A DNA stretch of 64,000 nt, taken from the NCBI GenBank assembly GCA_947034885.2, contig OX344752.2, forward strand, positions 13,268,001-13,332,000. Direction: 5' to 3'. Shown in pieces: positions 1-64,000 of this stretch (its first letter is position 1; each line of letters opens with the position of its first letter). The notes under the pieces are model-generated. The model did no database searches. It saw only the letters and a program-made list of their open reading frames with translations, and had not been told where the DNA came from. The position numbers and the translations under genes are program-made. The DNA comes from Thuidium tamariscinum (lineage: Eukaryota; Streptophyta; Bryopsida; Hypnales; Thuidiaceae).

Positions 1-185
1 AGTAGAACCTCTCTAACTTGGCGCTCTCTAATCCAATAAACCTCTATAATTCAATGTATCAAATTAATCTGAGATTTGGCCAAATTACAAAGGACGTGAA
101 TAAATTTGACCCTCTCTTAGTTTATTTGTAACTCAATGCGTTGGATTGGTCTTGGATCAAAGATGTTAGAGAGGTTCTATTGTAG
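1..185. mobile_element. MITE with TAGAACCTCTCTAAC ends, left tip at the window edge
   Basis: The first bases read TAGAACCTCTCTAAC and the reverse complement GTTAGAGAGGTTCTA occurs near position 165-180, followed by TTGTAG. The roughly 180 bp between these ends is AT-rich and has no open frame. This is the structure of a short non-autonomous inverted-repeat element. The left end may be cut by the window edge, so no target duplication can be read. Confidence 0.6.
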
Positions 186-492
186 TTGGATAGCCAATTC
201 TTAATTTGAAAAATTTAATGGACACCTAACCACTTATGACAACTTTATGCTTAGGACCAGATTGAAGGCTAGCCAAAAGTCTCTAAGTTTGAACCAATAG
301 GATCATTCAATTTTCCCTAATCCAGCCCAAGGGTTTTATACTTAGGATTGTCTGGAACTACAATTCATCCTATGTGTCACCTTATGTAGCAGGGTATTGG
401 CGCTAAACCTTCCAGCTTCAAAGGAGGAATTAGGGCAAGGTTTTGGATGGTCAAAACTACCATTTAGGGCCCGATTGAGCTCCTCCGTTGGA
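186..492. other. Intergenic, nothing recognised
   Basis: AT-rich sequence between two inverted-repeat elements. No open frame of note, no repeat and no RNA gene seen. Confidence 0.5.
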
Positions 493-1290
493 TTATACAA
501 TGGGGTACCAATCAAAATGGCGTTTTTGAATTTGCACTAAACAAAATTTTAGCATGTTCTAAGATTTTGAATATTTCTTTTAGTAGGTCTTTTGAACTTG
601 AAATTTAGCACACATATTATCAACATAAAGATGATCTCATGACTAAATTTTATTGTAAATAGATAATTTTTTAGCCCTTGGGAAGGTGTCAAAGTTGGCC
701 ATAGTGAAAATTTTCTTAAAGCTATATATGATGGGAGATTTTATATATCTTTTTTTGAATAAGTCTTTTGAATTTGAAATTTGGAACACATGTTATCAAT
801 ATAGAGATGATATTTCTTTTTAAATTTATAGGAAAAACCAATTTTGTAACCCTTGGGAGGGTGTCAAAGTTGGCAATTGTGAAAATTTTCTGAAAACTAT
901 GCATGTTTGTAGATTTTGAATATCTTTTTTTTGTATTAGTCTATTGACCTTGAAATTTTCCACACATATTAAAAACATAGAGTTTATTTCACGATAAAAA
1001 TTTAATGGCAGAAATTCAATAATTGGGAAGGTGTCAAAGTTGAAAGTAGTGAGATTTTTTTCACAACTATATATATTGGTAGATTTTGAATATCCTGTTT
1101 TGTGTGAGTCTTTTGGCTTTGAAATTTAGCACAATTGTTATAAACTTAGAGATAATCTTGTAAAAAAACATCTATGAAAATACCAATTTTTGAGCTCTTA
1201 AAAGGCTATTAAAGTTGGTACTTGGTAGCCTTGAAATTTCGTTCATTGCAAATTCAAAAATGTCATTTTGATTGGTACCCCACTGTACAT
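493..1290. mobile_element. Inverted-repeat element filled with ~173-bp tandem repeats
   Basis: The left end contains TGGGGTACCAATCAAAATG (from about 501) and the right end contains its near-perfect reverse complement (about 1261-1284). The inverted match extends to about 40 bp, running into a TTTTTGAATTTGCA block. Between the ends lie about four copies of a unit starting AGATTTT at 562, 735, 911 and 1081, spacing 170-176 bp. Each unit carries a conserved block like GGGAAGGTGTCAAAGTTGG. No coding frame is maintained across the units. Probably a non-autonomous DNA transposon with an internal minisatellite; the superfamily is not clear and no convincing target duplication was found. Confidence 0.7.
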
Positions 1291-2498
1291 ATCCTGACCA
1301 CCAGTTTTTAGAAATTAATATTTATTTATTTTCTCAAATTCTCTTTCATTAGGGGTAGTTACATCTTCTTTACTACGCACAACTTCTCTAAAGAATTACC
1401 TACTTTTGAAGGAAAGCAAAAGCCAATGGACTACAAATTTAGGTGAAGAAAGCATAACACCCTTTTTTGAGTGAAAGAATGTAGAAAATGAAATGTTAGA
1501 GAATCAATGAAGCATGTTGATTGTGCAGGATTCTTGGAGCCAATCACTGTCACAAGCCAAGCTTGTGTCATTGCAAGTGTTTGCAAAGCCGAAGAAAAAG
1601 GAGTCTACAATAGTAAAACAACAGTGAAAACATTCACTTGTGAACAATTCTTCATGGATTGCTCAATATACACTTCCGGAGCAAAAGAACAAACATTGTG
1701 AAGAGTTCATAGAAGAAGAATATTTTACCAACGAGGGCCAATCTTAAGCCAATCCAAAACTACCACCTCATCATTCTTTAAAGAAGATTTGGGAAGTGAA
1801 GAAGGTGTGACTATCCTTCTTGTGCTTCTTGATTGTCTTTGTCAAACTGGCTTTGTCTGTGCATTCAATACTGGGTTCATTTGCATTTAGTAAACAAGTT
1901 CATTTTCCTTTGTGCCTTATGTTCACATGATGGTGATCAATAAATAATTTAAACATTAATATTAATAAGTTAATGATTTAAACAATTTATCAAAACACTA
2001 AATTAGTTAAAAATAGTTAAATGAAAAAGTTTTTTTAAACTATTTGAAATCGATTTAATTGCCTATTTGCTAAAATTTAGTATTAGTGGATAGTTCATAA
2101 TTCTCTATTTTATTGTTGAATTTTGAAAGGAAGTTTCTACATACCAAAGAACGTCACACTTGAATACTACATTATATTTCTATGCTTAGGCAAAATAAGG
2201 TAGTCTACTCTTCAAACAACCATTTAAGATCTTATTTCTTTTTAAAGAAGTTGAACTCCTTCAAACCATTTCTAGAAAATCATGGGAAGAATAAAATTGA
2301 ATTTTACATTTAACCCAAGTTTCATTTTTTGGAAATCAATTGAGGAAATCAATTTTAAAAATTAGTAGCACATCATTTTAATTTTGGTAGAATCCACCAT
2401 CTTTCTTTCAAAAATTCAAAAACAAAGTCATTTGAATGTGTAGGTGTTTGCATAGCAACAACATAGAATTGAAAACAAACTTTACAATACTAATGATA
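1291..2498. other. Intergenic, AT-rich
   Basis: No gene can be supported. A 64-codon open frame at 1507-1701 (+) contains several Cys but has no recognisable domain, no splice context and no homologue that I know; I do not call it a gene. Confidence 0.5.
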
Positions 2499-2502
2499 TT
2501 AA

Positions 2503-3135
2503 CCCCTAAATGTCCAAGGGCTTTTTTGAGTTTCTAAAGATTTGCTCTAAATTGAACAAAAAGACAACATTTTGATATGCTTTATCAACTTTTTTTTGAA
2601 ATACAACAATATAAAACCAAACTAGACATGTTAGAAATCACTTAGGAAAAGAAAACATAACAATATCACTTATGGATTGAAAGATAATGATGTTTGATTA
2701 CAAGGGTGTTAAAATTGGGAAAATCATTTCAAGTCTTTCAATCTTTTTTTCACATGCCAAATCTAAAAAGTTGGTCACCAAAAAAAACATGAAGTTGAAG
2801 GGAATATCATGCATAATCCTAATCAATTTGGTGTTTTTCAAAATCTATTCTACAACTTTTTTAAATGAATTTCTAATGTGGATTTTTCTCCAAAATCCAA
2901 TGTATTTGATGCTCATTTTCAAGAGCCCTCAACACTACAGAAAACCTATGTTGCAATGGACACCCTTGCACAAAATTTTGAATAGAAAAATCATAACCAA
3001 TTATTTTCAAAATCAGATTTTTGATGCAAAAACTAGACTTCAAGGAAAAATTTCTAAAAATATAAACTTGATTAGGTTTTATTTAACTTTAAAGTTTTGC
3101 AAAGACCAAATTTTGGTGCCTTGGGCATTTAGAAG
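2503..3135. mobile_element. piggyBac-type MITE, copy 1 (TTAA-flanked)
   Basis: The element is flanked on both sides by TTAA (2499-2502 and 3136-3139). The left tip is CCCCTAAATGTCCAAGG and the right tip, read inward, is CTTCTAAATGCCCAAGG, so the inverted ends match over about 17 bp with few changes. TTAA target sites and CCC-initial tips are hallmarks of the piggyBac superfamily. Its subterminal sequence (a stretch containing TTTGCTCTAAATTGAACAAA) recurs in opposite orientation at about 20695-20730, so it is the inverted relative of the 20115-20759 element. The 150-codon open frame at 2687-3139 lies entirely inside it and is not a gene. Confidence 0.8.
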
Positions 3136-3139
3136 TTAA

Positions 3140-3417
3140 AGTATGTGGCCTTCAAGTAGTCACCCAAGTAGTCACCATCTTGCACAAGGAGGAGAATAGT
3201 GAATGTGTCCTTGACTAAAGAAATAACCAAATATAACCAAATATCAATATTAAAAAATATATATAGTAAGATATGGAATCCTCTTTAAATATTATTTTGA
3301 AAAGCTAAAAGAAGTATGAAATTTAGAAAGGAAAAGGAATAGGTCCCAAAAAACATAGAAAAATTCACTTTCCATTTTTGAAATGGAAAAAATAGGAATT
3401 TAAAGAAAAAATACAGA

Positions 3418-3463
<46 letters not shown>

Positions 3464-4596
3464 AAATAAAATAAGTAGGAACTAGGAAGGAAAAACAAAC
3501 AAAACAATTTTTTTGTTTTTTTTCCTAGAAAAAAGGGATGAGAAACTAAGGTAAACATGCACATTTTTTAATTTTTTAATTTTTTAATTGAATATTGAGC
3601 ATTGAAAAAATTCAAGAGCACATGAATTAGAAATTGGGCCTAAGAATCTAGCCTAAGGGTTGTACATAAAACCTTCATCACCTAAGGGGAAGAAAAGTGT
3701 CCTCACATAGTCTCATTGTTTGATTCAAAGAGTTGTAAGTTTTGCATCCAATGCCCAAATTCAATAAAACTTGTTGGAGAAGTTGCACATACTAGTCTAG
3801 TTTGTGGTAAAAAATTTAGATCAATCCAAGATGTACAGATGCTTTGGAAAGCCATTTGAAGTTCATAGGTTCAATTTGTATTTACCAAACTACAACTTAT
3901 GGCTACAACTTCAGAGACTTGTATCTTCTTCATCCAATGTTTGTTTTCAATAAGCTTCGTTGAGTTATGTTCTTGTCTAGTAGTCTAGTTATTGTGTTCA
4001 AATTTTCTTAGCAATCCAAGTTGTTTTGAATGTTTAGAAGCAATTCAAAGTTCAAAAAGTTAACTAGAAATTTTTGGATGATAGTCAACTTTAGGAATTT
4101 GTTTCTTCTTTATATAATGTCCGTTTATAATAAATAAGTAAATTTTAAATTGCACATTTTAGTCTAGTTTGTATGGCTAAAATTTCATATCAATCCAAGA
4201 AGTTATAAGTGATTGAGAAGCATTTTAGTAGGAAGTTTAATCATAGATGTGTTTTTTGCATCCTTTTAAAAAAAATTGGACATTTAAAAGTCATTTTGCA
4301 AACACAATGAATCAATTGAGGGACATTTTTATCACCAATGTGTTTGTATGTTGATTTCAAATCACTTTTTAGTGTAAAGTTTTTTCATTTGAATAGGCTT
4401 AGAAATCAAATTTCACCTCCAAATGTGTTTTTAGAAAATTTTCAACATCCTTTTCCAATACTAAGAAATTAACAACATACATGCTACAAAATTGTGTAGT
4501 TGAGATTTTTGTACTTTATCTTAGTGACATTTAGACTTATAAGGCTTGAAAAGTAAGGATGCCTTTAGACAAGTTTTGGTCTTAGGCAATGAAGAG
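3140..4596. other. Intergenic, AT-rich, with a TA microsatellite
   Basis: Holds a pure (TA)n run of about 20 units at 3420-3461. The remainder is AT-rich with no supportable gene. A diffuse self-similarity built around phrases like 'tctagtttgt' recurs between 3780 and 4180, suggesting an old degraded repeat. Confidence 0.55.
3420..3461. repeat. (TA)n microsatellite
   Basis: Uninterrupted alternating TA for about 41 bases. Confidence 0.95.
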
Positions 4597-5898
4597 TTAA
4601 CCCCAAAATGACCCTGGAATATCCTTAACTTTTGTCATGTGTCAAACGTGCAATTTTTGGGCAATTTTCATAATTATTTGGGGAATTGGAGAGAAAATGT
4701 GACCGTACTAATCGGTAGATCAATATGCCTGGATCACCTGAAAATTTTTGTGGCTCTAAATTCTTGGGTGCCTTATAGTGGATTTACACAGTTCTCCCTG
4801 GCCGTAAGTGAAAAAAGAGGGACTTTCAGAACTTTGAGAGTCTTCATTGGATACTACAAGACCAATTTGTATCCGATCAAGGTTTTTTCTTTTTCAATAC
4901 AATGCTTGTTAGATGTATAACACTTCGATCCAACAAAAGTAGCCACAGTGACTACATGTGTCGATGACAAAAGTGTCAAAGTTGGTGGTCTTCAACAAGG
5001 CCACCACTGAGTAAAAAGGTTCATTTTTCCTGAGAAAAAAATAGCTATTGACAATGAATGATCTGAACGGTGGGAATAACATAGGCAGATCCACCAATGC
5101 TCAAAAAAAATTTGGCCGAAATCGGATGGTCTATTTGTCCACAAAGTCATTCTTTCGAGACATGTGTAGGACACCCGGAGAACAGAAGGGTGGTAGACGG
5201 CAAGAACCATGCATGGCAGGTGAAAAAACTGTGAACAACATGATCTGGCATTCCTAGCAAATGAAGTGGTGTAGAAATACAGAAACACAAAGGTGGAATG
5301 ACTAACCGCTCCTCCATTCAGTTTCAAGACATGACTAGAGGACCTACACGGTACTTGCGTCCATTGCCAAAATACAGCAATTACCACACACTCACCATCG
5401 ATCTAGTTACACGACTCTAACAATAGAACTCTTTTACACAATTACAACAACCCAATAAAGTAATTTTCAAAAATTGTCGCAACATTCTAAAGTCTGTAAA
5501 CGGTGGTATTGCCAAAACTACCGAGTATGCAGAACATCGTTGCCTACTCTATATCTAGCCTAGATGTATCCTACAATGCATCCAAACATAACTGAAAACA
5601 TAAAATTGCTACCTTGTGAGGAGTACCCTACACTGTAAACCTCATTTAAAACTACAAAAAAAAATAGGGATACAGGAGCGGTTGGAATTGAAAGCTTCAA
5701 TGAATTGCCGAATCCGGGAAGGCACCTGCAACATATTTCACCTCAAGCTACATCAAAGATTAGCCAAGCGAGGTATTCCACTGTCCGGACGCTGAAATCA
5801 CCATCCAGATGACTTGCATGGTCATCTCCTAAGCAAAATGGCACAAGTACATTTGCCATACCTCCTTTGACCTCCTGCATGGAACTTGCAAGACAATT

Positions 5899-7360
5899 TC
5901 ACTTGAATACTTTGGCTATAAACTTAGGATTTGTGTGCACCTTGAAGTAATACAATCCTTCACACATATAAACTCTTCCGCAGCCAGGACAATATCTAAT
6001 TTGTTTCCACCCGCAAATGACGCATTTAGCACGGAGCTTGGAATGCCTCGCTGGAAAATGGAGTTCATTGTCACTCCGATTCAATGAAGCACTGGTGCGC
6101 CCAAGCCGTGCTTGGGGATCGCACCACCAATTTGCAATGTTGTAGTGAAACTCAACTCGACTCATTACCCTCTTCTGCCCCAAACTAATTGCGTGAGATT
6201 TGTTAAGGATGTAGGCGTTGCCCAAACTGATATCCAAAACAAAAAGGAACAAACAATGCTACCACTTGTGGGATCTCAATTGGTCCGTGTACTCCATTCT
6301 ACATTGATCAACTAAATCAATTCCCCTCATCATTTCTTGGTACTCTAAGAGAATTGGAGACGTGTGGAACTCCTTTTGGCCATCATTTTTGGTCCACCTC
6401 GAACATAACGTCCCCTGTACCATCGGGTCCACCGAGGTACTAAGGAGATGCACAAGTATATGATCAAACCAGACTACTGCACACATGCGTCTCGACCGAT
6501 GCATCTCTACTATGAGACCACCTCACTCCCCATCTACTCTAGAATATGCGGCCAAATTGGGAGGAAGCCCAGTTCTATTGGACAAACTGTGCCGGTTGCT
6601 AAAAATCCATCTTTCAACAAGTTGTCAAAGAAGTGCAGTGATGTAAAAAAGTGATCAGTGACCACCACACACCTTTATCCTTTCAAACCAGACACCAAGC
6701 GCACAACCACTTTCCTACCTAAATCTTTCTTAGTTTTTTTTACCCTTCTGTCCAGTGTAGACCTCAAGATCGTACACATAACGTGATTTACTGTTAGCGC
6801 AACACCAAATTTTAATCCCGTACTTCACGGGTTTTACAAGCATATACTGCTTTATAGCGCACCTTCTTCCATGATGGAGAATCATAATCTCGTCAACACA
6901 AATATGCCTCTCACAATTATACAACTCTTTGCAAGTATACACAAAATATTCCAACAGCCACCGTACCTTTCCTATTTTATCATAAGCCACATCTGCTTTG
7001 TCTACAATTAAACTGACATTATCAACTAAATAAATGTTGCGACAAATGCCTCGAACCTAGCTCTTCGCATGACAGCCTTCATAAGAAGACAACCAAAAAA
7101 TTGCCTACGGTCCCAATACAAGCAAATATTGGATAGCTTTTTGAATCCCATGTAGATATACATTCCTAACCAATATTGAAGCTCTGCAGGGGATACATCG
7201 GTCCAGTTCACACCACCATTCATTTTCCTAGGATTCCTATACCTAACCTACCTTGCATAGCGATTAGTTTGGTCACAGATACAAATAAGAGTCTCGGTGG
7301 GCCAATAGGGCTCAAAAATTGGTACGTAGGCATTGGGCGACCATGGAGCCATGTATAAAG
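5899..7360 (-). pseudogene. piggyBac transposase (DDE_Tnp_1_7) core, broken
   Basis: Conserved blocks appear in the correct order on the minus strand. First comes the N-terminal core near 7200-7310 (CDQTNRYA, then WTDVSPAELQYWLGMYIYMG). Next is the first catalytic Asp in CVDEIMILHHGRR (codon about 6893), followed by KPVKYGIKIW and YVYDLEVYTGQ. The second Asp is in VTDHFFTS (about 6654) and the third in GIDLVDQC (about 6317). The C-terminal Cys-rich tail (CVICGW, CPGCGRVYMC, YYFKVHT) ends at 5899. These are the expected piggyBac landmarks, and all three acidic residues survive. The gene is dead as read: there are frame changes between 7360 and 6500, a TAG inside the NRYA region and a TAG where SHKW continues into HCLFLF (near 6255). 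It lies inside paired TTAA-flanked ends, so it is the element's own transposase. Confidence 0.9.
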
Positions 7361-8598
7361 TTGACTTTGGCTGCTCCAGTAACGACGTGTTCAAATTCTT
7401 GAACAACCTCCCTCAATAACATGTTGTTGGACCCAACACCGGGACTCAATCCCAAAGTAGGGCAGGACATCCAAACCTAAGTCACAATTGCGGTTTGACT
7501 TGGAAAGATGTCGTCTATACGAATGTGCACATACTCTCCGCCCTGACCACAAGAGTCATACCAGTTTTGGCTATCTCAAGGGCATAGTGAATTGTCTTTG
7601 CTCCCAACAACTGTCACAAGGCGCTTGCCTTCTCAAATGGCTCATCGGCGCTCCGCACTATAACAGCTTAAGCCAGGCATCTCTTTGCAATCCATGAGTA
7701 AGTCAGTAGCCTCTTCCATGTCTATGCCATCAACCCATTCACCATGTACTCCTATAACTAAATCGCCTAAAAGTAATCTCTCCATAGTATGGCGCTCATC
7801 TTGTATGCGGAAAAGCGAAGCCTTGGAAATGCTGGGTCTCAAGTAGTAAGGTGAATGTGGCATGTTTACAAGAATAGCCAGCAGAAACCAATCTGTTGGA
7901 GTCTTGTCCTCTTGCAAAATTGTGACTTCATTGTCAATGTTTCTTCCTTTCTACTTCCCATTACCTTTCCTCCCTTGACGAGCAGGCACAATCTCTAGAT
8001 TTTGAATGGCACTAGCGTCTCCTTCTATATTTTTATCCCTTCCCCTGCTACGCCCTCATTTGGTTCCCGCTCTACCATGCTCTTCGTTTCTACAAAGGAG
8101 GGTCAGAGCTTCTGTCCCTTGTACTACGCTCGCTTATTTGAATCTTGCTACTACCGCATTCTTCACCTTTCGTATTGTCCCCTCTTCTCTTGTCGAAGAG
8201 ATAGTCTTCTGCACGTTTTCTACAGAATTCCCTTCTGCGGCGTTGATGGTGCTTGCATTCAACGGTCCTTCCAGTGCTATTGAGGGCCCCTCAATGTGTA
8301 AAGCCTCCACTGGTCTTGGGGGCCAAGGGATAGGGAAGAGCTCCAGCCTTCTTCAATTTTTGGAAGTACATATCACAGGTGATACTACACTCCCTAGACT
8401 TGTTGATGTTGCACCCATAAGGGATTGAAGTTGGCAATTTAGCCCCTCTGACGGTACATTGTGGTTGGAAGTAGGTTGTGTCTTGAGTGGTTCTTGTTCT
8501 CGGCGCTTCACACGCCTCTTGCAAAATGGTGACCGCATGAGGAGCCGGTTCTGCACTGCAAGGTGCGCAACTTCCTTCACTACCAACTGGGTGTTCAT
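7361..8598 (-). pseudogene. Probable N-terminal part of the piggyBac-encoded protein, degraded
   Basis: Minus-strand open segments at 8598-8291 and 7917-7642 sit directly upstream of the transposase core, followed by short segments in shifting frames (for example NNMLLREVVQEFEHV near 7400). The 7917-7642 piece includes LLLGDLVIGVHGEWVDGIDM. No known domain is recognisable, as is usual for the variable, acidic N-terminal third of piggyBac transposases. The frame entering at 8598 matches the frame leaving at 9333 once the intervening MITE is ignored, showing that this stretch was one continuous frame. Whether it belongs to the transposase or to a second protein is not settled. Confidence 0.5.
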
Positions 8599-9332
8599 GG
8601 GCAATTGCAAGAAACACTTGTCCTATTTTTCGTCACACCTCATGTACTGATTTGTTTTTTGGTCATAACTTCTATGTTTTGGCTCCAAATGACTTAAGAT
8701 TTATAGGGAAGATATTCATAGGTACCATACAAATTCTCTAATTTTTTTATAATTTTCAAAAATATTTTGATTTCAAAATAGTACTAGTGATTGAATGTCA
8801 CACTTCGCAGTTTAGGGGTTTTTAGTCACTAAGGAGTACCTTTTTTTAATGATTTTGAGATGAAATTTGGATGAGATGGTCTCCTAATAGACTTATAGCT
8901 CTCCACATGAGGGATTTTGAGAAAAGTTATTTTTATGACGTGTGGAAGTCCACAAAGTGAGCTTCCTTCTGGTTGCATTTTGAAACATATAAAGTATTAT
9001 TTTAGTGATTTTTTTGATGAATGACCATCTCCATAAAGTTGTTGCAAATGTCCACTTTTTATTTTTTGTATTTACTTATTTTTACTAATTTTCCTGAATT
9101 AAAACATGAAGGTATGTATTTTCTTGAAATTTGGCGCTTTTTAAGTTCTCCTACTTAGAGAATTTTTCTATCATTTTCCTTTGGTGAAAACCTTCATTTT
9201 AGGGGTGTATACATTATTCGTATTTTTCAAATTTTTTTCAAATTTTTTTTCTAATTTTAAAGTACTCCAAAAAAAATCACGAGTACTGTAGTAAAACACA
9301 ACAAATAGGACAAGTGTTTCTTGCAATCACCC
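8599..9332. mobile_element. 4-bp-TSD MITE family, copy 1 (inside piggyBac)
   Basis: Ends are GGGCAATTGCAAGAAACAC on the left and GTGTTTCTTGCAATCACCC on the right, inverted repeats of at least 19 bp that extend into ACTTGTCCTATTT. It is flanked by TCAT at 8595-8598 and 9333-9336, a 4-bp target duplication. The interior is AT-rich and non-coding. Two further complete copies lie at 41155-41883 and 43032-43747, and one end at about 58537. Because it splits a frame inside the piggyBac element, it inserted after that element arrived. Confidence 0.9.
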
Positions 9333-9336
9333 TCAT

Positions 9337-9995
9337 GTTCTTCGTCTAGCCAGAGGGCTCTAACGATCTTGAAAAGTTCGTCTAGAAAATCTCGCCACTT
9401 GCACCATCCTAGAATGTGCACAACGTTGCTATAAAACAGAATCCTCCAATGCGTTGACTTGAAACACCTATGGCAACACAAGTTTGGAGCTTCGAGGGAG
9501 CGACAATAAATGTTGATCGTTGAAGCAACTAAGGATTCTAAGTCTCTCAGTAGTAGTAGCACCGCTCTCACTGAGTAAACTATGAATGCCTTGTGCTTGG
9601 TGCAATTGAGATTCAAGGAATTCACAAATCTTGTCACTACATAAATGTTCCATTGCAATTGGCAATAGGCAATCGGCAAGAAAGCAGAGGTACATAGAGC
9701 AGTGGGAATACAAGCATTACAAGTAGTGGGATCAAAGAAAAACCCAGACAATGTTGCGGATAACCCCACAAGGAACCTTGATTACCCGCCTACAATTGCA
9801 CTCCTACATGAAATTGTGACTTCTCTACCTTGGACGCCGCATCCTGTCAATTTCCACCATTGCCACTATCGCCGGAATTCTCCCTCCAAAATTCCACTCT
9901 CCAATTGGAATTGTCCTCGCAGGAATCCGAAGCCTCTCCACAGCACCCACAACCAAACGAGTAGCCTAAACCCTAAGCCCTATCATTGTAAGTGA
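9337..9995 (-). pseudogene. Degraded open frames of unknown product in the piggyBac element
   Basis: Two overlapping minus-strand frames are open here. One (from Met 9769) ends with KWRDFLDELFKIVRALWLDEEHE and joins in frame to the segment below 8598 when the MITE is skipped. The other includes MEHLCSDKICEFLESQLHQ (Met codon at about 9655). The sequence just upstream has the Pro/Arg-rich look and 'agggtttagg' motif common at plant gene starts. I recognise no family. It may be the 5' exon(s) of the transposase, a second transposon protein, or a captured host exon. Confidence 0.4.
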
Positions 9996-10385
9996 GTACT
10001 AAATTCTTTGTAAACTCCTTCCGTGCAGGGAAGAAAAGAGTACCCCTGGAATTAGGTTTGCACATGACGGGAAGCACTTTGTCTCAGAGGACAGACTTGC
10101 ATCGTGCAACGGTCTTCCTCCGGGTGGGAGCCTCGTCACCCGGACTTTTGATCCGCACTAGCATTGTGCGTTCTGTGCCGGCCAATGGAGGAGGTGTCTT
10201 TGAGAATGCCTTTACAATTTGAAGCCATGTCACATGATAAATCTAAACACATCCCCTTGATCAGCATTGGAAGCTCTATAATTATGTAATTTACTGCTTG
10301 ACCTAATTCGATACTAATTTTTCGTTATTCAGCTTTCGAAAAACGTCGTGGACACATTCTATCCGCCAGGTCGTTTTGGGGTTAA

Positions 10386-10969
10386 GTAGGGCCACATGAA
10401 AAAATTGGAGCCAAACTAAAGGCATGATTGAAGACACATCCACCTGACCTTCCATCCAACCCTAGGTCTAATATAAAACCAACCTTAGTAATGCACTCAT
10501 CATGGCTCTTAAATCAACCACTGAAGAAATATGAACCATCCATTGAAGAAGTATGAACCAAACCTTATTATGTTATGACATAATCATTAGTCCATTCCCC
10601 AATCATCACATATCCATTTCAGGGACTCCTACAGGGATTCCTACAGAACGGTTTGAAGAAGAGGGTCAGTTAAAGAGCGCACTACTACAATGCCCATTTC
10701 CACAGGCCACTGTACATCTGCTCTCCTCTACACTGCAGCAGTCTGTGGTCAAATCAGGTGCATAAATATCCGTGGATCCTAAACAATCAAATAGATTACC
10801 TTTGTGCTGACTATACCATACAGTAGTTGGTGATTTACACACTTTTGAAGCCATACGCCTCCGAGGGGGAGAGCTATAAATATACAGACGCAGCAACAAG
10901 TTCGGCCACATAAATAGAAACTTGCTTTAGTATGTTAACCCAGCCAGGTCAATACTAGAAGGGAACTTG
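10386..10969 (-). other. 3' flank / probable 3' UTR of the RING gene
   Basis: About 580 bases between the right TTAA of the piggyBac element and the stop codon of the RING gene. No independent gene recognised; the open frames at 10553-10765 (+) and 10666-10911 (-) have no domain. Likely transcribed as 3' UTR in part. Confidence 0.5.
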
Positions 10970-12725
10970 TTATTGAGGTTGGCCACCATGATGGAGAACG
11001 AGAGTAGAACGGTACAGCATGGCCAAGTAAAAAAGGACCATAATAATCACCAACAAGTCGTCCAATAATCCCACCAACCCCACCACGCCTGTCCAGCCAT
11101 CACCAAATCCAATAAGTTGCAAGGAGATAATATTCAATGCTAAACTTGGAAGTTTTTCAAGTACATGTACATGTTTTAAAGGGCTTCGAGTGACACAAAT
11201 AGTATCTTCTACTCAATAACCTTCATGCTACAGTCCTTATGTTAGTGATAACTATGGACAAAGAGGACATACCTTCGGGAATGACATCAAGCGGAGAGAA
11301 TACATATATTGCCAGCAAAACCAACTGCGCACAAGACAAGTGTCAGGGTCTAGGAAAAAAAAAAATGCTGGAACGAAGAAACGAGAACCGAAAGGAACAA
11401 ATCAGTGATCGAAGAGTGAAGTTATGATCGAAATGAGACGTAAATCGTAAGCTCCAGAAGATTTACTATGACATACAAAGAAGAGAATCCGTGTCCGGTG
11501 AACAAGAGGAATGGCTCGTTGTGGGTCCATCAATTCCCCAACCATTCGTCGAAGCAGTAGAGGCATATCCCGAACTCTCTGCAAAAACATACTAATGTCA
11601 GGAAAAACTACGTGTTTCAAATCAAATTACCACCTAGTCAGCATTGAGTGGAAAACCAATTTGATAAACAGTACTCACACAAACGTGTTAGAATTACAAA
11701 CCTTGTAAGAAAATTCAAAAATCCTCACTTGATAAACTTGACTCTAGGGATTAACCGTGATTCAGCATTCTGTATTGGCAGAAACGAAAATGCACGACTC
11801 TAAATGACCAAAACAGGTCAAATTAAATATTGACGCTGAAGTTGAGATTGAGTACCTGCATAAAGCTGACGGGACCACCCCCAAAAATACGATTATACTT
11901 CGCCACGTCACGCATGATCCGCTCCACCTCAGGATCATTTAGCTGATCCTCTGAAATCTCAGTTGGGATAAGCAGGGTGATAGCACGCCTACATATAGGA
12001 CACCTGCAAGGTTGCAGCACTGAGCTATGTTGCCAAACCCTCAATATACATTCTCCTGCCACGTCGGTAGTAACAGTCATATCAGAACGAAGAGTTAAGG
12101 AGGTTTTAAAAGGATGACACAAATTCAGGGATCCAAGAACGCATTGGTTGCTAATCATCCTATACCTTGCGTACATCTGGAAGAGCAAAATGAAAGAGTA
12201 GCAGAAGACAAAGATCCGGATTTTCAGTATAATTAGAGTAGACTATTCCAAGAATTGCGATTCAATAAAGAGAATCGTTTCTATAATTCATGAAGAGGCC
12301 TCCCAACAGTCACAATCCCTATGGTCACAATAATCATACAGAGGTCTCCCTATGCATCATTAAAAGGCTCTGTCTGATCGCTATAACCATAGCGACACCT
12401 CGTGAATAATAGTGAATATTCTCTTTACGATGTTGTCTAAAATCCCTGAAACGGTTTAATTGTACCGAAAACACTGTTTGAAAAAAAGAGCTAAGCAAAA
12501 CCTCGAGAATAGGAGAGCACACCAACCGAATCATTACACATTTATAAAAGACAACTTAATGGCAGAAATAATTCTCAGTCTGACTTAGGGTGTAGAACAT
12601 GGAACTTAAGGATTTGAAATAGCGAGGAACTCACCACAAAACCAATGGGCACAATTGGCCTGACAAGGCAATGTAAAGGAATCATGGCACACCGAACAAC
12701 AGTCGTTGTCCGGGGGCGCTTCCAT
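10970..12725 (-). CDS. RNF170-like RING-H2/HC E3 ubiquitin ligase with DUF1232 membrane domain
   Basis: Five exons on the minus strand: 12725-12635, 12055-11856, 11578-11477, 11324-11273, 11088-10970. Phases close exactly (564 nt, 187 aa). Residues 10-52 form a RING: CSVC, NCAH, FCGEC and CRCPIC, matching the RNF170 family spacing. Residues 97-125 carry the family's PLLLRRM segment. Two hydrophobic stretches follow (about 128-141 including FSPLDVIPE, and 159-174 after GLLDDLLVI), the DUF1232 signature. The family ubiquitinates substrates at endomembranes; human RNF170 acts on ER IP3 receptors, but plant substrates are not known to me. The start at 12725 is chosen because MEAPPDND matches where plant homologues begin, but the frame stays open upstream to 12872. 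The split Gly codon 31 and the standard GT-AG borders support the model. Confidence 0.92.
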
Positions 12726-14604
12726 GTGGCGCGCAATGAAGCTGTTGCTGCTCGTGGTGCGCTCCAGCGGTGGAGCGAGATCACCACGGCCTCCCAGAGG
12801 CTCCCTCGTCGCCACACTGCCCCCCCACAGGCTCCCAATCCACAGCCGTACCACGTACACCCCCTGCTTCAAAAAACTCAGCGACTGCCTGCATTCATTG
12901 GATCACCATTGCCACTTTCAGCTTCTAAGCGTCAAGGGACCTTTTGTGCTCCCACTACGAGCTCATTCGTTCTGAATGTGTTGCAGATGGTGGGTAAGTA
13001 TGGAGGTTGATCAAAGAGTTCGGCCTTCCTTGAAAAAGTACAGTACTTGTTGAGAAACAGAAGAATTTCAAGTAGGCTAAGGACGAATTTGAACCATCTT
13101 TGCGACACGTCTCCAGCCACAACAATTCATGAGCCAATTGAGCGTAAATCAGAATTGTCAAATTGGATGAGAAATTCTTTGAAGAATTCAGTGCCGAAGC
13201 AGCACAAGTGGCGGCTGCTTCCATATCCATTGGAGTTGGAATAAACCATTTGTGAAGCCTCAAAAAAAGGTAACAGAATTGAGAAAGAAGACATCATACC
13301 CTAAAATTTTGAACGACAGAAAATATGTTTTCAATGCTGCAATCATCGACTGTTAGCTTCCAAAGTGGACTTTTCATTTTCAGCTTGGGCACTTAGAGAT
13401 TCCGTTGACCATTCTACAGTCCGAATCGCTTTCAATGACCTTCAAAAGTGGCGGTAGCAACATGTCACTACGAATACGAAAGTCACCATCGTACGAAAAT
13501 CAGTCATGAATCCAAGGTTCTCAGCGTCGTTACTGATTCCAGTCAACGATCAAACTTTTCAGAAGGAATTTTGGTGACAAGAATTGAAGTTCAGTTCGGG
13601 TCTCTCATGAGCAGATAATCACCAGCCGGAAACTGACGTAGTTCCTAAAAGTGCAAGAAAATGGCTCTGGTACTGAGCCAAGTCCAATGACAAGCCAATT
13701 CAACGAGGAGAGACGATCTCAGTCTAGTAGTAGTTCTAATCCACCAGGGCGCCGAAGTTCGAACAAAAAGCACGCAAACATTCGCCAAACGAATAATCTC
13801 TACCGACAACCCTAGAAAGAGCAGGACCAAAAACTATTCTCCCTAACATTGAGCGAAAGTCCAAGACTACAATATTAGGGTTACCCGCGATCCAATCCCC
13901 CAACACCAGACCCCAATTCTTCCTCTCGAATTCAAACGTTTCGAGATCACACGCACGACACACAGCACCCTGGCACCAGATCGCATCGTCTCCCACCCTT
14001 TGCAACCACAAGAACCTACTTCCTCCCCTCACCACTGCCCCAACCCAATGCGAATTCAAACCCTAAAATCACACGGTCAAATAAAACATCCACCAAAACC
14101 ATCGAAACCACCCCATGAGCGACTCGTTCACTCACTCACTCACCCCAGCGAAGAACGGCACAGGAACACAACGGGGGCAACGACCAGCGCCGTGTACAGC
14201 AACTCATCGCCCACCCCGTCTATAATGGGCATCGTCTGTGCGTGGTCCGATCCGCCCCAAACCACCTCCAACGACCACAACACTCCCACCCCTCCAGCCA
14301 GTAATTGTACGCCCCAAATCTGCAAACACCAATCCGTCTCTTGCCCGGCAAATTCGCGAACTCGGCAAGAACAGAAATTCTCCCCAGCGGCAGCAAATTC
14401 GACACTCAGTCCACAACATGGGTACGCGGAAAGCAAGGAAGGAAATCACCGTCGACTGTTTGATCGACTGTGATGGGTTGCAAGTGACGGTGGCGGGCGG
14501 ATTGATGGGAGAATCTGCCTGAGTTCAAAGGGACGGGAGCATAACAAACGTGATGAAGCTTCGGCTCGTAATATTCGTTTGTGGTGTTATCGCTTGCTGG
14601 GGCT
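12726..14604 (-). promoter_or_regulatory. 5' region of the RING gene (UTR, possible 5' exons, promoter)
   Basis: This 1.9 kb is much richer in G+C than its surroundings. Several overlapping frames are open on both strands (for example 13736-14059 minus, 14000-14473 plus), which mainly reflects base composition. None shows a domain. The frame of the first coding exon stays open to 12872, so an upstream start or 5' exon is possible. The stretch probably contains the leader, one or more 5' introns and the promoter. I could not place a transcription start. Confidence 0.45.
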
Positions 14605-14762
14605 CACAGGAAGATCGGGAGGGCGTTACCCCCCGGGGTATTTTTTGGAGCATGTAACTATACCCCCCCTTTGACTTTCTGAAAACATAAAGTCAAAGGG
14701 GGGGTATAGTTACATGCTCCAAAAAATATCCCGGGGGGTAACGCCCTCCCGATCTTCCTGTG
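14605..14762. mobile_element. Near-perfect 71-bp-armed palindrome (foldback MITE)
   Basis: Left arm 14605-14675 begins CACAGGAAGATCGGG; right arm 14692-14762 is its reverse complement with about one mismatch, separated by a 16-base loop. The arms include C7/G7 runs and a CCCCCCGGGG block. GCT occurs directly on each side (14602-14604 and 14763-14765), a 3-bp target duplication. CAC-initial tips with 3-bp duplications fit the CACTA superfamily, but the TIR is not canonical. The near-identity of the arms suggests a recent insertion. If transcribed it would form a long hairpin RNA. Confidence 0.85.
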
Positions 14763-14949
14763 GCTGATGCGGTGGCTGTCGGATTCGAAATGCGCAGGAA
14801 CTGATGGCCTCCTTGGTTGCCACGTTGGGATGACACGTTAAGTCGGTCTGCTCTGTCGTGTAAATAAGATCGTAACACACGACAGATGGAGTGACACAAA
14901 CTTACATCAAATATGAAAGCAAAATCCAAACAAAAACAACACTCTCAGA
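14763..14949. other. Short intergenic gap
   Basis: No feature recognised between two inverted-repeat elements. Confidence 0.4.
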
Positions 14950-15192
14950 AGGGCCAGGGTGAACTGACCCCTTGCTCAGTCACTCGGGAAAACACTGAAA
15001 TTTTTTATTTGCCACACATGATCAAATTTGGAAATTTGGGAATTCATACTTGCAATCAGAGGCCCCAAATTAGTTAGGTAGGTTGCAAGAGGTAAATTAG
15101 TCAAGCACAAAATAGGGGGCATTTTGTTTTACTTGCACCACTAGAATTACTTGAAGTAGCTAAGCGAAGGGGGGCCAATTCACCCCAACCCT
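14950..15192. mobile_element. GGTGAACTGRCCCC-type MITE, copy 1
   Basis: Left end AGGGCCAGGGTGAACTGACC; right end read inward AGGGTTGGGGTGAATTGGCC. Inside the ends are matching CTYGCTCAGYCACT blocks, giving imperfect inverted repeats of about 35 bp around 170 bp of non-coding sequence. Other copies are at 46319-46560 and 61349-61572, with a further degraded one at about 45594-46330. No clear target duplication was found. Confidence 0.75.
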
Positions 15193-16140
15193 GAGGGATC
15201 AACATAAAGTAAAAGTCAACTTCTATTTGAAGTGTCACCTAAGGTGGAGTCTCAAAATAGCTTAAGTTTTCAAACCAAATTAAACTATTTCCTCTATCCC
15301 ACTAAAAACCTCCAAATCAAGCAAAATTTTCTTCTACTAAAAAGTTCTATTTTTTAATTTCAACCATTTAGTAAGTATTCACCATGCTAAACAACCTTGT
15401 TAGGGCAAGTGAAACAATTTTGGGAGCATTCCTTTGGCTACCAAGTTTAGCCTTACTTATAACAATGGGCAATTTGTACTCATCTCTTCATCTCACTATA
15501 GGAAGGGAGAAACATCCATTCTCAAACGTGTCCCTTGCAGTGGACTGTAGACTCACCCAATTGTACAATAAAGTTCCCTTAATGTGTTTGCCACATGCTT
15601 GATTCTAATTGGCTGACGCATTTCAAGGACACAAATAAATTTCTAATTGGCTCATTGCTGATTTCAATAGAATTCAGTTCAAGGTACACCTATAGGACGG
15701 TTCCAACGGTCTAAGGAGCCAACACTTTGAAAATTTATAGAAATTACATATTGTATCCGAAAAATCTAATTTTTTTTACTCGCTATTTTCATGATTTTCA
15801 CTCGCTAATACTGGAAAAATATCATTTTTAGAAAAAGATGCCCTCAAATATGATGAATTCCTTATTTGGACGATTTTGGGTGTTTCCACCATACTCATGA
15901 TGTATTCAATTACCACTTCAAAGCTATGAATATTTGTTTATAAAGTTGGCCAAGTTTTCTTATAGTGGGTATTTAGGTTGGGGAATATATTTCTAAGAAC
16001 CCATTGTTGCTACCATCCTTTGAATCATTTAAAATCACAATGATGGTAGCATTCACAAACTATGTTCAAATATCATACTTTCTACATGGATTTTTGGTGC
16101 CTAAACAATAGCTCCTAAGCTAGAGATTTTGAATAGATTC
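15193..16140 (+). repeat. Dispersed repeat, copy 1
   Basis: From about 15490 (GGGAGAAACATCC) through TGTGTTTGCCACATGCTTG, GATTTCAATAG and AGGAGCCAACACTTTGAAAAT, the sequence matches the reverse complement of about 47470-47870. The part from 15725 to 15910 also matches 57265-57470 directly. It is a non-coding family of at least three diverged copies. The 72-codon frame at 15384-15602 is therefore repeat-derived and not a gene. Confidence 0.6.
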
Positions 16141-19115
16141 AAGGATTGGATTACTTGTTCTCAAATGCATATATTATTGGCGCTATGACTAAAAACATAG
16201 TTAATTTTTCAAAAGGAAGATTTTTGAAGGTTTTTAGTAGGATAGAGGGAGGACATCCATTTGACATACTATCACACCTAATGCCATGTCATATGACAAC
16301 TTGGATTTGGCCTATAAAAGTCATATGGCAATTCAAAATTTGTTATTATATACTAGGAATAGACACTTTTGATTTGGAATATAAGCTATTAGTATATGCA
16401 AACAAATGTAGAGATATGGCAATTGTAGGTTGGTTTACCTTTGTATGGTGCAAGATTAGAGTCACCAACAAAATTAGTCACAAAATTTTTTGGTAGTAAG
16501 GTGGAAATACCAAAACCATCAAAATAAGCAATTCAACATTGATGGAGGCATCTTTTTCAAAGAAAATATATAATGTAGTACTATCAATGAAAATTGTAAA
16601 CTTAAAAATAAAAATAAATAAAAATTTAGATAAGACATATAATAACTATGAATTTTCAAAGTGGAAGCAGCTTGGACCATTGAAATTGTCACATAGCCTA
16701 TTTATAAAACCAAAATTTTGAGAATCAACAATAAAACTAATCACAATTAGATATTGGAACAATTTAGTAGTACTTATGAAGACACTTCTAAACAATTTAT
16801 TGTCATGAATAGGTATGGTTTTGGGTGTTTTGACATTAAAGTGAAAATACATTGCTTTCTTATTGTTTGAAATTGGCCTAGGATGGAGATAAAGTCATTA
16901 GAAGAAATTTGAGGGCATTACAAGCCCATTTCGGGTCTATTCCCAAAATGGCTCCCAATGCCACTAGCCGCTATTAGGCCAGATTTAATCAAATAAATAA
17001 ATAAATAAATAAATTGGGGGGGGGTCCTGAAATATGAAAATAAGTCCAAAAAAAAATTGTAAGAAAAAAAATTTAATAATGTGGCAGGATTGCGACCTCA
17101 TAGGATTCAAGTTCACAGGGCAAAAACTGCATTCCCGCAATCCGGGAATCCACAATCTCCTAATGCCCTCAAATTTCATCTAATGGTAGAAGACATAGAA
17201 CTTGTCAAACAAAGGCGGTCTCATGATATGTCCAAAAAATGAGGCTTTCTACTTCGATAAGCCCAAGCTAGAATTTCACTAAATTTATCTGTTGGTCACA
17301 ATGCATTTCTCCATTACATTAGAAGAATTTTGAATACTACTTTAATGAAATTGGCTTAATATAATAATGTTTCAACATGAACTAATTTGAAATCCCGAGG
17401 AGATTACTTGTGGTTTTTAGAAAACTACACAAGTTAAAAGATAGGGTTCATTTAAATCAAAGGGGAAAATTTTCATATAATATGTAGGGCTACTATAGGG
17501 TTTTTGAAATGCCACATATCCTATTACATATAAATTAGGCTATGTGAAAACATTATTTAGTATGAATTTTTATTAATAAATTAGCCTTTACAAATAGGGT
17601 CCATACAAATTTTTGTAATACAATGAGTATAAATGTAGACAATTTTTTTAAGTAAATGATAAAACCTATACAATCTACCAAATAATTGTAGCCTATACAT
17701 ACAAATCTTTCCATAAGTATGCCAACTATATAGCAACATATAAGAATCTATTGTTCTAAAATAAAAGAGTTGAGCTATAAATTTACAATGAGGTTGTACT
17801 ATAGGGATTTGTATTCACACAAAGCACATGTTAAGAAATTATTGTAGGGTTTGGATACTGTCACTTCTATATAGCTAGGATTGTTGAGAATGTTGGCCTT
17901 GTTGTCTCACACCATTGATTCTTAATTCAAACCATTGCAAATGCGTATGTATAGATAAAATATATGGTCTCTATTTTATAGTAGAGGTCACATTCAGGTG
18001 TTAATCTACACTGTTTTTAGAGTGTTAATTTCTCATGTCATTGATGTTATATTGCTTGTATTGGTGTTTTTCTTAGTTTCAACATCATAATTATGTTTAA
18101 TGTTTTTCTGATGTTGTTTGTTATTCGCCATATCAAGTTGTTTAGAATACATGGTATAGAATTTAGAAATATTTAAAACTAATGTTGCATTTCACAATTT
18201 TATTTGTCATTTGAAATTGTACTACAATACAAGTAGTGCATATATTTATAAAAAATAGTGTACATGTATGACACTAGTTTATAGTATCTATTGTATATAG
18301 GTATGAAAAAATTAGACATGTAAGTTTTGTATATAAAATTTTGCAACTATAAAACAATATGAATGAATTTACAAAAAATCATAGGATATTAAAAATATAT
18401 CATTGGTATCTTTATATGTAAAAAAAACGATAATCTTGATTACTATAATGAAGGTAAATAGCCCCATGTTAAATATGTTGTTCACACATGTGTATATTTA
18501 AAATTACAAGGAGTGATCTCCTCGGGTTTGAAATAATACGACTTTGATAAATTAGTGTCAAATTTTACTAATTGAACAAATCATATGACATAATAAATTA
18601 TAGTTTTTTATTTCATTGATTTTTGCTAATGATAGTCAATGGAGGGATGCAACTATTTATATTCAAAAATAGGAATGAAATATATTAAATAGAGATGAAA
18701 ATTCATTCATTCATCCCTATGTGTGTTCATTATTCTATAAAAAGGCAATTCATTTCAAAATCACCAAGAAAAATCAAGAATTATAAATAATGAATCAAAT
18801 TAGAGTCCTAATACTAAAAGTCTATTCTTTAATCTTCAAAGCCTATTGTCAATTTCTAGTACATCTACTTTTCTATTTGAACACTAGAGAATTAGAAGTT
18901 CATTCATAGATGCACACAAAATGCATGTACATAGAATTTAGAATCACATTTTGACTTCCAACAAAATACAACAAAATTTTAGATAGATCTTAAGATAGTT
19001 TAACCCCTAATGAACCAACCAACTATTTTCTAGTTATCACCCCTTTTATTTCAACTTCCTATTCTCAAATTTTGAGTTTTTTTACAAATAAGAATTATTT
19101 AAATTAGAAAATAAA
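16141..19115. other. AT-rich intergenic tract
   Basis: Nearly 3 kb without a supportable gene. A (AAAT)n run is at 16991-17014, followed by a G9 run. A 116-codon open frame at 16146-16496 (+) shows no domain and has the base composition of its surroundings, so it is not called. The rest is low-complexity AT sequence. Confidence 0.55.
16991..17014. repeat. (AAAT)n microsatellite
   Basis: Six tandem AAAT units. Confidence 0.9.
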
Positions 19116-19334
19116 CTACCTTATGAATCCAATGGTTGTAGTTTCATCAAATTCAAAGTTAAACTCCATATTGTGAAATCTCATAAATTATGTGATCTAA
19201 CATTAGTTGACAATCCATTTTTATGAAATTGTTGCATGTGTCAAAAAGGTTAGATCACATAATTTATGAGATTCTACAATATAGAGTTTAACTTTGAATT
19301 TGATGAAACTACAACCATTGGATTCATAAAGTAG
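19116..19334. repeat. 86-bp-armed inverted repeat (hairpin)
   Basis: Left arm 19116-19201 (CTACCTTATGAATCCAATGG onward) and right arm 19249-19334 are near-perfect reverse complements. The 47-base spacer reads ATTAGTTGACAATCC onward, and a diverged copy of this spacer, with a following GGTTAGATC, recurs in direct orientation at about 19369-19424. A foldback MITE with a duplicated piece is the likeliest explanation; target duplication not resolved. Confidence 0.8.
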
Positions 19335-20110
19335 TTGAAGATTCATAACATTGTAGGCAACAATTACATTGGTTGACAATCCATTTTTATGAGATTGTTG
19401 CCTACATCAAAAAGGTTAGATCCACTTTGAAAAGGGGGGATCTAAGGATCTTAACAACAACATAAGTGTCCCATTCTTGGATTTTTTCCAAACACTACTC
19501 TCATTTCAATGACCATCATGCATTGCAAGCTTTACCATCAATTGAAAAGTACTTGGAATGTTGTGAAATTTTACATATACATTTTCAACTCTCTTATTAT
19601 TTGTTGAGCACAAAAATGGCATCATTTTGAAATACTTTCACTACAATATGCTCCTTCAAAGCGTGTTGTCTTATTTTTCTATTGACTCATGTAAATTCAA
19701 ACTTAAATATCTACTAGAATGTGTAGTCCTCTTCATGATTGCAAGAGGTCCTCCCTCCAATACCACTTCTACTAACTTTATTGTTTATGAAATCAAAGTA
19801 TAATGGTATTTGAAAATCCAATTTGAAAATCCTAACCATAGAATCTTATTAAGTACCATCAAATTAGTTTCTTCTAAAATTTACAAAGAACTTGATCCTA
19901 TGAACTTTGAGGTATTTTTGTTATCAATATGTGCTCAAATTTTGATAATCAACAATTTCTTGTCATACATAATTACTTTAAAATTTTTTTAGCATATCTT
20001 AAATTTTTAACTCAAAATAATTTGAATTTCAAGATCAAATGTAATTATGAATAGTTAAAAATATACATGCCATTTTTTACAATGTTGGAGTAATTACAAA
20101 AAGAATGTTT
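19335..20110. other. AT-rich intergenic sequence
   Basis: Apart from the repeated hairpin spacer at 19369-19424, nothing recognised. The 60-codon frame at 19810-19992 (+) is unsupported. Confidence 0.5.
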
Positions 20111-20114
20111 TTAA

Positions 20115-20759
20115 CCCCTAAATGCTCGAAGCACCAAAATTTGGTGCTTGAAAAAATTTAAAGTTAAATAAAACCTTACTAAGTTGCCATTTTCCAAATT
20201 GGATTTTTGGCATTGAAACTAGACTTCATAAAGAACTTTCTAAATATATAAATTACTAAAAATGAATGATGTTGATTTTTCTATTCAAGATGTTGTACAA
20301 GAGTATCCATTGCAACCTCGACTTTCCGTAGTCTTGAGGGCTCTTGGAAATGAGCCTCAAATACACTAGATCTTGGAGAAAAAATCACATTCAAAATTCA
20401 TTGAAAAAAATTGTAGAGTAGATTTTCAAAGGTCATAAATTGATTGGAGTTATGCATGTTAGGCCCTTTGACCTCATTTTTTTTGGCCACCAAGTTTTTA
20501 AATTTGACTTGCAAAAAGAAGATAAAAAGACTTCACATCACTTTTGTAGTTTTAATACTCTCATAGTCAAATATTATAATCTTTCACTCCATAAGTGATA
20601 TTGTTGAGTTTTCTATTTCTATGTAATCTCTAAATTGTCTAGTTTAAATTTGTTCAGTTACAATTCAAAAAAATTGATACAACTTATCAAAATGTTGGTA
20701 TTTTGTTCAATTTAGAGCAAATTTCAAGAAGCTCAAAACAAGCCTAGGGCATTTAGGGG
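20115..20759. mobile_element. piggyBac-type MITE, copy 2 (TTAA-flanked)
   Basis: TTAA flanks at 20111-20114 and 20760-20763. Tips are CCCCTAAATGCTCGAAG on the left and, read inward, CCCCTAAATGCCCTAGG on the right. The right subterminal part (TTGTTCAATTTAGAGCAAAT) is the reverse complement of the left part of the 2503-3135 element, so the two are inverted relatives of similar size (645 and 633 bp). No coding capacity. Confidence 0.85.
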
Positions 20760-20763
20760 TTAA

Positions 20764-21439
20764 AGCTTTATAATCAATTAGGGAACACCAAAAAAACAAA
20801 AATTCAACAAGACTATACTCAATAACCATTTACTTTGGTTTCATCAACTATTTGTTGCAACCAATCAAACCCTTGGTCACTTGCATTTCCTACAAAGAAT
20901 TTTCTTTTAAGATAGGCTTGATTGTACGAGTGCCTTACCTAAAGAAAAACTATATAGAGTATTCATTGAAGTGTTTAAATTTGAAAAATTATCCAAGGGA
21001 AAGTTTTTTCCCTAGTTAAGAGTTAAAGGATGTTAAACTTAGTTTGCATCATTTAGTATGATGTAAAGCTAAAGTTGGAAACTAGTATACAAAAAATTGC
21101 AAAATTTGAATCCACTTTGTGAAAAACTTATAGACCTTGTATGACTATGATTCCTTCAAAAAGAATATAAATTCATTGAAAATTAAAAATTGGCTTCTTT
21201 TACAATCCAAAACTTTCTTAAGCACAATTTTTATAGCCCAAGAGATTATTTTTTTCATACTAGAAACCTCAAGGATGAATATCCAAAAATCCATCGTGAC
21301 AAACCTATCTAACAAATCCCTTCAATAATTGAAAAATTGAAATATTTGAAGTCTAATCACCCAAAAATTTATAGAAAATGCATCCATATTCACATGTGTA
21401 GACAAATTATATTTTCAAATTCATGTGAAAAACATGCAC
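20764..21439. other. AT-rich spacer between two TTAA elements
   Basis: No gene, repeat or RNA recognised. The 63-codon frame at 21137-21328 is unsupported. Confidence 0.5.
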
Positions 21440-21443
21440 TTAA

Positions 21444-21977
21444 CCCCTAAAAGCCCAAGGGGTTTGAACAAAACAAAAACATGTTATAAAATATAAGATT
21501 TATAATTTTTTTGTAGTTTGCATCAAAGAAAATAATGTGAAGGAGAAAAAGTGGAAGGCATCATTACAATCAAAATTATAAAATTACTTTTAGATTATCT
21601 TCAAATGGATTTTGAAGATATAACTTCAAAAATTCACCAAAAATACAATTTTTGTCTTTAGCATTTGAGATTTTTGTGATTGATTGAAATAGTGGTTTCT
21701 ATCAATTTCCAAAAAAATGTATAACATCTAATATTGAGAATACCATTACTTTCCTCAAATAGTAAGTTTTTCAACACTAAGCAAATTTAAAACTCTTTGC
21801 ACTATTTCTTTTATAATTTTTGTTTAACCATAGCTATCTTAGTAATGAATACAAATATTAAAAGGGAACCCAATTTTTTTTTTAAATTGGAAAAAACTGA
21901 AGAAAAAAATATTTCTACCCAAAAATTCTGCTGAAGGTGGACAACGACCAAAAAATGGTCGCTTGGACATTTAGGGA
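21444..21977. mobile_element. piggyBac-type MITE, copy 3 (TTAA-flanked)
   Basis: TTAA at 21440-21443 and 21978-21981. Left tip CCCCTAAAAGCCCAAGG; right tip read inward TCCCTAAATGTCCAAGC. The tips match copies 1 and 2, while the 534-bp interior is not obviously alike, as expected for MITEs mobilised by shared ends. Non-coding. Confidence 0.8.
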
Positions 21978-21981
21978 TTAA

Positions 21982-23503
21982 AAGTAGAATTAGCATGCAA
22001 AAATAAGCCAAAAGTCAGACTACAACAATTGGCCATACCCCAATGCGGTCAGCATAAGGAATTGAGGGGTTTATAAAGAATTTTGCTAAATTGTTTATTC
22101 AATGACTTTTTGTTCACATGGTTAACACCTAAAAGGACCTAGGGCTTAATTAAAGCATGAAAAACTAGGCTAATCGAGTATTAAACAAGTCAATATCCAT
22201 TTCCTCCAAAGTAAAAACAGATTATATTCAAACTAAATTATTATTAGATTCAAAAAATTTGTTCCGAGGCATCACCTGCTTGGACAAATCCGTCCAAAGG
22301 TGATGCAAAAAATTCATTTCTGCAAAGAAAACCAACGAGCAACATTTACCTCAGCTTAACAAAAGGCACCCAAACAGAAGTGGCACCCAATCATGTTATA
22401 CGAAAATAACAAAGCAATCAAGGCAAAAGAGAAATTGAGACCCTCAAAAAGCAGATCTTGTCAAAAAACTGAACTAAAGAATATGCATCATATCACCGTT
22501 GATTCCGTAGGTGTGAAGATTGGTCTCTTAGGTTTTGATTTATTGTGTGGCTAATTTTTGAATATTCATCCAATGTTGAGATCAAAGTCATCAAACTAAT
22601 GGTTTTTTGATGATACAGAGTGTTAGTTCGAGCTTACAAATAACAGAATACCACACGATCGAAGCCCTCACCAATAAAGACCATATCACCGAGACACAGA
22701 AACTCCATAAGCTTATTAGATCAAGAATTCCGTGCAATCTGAAGATTGCATCAGGATTCTGTATCGCTAGGTTATTTACCATTCCTTCAGATTGGCACGA
22801 AGCGGCGAAAGAGATGGATTAAAAAACCTAAACCCTAAACCAATTGAACGGCATTGTTGAGATTCAAGCATTAAGGTTGAGTTCATACTATGATTTCAAT
22901 CCACGCACCTCCCATGTCTGTAGAAACAAAATGCCCCACAAAATGCCCCCTATAGTGTACATTCATACTAACACCCAACAACCCTTGAAACCACAAAAGT
23001 CACGTTCTCAATCTTTACCACGGAGTGCCATTTCATATATATATGCACATCCATCACCATACTCGGGTGATTCTCTTTCCCACGTGGAACAGGTCATGGT
23101 ACAGGAATCGTGTGAGGACAGTCGACCAACAGAAATAAAAGCGCTATCGCTCTTTACATCCCCAAATTGTATTTACAGTTGGGCATTGCTTGCAGCCAAT
23201 TATGAGGTCCAACCACGAGCACAGCGGGGAGGAGGACCAAGACGACCCCCAGTTATTGCAATAGGAACTAAGTCTTACCTGTCCGGAAGCCCCAAGGAGC
23301 CCCTTCTGAGACAAATCATAGGGTCAAATCATCTTATCCCCAAGACTTCCCTCTGCCCGGGATTTCCCTCAAGCCCCCACCCAAAATGGATGTCAAACAA
23401 GTAGCAGAAGAGCAGCATTTGCCCTCGCCTGGCTTGATCCCATCTGGTGTGGATGAGTCAAAGGAGAGGACTTCCAAATATAGTCACAAAGTCACAAAAA
23501 ACC
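21982..23503 (-). other. Intergenic and probable 3' UTR of the E2 gene
   Basis: The half nearest the E2 stop codon (about 22600-23503) is more GC-rich than the rest and probably includes the transcribed 3' end. A 186-codon frame on the plus strand (22844-23404) is antisense to it and has no domain. A lone piggyBac-like tip (TTAACACCTAAAAGGACC) occurs at 22122 without a partner that I could find. Confidence 0.45.
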
Positions 23504-25927
23504 TCACGGGTCTGCAGGGCCGGCCATCTCCTCGTCACTTGACATGTACTCTTCATCCTCACTCACCTCACCATCACTGGTGTCTTCCTCTGGACGCCTT
23601 CCGATGTCCTCTAATTTTGCATATCTTTCACAATATTCTGGAATGTGCACAACAAACGGCTGTGTGGTCAATGTCTTGGAGACAAACACACCCTCTCTCT
23701 CACACACTCTGTAATTGCACATTCAGCGCATACCTTGAAAGTCATTCACGTTGTTTACACATCTGGTTGGAAAAAACCTCATGCCAAGCTTGACTTGTAC
23801 CCCCCACGCAGTGCGATTCGAGGGTTCACAGTACAAAAGCTAGCAAGTGCCAAATTAACTAAAAAATTAACTAAAAATATAAACCCTATACCTAGAAGAT
23901 ATGCAGTGTTTCCAGAGCAAGTAACATGAGAAACCACTACATTCAAACAATAATGTAATTTACGAAGAGCATACTGGCCAAATACCTTTCACTTTCTGCT
24001 CGTAATGCTCACGATCACGCATCATCAAAGCAGCAGCTTCACCATTCAAGGGATCGGTCGGATTAGGATAGAGGAGGAGCTGAGGCAAGAAAACTTCAAA
24101 TACATTGATGAGATCTGCATGAATCACAACACGCATTGCACATTGTAAGCATCTCTGCACGTAAGAAATAATTGAACGCTTCAGGGTCAATAAAAAAAGA
24201 AGTAACCCTAAATAATTCATCACGATTTAGGTCTCGGAATCAAGTAGACCAGTTATCCAGGTTAAGCCACAAAATCATAAACACTTAAAGAAAGCCGCTC
24301 ACCAAACATGGGACTCCAAGTCTGATTGATGACATCCAAGCACACAGATCCTGACCTGCAACCACCGCAGGTGCCCAACGTCTAAGCATCTGAATCTCAC
24401 GTCCACCACGATTACAGCCATGCTCTTCATAGAACAAGAAGATGCACAATATAATGCTCAAACTTCAGCCAAATGGAACCTGAACCTGCATACAGGTTGT
24501 GGATAAAGAAACAAAAAGGCCAAAAGACAGAAACAAAATTTCTGGGGCCATCAAAAGTACCCTCACTTGACTTGGATTCTCAAACAAGCCTAATACAACT
24601 GACGAAACCCATCACATAGAGCGTGAACTGGATGTCCTGTCATCAGCACTACCGGAAGTTTACATTGAATTTAATGCAACTCGAGAATCTCGAAAAACAA
24701 GAAAATCATAAATTCGGCAATAACAACCTAAATAATTAGGACTTCCAGGGACCGCGATCATCAAGTGCATAGAATAAGGACCATCAACTAGACGAAACAG
24801 TGCGCAAACCCTTGCGCTATGCGCGTCTTCACTTCCCCAGGCGTAGAAAAGGAGAAATGAGGGAAAGACGTCACAAAAAAGTACAGCATTACAAAATTGG
24901 CGAGCCACAACTGTAAAAGAAACAAAATCAACAAATTGGATTGAGAATTGATGTCTTACATCTCATCCACATTAGGATGGAAGATCCTGTTCACAAATCC
25001 AATGGACGGAGACTTGTAGGGGTAGGCCTCGGGCAATTCAACACGGATTTTCCAGGTTCCTTCTTGATACGGACCTGCCAACAATCACTCCGTCAACAAA
25101 TTGTACAAATTCAAATAAAACGATATACGCCTGCATTGAAGGGCAGCACAACTGTGAGCTACTGCACTAGAAACGAAAATGAGAAAAAACAATCAGACAC
25201 CAAAAATCACGTTCCTCCATTACTCCCTAATCAACCCCTTTAGTAATGGTATTTCACGCTGATGAAACAACCAATAACAGGAGTAGCTCAACACAGTTTT
25301 CAAAAAACCATCGCCTATCATATTCATCACAACATGCACATCCAATTTTGAAAGAGGTTATTAACACCATTAAAAGACAGTACTTGATCAGAAACCCTGC
25401 CCGACAACGCAACCTCGAAAGCCATTACAAAAAAACAGAAGAAAAATTGAAAGGATAGTGGCGTACTATCGCGTGGCCCATGAAACTCGACATAGAATTC
25501 GCTCATTCCATCATTCACCATCTCCACTTTGTAGTCACTCATCATCCTGTACAACCACAATTATCAGAAACAAAGACCTTCCTTTCCCCAAAAAAATCTC
25601 ATCCAGTTGCGCCTCGCCTCACCAACGACACACGCAATTACCACCACGCAGCTTGCCACAAGGATCAAAAATCAAGGGAGAATCGCAACAATTCCGACAA
25701 CCACCAAGAAACGACGTAGCACCTCATGCACACAAACGATTCACTCCTCTGCTGCCATTAACCACAAACGCTCCTCACCACACCTCAACAAGAAGACGCC
25801 GGACAGCAGTAACACAGACGCAGACATAAGAAAAAAAACGATAGAATCGAAATCCGACAAAAGTAACAAAAGCGAAGGCTTACAGTTTCATCACGTCCAT
25901 CTCCCGCCGCTTGCTTGGGGACGACAT
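23504..25927 (-). CDS. Ubiquitin-conjugating enzyme E2, UBC4/5/6 (UBE2H) class
   Basis: Six exons on the minus strand: 25927-25884, 25546-25467, 25074-24960, 24355-24303, 24114-23986, 23637-23504. They total 555 nt and encode 184 aa, the usual length of plant UBC4/5/6 (about 185). All five introns obey GT-AG and the split codons close. The protein begins [20 protein letters not shown], followed by the UBC fold: HPN at 74-76 and the active-site Cys85 in [13 protein letters not shown], which forms the ubiquitin thioester. [20 protein letters not shown] is the class signature. The C-terminal tail from about 150 is acidic ([14 protein letters not shown]) as in UBE2H. It works in the cytosol or nucleus, passing ubiquitin from E1 to E3s or substrates. 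The nearby RING gene has no demonstrated partnership with it. Every key residue is present. Confidence 0.96.
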
Positions 25928-26600
25928 GATGCTCTCCAACCACCAAACCCTCCGTCACCTCACTCACTCAATCCAAGTCACAAAAACCACGAAATCCTCT
26001 CTCCTCACCTCCCCCAACAAAAACAAATGAAACACGAGCACGAGAAGAGAAAATGCCAAGACGACGGCACACCACCACGCTGCCGTCCCTTGGTGGTTCT
26101 GACTGCCAGAAACAGAGCACCTAACTTCTAAGCAAAGGCAAAAGGGGAAGGCTGGTGCCCTAATCAAGGCGGGCGACGCGCAAAGCGAGGAAGAGAAAAG
26201 GGTAAGGGTTGCGTGCCGGAGTGAGCAGCAGCGCCTGATGAGAATTTCTACGTTGGCTTGCTCCAGACACAACAACCACCGAACACAAACCCCCAAACAC
26301 ACTGCGACACACACAGAAAACAATACAAAATACTACGGCCAAGCCACTCTGGAGGGCTTCGACTTCGCCTTCCTCTTCTTCTCTGCTTTCCTAAGGAACA
26401 CCTTCTCCTTCTTCCCATCATCAACCAGGCCTCTTCTTCTTTGCCCTCCCTTGCCTTTTACTTTTGCTATCCCTCTTCCTTTCTCTCACTTTTTTTTTCA
26501 CTTAGGATTTTGTGTACTCAATTTGTAAATTCAATATCAAATTGGGCACAATATGACTTATCTTTTTTCAAATGAAACTAGGAAGAAGAGTTTTCAAAGG
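25928..26600 (-). promoter_or_regulatory. 5' UTR and promoter region of the E2 gene
   Basis: GC-richer, CT/GA-skewed sequence directly upstream of the E2 start codon. The pyrimidine tract (TTCTTCTTCT-like on the plus strand near 26370-26440) reads as GA-rich on the gene strand, a common plant leader/promoter texture. Open frames on both strands (25607-26131 plus, 25964-26323 minus) have no domain. No certain TATA box or start site identified. Confidence 0.45.
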
Positions 26601-28140
26601 TGATATTACAATCACTTTGCTTAATGAAACTACAATTATATTATCTAATTGAATTTTTTTGATGTTAAGCCTAGTTTGCAATACTTTGCTTCTAGTTCAA
26701 TTCCAAACCTAACCTTCTCTTGTTGAACGGATGAATGATGTTCCAACAAATAAAAACTTCCACATGACTTCTAGATGGGTTGCAATTTTGTTTATAGAAC
26801 AAACACATACAATAATTGTTGTTGTTAGCTTTTTGTAGCTCAGTAGGGAGGAAGTGGATGGTTGGACTTTAACAACGATAGTTGGACTTGGTTGGCCTTT
26901 TTCTTGTGAAAAGTCACAACTCTTGCCTAGTTATAATTACTCTTCACCACTTTTATGGATTTGATCTTCATCGTCATAGGCTACAATGGCTTGTTTTTAA
27001 CTCTTTTTTTAAAATAACATTCCTTAACTTCTAAAGTGTTTTTGCAATTTTTCACAAGAAACAAAAGAAAATAGTTCCATTGGGATTGAGATTTTTGACA
27101 AAAACAAATGAAGTAAGTCAAAATGTAAGTATATGATCTTGAATTTAACAATATATGCAAATCATTTTAAAGTCAAATCTTTTGCCATTTTTAAGATCCA
27201 AGTATGTAAAGATGAAATTTACTTTCATTGAGTGTCGCCCATAGTTGACTCTTTACTGCAACATTCAATATTAATTATATGACACATAATTGAATTTTGT
27301 GTCTTCTAACGTAATGTGCATACATAAACTAAAAACCAAAATACAAAAATATCAAAATCTATAATGACATTGTGAAAGAAAGACATGCCATGTAGCATGA
27401 TATAATGACAATATCCTAAGCAACAAACTACAACATGACATTGAATTGCTCATTAAAGCTCAATAGAAATCTTTTCATCAATCCAAATTGTAAATTGTAT
27501 AAACAAGGCATATACAAAGGCAGGAAGAAAATTGTATTCAAATCAAAAAATTAAAAAGTTACAGCATTTTAAGAAGGAAGAATCATTCATTTGTCTCCTC
27601 TAGTACACAAATTCTTAAAACTATTTCTAAATAGAAAAGTATAGAAAAACTCTTAATTTGAACTATAAAATGAAATGCTTTATAGAAAAAACATCCCAAT
27701 ATGGAATTGCTTACAACTTATACTTTTAGATTGTATTGAAAATTTTGATCTCAAAAAACATAGTGAAATAAAATAGTGGAAGTTGATTCACATTATGTTA
27801 CAATGTTTGAATGACTACAATATGGTTTTTGGAAACTTGAGAAGTTAATGACTAATAGAATATTAGTAGTATCCAAATTTCAAATATTTGATATCACAGT
27901 ATTGTGCATGAACTTCACACAATTTGGAATTTTTACACTCAAAGGTTTCAATAGATTGCAATTGGCTAGTATAAACCAAGTTTTAGCATATAGGGAGAAT
28001 TGCAATCAAGAAGATAATCTTCAAGTTCACTTAGATATAAAAACAATGTTTATCTTCATTGCTTTTTAGGGGGATGGTATTATGAACTTTTCTTTTGACT
28101 TTAGCATGATGGTTTTTGTTCAAGTATTTATCACCTTTAA
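26601..28140. other. AT-rich intergenic tract
   Basis: No gene, RNA or clear repeat recognised. The 73-codon frame at 27848-28069 (+) is unsupported. Confidence 0.5.
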
Positions 28141-28144
28141 TTTA

Positions 28145-29068
28145 CCCCTAAAATTCAGAGACTATGTCTTCACCAAAAACACACCAAAACTGCCATTTCT
28201 ACTTCAAGCACCAAATTTTTGAAAAAAAACATTCTTAGACACATGTAACTATAAGATCTTATAGTACACTTGTGTGAAAAGATGTGAAAAAAAATTCAGA
28301 ATTTTTCACCATATAGATTGCAAGATATTAGCATTTGAATTAACAAAAACCCTTTTTTTGTCCCTGCAAAAAAGCGGGCAGCTGCACTTCACAAGGTCAC
28401 ATTTCTATGAAAAAATGTCCAAAATGGTGGTGCTTCTTTGGATTCATTCTTCATGGCAAGTTGGCTATATGCTAAAAAAATTTCACATCATTTGGAATTG
28501 TACAACATATAGGAAAAAATTAATAAGTAGAAAGAAGTAGAGAGTGATTCAAAATACTAAATTGTTAAATTTTTATTTATAGAATAAAAAATTGTCAATC
28601 CCAATGGTTGTAATGTTGTGACAAAAAATCAACATCCAAATTTTTAATTTTTTTTCAAAAATATTTAAATTGAGGAAAATAAAGGCTTTCAAGGTTTATT
28701 TTAGAGTAGAGAATCCATAACCGCTTGCAAACTAAATCTCTTTATAACTTTCATCTCATAAATCAAAATGGAGTGATTCAAAGCTTTCTGCATATATGTA
28801 CATCTAGAAAATCAATTTCAAATTTTTAATTTTGAAAAAAAAAAATTTATAAGAAATTTTTGGACTACCCGCCGACCAATGAAAACTACATATCATGCAA
28901 TAACTTTTTGACCATGTAGTCAAAAGTTATAAAAGTTGTCAGGCCTTAAAGCTACTCCTTGGGCACATCTTGTGTGAAAATTTAAATGAAAAAAAATAAA
29001 AACTCCATCTGTAGTGAACTACCCAAAATCGCTATGTTGCCAAAAAACGCAGTTTGGTCCTTTAGGGG
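28145..29068. mobile_element. Candidate piggyBac-type MITE, copy 4
   Basis: Right end is AGGGG followed by TTAA (29069-29072); left end is CCCCTAAAATTC preceded by TTTA (28141-28144), one change from TTAA. The inverted match is only CCCCTAAA (8 bp), so this is weaker than the other three. The interior (924 bp) is AT-rich and non-coding, and the 88-codon frame at 28274-28540 lies within it. Confidence 0.5.
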
Positions 29069-29072
29069 TTAA

Positions 29073-32000
29073 AAGGTTAAATTATTACAATATGCATTAT
29101 TACAATAAGCATCTCTAAAAATGAAACATTTGTTTTTAGTTCATTTATTAATACTATACTATATAAATTGTACACACAAATAGTTGTTCTACCTAGTTTA
29201 GATTCTCTACACTAGATTTTCGTTGTGAATGTTGAATAAAGTAATTGGATGATATTTCTTTAGGATGAAAACATGATGGATTTTGTGACAATAGTCATGA
29301 GAAGGATTACAACTTTAAGTAAATAATATAATGGTTTTCAAAAAGAACAAGTCTACAACTTACACTCTTGATTATAGTACTCAAGCATTATTCGTTTTTA
29401 ATCAACCTTAGAACACAATAATTTTGTAGTAATAAAAAAGTAATTCATGCTTCAAAGTTCTTTAAATCTAAGTATTCTAATATCTATCTAAATAACTTTG
29501 CAACAATTTGATGTCCATCTCTTCTTTCTACATTACTAAAAACTCTAATAGTTGTAGTTTTACTATAGTTGGTATTGTCATTGCCATTGTCACCTCCATT
29601 TGGACATCATGCATATGAATTTATGTTACTTGGGATTGTGTGTTTTTTATTCTCATATACTTCCATAAAATTGTAACCACCTCATCTTTAAATCACTCGC
29701 TTCTTTCTTTCAATAGATCCTATATTAGTTTCAAGTACTATAATTACTATGACTATATCCAAACCTACTTAAGCAACCAAATACAAACTTTAAATTTACA
29801 AAATTGAAACAAAACCTATGTCCCTTTCATTATAAAGACAAAAGCTAAATAGAATTGAACTAATCTCTTCTATGTTTTCCAAGAAGGGAAAAAAAGAAAG
29901 GAAAATAAAACAACCCATTCCACCCCGTATGCACACAATAGGCAAACATACTAAAGAAAAGAGGAGCTATTTTTGTTTAAATGAGAAGTTGCCACCTCTT
30001 TTACAAGTATAGAGGAAGAAAGATGTGCAAAAGAAGGCTCCAAATGGAAGGCCAAAGAAGCAAGTAGGAAAACAATCTTGAAATTTTCAGATCCAAAAGT
30101 GGTGTTTATACATACTAGACTTCTTTTTAAAACCTATGAATCTCAATTTCAAATGTTCATTTTAAAAATAAAAAAAATTGATGATAGTGTGGTAGTAAAA
30201 ATGCAATAAAACAACAATATTCTTAACAATATCTAAATATTGGTTAACAATTAAAATTTGTTATGAAGAAATGACCTCAAAATGTACAATACTTTCAAAA
30301 ATTTCAAAAATCACTATTGAAGGGAAAAGAATGTTTCTATAAACTAATTTTTGTCCATTTATTCCATACCAATCTAATATGAAATTTTTATCAATTGTAA
30401 AACAATGTATATACTATATATGCAAATTATATTTATGATGTATTTTCAAAATAAAATACTTCAAAATAAATTTGTCAAACATCTTTGGGACATTAGAAGC
30501 TTGTAAATTCCCTAGAGTTCCCTCAAGTTTCCTAATTATTTTTAGACTATATGAACATCCGACATCAACACTTTCAAATGGTCAAGACCATGCCACATCA
30601 AATTATATGTATTAATAAATTAATTTAATTTGTTAATTATAATTTTTTTAACTGATTTTGATTTATTTTTTAATTTTATTATTATTATTTTAAATTCAAA
30701 AAATTGAACAACAAGGGCTAGTCTATAGTTTTTGATAGCATAGGGAAAACAACTCCTATTTGGCCCTTTGTTGCCCTTAAATTTCATCTAATGAATATTT
30801 TGAATTTGAGAGTATGTCATTTATATTTATAATGTATGACAAGGATTTATTTGAAAATCTCAAAAATAGTAGAAGACACATCTTTTATAGTACACTGCAA
30901 TCTTGTCTAAGATCCCTTGGGTCATTAGAGATTAAAACTAAAGGAGAAAAAGGACTAATTAGTTTTTGTGGAATGATATGGTCACCCTCAAATTTGACAA
31001 GAAAAAATTATGAGGTTTCTTTGCCACAAATTCCAAGTCCCTAAAAAATCTTATTCAATTTAAGAAATATTAGATTTTATATTATTTTTCATGTAATTTG
31101 AGCTTATTCAATTTTAAGTTTTGACACCTTAGCTAGTGTAAATTAAACTTGAACAAGACCTTCTTTTTCCCAATCAAAATACACTTGAAATTTAACTTTA
31201 GTAATGGCCATTAGTCACTATAATGATTTATTTTATTAATAAGTAGACAAAATTAGGATCATTTATAAAATTATTTAATAACCATATATTAAAAGACTAT
31301 TACATACAAAAAAAAATTAGTGTAATGTAAAGCCTCCTCTATCTCTCCCAAGCCGTTATTTTCAAAGGAAAAAAGCATTGTAGCACTGATTCATACTTGC
31401 ATTTGATGCCAAATGATCAACCATTGAAAGAAATAAGAATTGATGAATTGGTGTTCCCATTACAACTTAGAACATTTATGTGGTTTCTCTTGAAAAATGA
31501 CACACTTTGGGCTTGTGGACATCCTCCAAATTGCAAAAGAACCCCATTGTTGAATCTCCTTCCCATCTATGCATAGGAAGTAGAAGGCTTGCTTGATATT
31601 TGATGCCACACAGCACGACTATTGATATCTAACATTAGATCTCTTGCCTTCATGAAACAACTATTGCAAAAGCTAGGGCAAAAAATTAGAAGTTTAATTT
31701 TGAGTTTTTGAGTTTTTTTGTCATTCTATTTTTTTTCATCTATTTTCTTCTAGGGTCACAAAATAGAGGCTTAGAAAGTGTGTCCACTTTTGATGCTAGG
31801 AGAATAATAATAGAATATGATGAAGATGATGATTCTAATTTCAAAAATTCTAAAAGGAGTTAAAAAACCTAAAACTATTTTTAAATTTTTTTTAAATCAA
31901 TTAAAAAAATTTAAATTACAATTTTTTGACGTGGCAGTCTTTTCACTACATCAAACTGTTGATGTAGCACATTCGTACAGTTTGGGAACTGAAGATAATT

Positions 32001-32181
32001 TATAGTCTTCAAATGCCCTCAAATCTCTTTAATATAGTTATAGTTTATTTACATGGCAATTCCATGTGCAAAAGTCTTTTTTCCTTACCACCATCCATAG
32101 AGTTTGAATTTATGGCAATTTCTTGGGACAAAAGGTGGGTGCTTGTTGATTATAGAGTTTGTCTCTATACCAAAAGATTAC
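29073..32181. other. AT-rich intergenic tract upstream of a transposase relic
   Basis: About 3.1 kb. Short frames at 30814-31044 and 31817-32005 (+) have no domain. The 31400-32180 part is probably the decayed upstream part of the Harbinger-type element described next, but I could not align it to that family. Confidence 0.5.
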
Positions 32182-32564
32182 AATGACATTTTTGATAATT
32201 ACAACCCAATTGTGCTTGACTAGTCCCTCTTGGTACAAAACATGCCATCTAGTGAAGCTATAGACATGACATATGAGGTGAAGGAGTATGAGTACAATAG
32301 AAACTATTTACTCACCAATGGCATCTACCCCTTTTGATTTTATTGCACATGGAGACCATTCATAGGCCTTTGAATAAGAAGCTTATTTACTTTTCCAAGC
32401 CCCAAAATGCTATGAAAAAGAATGTGGAGAAATGCTTTGGAGCCTTGCAAGCTTGCTTTACATTTGTTTGGTATCCCTAGTGATTTTGGACCATAGACAC
32501 TATACGTGACATCTTGTTTACTTGTAGCATCTTCCACAATATGATTGTAGAAGTTAAATATGAT
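32182..32564 (+). pseudogene. PIF/Harbinger transposase C-terminal relic
   Basis: Translating the plus strand gives NDI then VLD (family NDINVLDRSP), then YLLTNGIYP (family YYLADGIYP). After a one-base shift comes FMETIHRPLNKKLIYFSKPQ then AMKKNVEKCFGALQACF (family RKDVERAFGVLQARF), two stop codons, then FWTIDTIRDILFTCSIFHNM and VE (family CIILHNMIVE). The order and spacing are those of the Harbinger/PIF DDE_4 transposase, including the Glu of VEKCFG in the catalytic block. Stops (after VLD, after YP, at WYP**) and the frameshift make it inactive. I could not find its terminal repeats. Confidence 0.85.
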
Positions 32565-34755
32565 GTTGCAAGGCTAGAAGATATTGTTGTAGACTTGAAA
32601 AAGGTATCCTACCATTAATTTTGATAAAGACCTCACATTTAATGTATAATTGGCTAGCACTACCAATAGTATAAGAAGATGTAGATGGATATATACTATG
32701 GACTAAGAAGTGACATGATAGAAATTTGTAGACTTTGATAGAGACAAACATAGCATAAGCAAAAAAATATATTTCCATTTCCATTCATTGGTATGAGCTA
32801 TGTTCATTCCATACTAGACGAATGTTCACGTCCTACAAGTTGTGTACATTGTCTATAGAAACAAAAACAACCATTGTATGCAATGAAGTAGGAATTTTTT
32901 GTGCATAAATAATGTAAATTAGTACTTGCTATAAAGTCTAAATACCTAGATCTCCATGGTCTATGGTATTCCAATTGTTGTTGTTGGGCTATGCTTACAT
33001 CTTGCTTATGAATTTCTTTCCTCATTTGAAAATAATCTTGAATCCACCATCTCCTTACACACTAGTATAGGATTTGAAAACTTGATTCCTTACACTAGTA
33101 TAACAATTCTATAGTTTCCTACAACAAAAACCCTACAAATCCATTTTAAACATTTCTTTTATCCAAACCTTCAAATGCAACTATGCCTAGGCCAAAATTA
33201 ACAACCTAGCCAACAAAAAAATATTAGCATGACCCAAACACCATTATGATTTGTAATAACCTCTCTTGCAATTCAATCAATGTAATCCCTCCTCAACATC
33301 CACCCCTATAAAATTAGAATGACTACTAGTACAATATCCTTAATTAGTTCAAGAACAAGTTCACATAGGCAACTTGACCAACTTCCAATTGTAGTTTGTT
33401 AAACTAATTTGATGCCTTTATATCAACCTTGCTTTTGCCATCAACAATAGTTTCACAATTTGGCCATCTACCTTCTCTTGACCTTGTATGTAGATCAACT
33501 ATAGACCTTTTCAATAGGTGACACCTCAAAATTAGATTCTCACTTGTGTACAACAATCGGGAGGTTAATGATTAGAAGTTGAAACCCAAAATTTTCCTTG
33601 TCACTTTATATAAAGTCTTAAATTTCTACTTCTATGACATTGTCTTGACTACTTTTTAATATTTCTCTTGATGCATTTGTCATTTTGTTTCAGTAGCCTT
33701 CTTCAACTAGAATTCTTGTCACTCTTCTTCTACATGGGTAGCCTCTAACTCCTTCACCTCTTGTTCCTTAATTTCTTAGACTTTTAAAACCACATTATGT
33801 ATCAATCTTCCTCTAATTTCTCCAAATTTTCTTGTTGACTACGATACTTGTAAGTAGTGTAAACTTTGATTCTAGTGTACATAATAGTGCTTGATTCTAG
33901 AGTTGTTGTAAAGGGACACATGTTTTGTTCAACTAGTGAATGTGCCTTTCACATTGTTGTAGCGGCAAGCCCCTAGGTAGCAACTGCTTGGGCATAAACC
34001 AACACCTTCTCCAATTTGGACCACTTTTGTGCAAGTTTCACAACACACTAGATTTTAATCTATTAATGCCTTCTTGAAAAATTTAGTTGCCATCTTCCAT
34101 AGCTTGTACATTGCAGCCTTCAATAACAATGCTACATTTAGAAATTCAATCTACAAAAGTGTGATTAGAATTTGAAGTAGCCTTTTTCCTATTAGACATG
34201 ATCCAATTCATATTTCTCAAACCATCCAACCAATGGCAATAATTTTTGACAATTAACCAACAAATGAATGTACAAAAGTGAAATCAAGATTTTTTTTATT
34301 GCTTTGACCTATTAAACTCTTTGACCACTTGCAATATATCAATTATACTTGTTTTTAGTAGGTTCTAACTTCAAAATCTAGTTGTGAATTAAAATAAACT
34401 TCACCACATCATATTTTATTTGCCCTCATTTGGTTTCTAACAATCAACAAGGTCTAAACCTTATTGGCCTTTATGTGAATCATTATATGTAAAATACAAT
34501 TCTAAAAAATAGACAGTTTATGTTGGTTACCAAAGATGGGGTTTTAACACAAAAAATTTGCCATCAAAAGTATTAGCCTTCATGGTTGCACTTTTCACAT
34601 TGACACAACACACCCTCCATCATCACAATCACTTCTCTCCTCACCACTATAAAATGTAACTTCTTGCCTACTACCCTCACCTGCAATTCCCTATCCACCC
34701 CTCTATTGCATAGAAACCTTCACATTACTTCATAAAGACCTCCCAAGAATATAAT
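32565..34755. other. AT-rich tract, possibly remains of the Harbinger element
   Basis: No gene supportable. Minus-strand frames at 32554-32784 and 32804-33025 have no domain. Harbinger elements normally carry a second, Myb-like gene; I looked for it here and could not make a case. Confidence 0.45.
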
Positions 34756-34758
34756 CAT

Positions 34759-34986
34759 CACTAGAAGAAAAACACAGAAATCCCTGTTTATTTCAACAAA
34801 ACACATCAGGTAGATTGTGTTGAGACTGCGTTGCTGAAAACGCTGGAAAACATTGAAAACGTAGAAAAAATGCAGAAAAACACAGAAAACGCGTTTTTTT
34901 GTGTTTTTTCCGCGTTTTCAGCAACGCAGCCTTAATACAATCTACCTGACATGTTTTGTTGAAATAAACAGGGATTTCTTCTAGTG
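34759..34986. mobile_element. CACTA-type MITE with 3-bp duplication
   Basis: Begins CACTAGAAGAAA and ends TTTCTTCTAGTG, with CAT on each side (34756-34758 and 34987-34989). CACTA tips with a 3-bp target duplication define the CACTA (EnSpm) superfamily. The inverted arms continue inward for about 90 bp with small indels (TCCCTGTTTATTTCAACAAA on both arms, then GCGTTGCTGAAAACGC). The 86-codon minus frame at 34793-35053 overlaps it and is not a gene. Confidence 0.9.
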
Positions 34987-34989
34987 CAT

Positions 34990-37013
34990 CCTCTTCAAAG
35001 CACTTGTTGCATAGACCCTTGAAGCTAAAACCTAAACCCTTGATGTCTTGCAATCTAATATTTTTGTATAGATCAATGCCACCATTACTACAAACTAGTT
35101 GCCATCCAGCCGCCTTTCATAACTTTGCCTAGCTATTCTTCATTTGCCATATTCTAACAACAAGGGATTCAACAAGAAACAATATCATCAACCAAAAAAA
35201 AAAAAATTAGAGCCTAGTCAAAATTTGTTGCAAGACACACACAAAATGTTGAGCAAGGAGTATTTTGTAAGATGCTAGGCTAAGTTTCACCGTATGTCTT
35301 GTCTATAGGGTAGGCAAGAGAGAGGACCAAATACACCAAAGATCGGGCTATGGCTAGTTTCTAGTGAAACACTAGGGACGCTCTTATCATAAACTTTCAT
35401 AAGTTAAACTAACCCATTTCTGCCAACTTCCTATTTCCACCATCCTATTTTTGGCCCCATCTCCACGAACTTCTTATTCCCACCATCCTATTTTTGGTCC
35501 TATCTCCACCATAGAGCTCACTTAAATCCATTCATTTTTTGACAATTTCAATGCATTAATTACAACTTGTATAATGTGTCAATCCTTGATTGCTAGATAC
35601 TCAAGTGCTAATAGGTACATGAGATGTCAAATATGCAGAACATTAAATCATACAATTGAAGGTGGGTCCAATAGGATAAATCTCATTTTACTAGGGGTTG
35701 ACAAGGGTTTGGGGTTTATATTTGTGTTGGGTTTTTTTTGGTATGTTTAGGGTCTCCCTAGCTAATTTGGGGTCTTTGATTCTAAATCAAAATTCAGAAT
35801 TTGAAAAAAATAAAAAATGCAAAAAATAAAAAATTCAACGTTTTCTCTGGGGTAAATCCAACCTGCGGGGCCCACCTTTGATGGTATCATTTAACGCTGC
35901 GCATCAAGTGTAGGTTGTTTTGGGAACATTTATGACACTCCTAGATGAACAGTTTTTGTAATTCCCAAGCTGACCACTTCCGAAATGCATAAAAATTACA
36001 ATTTTAATCAGAAAATTATAATTTCACTTGGGTTTGATGTGTGAAACATATGCACACCTCTGCCAAATATGTACCTGTTTTGGAGTCAGCCCTGAGATCT
36101 GCAAATCCGGGTGCTAATAGAGACTGTTGATTAGAAAATGCTGATTTTAGCCTGATTCACTTCATGCCAATTTCATCATTCAAGTTGCAGTGCACGTCCA
36201 ATCCACCAGCCCACAATCCCACCATCAATCAATGTCCAAGATGAATAAGTTAAACATGAATTGAGCCCAAATGAATTGCCCATTAGTTCAGTGCAGTACT
36301 TGCAGACCTAAATTAAGTTGTTAGGTACTTAGGTGCGTTCCAAAGAAAATTTAAAAACTCCCATTTGGGTGAAAGCACATGGAGATCTGACTCCCACAAC
36401 CCAGAATCCTGAAAAGGGCTGGAACTGAAAGATCAATGGATTCCTGGGTTAACTTATGTTACAAGTTACCCTGGCCATGATGAGCTCATTTCCGTCTGAG
36501 GTTGGGATGATTTTGTCAGGCCGGCCGGATTCCAAACTTTCATGAAAGTTCTTTCGGTTCAAGCAGTTTCCTGGAAGGGCCTCTTGCGGGCGAAAAGTTA
36601 CAGATGGAGATTACTGATCAAAAGAAAAAAGTACACTCACGTATATTACAGTAAGTTATGGTAGAGGACCCATAACCGTTAAAATAAGCACATCTGGACA
36701 TGATCTGGGCAAGTGCAAGGCAAAGCAAATATTTTCAGAGGTGCATTGACAGAAATGATGAAGATTGTAAAAAATTTGGTAATTTTATTTTTTGAATTGA
36801 AATTTCTATAAATTTTGAAAGGCAAAAGTTGGGCTTGACTTATGACTAACATCTAGAGTCATCTAATTTCCATCATTCAAGAATACTTTCCCACTAATTA
36901 CTTCCTACATTTATACTCACTTATGTGTCATTAACTTATTGGTCCAAGCCTTGAAAAAGTACAAAGACACACATCCCCCTATGAAGATACGCTGTTTGTT
37001 TGGATGTTTGTTT
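34990..37013. other. Intergenic sequence with old repeat remains
   Basis: A short tandem (CCACCATCCTATTTTTGG block twice, period about 50) lies at 35410-35510. The 35840-36680 stretch is moderately GC-rich. Phrases around 36370-36640 resemble, in reverse, phrases around 52110-52460, hinting at an undefined dispersed repeat. No coding frame. Confidence 0.45.
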
Positions 37014-37307
37014 GTTACGTTGAGATCTCCCGGACCGTGAGTCCCCCAGGTGTGTGTTTGGTACCGTCAGAAAGCCCTCGGCGAGGAGGGGTGCACGGGC
37101 TTTGATTCATGGTGTTCCAACCTACGGCATGAAAGTTATTGAATTTTGAAGTTTATATATGTTACGTTGAGATCTCCCGGACCGTGAGTCCCCCGGGTGC
37201 GTGTTTGGTACCGTCGGAAAGCCCTCCGTGAGGAGGGGTGCATGGGCTTTGATTCATGGTGTTCCAAGCTACGACGTGAAAGTTATTGAATTTTGAAGTT
37301 TCTATAC
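37014..37307. repeat. 147-bp direct tandem duplication
   Basis: Two near-identical head-to-tail units start GTTACGTTGAGATCTCCCGG at 37014 and 37161. Each contains GGTACCGTC, GAGGAGGGGTGCA and GGGCTTTGATTCATGG. A third, much diverged copy is at about 44346-44490. They are followed in both places by a related stretch (GTGGCAACGGTACAGG at about 37342; GTGGCAATGGCACAAGG at about 44520). Likely part of a larger unidentified mobile element. Confidence 0.85.
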
Positions 37308-38201
37308 ATTAAAAAAATTAAAAAATTAAAAAAAATTAGACCGTGGCAACGGTACAGGCCACCCTAGTTCCAAGGAAAAAACAAAAATCCATTCCAATCT
37401 TGTTTGGAATAGGGTACCTTGTTTATTGTTGATGGTGTGTGTGTCGAGAATGGGTCCCTCTATTATATTGGTCCAAAATTAGGTCACTTTCCGTGAAGTA
37501 CTTGGTCATAGGTCTCTTTCTTTAGGTTTAATTCTTAACCCATAGAGTCTGAAGGTCATTTTTATGTCAAAAGCAACTCAAAAATGTCATTTCTTTTGCA
37601 TTCATTCAAGAAAGCAAAAAAGACATTTTTTTATTCAAATCTAATTGTAAGATCTTATATTTCACTTGTTTAAAATTTTATGAAGTTTGATTGTACAAAT
37701 TAAAAGATATTAGCATTCAAAGTTGGAAATTTAAAAAAAGAAAATGTTGCTTGCAATTTTAGATGACTTCAACTATCGTTTGTAAAATTTATTTTGAACT
37801 ACAAATTTTGAGTTCAAAATATTTATAATGAAGAATTGAGTCAAAAATATAAGAATAAAAAAAACAAAAAAACAACTTGATTTCTATTCTTTAAAATTTT
37901 ATTAACTAGAAGTAGGTTCAAGATTGAACAAAAAAACTAAATCATTAATAGCTCTAAGATGGGATTGAAATACAATAATCCTAATAGTGAGACTATATTA
38001 ACAAGCATACTTAACCTTGTCAAATAATTTTTTCTTAAAAATTGTAAAAATGCATTTAGAAATGAAATCTACATTAATTTTTTCAAAAAGATGCTTTAAT
38101 TGCCCAAAAAATAAGATTGTCCATAACTTTCACATAATAAATTGAGATGTAATGAATGAAAGCTTCCCATTTATAAAAAAATACAATCTACAAAAAAATT
38201 A
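37308..38201. other. AT-rich spacer
   Basis: Nothing recognised apart from the tail of the preceding repeat family to about 37370. Confidence 0.45.
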
Positions 38202-38204
38202 ATT

Positions 38205-40397
38205 CACTACAAGAAAAGGGGCCTTTCACAACTAATTGATCCATGACTTAGTGTCCAAAACTACTACACAATGACTAAGGCAGAACCACCTATAAGCGAT
38301 CAGCACCCCATCTCCAATCTATAGGCTTCATTTATTTCCAGTAAGGCTGGAATTGATTTCCAACCAAAGCTTGGAATGCGTGTTTTCTTCTTTATCAAGG
38401 TTGGAACTAATAAGTTCATAACATGTCCCAAAGCTAGTGAACAAGTAAGAAGGAAGTAATGAATAGGAATGGAGTTCTTCTATGGTTGTAATTGAAAGAG
38501 TCTACACATTGGCTATAGGTCTACAACACTTTTGGCCTCTCAAATTCATAGTATTTTTAGTTTATGTGATAAAATTACCAAATTTTTTGCAATCTCTACC
38601 ATTTTTATCTTTGCACCTGTGAAAATATTTGTTGTGCCTTATACTATACCAAATTATGTTTCCAATATCTTAAATGATTGATTACATGTGGTTCTATCTT
38701 AGGGCTTTGTAATTGCACCTAGCCTACAATGTGTATTCAAGAATAGTCATTTTAAAGTTGTACAATCTCAAGAGTAGTCATTTTATAGTTGTGCAAACAC
38801 CTAAATGATGAAGAGTGAACCAATAGTGGCCTCAGACTATGTTCATGAATCTATACTTTTTTAGTGAATTAAACATCCAAATAGGTGATGTGGACTTTAG
38901 GAGCCACGTGTCTATAAAACTTAGTTGCACGGTAGTTGAGTATTGATTGGAAAAGAATGACTAGATGTCCGCAATAGATAAACAATGACTGCAACTCTCT
39001 CATTATTGCACTATAGTAGTAGTCATTTATCCAAAGCATCAAAGTCATTCCAAAATCACCAATGCAACTATCAAATGTATAATTTGTGAAGTGTACGTTT
39101 TATCTACTCTTTTTAATTTGTTGAGTCTTCAAAATGGTGATGTGGACATTGTAAACTCCTATTTTGGGGCTCAATCATAGAACACGTAGGACATAGTCAT
39201 TTTGTACGACTACATTTCACTTTCAAGTGACTAATCAATGACTCTAGGAAGGAACTCTTTATACAAGTGGAGTAGTGGTAGATAAGACAATCCATATGGG
39301 ATTTTTGAATGAGGGTAAATAGGAGCTTCATAACTCATAGTTAAGTAAAATGCATGAATTGTGTCAAAAGTCAAATTTCAAACCTCATTTAGGCATAGTA
39401 AAAGATCTTTTTTCTTAAACTTTTGAACTAAAAAAAGTTGCATGATAAAGCTAAATTTTATATGTAAAAATCTATTTTGGGTTTTGAGATGGCAACTCCC
39501 TTGGTTCTAGTTTACCATTTAGGAAATCCTTAGATGTCAACTAGAAGATTAACTTTGTTATCAAATTAGATTGTCTTAAGTTGAGTGGTGAAGCTCTTTA
39601 CACAAGTAGGATAGTAGTAGGTAAGACAACCTATATGAGATATCTGAATGAGGGTAAATAGGAGCTTCACTACTCATAGTTAAGTAAAACACAAGAATTG
39701 TGTCAAAAGTCAAATTTCAACAAAATCTATTTTGGGTTTTGAGTGTACATGAAGGTTTGTGCAACACATGCCATTTCAACAATTTCTTTCCATTGCATGT
39801 TTAGGATCAAGTAGGAATTGTTGGAAAGTCATTTCAAATTCATATTTTAATTTTGCAATACTGTGCAACAACTTAAAAGTGACTTGCTAAGCATCACAAC
39901 TTAAAAATGATTCCTTTGTGACTTCCTTCACAACAATCCACATTGAATTTTTCATGGATCATTTACAACTTCAAAATGACTTGCAAATGACTGGCTACGT
40001 GATAGTCCACATTGGATTTTTCATGGGTCATTTACAACTTCAAAATGACTTGCAAATGACTGACTATGTGGCTATCTACATTGGATTTTCCATGGGTCAC
40101 TTACAACTTCAAAATGACTGGCTATGTAGTTGTCTACATTGAATGTCCATGTTGGAAATGCACTTTCCACGTGGCAATTGAGACAACATTACTTTTGCCT
40201 TCTTTTCTTTATCACTTTTCTCATTCATTTCTACATCCATGGTAAAATTGGATGGTGATAAAAACCTCTAGTCATTTATATAAAGGATTCATCCACAATG
40301 ACTCCTACATCTAATTTTTGAACATAGTCATTTATGTCTTGTATGACTAAAAACTAAATCATAGACACAGTTATAGAATCCTGAAATCCTTCCAGTG
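38205..40397. mobile_element. Non-autonomous CACTA (EnSpm-like) element
   Basis: Starts CACTACAAGAAAAGGG, the canonical CACTA tip, and ends TCCTTCCAGTG, an imperfect inverted match. It is flanked by ATT at 38202-38204 and 40398-40400 (3-bp duplication). Copies of AGTCATT/AATGACT are scattered near both ends (for example 38265, 38745, 40315), like the subterminal repeats bound by CACTA transposases. Inside are a diverged direct repeat of about 140 bp (39245-39385 and 39590-39730) and a three-unit 69-bp minisatellite. There is no transposase. At 2.2 kb it is a deletion or MITE-like derivative. Confidence 0.8.
39936..40142. repeat. 69-bp tandem repeat, about three units
   Basis: CATGG within TTTTCATGG recurs at 39953, 40022 and 40091, exactly 69 bases apart. 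Each unit contains CATTTACAACTTCAAAATGA or close. Because 69 is divisible by three, the plus frame 39918-40142 stays open and looks like a 23-residue repeat, but this is a by-product. Confidence 0.9.
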
Positions 40398-40400
40398 ATT

Positions 40401-41150
40401 AATTTTAAATTTTGTGTGAGGAGGTTTTGTATACCACACCTAAAAAAGAACTTTTTGTGCCATAACCTTTTCTCTCAATCACCAATTGATATAAAAATTA
40501 TATTTCTACAAACCTAATGCGTTTTCTTATCTTCACAAAAAGTTTTAAAAAATCATGATAAATATTGAGACTATAAGGGCCTACTTGAAATCCATTTTGT
40601 CTCCCAAGGAGACACCATGACTTTAGGCATTAAACACAAAAAAGGATATTTTCACCCAATAGATGACAAAGAATCACTCTAGTAGGACATGTGCAACTAT
40701 TCATCCTTGGAATTTGGTTGCAAAAAGGAGAGATCTTGTTTAGTAGTTTGACTTTCAATCATTGTTTTGGCAATGTTAAAAAAAATGATTTATACAATAA
40801 TCAAAGGGATGATTTCTATAATTACAAGTGTGTGCTTCAACCCTATAAAAATGCCACACCCCATAACCAAGGTAGTCACCTAAATTCTCTGATTTTTTGC
40901 CCAATAGATGCATTATTTTTTTCTACAATCAACAATGAAGACATCCATTGGACCATTCTAGTCCACAACATCCTTTCAAAGTTAAGGGTAAGTTCAATAT
41001 GTATCATTTAAAGCAAAAACAAAACACTTCATAGGAGGAAAAAATACAATGTCTAGTATTAGTACATTAATTGCTTTCTATTACATGTCAAATTTGTGTA
41101 CAAGTACTTTAGGATTTGAAAATGGACATGCACATAATTATTCCATATGT
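40401..41150. other. AT-rich spacer
   Basis: No feature supported; the 106-codon frame at 40691-41011 (+) has no domain. Confidence 0.45.
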
Positions 41151-41154
41151 TAAG

Positions 41155-41883
41155 GGATTGTTGCAAGAAACACTTACCAGTTTTGGCTCAAAATGGCCTT
41201 TTTCCATGAGTCCTGTGACTTTTGGAATAATTTTTTCTTAAATAAAAGAAAATATGGAAAATTTGAAGAGAAATGAAAATATTATGTCTCTTAAAATTCA
41301 GACCTAAGAAAATTGACCTCTAAAAGTTATGCACAAAAAAAGGACAATGGAAAATACAATGAAAATAGACACTTTTTTCTTTGATTTTTTAAAAATAGTA
41401 AAATATTCAAAACAACATAATAAAAGAATTCGTTTTTCCTAACTTAAAGATTCTTCTTTCCCAATAAATTTCATCTTCAAGAAAAATATTTTGTGCTCTA
41501 TACAAGTGTACCTTGGAAGTGCACTTTGAGCACATGTGGAAGTTGGACAGTTTAATATTTTCAAGAATTATTTTTAGAGATTGTGTAACTATACTATAGG
41601 TCCAAGCATGACAATTTTCAGCTCAAAATTTGCTTTTTTGGGTCAAAAATAGGACTACAACACCCCAAAATGGCCAAAGTAGACACCCAATCGGGGGCAA
41701 TTTAAAAATAGTAAAATAATTTTGAAAAATTTGAAAAAATTACACAACATGTAAAACTTTTTTGTGCAACTTCATTCCAAATTTCAAGTCAAATAAACAA
41801 AAGATGAAAAAGTTATGAACAAAAAACTACCTGGTGAAGGTCAAGGGGACAAAAAAAAGGACAAGTGTTTCTTGCAATCACCC
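41155..41883. mobile_element. 4-bp-TSD MITE family, copy 2
   Basis: Left tip GGATTGTTGCAAGAAACAC (one indel from consensus), right tip GTGTTTCTTGCAATCACCC, flanked by TAAG at 41151-41154 and 41884-41887. The length (729 bp) and both ends match the copy at 8599-9332. Interior non-coding. Confidence 0.88.
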
Positions 41884-41901
41884 TAAGGTAATTGTACCCT
41901 A

Positions 41902-42231
41902 GAGCATGGCCATGGCTCACACTGCCAAATGGCCCTGCCAGGGATCATTTGCCATGAATTTAAGGAAGCCTAAGCCTGGCCAATAAATTTTGCTCCCCCC
42001 CAACATGGCCAATAAGCATAGGGAAGCAAACTTTTTTGGATTTTAAGGTGCCACGTAGTAGATTTTGACAAGGCAAAACCTTTTTCAATTCTAAAGTGCC
42101 TTGGAACTTGGAATTAAATACAAAAAAATCATAGTAAGTTGACTCTCCATTTGGCCATGGAGCAATTAAAATGGCTAGGCCTGGCCACCTATCCAGTTTG
42201 CATCATATCTTGCATTGCCATGGCCATGCTC
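41902..42231. mobile_element. GAGCATGG-type MITE, copy 1
   Basis: Ends GAGCATGGCCATGGC and GCCATGGCCATGCTC are inverted repeats; the flanks are CTA and TTA, consistent with a mutated 3-bp duplication. The interior (GATTTTAAGGTGCCAC, AAAGTGCCTT, GAATTAAATA) aligns along its length with the element at 51472-51869. Non-coding. Confidence 0.82.
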
Positions 42232-43027
42232 TTATATCATCAAAACATTAAGCATTTGCATAAGGTTTATTGTTTGTTTAATTCTCTAGATTTTTGTTGG
42301 ACTTGATTTTGATTTACAAGCCTTTGAGACTAGATTTTTAAAGCTTTGTACACTGTCTAAAGGAAGAAAGTTCAATTTCAAAGGCTTATAAGTTAAAAAC
42401 AAGAGTTTGTATGCCTTTTAACTTTTGGCATTAAGTTATCAAGCTTGTTGAAAGTATGAAAGTTTTTTTTAGATGAGACAGACCTCTTTATTACAACCAC
42501 TTGAAATCCCTACTATTTCCCAAAAAATGTCTTTTTGAAACATAACTTTTTCATCCTAATTTAGATTGTTGTAACATTTTAAGGCATCAATTTAGTAGTA
42601 AAGCATACCTGTGATAAAAATTTGATAAGAATCCAACAAATATTGCAATGGGAGAACTTGCCTAAAAGTGAAAATATGGCCTCAAATCATGCTTCATGGT
42701 TGTAATGGGTTATTCCTTAAAGGCTAGAAGATATTTTAGAGGGAGAAAAGCCCAAAACTACTAATTTTTGATGCATTGATAAAATATAAAATAAAAATCT
42801 TTCATTCCATTAGAGGATATTTGGAGAAATAGAGTCCGCTAATGGCCAATTTCTCTATGTTGTTCCTATAGCAATGAGGAAACAATTGACTACTATTAGC
42901 TATCACAAATATTAAATAAATAAATAAATTTGGTCTCTTAAATTGAAAAAAAATTCAATATTTTTTCAAGAAAATTATATTAAATTAAATATTTGACATG
43001 GTTGTTGCCCGACCATTGAGATTTTGT
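42232..43027. other. AT-rich spacer between two MITEs
   Basis: No gene or repeat recognised. Confidence 0.45.
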
Positions 43028-43031
43028 AATG

Positions 43032-43747
43032 GGGTGATTGCAAGAAACACTTGTCCTTTTTTTTGTCCCTTGACCTTTAACAAGTAGTTTTTTGCTCATA
43101 ACTTTTTCATCTTTTGTCTTTTGGCCTTGAAATTTGGAATGAAGGTGCACACAAAAGTTTTAGATGTTGAGTAATTTTTTCAATTTAAAAAAAATTAATT
43201 TACTATTTTTGACCTACCTCTGATTGGATGTCTACCTTAGCTATTGGAGGGGGAGTCCTATTTTTGACCCAAAAATTCGAATTTGAAGCTATAAATTGGA
43301 TAAATTGGAGGTCTACTAACATTACAAGGATTGACAATGAGAATTTATGAAAATAGCAACATGTTTGTTGCCCACATGGGGTTAAAGTGACCTTCCTCTG
43401 TGCAAAGGCTATGAAGAGGGAAAAAATTTCTTAGAGGATTTTTTATTGCAATGTCAGTAGAATCTTGTCTAAAATAATTTTTTGAATCTTTTTTAAATTA
43501 GTAAAAATGAAAAAGGTTCACAATCTCTTTTTTTGCTATTTTCTACTACCAATGGCCTTAGTAGCACTCTATAAGACTGTATAGTACTGATTGACAGTCC
43601 AAACCTATAGGTGCCTAAAATCAAAGGTTGAGATTTGCAAGCACAATGCTAATGCACTATATTGCTAGTATCGCGTAGTATAACTAGTCCTATGGCCAAA
43701 AACTATATTTTTGAGCCAAAAACGTGAAGTGTTTCTTGCAATCACCC
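43032..43747. mobile_element. 4-bp-TSD MITE family, copy 3
   Basis: Tips GGGTGATTGCAAGAAACAC and GTGTTTCTTGCAATCACCC, flanked by AATG at 43028-43031 and 43748-43751. This copy has the best-kept tips in the window. 716 bp, non-coding. Confidence 0.92.
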
Positions 43748-43751
43748 AATG

Positions 43752-45590
43752 GCACAATTCCTAGAATTCCCTCCTATACAGGAACTTCCAATCTTATTTG
43801 GAGCCAAATCTCCTCTAATGCAAATTTAAAGGGTACAAAGTTAATAAAAAATAAGGCAATGTGTCAAAATTATGTGTAGAAAAATTGTTAGCCCATTTAA
43901 TCATGTAAATCAAAAGACACCAGTTTTATGATGTTTGAAGTAAAAAACAACCCTTTTTTTTGTTCTTGCAAAATAAGGTTAGTGGACTTCAAGTCTTCTT
44001 GGAGTCAAATTTTGCTCTACATAATAATGAGGATTTTGACCATTTATAAGTGTATGATATTAGGTTGACTTTTGTAAAATTTCAAAAGAAAATATGGAGT
44101 TTAGCTTATTTTACATACTCTTGCAATGCAAAGAGGTTAAGTGAATTGGCAATATTTTTTTCAAATTTTGATGATTTCTTGTGCAATGAGAAATTTTTAC
44201 AATTTGGAATTGGAGTAGTGAAAAATTAGAAACAAATTTTTGGAATATATTTGAAAAAAAATTCAAGAACCTTGACTTCACAAATTGCAAGATAATTTAT
44301 ACTTTAAGACAAGGTGTTTGTTTTGTTTTGTGTTGATTTGTTTGTTTGTCACATTGACATCTTCCAAACCATATATCCCCCATCATGTTTTTGGTACCAT
44401 TGAAAAACTCTTAGTAAGGAGGGGTGTATGGGTTTTGTAGCATTCCAATTCATAGTGAGATAGTTATTGAATTTCAAAGGTTTTATGAATTGAAAAATTA
44501 CTTTAATTTGATTTTGGTTGTGGCAATGGCACAAGGCATTGGGTAGGCTTGAAATGAGAAGAAAATGTTTTTATTTGAAATAGTCTTGACATAGCTAACA
44601 AAACTTGACTCCTCTTAGAATGTGATTTGAGGACTAGAATTTTTTGGAGACAATTGTATGTCATATTTTATTAGTTGTATATATACCAAATATCAAAAGT
44701 TGATGAGCTTCATTGCAAAGTTGTCTAAGAATCTTTTAGAGAGTGCAAAAGTATGGTCTTCCAAAATCCATTGGAAAAGTCACCCTAGCTTCTCCATTTT
44801 GCAAATGTTATAGAAGAATTGGACAATGCTGGCATGTGAGCATAGAATTTGTACGAGCCCATTAACCTAGGAGTTTATATAATACACCTTCTATAGTTAT
44901 AGGCATCTATGACATAGGCACTTATGTTATAGACTCTTTCCAATTTATATATATTATAAAGACCTTCAAATGGTTGTAGGTACATACCTACAACTAAGGT
45001 GGAAGCACCTAAATGTAACAACATTCATTTATCAGCACCTAGAATAAATCCTATAGTAGAGCTAAAGCTGACATGTGGTAACCTTGCATATATCATGATG
45101 ATGTGGTGAGGTTTCGCTTGGCAATTCTTGTTTGAATGATTCAAGCTCAAGGTCTATTGCTTTTGGGTGTTTTGGTCACCACTTGTGTCTTGATCTACAA
45201 TTCATAATAGCTACATCTACACTTATTTCCACAAATTTGTACAAAGCTCCAAAAAAATACAAAACCAATCTTGTTGGTTCTTCAGTCATTTCCTAACAAG
45301 CACACATCATTTTATCTTCTACCTACCATCAAGGTTTACAATTGTTACAATTTTAGGTATATCTACCTTAGGTTCAAAGCTCATAGTCTCACGGTCTCTG
45401 TGGCGCTCACTCATGGACTAACTTAACGTAGCATTGTTTTGAAAGAACTCAGGAGGCGGGAACAGTCTGTGGCTCAAGGCTCAAAATATTCTGCATCATC
45501 CAAATGCATGCCTTCTGGGATTGCCCACCCATTCAATCCATCAGTTTTTGGTACTGTAAAAGTGAAAAAAGGCCAAAGGCACTGCATGCA
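43752..45590. other. AT-rich tract with one diverged repeat
   Basis: Contains the third, degenerate copy of the 147-bp repeat unit at about 44346-44530; the rest shows no supportable gene. Confidence 0.45.
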
Positions 45591-45593
45591 CCC

Positions 45594-46330
45594 ATGCAGG
45601 TCCAGGTGAACTGGCCCCTTGCTCGGCCCGTCCAACAAGTCATTTCAGGGGTGGAAATGAAAAAAAATAAAATTTAGGAACAAAAACAAACATAACATTC
45701 AGTAGCAGCTTGTCACACTGCCTCCCAACGGATGAAATGATGTGGAATATTTCACACCATTCAGTAACTAAAGTTGCAAACTTACAAGAAATGTAAGATG
45801 AAATTAGGTGATGGGGACTTCACAAAGGGAAAGGTAGTCCTTTCATGGGCTTCTGAATGTTATGAACCCTTATTTTGTCCTTCATTACCACTTGTGTAGG
45901 CCAGTTTTGGAAATAATTAGAGAAAATATGGAACATGTCTGAAATTTAAAAAATTGTAGAACGTTGGATATCCAAAAGTTATTCTTGAGAAAATTTAGAA
46001 AAAGTAACAGATTTACATACCGTGTGAATAGAAAAAACTAATCCAAAATTGGGAGTTTTGGAAAAGGAAAAGGAACAAAGTGCCAACAGTTGAGAAACGA
46101 AAAGCAAGTTGTCGAACTGTTGAAAAATTCTAAAATTTAAACAATTTGGCAACAAGGTGCCAAATCTGGCTTGTACTTACGGTAATATATACTCGCATCT
46201 GTTACACCCCTCTTTGCAAATATGGGGCCTATGATAGCAAATATGAATTCAAAATTTGCAAATTTGATCATGCATGAAAAACAAAAAAAATTCATTGTTT
46301 TCTTGAGGGGCTGAGCAAAGGGACCCAGGT
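45594..46330. repeat. Degraded GGTGAACTGRCCCC-type element, interrupted
   Basis: The left end CCAGGTGAACTGGCCCCTTG at about 45594 resembles the tips of the 14950 and 61349 copies. A possible right end (GGGGCTGAGCAAAGGGACCC) at about 46309-46327 overlaps the left tip of the next copy. A different MITE sits inside it at 45691-45864. Pairing of the two ends is uncertain. Confidence 0.45.
45691..45864. mobile_element. CATAACATTCAG-type MITE, copy 1
   Basis: Tips CATAACATTCAGTA and CTGAATGTTATG are inverted repeats. The body (CACTGCCTCCCA, GTGGAATATTTCA, ATTAGGTGATGGGGACTTC) is the reverse complement of 47265-47420. AA lies beside both tips. 174 bp, non-coding. Confidence 0.8.
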
Positions 46331-46560
46331 GAATTGGCCCCCTTGCTTGGCCACTCCAAGTAATTTCAAAGGTGCAAGTAAAGCAAAATGCCCCCCCATT
46401 TTGTGCTTATCTAATGTACTGTGACCACCCCATCTAGATAAATGGAAGACTCTGATTGCAATTATGAATTCACAATTTGCAAAAGATAAATTTTGCAAGA
46501 AATAAAAAACTCCATCATTTTTCCAAGTGGCTGAGCAAGGGGTCAGTTCACCCGGCCGGC
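46319..46560. mobile_element. GGTGAACTGRCCCC-type MITE, copy 2
   Basis: Left end GGACCCAGGTGAATTGGCCC, right end GGGGTCAGTTCACCCGGCC, with matching CTTGGCCACT and AGTGGCTGAGCAAG blocks just inside. Its ends explain part of the 215-codon minus frame at 46292-46939, which is therefore not a gene. Confidence 0.75.
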
Positions 46561-47136
46561 ACCCAGGGGATGGTTCCATGGGTAACTTATTAATGACTTG
46601 GGCAAGGTAAGTTGGCCGGCTGGGCAGTGAGGGGCAGGGCGGGGGCGGCCATGGAGAATATGAAGCCGCCTGGATTTGTGTGATCCCTGGCCCCCAGCCA
46701 TGTGCAAAGCAGAGCTCAAGATGGACTTGCAAGCGGCCTGCCTGACTTATCAACCAACCTTCCAGTGAGCTGAAGTTGTGGCCAGAAATTGGAGTAGCAA
46801 GCACTCCACCCACCGTAACTCCAGGACCACAAAAAGAAAGAGAGAAAGAGCGGGCGGACGACGATGGAATCAATCTGACATGATGATCATGAGAAGGGAG
46901 TGAGTGGGCCTCTGCGGGGACTCGGGGAGCCGGACGCACAGAAACTCGCAGAAAAAAGCCGCAGGGACGGAGCCATGGACGGAATGGTCGCTGACTGACA
47001 GAATATCATACTGCACAAGATAGTCAGAGTACTTCACCCATTTTTAACCACGTGATCAATTACACATAACTTATGAAGAGTGCAGCTTTGGGGAATGCAA
47101 ATTTTTTTTTCCCATGTGCAGAATTAGAATTTCGAA
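46561..47136. other. GC-richer sequence within the MITE cluster
   Basis: 46561-46980 is unusually GC-rich for this neighbourhood and open on the minus strand, but I see no domain. It may be a captured genomic fragment. No gene called. Confidence 0.4.
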
Positions 47137-47431
47137 CATAACATTCAGTAAGGGCAAAACACCCATTCCCGTCCATATGTAGCAGGAGTGAACATTTTTC
47201 TTTGAAAAATGTGCACCCCTGCTGTATATGGACAGGAATGGATACATGGACGGAATGGATGTTCCCACCTTAGCCCATAGAAGGACTGCCTTTCCCTTCG
47301 TGAAGTCCCCATCACCTAATTTCATCTGACATTTCTTAAAGCTTACAACTTTAGTTACTGAATGGTGTGGAATATTTCAAATCACTTCATCTGCTGGGAG
47401 GCAGTGTGATAGGCTGCTACTGAATGTTATG
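47137..47431. mobile_element. CATAACATTCAG-type MITE, copy 2, with an inner palindrome
   Basis: Tips CATAACATTCAGTA and TACTGAATGTTATG. The body at 47265-47420 is inverted relative to copy 1 at 45691. It carries an extra imperfect palindrome at about 47155-47248 (arms containing GTCCATATGTAGCAGG and CCTGCTGTATATGGAC) that copy 1 lacks, so a second foldback element has probably nested in it. The 84-codon minus frame at 47071-47325 is part of this. Confidence 0.78.
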
Positions 47432-47440
47432 AAGGATGTC

Positions 47441-47990
47441 ATATTTATTCAGAATTTTATAGCACAAATTATAATTACTATGAATTTTTTAGTTGAAGGT
47501 TCTCTTCGATTGACAATGGTGATGTACATTTAAAAATGCCCGAATAAGGAATTCAACATAGTTGGGGGCAGATTTCTCTAAAAATTATATATATATATAT
47601 AAAAGATGTTGTATGTAATTTCTATGATTTTCCAAAGTGTTGGCTCCCTAAACCACTAAAACTATTCAATAGAGGCCTTCCAATCGAAATGTTGCTAAAA
47701 TCAATAGTGAACCAATCAGATTTTGGTATGTGTCTTTAATATGCATCAACAAATTAAAGCCAAGCATTTGGCAAACACATTAACTACAGTCTAGGGACGG
47801 TTTTAGATGAGTCTAGGGTTCATTGCAAGGTACAAGTGCGATATTGGGTGTTTCTCCCTTGGTAGATTGCAACTGAACCAACCAAGGACTTGTTGCATTC
47901 AAGAGAGCCTTGCAACCAATCATAATGTGCCATAATTGCTCCAAAAACTACACTACAACTTCATGAAAAGAAAAAAAAACTATTGACTAG
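47441..47990 (-). repeat. Dispersed repeat, copy 2 (inverted)
   Basis: Reverse complement of the family seen at 15193-16140: GAATAAGGAATTC, AAAGTGTTGGCTCC, CAAGCATTTGGCAAACACAT and GGGTGTTTCTCCCTTGG fall in the mirrored order. It includes a short TA run at 47590. Non-coding. Confidence 0.6.
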
Positions 47991-48060
47991 AAATGGGGGG
48001 CTATCAGAATTGGGTGAAATACTCTAGACATTAGCCAATTGCACCTACTAACTTATAAGG

Positions 48061-48216
48061 TAAACCAACTTACCCCCACTATGGACAAAATGGGAGCAAA
48101 TCCATTGTGGACAAAATTGTAATGGTGGTGTATACTTCAGATCTTGAATGTACACCACTGTTATAATTTTGCCCACAATGGGTTTGTTCCCATTTCACTT
48201 GTAATGGGGTAGTTTA
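48061..48216. repeat. Imperfect inverted repeat, arms of about 70 bp
   Basis: Left arm 48061-48132 (TAAACCAACTTACCCCCACT onward) pairs with right arm 48150-48216 with a handful of mismatches and indels. Shared blocks include CCATTGTGG and AAAATTGTAA. A foldback MITE is likely. Confidence 0.7.
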
Positions 48217-51011
48217 TTTTATTGACTATCTTACTAGTGTACCGTGTACCATTGACACAACCAAAATAAAAATCAAAGTAATTTTCTAATATTTTTTTAT
48301 TCATAAAAGGTTTTTAATTCAATAACTTTTACATTGTAGGTCTAAATGTCAAAAACAAGGCCCATGCCCCGTCTTGCTAAAAGCTTTCCATCAATACCAA
48401 GAATGTGCCTACAAGGCACATGGTCTAGGAGATCTTACCATAATAAAGAGAGAAAACAAATTGTAATGGCTAGTATTACCTATGTTGCTGCTATAGCCAT
48501 TCAAATTTCAAAAGTGATGGGTGAACCCTCCTTGATCCCTTTAAATAAAACTAAAAGTAATTTTCTAATTTTCTTAGTTTAAAAGAATTTCAGAATTCCA
48601 TAACTTTCACACCATAGGTTTAAATGCCACAAAATAAAAACTATACACCCCTCTTCACAAAGAGCTTTTTAATGGTACCAAAAAAATGTGCCAAGGCAAT
48701 GTCCAATCTAAGAAATTTCATTTAACAAACAAAGAAAAGAAAACAACCAACATAACTAAAAGGCATTGATGGAAACTTGGAAATTCTATAATCTAATGTG
48801 CATTAAGGGTGCATTGTTGGTGCAATTTGATCTCAAATGGGATAGAATTAAACCTACTTGTTCTAAGAATGAAACAAAGGTTAAGTAGATCAAAAATTGG
48901 TTTAGTAGCACACAACTATCTATTGGAAGTTATGTCTGACCCTAACTTCACCTCTTAGTGTTGTTCTATAGATTTCTTTTTCACCATTGAAAATAAACCT
49001 CAATGTGTGCCAAAAAAAATTCCTACACTCTCACGTTTAGGGCATTTACATGTTAGCCTAGTATCTAAAATATATAACTTTTGAAATTGGATACATGGAG
49101 TTGTGCAACTTCAAATTTTTTCACTATAGAGATAAATATAAAAAATTTACCTTTTTTATAAGCATATAATCAAACTCGCTCAAGGTCTTCAAATTCAAAT
49201 AAAATAAAATAAATTCAAACTTGTTGATAAATAAGAATGTAACAATCTAGAATATGAAGTTGAATGTGCTCTATCACCAAATAGACCAACTAGTATAAAG
49301 TAAGGGACTTGCAAATGCACCACTAAATAACCCAAATGTGCCATCTTTACTAGATGTTCATCTTAGTTAGACAATATCTACCTTTACTAAAATAACAATC
49401 TTGAAACATCTATCTAAAAAAACTTTGACCCTTTATAACTTCTACATGGAATATCCAACTAAAACAATTTTTGGAGCATTGAAATCTTCTTTAAAATGTC
49501 AATAAGAAAATATTAGAAAAATAGATGATTCTAATAATAGTAACTATGATTTGACAAAGAAAAGTAGAATGACATATTTTTGATTTCCTACTTTAGTTCA
49601 AAAATGTTATGAAGTTCTTGTATTTCCTCAAGGTGAATTAAGGTAAAAGCTCCAATAACCAACGACATCTAATAATCAACTTGTAGGGTGTACTATATCT
49701 AATTTTAAAATAGAAATGAAGCTTGGAATTTTTTTTCATTTTTTGTCTTTTTCAAGATTGGAACTAATAATTTTATGGCATATGATTGTTTAGAAGAAAT
49801 GAGCAAGAAAATAGTTCTAGATTGATTAAATTAGGAGACTTTAGAGATTGGTTATTGGTCCAACATACTTTTTGGCTTTGGAAATTCACAAAAATTTCGA
49901 TTTTAGGAATAAAATTCTAAAAAATTCTTTATCATCTATATTTCCTATTTTCCTACATCAAAAAAATTTTATGGGGAAAATTTCAATCAACTCTTATTCA
50001 CCATTTGCTCCAAAATTGCTTAAATGATGGGTTATTGGTGCTTCTACTTTATATAACTTAGAATTTGACACCTTAGATCTTGACTCTAGTATAAGCAACA
50101 TCTTGAGCCAATGTTCAAGAAGAACCGGTAGCTAGCTAATTATAAATTAGCCGATCACTAGTTACAAATTAGCTGATCAAAATTGAAAATTGATCACTAG
50201 TTACAAATTAGTTGATCAAAATTGAAGCTTGACCGATTGATATTCAAATAATTAGGTAGCAAATCCAGATGCAAATAAAATAAGGCACAATTTGACCAAA
50301 GAGTGAAAAATAGGCCTATTTTTCTATTTGGAAGTAGGATTTGATCAGATTAAAGGATCTTCCAAGGATGTAACTAGATTTCAGTTGATGTGACATTCAA
50401 AGTGAAGAGGCTAATAATGGTATACCTCATGTACTTAAGAAAGAATAGCTAAAGTTAATAATACAACATATGTGAATTAATCAAGTATGGTATCTTCAAA
50501 TAATTACCATATTTGTATGGCAATTACCATCTACCATCAAAAAAGAATTTGATGGCAAAGTGAAGGAATTACTTGAATGATATTCAATGAGAATCAAGGG
50601 TAGAGAAGTCTTTTTTATAATAAAATCCATTGTTGATCATGAATTTTCAAAGGCTATGTGATAATTTGAAGATGAAAGCTTTAACCGCTCATTGTCTAAA
50701 TACACAAAAAGTTGGGAAATCAAGCTAAATTTCATCTCCAAAAACCTATTTGTGATTTCAAGTTTCCAAAAAAAGTTGTGAAAAAAAAATAAAAAAAAAT
50801 ATTTTTATGATATGAGAACATATATTTTGAGCCTTAGGATTTTGTAGTACTTAGTTAAAAAAATTTACAAGGTTTTTATATATACATATATAAACATTTT
50901 TCAAAATAAGATTTTGGATTTTAGTTGGTTCAAATTAAATGTGAAAGGACATTCAACTGATACATGTGTCAAATGAGAAAAACAAGCCAATTCATATATA
51001 AGGTGAGGGGG
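48217..51011. other. AT-rich intergenic tract
   Basis: About 2.8 kb with no supportable gene. A short direct tandem (GATCACTAGTTACAAATTAG at 50153 and 50192, period 39) is present. The 78-codon frame at 48346-48582 (+) has no domain. Confidence 0.5.
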
Positions 51012-51353
51012 CATAAGAGGATTTTTAGCTCCTGTACCAGACTGCGGGTTCCCAAACGCTGGGAACACATTGGGAACGCTGGGAACGCGATGCTGATGTG
51101 GTCGAGTGACTGCCACGTCAGAAAATAATAATTTTTTATTAATTTTAATTAAATATTAAATATTTTTAAAATATTTTTTTGAATCATTTTTTTTCTCTTT
51201 AATACATTCTGAAATTTTTTGAAAAAAAAAATTTTAATTTTTTTTTTCAAAATTCAAAAATTCAGACCAGCAGGGAGCTGGTCTGCAGCAGTGGGAACAA
51301 TTTCAGGGAACACCCCTGAAACGGTCTTCTGGGGGCCCATAAATCCTCTTATG
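51012..51353. mobile_element. CATAAGAGGATTT-type MITE
   Basis: Ends CATAAGAGGATTTTTAG and AAATCCTCTTATG are inverted repeats, with CCAGACTGCGGG and CCAGCAGGGAGCTGGTCTG-like GC blocks just inside each end and an AT-rich core. No coding capacity; target duplication not resolved. Confidence 0.65.
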
Positions 51354-51471
51354 AAATTAGCTAGTTTAAATTAAGATCTAAACTACAAAAGAAAAATGAC
51401 CACTTTCACTACGGTAGATAGGAAAAGGCAAGAATGGAATGAAATTAAGATTTAATCGGATGTACTATTCA

Positions 51472-51869
51472 GAGCATCCCCATGCCTAACCTGGGCAAAT
51501 GACCTAGCCAAGGATCAATTGGCCGTATCATGAATGAAGCCTGGGCCCGGCCAAACGAATTTGTCCCACACCGAGCTCGACAACAAGCTCGGGAAAGAAC
51601 CGTGTTCGGATTTCAAGGTGCCACCTCATGGTTGCTGTCGAGAATCAATTCTTCTAAACTCAAAAAGTGCCTTAAACAAGGGAATTAAATATAAAACAAT
51701 TGTACACCGAGTCCGGCCACACACCCACCACTTGGCCGTGTCATTCTTAAATTTGGCTAGGCCCAACCTTATTTTTGGCTTTGCCGTGTGTGCCATGGGA
51801 CTATTACTTCAGCCAGGCCCAACTACTTGCCCAGTTTGCACCGAATTGTGAGTGGCCGTGGGGATGCTC
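51472..51869. mobile_element. GAGCATCC-type MITE, copy 2
   Basis: Ends GAGCATCCCCATGCC and GTGGGGATGCTC, flanked by TCA at 51469-51471 and 51870-51872. It aligns along its length with the element at 41902-42231 but is more GC-rich. The 105-codon frame at 51534-51851 is internal to it. Confidence 0.82.
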
Positions 51870-51872
51870 TCA

Positions 51873-54284
51873 CCAACCAGCTACTGGCTGGAATTTTCTA
51901 AATAACTTATTTCCCAGACCTTGTCCTGAGCCTCAGGTGATGAACTGATGATCTGAAAGTTCAAATTCCAAGATTGGACTAAGTCAACAAATGCCAGGAC
52001 CAGAATGGATTTTACCCGCATCCCGAGAAAGTGCCCGTCATTCTGGTATATTGAAACTGACATCATTGGACAAGTGCGGCTGTGACACACAGTATCCTGC
52101 AATAACTTACAACTGGCAGGCCAGCCCAAATTTTCACAAGAATGGCCTCTCGCAACTGAAGTGAGTGTACTTTTTGAGCTTTGAACTCCCTGATCGTGAT
52201 TTCCCATGTCCTGCAGGTTTGCAAGTTTGTCTGCACTATGATCATTGTCAAGAATATCACAGTCCTCCAGCTAGCTCATGCCCATTGAATGCCACAATGA
52301 ACGACAATCATAGCAACATGCAAGCGTGGAGCACATGAGTTGGGAATAACATATTGTTGGTTCAGGTGAACACAATGAGAGAATTGAAGGTCCCCCCCTG
52401 CGCCATCCATATGCAGACAGGTAAGAGCTGCAGGTGGGAGAATGATTCCCACAAGCCCAGGACTCCACCAAAACTGACATCAGACTGAGCCAGTGATCAT
52501 CGGAGCTGCCTAACAAGCAACCAAGGACATCTTGCCCAGCAAATTTGCTTTGGCAATACTTTACAGCCAACAAAAGGAGCCAGTGAATGGAAACCAATTG
52601 GAGGGCCTACCACTTACTAGACCTTGGCATAGGTTGCAGTATGTTACCGAAAATAACTTCACAGATCTCGTCTCTCCTAGGTCTTCTCCGATATTTGAGT
52701 TACTGCAACTGCATCACAACAAGGTAAAACTTGTAGACGATGAGAGTTCAATGAAAAACAACAGTGACATATTATACTAGAATATACCAAGAAATGGGAG
52801 ACAACAGAGAAAATGTATCAAAGTGATACATTAAGTTACTGTACTGATATCCACCTAAGAATTTCACCAGTGCTGTGCTGAATATCATCTATTACTATAT
52901 TATTTAGAAAATAGGTTAGCATATACTGTAGCAATGGTATCAGATTCCCCACCTTAAACAATGGAAGAAAATTCTATCCTTGGTGTTGAAAGGAGATCTT
53001 ATTCTATCACTCAACGAGGGAACCGACATGTAAGGTAGAGGGCTCGAAAACAGTTCGGGCATTAAGAACCGCCCCTATAACTGGTTGTAGAATGGACATG
53101 ATGCAGTTTATAAATTGACCTTACAAGTCATTGAATGAAGTGAAGGAAAAAGTATTCTTTATCGCAAGAGCCAATCATTGTCTTTGCTTTCCCCATTTTT
53201 CTTTAGAATTGCAAGTGAACAGTATATGAAGGACCTAGGAACATAAATAGGGACCTAGGACACATCTCCTTTGAAAATTCATAAGTAATTCAATAATGTT
53301 TCAAAAAATATGAAACCACTTGGGCTAGATTTTCCATCAATTTTTCTTGGTCTGAAAAATGAGCTAAAAATGTTCCCATCTAAAGAAATACTGTAAAAAT
53401 GCAAACCAGCTCGTAGATGAGCGGTTTCTAAGCCTTCTACCTTACTCTCCCCCAAAGACTTTTAGTGCACACACATCGAGGTCCCTAGACCCCACCATAG
53501 TTGGATGCTCAATGTACACATTTGTAATCCCGAAAATGGCCCCATCCCTTTCGGCAGAGAACAACCGTCAGGCCCCCTCACGGAGAAGACCAGACTAGCA
53601 GCATCAGAAAACAAGACGATTTCTGGTTCTTGGCAATGAACATTTAAATTAACCACAGTCAACATGCTCCACATCATCAACTTCGATGAGGGGAAAATAT
53701 TCTGATGCCTCCAAGCATGACGAGCACTACTTGGCCAGCTGAAAGGTCTGACTGGGAGCACCAGCACTCATAGATTACACTGCTTTGTGAATTCGAACGT
53801 TGTGTAATTTTATAATCCCGACCAGACTGCGTTAAAAATCTCTATCTGGTTCCGGGTACATTGAGTTCATATTTGGTTTTGGTCATAAGGACGATGCTGA
53901 TAAAGCATAAGTGTCCAAAGAATTCAAGCTCTGCTCGGCACCTGGATTCCAGCTTCTAAGAGCCATGATAAGAGAAAACAGGATACCTTGTCAACTCCAT
54001 TTCTCACAAGTGAAAAATCTATAAGCACAGCATAGAGAGACAAAAGGTGTTGGTGCAAGTGAACTATTTGACGACTGTTTCCTATTTACAGACTTCCGAT
54101 ACACAGGATTGTCACAGATGCTGCCAATGTTTCCAGCCGCTTTAACCTACAGGGAGAACATCCAGCAGTCCCCTCACTGTCAACGATTCACTATCCATTA
54201 CCACTCTAACATCTAGAAGTCAATTCAAGAGGCAAGGAAATACGACCTCTATGTTGGGCACTAACCATTGACAGTGGAAGTGTA
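51873..54284 (-). other. Downstream flank of the PpiC/rhodanese gene
   Basis: Moderately GC-balanced 2.4 kb. The part next to the stop codon is probably 3' UTR. Minus frames at 52271-52597 and 53462-53767 show no domain and no convincing splice partners. Parts of 52110-52460 resemble 36370-36640 in reverse, suggesting an unidentified repeat. No gene called. Confidence 0.4.
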
Positions 54285-56850
54285 TCAATATTTGGGAATA
54301 CTGTCATCCACTTTGACGGAGTAGGCATGAATTCCACCACTAACATTGTATAATCTTGTGAAACCCTGCAACATAGAGTATATACAGACAGAATATTAAA
54401 TCACCAAACGAATAAATTGTGCATGCAGCTTTAAAGTATGAGACTTCACCGCAGCACACATGGCATACTGATATTCAAAAATCAAGCTTGATGAAATAAT
54501 TGCAGGATTTCAGGTGACGTACTTGAGATTTCAGCCAATTAGCAGCCTGTAAAGATCGCATGCCATGATGACACTGCACCAGAAACACCATGAGAATCAT
54601 AACTCCAACAAAATGTAAACCCGGTAATCCTCTGCTAATCCCAAACTTAATTGATTTTGCAGAAATCCCAACACAAACTCTTGGAACTAATAAAACCATG
54701 CAAAAGACTCGTCATCCAACACAGGTGAAAAGGGGCATTGCTTAGCTCACCAGCACAAATGTGTCCTTGGTTGGGTCAAGATCTTCTGTAATAGTTGGTG
54801 CCCATTTTCCGAATTGACTGAGTGGATAAGCCTTGAATCCTTCAATTGATGCTGTTGCACTGATGCGAACACAGTTGAGGTAAGACGCAAACAAATCCAG
54901 TAAAGCCGTGTTTGAAATAAGCAATTGCTATCGAAACAACAAGTCAAAGCCCCAGTCACGTTGCTGAAGTCCAGGGAATGTCGTTTATGATAACAAAATA
55001 GCTCAATACCGAAAATAGACTCGCAGCAGAACTAAACAAGACCAATGTATGAAAAATTACATTTCATCGGGTTCCCGCACATCCAACAGCTGTGCTTCTT
55101 GCAAAAATTCAGGATCTTCCAATTTAGAGCCAAATTCGTCCACGCTTATATCTCGCAAAAAACTAGCCTCTCTGCAGAACAGAGACTCAGATGAGAATGT
55201 GCTCGAGTCTTGTAAATGGCACCAACCCTGCTAATCAGATTCCCAAAAATAATAAGCAGATTCGACTTATTTTTTAGTCTAAATACATGAAAATTTGACC
55301 GAAAAGGACTATAATAAAAGAACAGACCTTTCCGATAACACTTGCAGAAGATGCCAACCATGTTTCGTTTTGACGCGAACCAATTTATTCAAAGGAGCTT
55401 TGAAGGCCGCCTCTTCAAATTCCGGCACCTTACTCCAAAGAGACATGTCATTACAGTGAATAGCATTGTCGGTTTTACTTGCAGCACGTTCACTTAAAGT
55501 GACCTCAAAGACTCGGTTGTTTTCAGTAACGACGCAATGCAACATAAAAATAAAGCATATTCCCTCGGAGATATCAATTCTCGTGCATATCAATTCTGAG
55601 GTCTGGAAGATTCGGAACACAACCATACTTCTTATTTCCAGATGAACGAAGTTAACCCCAAAATGCCTAGAACATTGTTTTCATCCATTAGGAAGATTCT
55701 GGGAAAATACATCTGGTACCAAAATCAAGCTTAGACTACTTCGTAATTGTACAATTAAGAACTCTGCAACATACTTTTCCCAAACATTGAAAGAATGCTT
55801 ACGTATGTCGAAGTTCTCCAGTGGAGTTATTATACCATGCAGACAGTCACAGAATCTTAGCAAATCATACCAGAATTCATTCCCTGATACTGAACATTGT
55901 ATTTCTGGCGAATATTGAAAGTTAAGTGATTCCAAATTGGTCTAGCCAGTGACTTGAAACTTACAGTTCGACCAAGGGATATCCATCCCAGCATTCCTCC
56001 TTCGCCCTTAGAAGCGCAAATAGAGTGTTCAGTTGCCAAATCACTTAAATCCACTCCATCTGAGCAGAAGGCAAAAAATATTGTCACTTCTAGCATTCAG
56101 AGGTAAATTAAGAGGATTCACTACAATACCTAAGTCCTGACATTTCCTCAAATGTCTCGGCCCTCAAACCTATTCAGCTGCCACTATACATACAAATTCC
56201 GCAATTTCCAGCTCAGACAACAAAAACGGAGGGTGACAAAGAAAGACCTTGCATAACTTGGCGCTGAAGGTCGAGCAACAACTGCAGCTGATCTTCCGGC
56301 ACTAACAGGTGCTGCACCAAAATCTCTCGTTCCTTCAACTTCGTTCTTCCTCCTACACCGTCCGGGATTCCCACAGCTTTCACAGTACCTGCATTGCAAA
56401 CCAATTCGTTTGAACAAAACCCGCCAATTCAACAACAAATCCAACGTCGCAACCAGAAATCGAATCCATAGTAACAATCATTCCCGAGGTGCACATAATT
56501 TCAATCCCGTCTCTAAATTCCCCGCCAATTCACACCAATTCTAGACCCTACACCAATCCAAACCCTAAGAACCTAAAACCTTCAAAATCCTCATCCGCAT
56601 CTCATCCCCCACATATAATGGGCTCCCGCGTACCGGAAGAAATGGTGCGCTGTGGCTGTTGCAACATGGGAGCGTTGCGTAGACGCAAAGGAGGGCTAAG
56701 AGAGCGGAATGTTAGAGGAGAACGAGGCGACTGCGATGAGGAGGAGGAAGAAAACGAGGGCGAGAGAAGAGGAAGATGGGAAGCGGAGGAGGAAGTGATG
56801 GCCAAGAGACGGGACGTAGTGGGGAGCGATGAAGCCCATAATCTGGCCAT
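54285..56850 (-). CDS. STR12: PpiC (parvulin)/rhodanese two-domain protein, plastid-targeted, STR12-like
   Basis: Eight minus-strand exons: 56850-56634, 56388-56248, 56059-55965, 55428-55328, 55171-55061, 54859-54751, 54573-54523, 54365-54285. The sum is 906 nt, 301 aa, against about 299 for Arabidopsis STR12; all split codons close. Residues 1-72 are Ser/Arg-rich and poor in acids, a chloroplast transit peptide. Residues 93-185 form a parvulin-type prolyl-isomerase domain (ILVQHLLV, LATEHSICASKGEGGMLGW, VPEFEEAAFKAPLNKLVR, GWHLLQVLSER). Residues 200-300 form a rhodanese domain (QLLDVREPDE, GFKAYPLSQFGKWAP, then Cys259 in CHHGMRS, YNVSGGIHAYS). Cys259 is the expected sulfur-carrying residue and is the first codon of exon 7. 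The natural substrate is unknown. The intron-3 acceptor (AAG before VPEF) and the intron-2 donor (GTCTTT) are weak-looking but force the conserved frame. Confidence 0.95.
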
Positions 56851-57200
56851 GGTTGACGGCTACAACGATGAGCTTCGGATCCTTGACTGGAAACTTGGGA
56901 ATGGCTTCAAATTGGAGCGTTTGCGAATGGAATTGGGGGATTGGGGAATTGGGGGAAGCGGGAGGGGGAAGGTCGGAATGAAGGATAACGGAGGTTTAGG
57001 GTTTCTGAGGTCCCTGTCGGTGACATGATATCGCTCATGCATGAAAGTTTCAGGTGAGTTTAAGATTAAGGTAGCAGCATCCATAACCGTTACTGCACCC
57101 ATAACTGACAAGTAGAGTGTCCTTAACTTGTCTTCAAGAGTACCTCCAAATTGTCACTCACTCTTAATTTTGATTGGTAAACTCTGAATTTTTTAGATTT
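56851..57200 (-). promoter_or_regulatory. 5' region of the STR12-like gene
   Basis: Directly upstream of the transit-peptide exon. It contains a telo-box-like AAACCCTAA on the gene strand (TTAGGGTTT at about 56997-57005 on the plus strand), frequent in promoters of plant housekeeping and plastid genes. No clear TATA box. The 83-codon minus frame 56860-57111 is upstream and not in phase with the exon. Confidence 0.5.
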
Positions 57201-58537
57201 TGTTGTGAGAATCAAGGTAGATTTACTAAAGTGCGGTATAGAGTGCCCTAGTGAGTTCCACTTTGAAAATTCACAGAAATTAGATGACTTATCCAAAAAT
57301 TCTAATTTTTTTTTTAAAATTCATGATTTTCAGTTGCTAATACTGTAAAAATATATTTTCTAGGGAAAATACCTTCAACTCTACTGAATTGCTTACTTTG
57401 ACGGTTATGGGTGTTCCTACCTTATTTGCAGTTTTTTTTTTTTCATTTCTTGTGAAGTGTCAAAGTGGCCATACTTCATTTTATTGTGATGCTCCAAATT
57501 TCAACATTCATCCATATATTAGATAGAAAATACCATAATAGCACATGATACATATCTATCATCCTATTTTCATCCATTATTTGGCAATTTCATCCAAGAG
57601 TTTTAAATTTTTTAAAATTTATTGGCGATTTCATCCAAGAGTTTATTGTTTATTTTCTATGCGTGTGGTGCCAAGGACAAAAATTTGGTACAATTTTGCT
57701 CCAAATCACCTGAAAAAAAACATTGATTATTTGTGCCACTCTTTAGAAGTCGCAACCTCACTTGTGGCACTAACTTATGTTGGCTATCCTATATGAACTT
57801 GTGAAGGTCAGATTTGGAAATTATTCAGTCGTACATGTGAAAAAGAGTGCCACATGTCATCTTGTGATTTGTATGAGGTGACATTGACCTTAAGAATCTC
57901 ATGTAGAAATTTGAATTCGATAGTAGAATATAAAATCAAAATGTCATATATAGTGAATTCTATGTGACTTCTAATGTCCAAAATTCTAGTGAAGGAAATA
58001 CAATTTTTGACATTTTAATTTGTAAAAAATAGAATTTTCTTGTTAAAAAAAATCTAAATTTTTTTGTATGAGAAGACCTTTTGGTGATGGGATTTGACAA
58101 AAAAACTCACCAAAATAATATTTTATACCTTTGAAAAAAAATGTAGAAAGAAGCTCTCTTTGTGGACTTCTACACCACATAAAAATAAGTATTTTAAAAA
58201 TTCCTTTGGACAGTAGCTATAAGTCTACTAAAAGACCATTTGCTTAAAATTTCAGCTCCAAATTTCAACTCCAAATTCATTTTTTTGGGGGGTGGCGTCC
58301 AAATAGTACTAAAAACCCCTAAGTACCCGTTGTGGGAAATTATCGGATCTGTTTGAAAATAATAAATCATTTTTGAAAAATACTCATAAATTAGGAAAGA
58401 TATATAATGGTTATGAGTAGCTTCTATATAAATTTTGAGTCATTTGAAGCTAGAACACAAAAGTTATGACCAAAATATAAATTAAAAACTAAGGTGTGAC
58501 AAAAAACAAGTAATACGAGTGTTTCTTGCATTCACCC
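57201..58537. repeat. Dispersed repeat copy 3 plus truncated 4-bp-TSD MITE
   Basis: 57265-57470 matches 15725-15910 directly (TTTGAAAATTCACAGAAAT, CATGATTTTCA, CTAATACTG). From about 57900 the sequence becomes the reverse complement of the interior of the 8599-9332 MITE (TTTGTGGACTTCTACAC block). It ends GTGTTTCTTGCATTCACCC at 58537, the family's right tip. I could not find a left tip, so this copy looks truncated or rearranged. Confidence 0.55.
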
Positions 58538-60227
58538 CATCATAAGATTCAGTGTTTGTTCATGAAGCATGTAACTACAGTTAATAATAGGCGCATATTT
58601 TGCAACTATGACCTGGCGGATACTTTGTAACTCAATCAAATATTCTTCATGAGCAAAACAACATAATGAAACTTTGTAACTTTAAAGAGAAAATTAACCA
58701 TCACTTCATTATTAATCGAAGTAAATTAAAGAGAAAATTAACCAAAACAATGAAGTGATGGAACTAAGTCTTAGTTTCTTCTCGAATGATGTATCATTCA
58801 GTAATTCAATTAACAAATATTTTGTTAAAATGGCAATATTCCTACGCCATTTTTCCATTCATTTTCTAGGAATAGTATAGATTTCAAACTTTAGAATCTT
58901 GAAATCTAGAAGAAATATACATTTTAGACTGCACGATCTAAACCTAAAAATGCCAAGTTTGTGGCATACCGCCATTTTAATGAAACATCCGTGAATTTAT
59001 GTGGCAGATTGAGGTCATTTGAGAAGTCGTCCTAACACCCGAAGAAGTTCACCCTACGAAGCGGAGCTCACATCGTCTACTCCGTGCCATAATTCCAAGG
59101 CTGCAAAATAACACACAAAGTAATACTGAATGCATGATTGAAAAATCCCGGATGCTTCCGCTGATTGTCAGCAGGCTCACTTTCGAGCACTAAATGGCTG
59201 AATGTTTCCAGCACTTTCGCAAGCTACAACGTATCCGTCGAATTGAAATCCTACGATCATCTCATTGATTTTCTTCTCATCTGCATTGTGCTAGTCGATC
59301 AGTCAGTCAGTTCGAGAGTTTCCTGGCAATAGACTTCATCATCCTGGAATTTCTACGTGAATGGAAACCTGCTGGACAGAGCTCGATCATTCAAAAACTG
59401 TTTTCGAGATTTGCATTTACGATCTATTTCACAATCAGTTTCGGCAACAACGAGAAACTGCTGCAAACAAGCAGGTACTGAATTCGCTCTAAACAGCGAA
59501 TCTCTTACCGACAAGCAATCAACAAGCAAGCAATCTCACTCAAATAGAAAACAGCATCTCACAATTTCAATGTAATATTCCCATGGGTCGGGTTGCCAAC
59601 CCTGAATGTTTCTGTATGAAAATAATATAATATTTATGTCTTTCGTTGGATGTGCTCCATAGCTAGGTACATGCGATTTCAAAGCTTGTTGTGGATTCTT
59701 CCAGGCATCGGCGAGGTGAATTGACAAGATGAATAGCCAAGAATTTAGAATTTAGAATCTAGCTCTGAAGAGGAAGCGGCTCTCTCCAGGCCACCCTCCG
59801 CTTCTAATGTTGATGTACTTTGTAGTGTACCGTGTATTCTGGTTTTTGCAAAATCTTGATGCTACTGTAGACTTTGTCTTCAATTCCCAAGGACAAGATT
59901 GGGAGGCGCAAAATCAGATTACAAAATCATACATTGATTCATGCAAGCTTTTTCAATTGAAGCTTTTCTTTACTTTTGCCTCAACTCCGGAATGTCACCC
60001 AGCTCATCTCAATCTAAACCCAACAATTACTGTAATCAAACTCCTGAAACGAACTAAATTATGTAACTTCTATCTTACATCACTATCACCTCATCTACAC
60101 CTCGAAACCTATAAACGATACACAAGCGGCCAAGCCGAAGAACTAAACATTTCTGATTGAAAATCAAAGCAGCTATTCTTATATCTCACAGCCTCTGTTA
60201 ATTTCTTCGAAGCCTACTTAAATAACC
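58538..60227. other. Downstream flank of a small unknown gene
   Basis: 58540-59000 is AT-rich. 59000-60227 is more balanced in composition and may include the 3' UTR of the gene at 60228-60894 or a neighbouring transcribed unit. Frames at 59357-59575 (+), 59536-59727 (-) and 59807-60160 (+) show no domain; none is called. Confidence 0.4.
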
Positions 60228-60894
60228 TCAGTAATGCGTGGTGGTGGTGTGGTCCCCACGACCAGCGTGAGAAAGGTTGTGCTGGATTCGGCGGATGTAA
60301 CTGAGTGGGTTCATGTAGTTGAATCTGCTCCGAGCTCTGGCTTCCTGGAACTTCACAGGATGCCTTTTCTTGTACTTGGCCAACCGGAATCTGTTCATCG
60401 GGTTGAATCTGCTGAGTTTCCATCTCAGTCTTGGATTGCACCTGTTCCGCAACCAAATGTTCACAGCACGAATTCAATGAAAAGCATACAACAGACTCCT
60501 AAACAACGTTGTCCAGAGCAAATCATACTCTACTGACAGGATCAACCTAGAGTCTCGCAGCTCCGATTAAATGAAACTACGCTAGAGCAAGATAATTAAT
60601 GAAATCTTTACATGTTCGCTCATCCTATCCAATGCTTTCTATATTTCCACTTCAATGGAGATCGGATCCATGCCATTGAAGTTGTGGAGCTCAAATCGCA
60701 AGGTCTGTTAAATGTCCCTGCTATGAAGTTGATAAACATGATCAATAATAAACACATACGCAGTTGACAATCAGTTTGAACAGTGAGAGGTTAAGCGGAG
60801 GTTGAAGAAAGTACCGGTTGACGTGTCCTCGGGCTCGAACACCAGGATGAGTAGCTGCATAGACTTTCGCATCTGTATGCCTCAACTCCTCCAT
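60228..60894 (-). CDS. Small basic protein of unknown family, paralogue B
   Basis: Two exons, 60894-60815 and 60441-60228, join in phase through a split Arg codon (CG|G), giving 97 aa. I recognise no named family. The C-terminal part repeats an R[FC]NP motif (RCNPRLRWKLS, then RFNPMNRFRLAKYKK) and ends with RFNYMNPLSYIRRIQHNL. These two blocks match the neighbouring gene ending at 63117 (RYNPMGKLRWRKSK; LNYVNPLYYFRRIKNNL), and both genes put the intron at the same place, just before the NP block. Conservation of motif, phase and intron position is good evidence that both are real genes. The protein is strongly basic with no signal peptide or membrane segment. A TATAAATT lies about 190 bp upstream of the ATG. 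A longer N-terminus through an unseen exon is possible. Confidence 0.68.
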
Positions 60895-60911
60895 CGATCG
60901 ATCGATCGATC
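60893..60911. repeat. (GATC)n microsatellite at the start codon
   Basis: About five tandem GATC units abut the ATG of the paralogue B gene, in its leader. Confidence 0.9.
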
Positions 60912-61085
60912 TCAAGTCCAAACTTTCTTCAAATCGATTCCACGGACAACTTACAATTCAACTCTCAAATTCGCAAACTGAGGGAGATTGACGGAGATCT
61001 AACCGGCGACAGTACAATGCAAGCACAGCAAAAGAGTCGATTTGCTTTGAGATTAGCTAGTGTGAGCAACAGTTCGGCTGGCGAA

Positions 61086-61093
61086 AATTTATA
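61086..61093 (-). promoter_or_regulatory. Putative TATA box of paralogue B
   Basis: TATAAATT on the minus strand in a GC-richer context (preceded by CGGAGTACGGAG), about 190 bases upstream of the 60894 ATG. This fits a TATA box with a leader of roughly 160 bases. Inference from position only. Confidence 0.5.
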
Positions 61094-61348
61094 CTCCGTA
61101 CTCCGGAGGAAGGTACTGTACTGAACAGAAGTGAACCACTGCTGCCTCCGTTGAGTTGTCTCCAGGTTTGCGACGTGTGGGTTTTACAGCATTGACAGAT
61201 GGATGGATTTGGGTTCGCCAGTCTACTATTGCAAAGCCAGATCATCTCCAAAACGGGTAATCTGGGGCATCTTCCACATGGACGAAGGACCCATTCTCCG
61301 GGCTTTGGGACTCACGAGCGCATTATGCGGATCTCACTGAAGTCCCAA

Positions 61349-61572
61349 GAGGCCGGGGTGAACTGACCCCCTCGCTCGGCCACTTGGGAAAACGCTGGAA
61401 TTTTTTATTTTTTGCAAATTCTGAATTCATATTTGCAATCAGGGGTCCCTTGGTAGCTAGGAAGAGCGTGCAAGGTCAATTAGTTAAGTCCAAAATAGGG
61501 GGCTTTTTGTTTGAGGTGTCCCTCTGAAATTACTTGGAGTGGCTGAGTGAGGGGCCAGTTCACCCCGACCCT
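61349..61572. mobile_element. GGTGAACTGRCCCC-type MITE, copy 3
   Basis: Left end AGAGGCCGGGGTGAACTGAC; right end read inward AGGGTCGGGGTGAACTGGCC. The interior (CTGGAATTTTTTATTT, TTTGCAATCAG, CAAAATAGGGGGC) is closely similar to 14950-15192, so this is a well-preserved relative. It lies about 250 bases upstream of the putative TATA box of paralogue B. Confidence 0.8.
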
Positions 61573-63116
61573 ACACAGGCTATTTGGGAAGATTTTCTTC
61601 CTTTTTCAATGGATGGAATTGCTAAATTGTCACAAAATTTTGAGACAATTGAGTTATTTGTAAAGTCCCCCCCCACTTTGGGCATGACTTTTTTTGAAGT
61701 TGAGAAGGCAATTATAGTTGAAGTGTCAAACTTTTTTGCAAGATACCTATGTCACATGACTTCAAAAGTGGGGATCAAGCTTTTTTAGGCACCATTTTGA
61801 TGGAAAAATAAGTTTCATACCCACTTTTATTTTGACTTTTTTAACTCAACCGGCTTTTTCACAAAATTCATGGGTTTAAACCCCAGTTTAGGTACTTTAC
61901 GAATAACTCAAATATTGTTCTATCTTGAATGAAGAAATGAATCTCCACTAACCCACATACGTACCTATTTTATAGACTCTTTTCATACTAAGCTTAGCCT
62001 CTTTGGAAAATGGATGAGCCCTCTAATAAAGGGGTTTTCCCTTCATTTTTGTTTTAACACAAAAAGTTTGACATTAAAGTTCTAAAATATAGAAGTCTTA
62101 AAATACACAACAATTTGACACTTTTGGACACAAAGTAAAAAAAAATTCAATATTTTATAGTCCAAATTTTTTTTCAATATTTTCATGTCAAGATACATCA
62201 TGTAGCATATTGTTGAAAAGAGCATCAGTTAAAGAATTAGCATTCATTTTTTGGTCAAAAAGAATGTACAAAACAATGTAAAAAAAATCATCTTCATTTT
62301 GAAAATTCATAACTAATCTACAAAAATCAAATCAAATTTTATAAATAAAGTTAGGATTTGATTTGTAGATGTGTCAACACTTCCCATCATGGCATTTCAT
62401 TCAATTGTACTTAGTTTGGTGTTCATATTGCAATGCACCAAATAAAATTTACATTTACATATAAAGATTTTAAAACATACAAATTTTAATAAAAAGGTAA
62501 ATAGAATGTGAGATATTGATTTTGACAAGAAGAAAATAGAGAGATTTTGAAGTTTAATAATCCCAATCTCTCTATATAGGACAAGAATGCAAACAAAATT
62601 AGGGGTGGAAAGGGAAGATCTTCTACAATGCTTGGACTTTTTTGAACCAATGACTCCCACGGTATCAAAATTCATGATTTCCATCCGTGGTTCAAGGGTT
62701 AATCAATGCCCTGTGGCTTCGAAGATTTCGGCTGAGATTTGCTGCCTTGCGTTTCAAAGCACGATGTGAAAGAAACCCAGATCGGACCTTGGCAAACCCA
62801 AATGTTACACTGAAGAATGTATCCGGCCTTGCATGAATTAAGCAGTAGTGTTTTTCTGAAGTACCGGCATTGCTCAATTTACAGAGTTGCGTTCAAACGT
62901 TGAAAGTCAATTCGTTCACTACTGTTCCTTGCAATGTAATGTATGCTTAGGGATCTTTGTTAAGAAAATTCAAAGACACAGCCTCCACTGCGGCTCAATC
63001 ACTCTTCTTCTCAGGCTAACTTACTTCATACGCCGCAGGTTCCAATTCTCCATCAATGATTATCATCTTCAATCTCAACAATGAAATTTTTACTTGTGAC
63101 CGGAATCGAAATTCGA
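61573..63116 (-). other. Spacer and probable 3' UTR of paralogue A
   Basis: 61573-62640 is AT-rich with no gene. 62640-63116 is GC-richer and adjoins the stop codon of paralogue A, so it is probably its 3' UTR. Frames at 61534-61788 (+) and 62692-62877 (-) are unsupported. Confidence 0.45.
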
Positions 63117-64000
63117 TCAAGCGGGAGTTCTCGGACGATTGTTGGTAGTGAGGTTGTTCTTGATTCGGCGGAAGTAGTAGAGAGGATTGACATAGTTAAG
63201 CTTTGCTGCAGGCTTAGTCGCTGCAGGCCTTACTGACTTGGCCTTCTGTCCGTGAACATGCGAAATAGCTGTAGCCTTGCTCTTCCGCCATCGCAATTTG
63301 CCCATGGGATTGTACCTGCATTGCAATTAATTCAGAACCCAGACTTCAGCACAGCGATTTCGATGCATAACTCGGAATGCAAAGGTAACTTGATTGTCAT
63401 GTGCGAGTATTCAAGACTTGTATACGGAAACTTCTCACAAATTTTCAATTGCGTTTCTTTTGCCTAACACTGCGTTCTTTCGATGCTCTTTTCAGAGACT
63501 CTGTTTTTATATTGCGTGTTTTTCAATTCTGCTTTGAGATGCTCTGTGATTAAGCTGTAAGTACACATGCATAGATTGGAAAAAACACACGTTCAAATTG
63601 TTGCGAAATTAAAAATCGGTGGAGGAGAATACTCCTGCATTTTTTCAGAAATATGGGGCTTACCTGTGCCATCTCATGTTTGGTTTGGGAGGAGGAGGAG
63701 GAGTAACAGCAGCAGCAGCGACAACGGCATCAGCCTGCCTATCCATAGCTTTCCGAGAGCTTCCGAGATGCGACCATATGGAATACTCGCCCGGCAACTT
63801 GAGAATACGCTTGCATTGATCCATCTGGAAACGTAAATTGTTGGACCGTAAGTCTGGATTGATCTCTACGACTGTCTGAGTAAAATCTTCAGCAGCGATT
63901 ACAGCCTCTATGATTAGAAAATTGCGAAAAACTTGCGAAAGAATCTCGAGGTGGAGAGCTGGATTTCGTAAGGTGGTTCGGCAGTTTGCTTCGAATGTGG
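63117..64000 (-). CDS. Basic protein of unknown family, paralogue A (5' end beyond the window)
   Basis: Last exon 63315-63117 is preceded by an exon ending at 63664, joined through a split Arg codon (AG|G) with GT-AG borders. From a Met at 63824 the protein has 118 aa: a MDQCKRILKLPGEYSIWSHL segment, a run of four Ala and five Pro, then RYNPMGKLRWRKSK and, near the end, LNYVNPLYYFRRIKNNL, shared with the gene at 60228. Upstream of that Met the frame stays open to the window edge (58 further codons, including LEILSQVFRNFLIIEAVIAA and FTQTVVEINPDL), with amphipathic, protein-like content. The true start is therefore probably outside. A TTTCCAG lies just before the 63824 ATG, so a splice acceptor there is the alternative. 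Function unknown; a tandem or segmental duplication with paralogue B is likely. Confidence 0.65.

Follow-up and report, generated by a model that had tools for sequence, protein, structure and literature searches.

The piggyBac transposons, a leading tool for gene delivery, are known chiefly from animals, fungi and protists. The piggyBac of Trichoplusia ni carries a single gene; its ends begin with CCC and its transposase finishes in a Cys-rich tail, as in the moss elements reported here, and its catalytic Asp residues are D268, D346, D447 and D450. The piggyBat transposon, which we take to come from the bat Myotis lucifugus, is a short single-ORF element. Harbinger, MuDR and En/Spm are plant DNA transposons that encode two proteins, and second proteins help transposition in some plant DNA transposons outside piggyBac. 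The accessible part of PMC10140906 gives the length of T. ni piggyBac as 2,472 bp, compared to 5,088 and 5,781 bp for the two moss elements measured, the latter being the window copy described below with its nested insertion included. According to the accessible part of PMC12732532, beetle piggyBac elements resemble the moss elements in their TTAA sites, short inverted ends and transposase, but are shorter (2,074-3,465 bp), with one ORF each of about 500-725 aa. PiggyBac is named in passing among plant superfamilies in some reviews; in the open-access literature, with Repbase and subscription papers outside the scope of the search, neither piggyBac transposases of mosses nor a piggyBac with two genes was found to be described.

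The window analyzed here is a stretch of 64,000 nucleotides from the moss Thuidium tamariscinum (contig OX344752.2, positions 13,268,001 to 13,332,000). It contains, at 4601-10381, what is very probably a dead moss piggyBac copy that originally carried two minus-strand genes, an upstream ORF1 and a DDD transposase, ORF2 (Table 1). The first-pass annotation, made from the letters alone, had proposed a whole piggyBac transposon in a plant chromosome at this position. This is borne out by the TTAA pair, the inverted ends matched at 12 of 13 positions, the PF13843-matching pieces between them and the location on a moss nuclear chromosome.

Table 1. Features of the piggyBac copy in the window (positions are those of the window)
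Feature	Position	Strand	Basis
Left TTAA target-site duplication	4597..4600	.	Sequence; alignment with sister copy terminates at same point
Left terminal inverted repeat CCCCAAAATGACC	4601..4613	+	12/13 identical to right end
Transposase relic, C-terminal part and Cys-rich tail (CVICG...CPGCGRVYMC)	5902..6258	-	By reading; without its own Pfam match
Transposase relic, third Asp block GIDLVDQ	6262..6522	-	PF13843, E 0.0012
Transposase relic in another frame, with second Asp block TDHFFTS	6537..6674	-	PF13843, E 0.0044
Transposase relic, first Asp block VDEIM	6733..7056	-	PF13843, E 1.7e-19
Transposase relic, N-terminal part of DDE domain, other frame	7029..7247	-	PF13843, E 2.8e-8
ORF1 relic, C-terminal part	8093..8599	-	tblastn with sister ORF1 tail, E 3.6e-69, 72%
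Nested insertion, ~734 bp, 35-nt inverted ends (89%)	8599..9332	.	Missing from sister copy; TCATG flanks both sides (by reading)
ORF1 relic, conserved domain, two frames (9653-9459, 9469-9353)	9353..9653	-	tblastn with sister ORF1, E 2.9e-40
Right terminal inverted repeat CCCCAAAACGACC	10369..10381	-	Partner of left end
Right TTAA target-site duplication	10382..10385	.	Sequence; end point of sister copies

A sister copy at C4:29.04 Mb, with 86-90% identity to the window element, starts and stops at identical TTAA points in different surrounding DNA. Both boundaries in the window are therefore confirmed, and the search for genomic copies sharing them, which the annotation had suggested, gave a copy that coincides with 4601 and 10381. 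The TTAA target-site duplication is found in both copies, and the short inverted ends of the window copy begin with CCC, both being traits of the piggyBac superfamily. The paired TTAA sites and 13-bp ends noticed at first pass were recovered as an end pair, defined as a TTAA+CCCC pair with a terminal repeat match of at least 12/13 and a spacing of 0.5-10 kb. No such pair occurred in 300 first-order random sequences; the window holds two, the present element and 20115-20759. A search for the empty site of the window copy returned no sequence spanning the joined flanks, which lie within other high-copy repeats.

The transposase of the window copy lies on the minus strand with its reading frame broken. 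It belongs to the DDE_Tnp_1_7 type (PF13843) that marks the superfamily, and the pseudogene recognized at first pass, with three Asp blocks and a Cys-rich tail, is recovered in four PF13843-matching pieces, the blocks and the tail being identified by reading. All of VDEIM, TDHFF and GIDLVDQ are kept, spread over more than one frame. The C-terminal Cys-rich domain is visible by eye in this relic and in the young family described below; it has no match to a Pfam model. A Pfam search of the minus-strand piece 7251-7412 gave no match. The retained Asp blocks could be taken as a sign that the copy serves as a domesticated host gene. This is extremely improbable, considering that the transposase domain is split among frames, that both transposon ends are present, that ORF1 is interrupted by the nested insertion, and that the transposase of the sister copy likewise stops short of the Cys-rich tail. 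A domesticated piggyBac-derived gene, defined as an intact frame without ends, does not describe this locus, where the ends are present and the frame is broken.

The published piggyBac reports center on animals, fungi and protists in the accessible part of PMC12732532, and the window could on that ground be suspected of deriving from an insect, a fungus or another contaminating organism. We regard such an origin as next to impossible. The scored transposases occur on all ten large contigs of the assembly, pieces of plastid DNA lie within C1, C2, C3 and C6, and LHC matches are found on 8 of the 10 large contigs, with ten match rows on C4 itself. The window lies on a plant chromosome of 32.5 Mb that carries LHC genes, not on the contaminant contig that the annotation had named as a possible refutation, and the plastid PsaB of the genome is closest to that of Physcomitrium photosystem I. 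The contamination reading is refuted unless the entire chromosome set is foreign.

Across the 363-Mb genome of T. tamariscinum there are 658 piggyBac-transposase candidates, 116 of which were scored. All 116 exceed the PF13843 cut-off and 74 are stop-free, so that copies with open frames do exist elsewhere, as had been anticipated at first pass. The elements are highly diversified: 35 extracted transposase domains fall into five lineages with <55% identity between them. In an alignment of 12 moss transposases, all 12 keep the same four Asp columns, and the catalytic Asp triad and fourth Asp align to those of T. ni piggyBac (PDB 6x67), which also shares the TTAA target and the PF13843-type domain. 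In a profile search of the PDB with the moss transposases, the only matches at E<=0.01 were piggyBat (PDB 9c0f; 6.4e-51), the nearest solved relative, and T. ni piggyBac (5.8e-39). A TTAACCC-type 3' end lies within 1.5 kb at 16 of 27 loci, and the corresponding 5' end was found in 9 of 10. A tree of 18 moss and two animal proteins places the moss proteins on one side (98/98), with very long animal branches; relatives were sought in viral contigs and prokaryote genomes and none were found, hence no outgroups were added. A dN/dS ratio could be computed for six pairs of near transposases, of which two gave 0.80 and 0.96 (little constraint) and four gave 0 to 0.59.

One young family, with an element length of 5,088 bp (read in two copies), is present in 11 copies at unrelated TTAA sites. 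TTAA is found at the 3' side in 11/11 copies, and the 5' side was matched inward from the TTAA. Because the 11 copies differ by 2 in 43,824 bases, this family is judged from its sequences to have transposed very recently, which agrees with the earlier suggestion that the lineage hosted active piggyBac elements. The dozens of stop-free transposase domains, and the near-identical copies of one family at 11 sites, make it directly testable whether piggyBac is natively active in a land plant, and plant-adapted transposases could serve as tools.

The two moss elements measured differ from T. ni piggyBac in their long transposase N-terminus and in a second, upstream gene; the single transposase ORF, a usual but non-defining trait of described piggyBac elements, would not apply to the moss elements. 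For 58 of the 116 scored transposases, this conserved ORF1 sits 1.2-3.9 kb upstream in the same orientation, and it was found in all five lineages of the 35 extracted domains. The ORF1 search yielded 244 candidates, 150 of them scored, and 149 match rows. Of these rows, 58 lie directly upstream of a listed transposase and 0 on the wrong side, compared to a mean of 0.115 under random placement (a control in which the size of C11 was assumed, affecting one row). For the remaining 91/149, none of the listed transposases lies closer than 8 kb, the list covering 116 of the 658 candidates; two of these unlinked rows were examined and both have transposase pieces downstream. Six additional transposase loci were searched with an ORF1 profile, which matched upstream in five of them and also in the sister copy of the window element; none was found by profile within 4.6 kb upstream of transposase L018. 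In the window itself, the relic scores E 0.012 alone against a profile built from other families, and the nested 734-bp insertion separates its C-terminal part from its domain; neither the relic nor the insertion had been noticed at first pass.

The ORF1 domain shows a third-codon-position excess and thus evolves as protein, while the excess in the tail is weak (888, 817, 1,119; 1,650 codons). Distant ORF1s have 21-33% identity to the query. Searches with ORF1 gave nothing convincing in the PDB (best E 0.33) or in Pfam (best 0.018, in one of 13 members). Over 13 families, ORF1 and the transposase vary in concert (Mantel r 0.93, p 0.0001). This tight co-variation, together with the shared strand and set position, would also be expected if ORF1, rather than being a separate gene, formed the first exon or exons of the transposase gene and gave its product an added N-terminal domain. 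In the young family ORF1 overlaps the long ORF2 frame, the tail is under little constraint, and a GT in a Val codon at the domain end, common to five aligned clade-A families, could be a splice donor. That GT, however, is missing in L058, and in six clade-A families ORF1 reaches its own stop, with a shared motif GAR.L..L near the end (by reading) that would be needless if spliced out. We consider the exon reading rather unlikely, though it deserves some weight.

With ORF1 as a separate gene, the element would encode a small conserved protein first and then the DDD transposase with its Cys-rich tail. By analogy with the piggyBac family, the transposase would bind both ends, excise the element at TTAA via hairpin intermediates, and paste it into a new TTAA. 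The ORF1 product would most likely be a separate helper of transposition, such as a DNA-binding or transposase-partner protein. A second element-encoded protein next to the transposase would be a feature in common with Harbinger, MuDR and En/Spm, which belong to other transposase superfamilies. We tentatively propose, at slightly less than even confidence, that mosses harbor an old, diversified and still mobile piggyBac branch aided by a second protein of undescribed fold, the first two-component piggyBac and the first natively active piggyBac of a land plant. If true, a second conserved gene found in all five lineages examined would change the one-protein view of piggyBac, and the role of ORF1 is the question that the moss elements raise.

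Elsewhere in the window, a Pfam search of eight other ORFs gave no match, and Rfam and tRNA scans found nothing. The window also contains a MITE, for which a cognate family was sought: its right end is best matched by the L031 family (19/24), with four families tied at 21/26 for its left end.

The first-pass annotation described positions 4601–10381 as a whole piggyBac transposon with TTAA sites and inverted ends, and this description is borne out, with TTAA on both sides and a match of 12/13 between the terminal repeats. Two comparable pairs of TTAA sites and terminal inverted repeats occur in the window (4601–10381 and 20115–20759), compared to none in 300 first-order random sequences. The transposase pseudogene reported with the element is also present: all three Asp blocks can be read, as can the Cys-rich tail, spread over more than one frame, and the Pfam piggyBac transposase domain (PF13843, DDE_Tnp_1_7) matches four of the six minus-strand pieces that lie between 7412 and 5902. 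The closest copy, the sister locus L044 (C4:29.04 Mb), aligns in four blocks with 85.6–90.2% identity, and the outer limits of this alignment fall a few bases from both TTAAs, in agreement with the boundaries first proposed. Genome searches with the left end gave two candidates, both matching (the window element and L044), and those with the right end gave three, all matching (the same two and one distant copy, 64%). Window copy and sister are separated by a K2P distance of 0.127 (5,030 sites), and their alignment contains 17 gap runs. The catalytic frame of L044 is open for 792 aa and ends ahead of the Cys-rich tail, and its frame for ORF1, the gene upstream of the transposase, is likewise broken; on this reading, both copies fall short of coding for complete proteins. 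Almost certainly, the element in the window is a dead copy of this type of moss piggyBac.

The nested insertion in the window copy (see table) has 35-nt inverted ends (89%) and an apparent TCATG duplication. Both flanks of the window element (4351–4600 and ~10486–10635) lie in high-copy dispersed repeats, and several matches of the left-flank repeat end at the TTAA junction.

Coordinates of features in the window, in the young element and at two other loci
Feature	Location	Size	Remarks
Nested insertion	window 8599–9332		inside ORF1 relic; present in window copy, absent from sister L044
piggyBac-type MITE	window 20111–20763	653 bp, TTAA to TTAA	ends TTAA followed by CCCCTAAATGC
Tandem repeat	window 37013–37306	147-bp unit	two copies, 93% matches
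Tandem repeat	window 562–1158	176-bp unit	3.4 copies
ORF1 of young element	nt 634–1488	285 codons	precedes transposase frame
Transposase frame of young element	nt 1013–4081	1,023 codons	PF13843 5.9e-79
Inverted repeat	L044 869–924	28 nt	96%, no spacer; immediately outside left TTAA of sister
High-copy repeat	L045 ~2101–2418	~313 bp	inverted ends resembling GGAAATTTCGTTAAAATGGCG (by reading)

The window lies on C4 (32.5 Mb) of a 363.2 Mb genome in 19 contigs. C19 is the plastid genome, with psaA and psaB intact; partial copies of these genes, mostly with stops, are found in C1, C2, C3 and C6. Against PDB sequences, the C19 PsaB scored 1694–1698 bits with 8htu (which we take to be from Physcomitrium patens, as are the next two), 6l35 and 7ksq, 1663 with 9lut, and at most 1630 with the other 56 among the 60 displayed. 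Entries 6L35 and 7KSQ are photosystem I of Physcomitrium patens (PMC7884438, PMC11629750). On the basis of these PsaB scores, the host genome is identified by sequence as that of a moss. Of the ten large contigs, eight carry matches to the LHC family (PF00504), 49 among 62 candidates, with ten rows on C4. The best PDB match of a single LHC locus was LHCI-2 of 9vfj, a long chain (433.9 bits), followed by 7xqp and 8htu (348 bits) and many more at ≤347; this locus does not distinguish mosses from other land plants.

At least 116 loci in this genome match PF13843 (116 scored among 658 candidates, every one over the cut-off); they are present on all ten large contigs, and 74 have no internal stop in a tally by eye. 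A set of 35 transposase domains, 30 from this listing and five from another search, falls into 18 clusters at 90% identity, eight at 70% and five at 55%; the two least similar domains share 36%. The moss elements are piggyBac in their ends and target site, in their domain and catalytic residues, and in their tail. Ahead of the transposase domain, the ORF2 N-terminus (e.g. loci L054, L055, L056 and L061) has a small conserved region, by eye AHV..ER.D....KFL.LRF.DG.IEE.C.GAV, which we guess is possibly a chromo- or Tudor-like fold.

This element type very probably carries a conserved ORF1. With 126 residues of the young element's ORF1 as query, at least 149 match rows were found (150 scored among 244 candidates), at identities down to 27%; a few adjacent rows are pieces of a single copy. 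A listed transposase (of the 116) lies 1.2–3.9 kb downstream on the same strand for 58 of the 149, vs a mean of 0.115 and a maximum of 2 in 200 trials of random placement. No row is on the wrong side of a transposase and one is near an opposite-strand transposase; without the 11 young copies, 47/138 are linked. The other 91 have no transposase within 8 kb among the matches listed, and the two of these that were inspected both have transposase pieces downstream. Nine of ten loci picked for their ORF1 match have an upstream TTAACC-type end, ORF1 starting ~560–1,140 nt inward of it. A profile built from 11 ORF1s was run on six further loci picked because ORF1 was undetected there; it found an upstream match in five (L064, L066–L069) and none in L065. 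The detections combined cover all five transposase lineages (55% clusters). The profile also finds ORF1 in sister L044 (3e-12). The window relic gives 0.012 with the profile by itself, and 2.9e-40 (domain) and 3.6e-69 (tail) against the L044 ORF1.

Codon positions were compared in 15 pairs from six clade-A families. Differences at positions 1, 2 and 3 number 627, 432 and 1,115 of 1,881 codons in the ORF1 domain, and 888, 817 and 1,119 of 1,650 codons in the tail, a weak excess. The domain counts indicate that protein-level constraint acts on the ORF1 domain, as judged from sequence. ORF1 and transposase distances correlate across 13 families (r = 0.935, Mantel p 0.0001), as expected if the two have co-travelled since before the divergence of the deep moss lineages. 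ORF1 has no convincing relative in Pfam or PDB. It could be an exon of the transposase; a GAR.L..L motif near the ORF1 stop, common to the six clade-A families by reading, favours a separate protein, which we regard as the likelier nature of ORF1. That ORF1 aids transposition, as opposed to regulating or targeting it, is an even call.

One piggyBac family in this moss is very young. Its 5′ end is matched inward from TTAA across the full 504 bases by 11 of all 36 candidates, ten identical and one scoring slightly lower. The 3′ flanks of these 11 copies are unrelated, and every copy ends in AGGG followed by TTAA. Two copies extended to full length are 5,088 bp each and differ at one position. 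The 11 copies show 2 differences in 43,824 compared positions; at between 1e-9 and 1e-8 substitutions per site and year, the family would be some tens of thousands of years old at most.

As a label, piggyBac-like sequence already has precedents in plants: a passing statement that piggyBac is identified in plants (PMC10140906), a review that counts PiggyBac as one of the class II superfamilies of plants (PMC10794571), 1,230 fragments labelled PiggyBac covering 122 kb in the Ceratopteris genome (PMC6890710), and a review listing it among angiosperm MITE superfamilies (PMC10004981). The word is absent from the available main text of a survey of 207 plant genomes (PMC12550479). Our search of the open-access literature found no report of a recently mobile, diversified set of complete elements in a moss, and none of a conserved second gene in piggyBac.

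The window MITE belongs to a very large piggyBac-type MITE family, with 40 scored among 5,138 candidates and at least 39 further copies, almost all of them of full length and at 82–88%. Extra TTAACCCC termini at window 2499, 19000, 21440, 29066, 43379 and 55652 have no clear partner and are possibly decayed piggyBac-type elements. The repeat at L045, a locus elsewhere in the genome, has 39 other scored copies at 96–99% identity and so probably stems from a recent burst of a different kind of MITE. The 147-bp tandem unit is, by reading, G+C-rich in an A+T-rich background.
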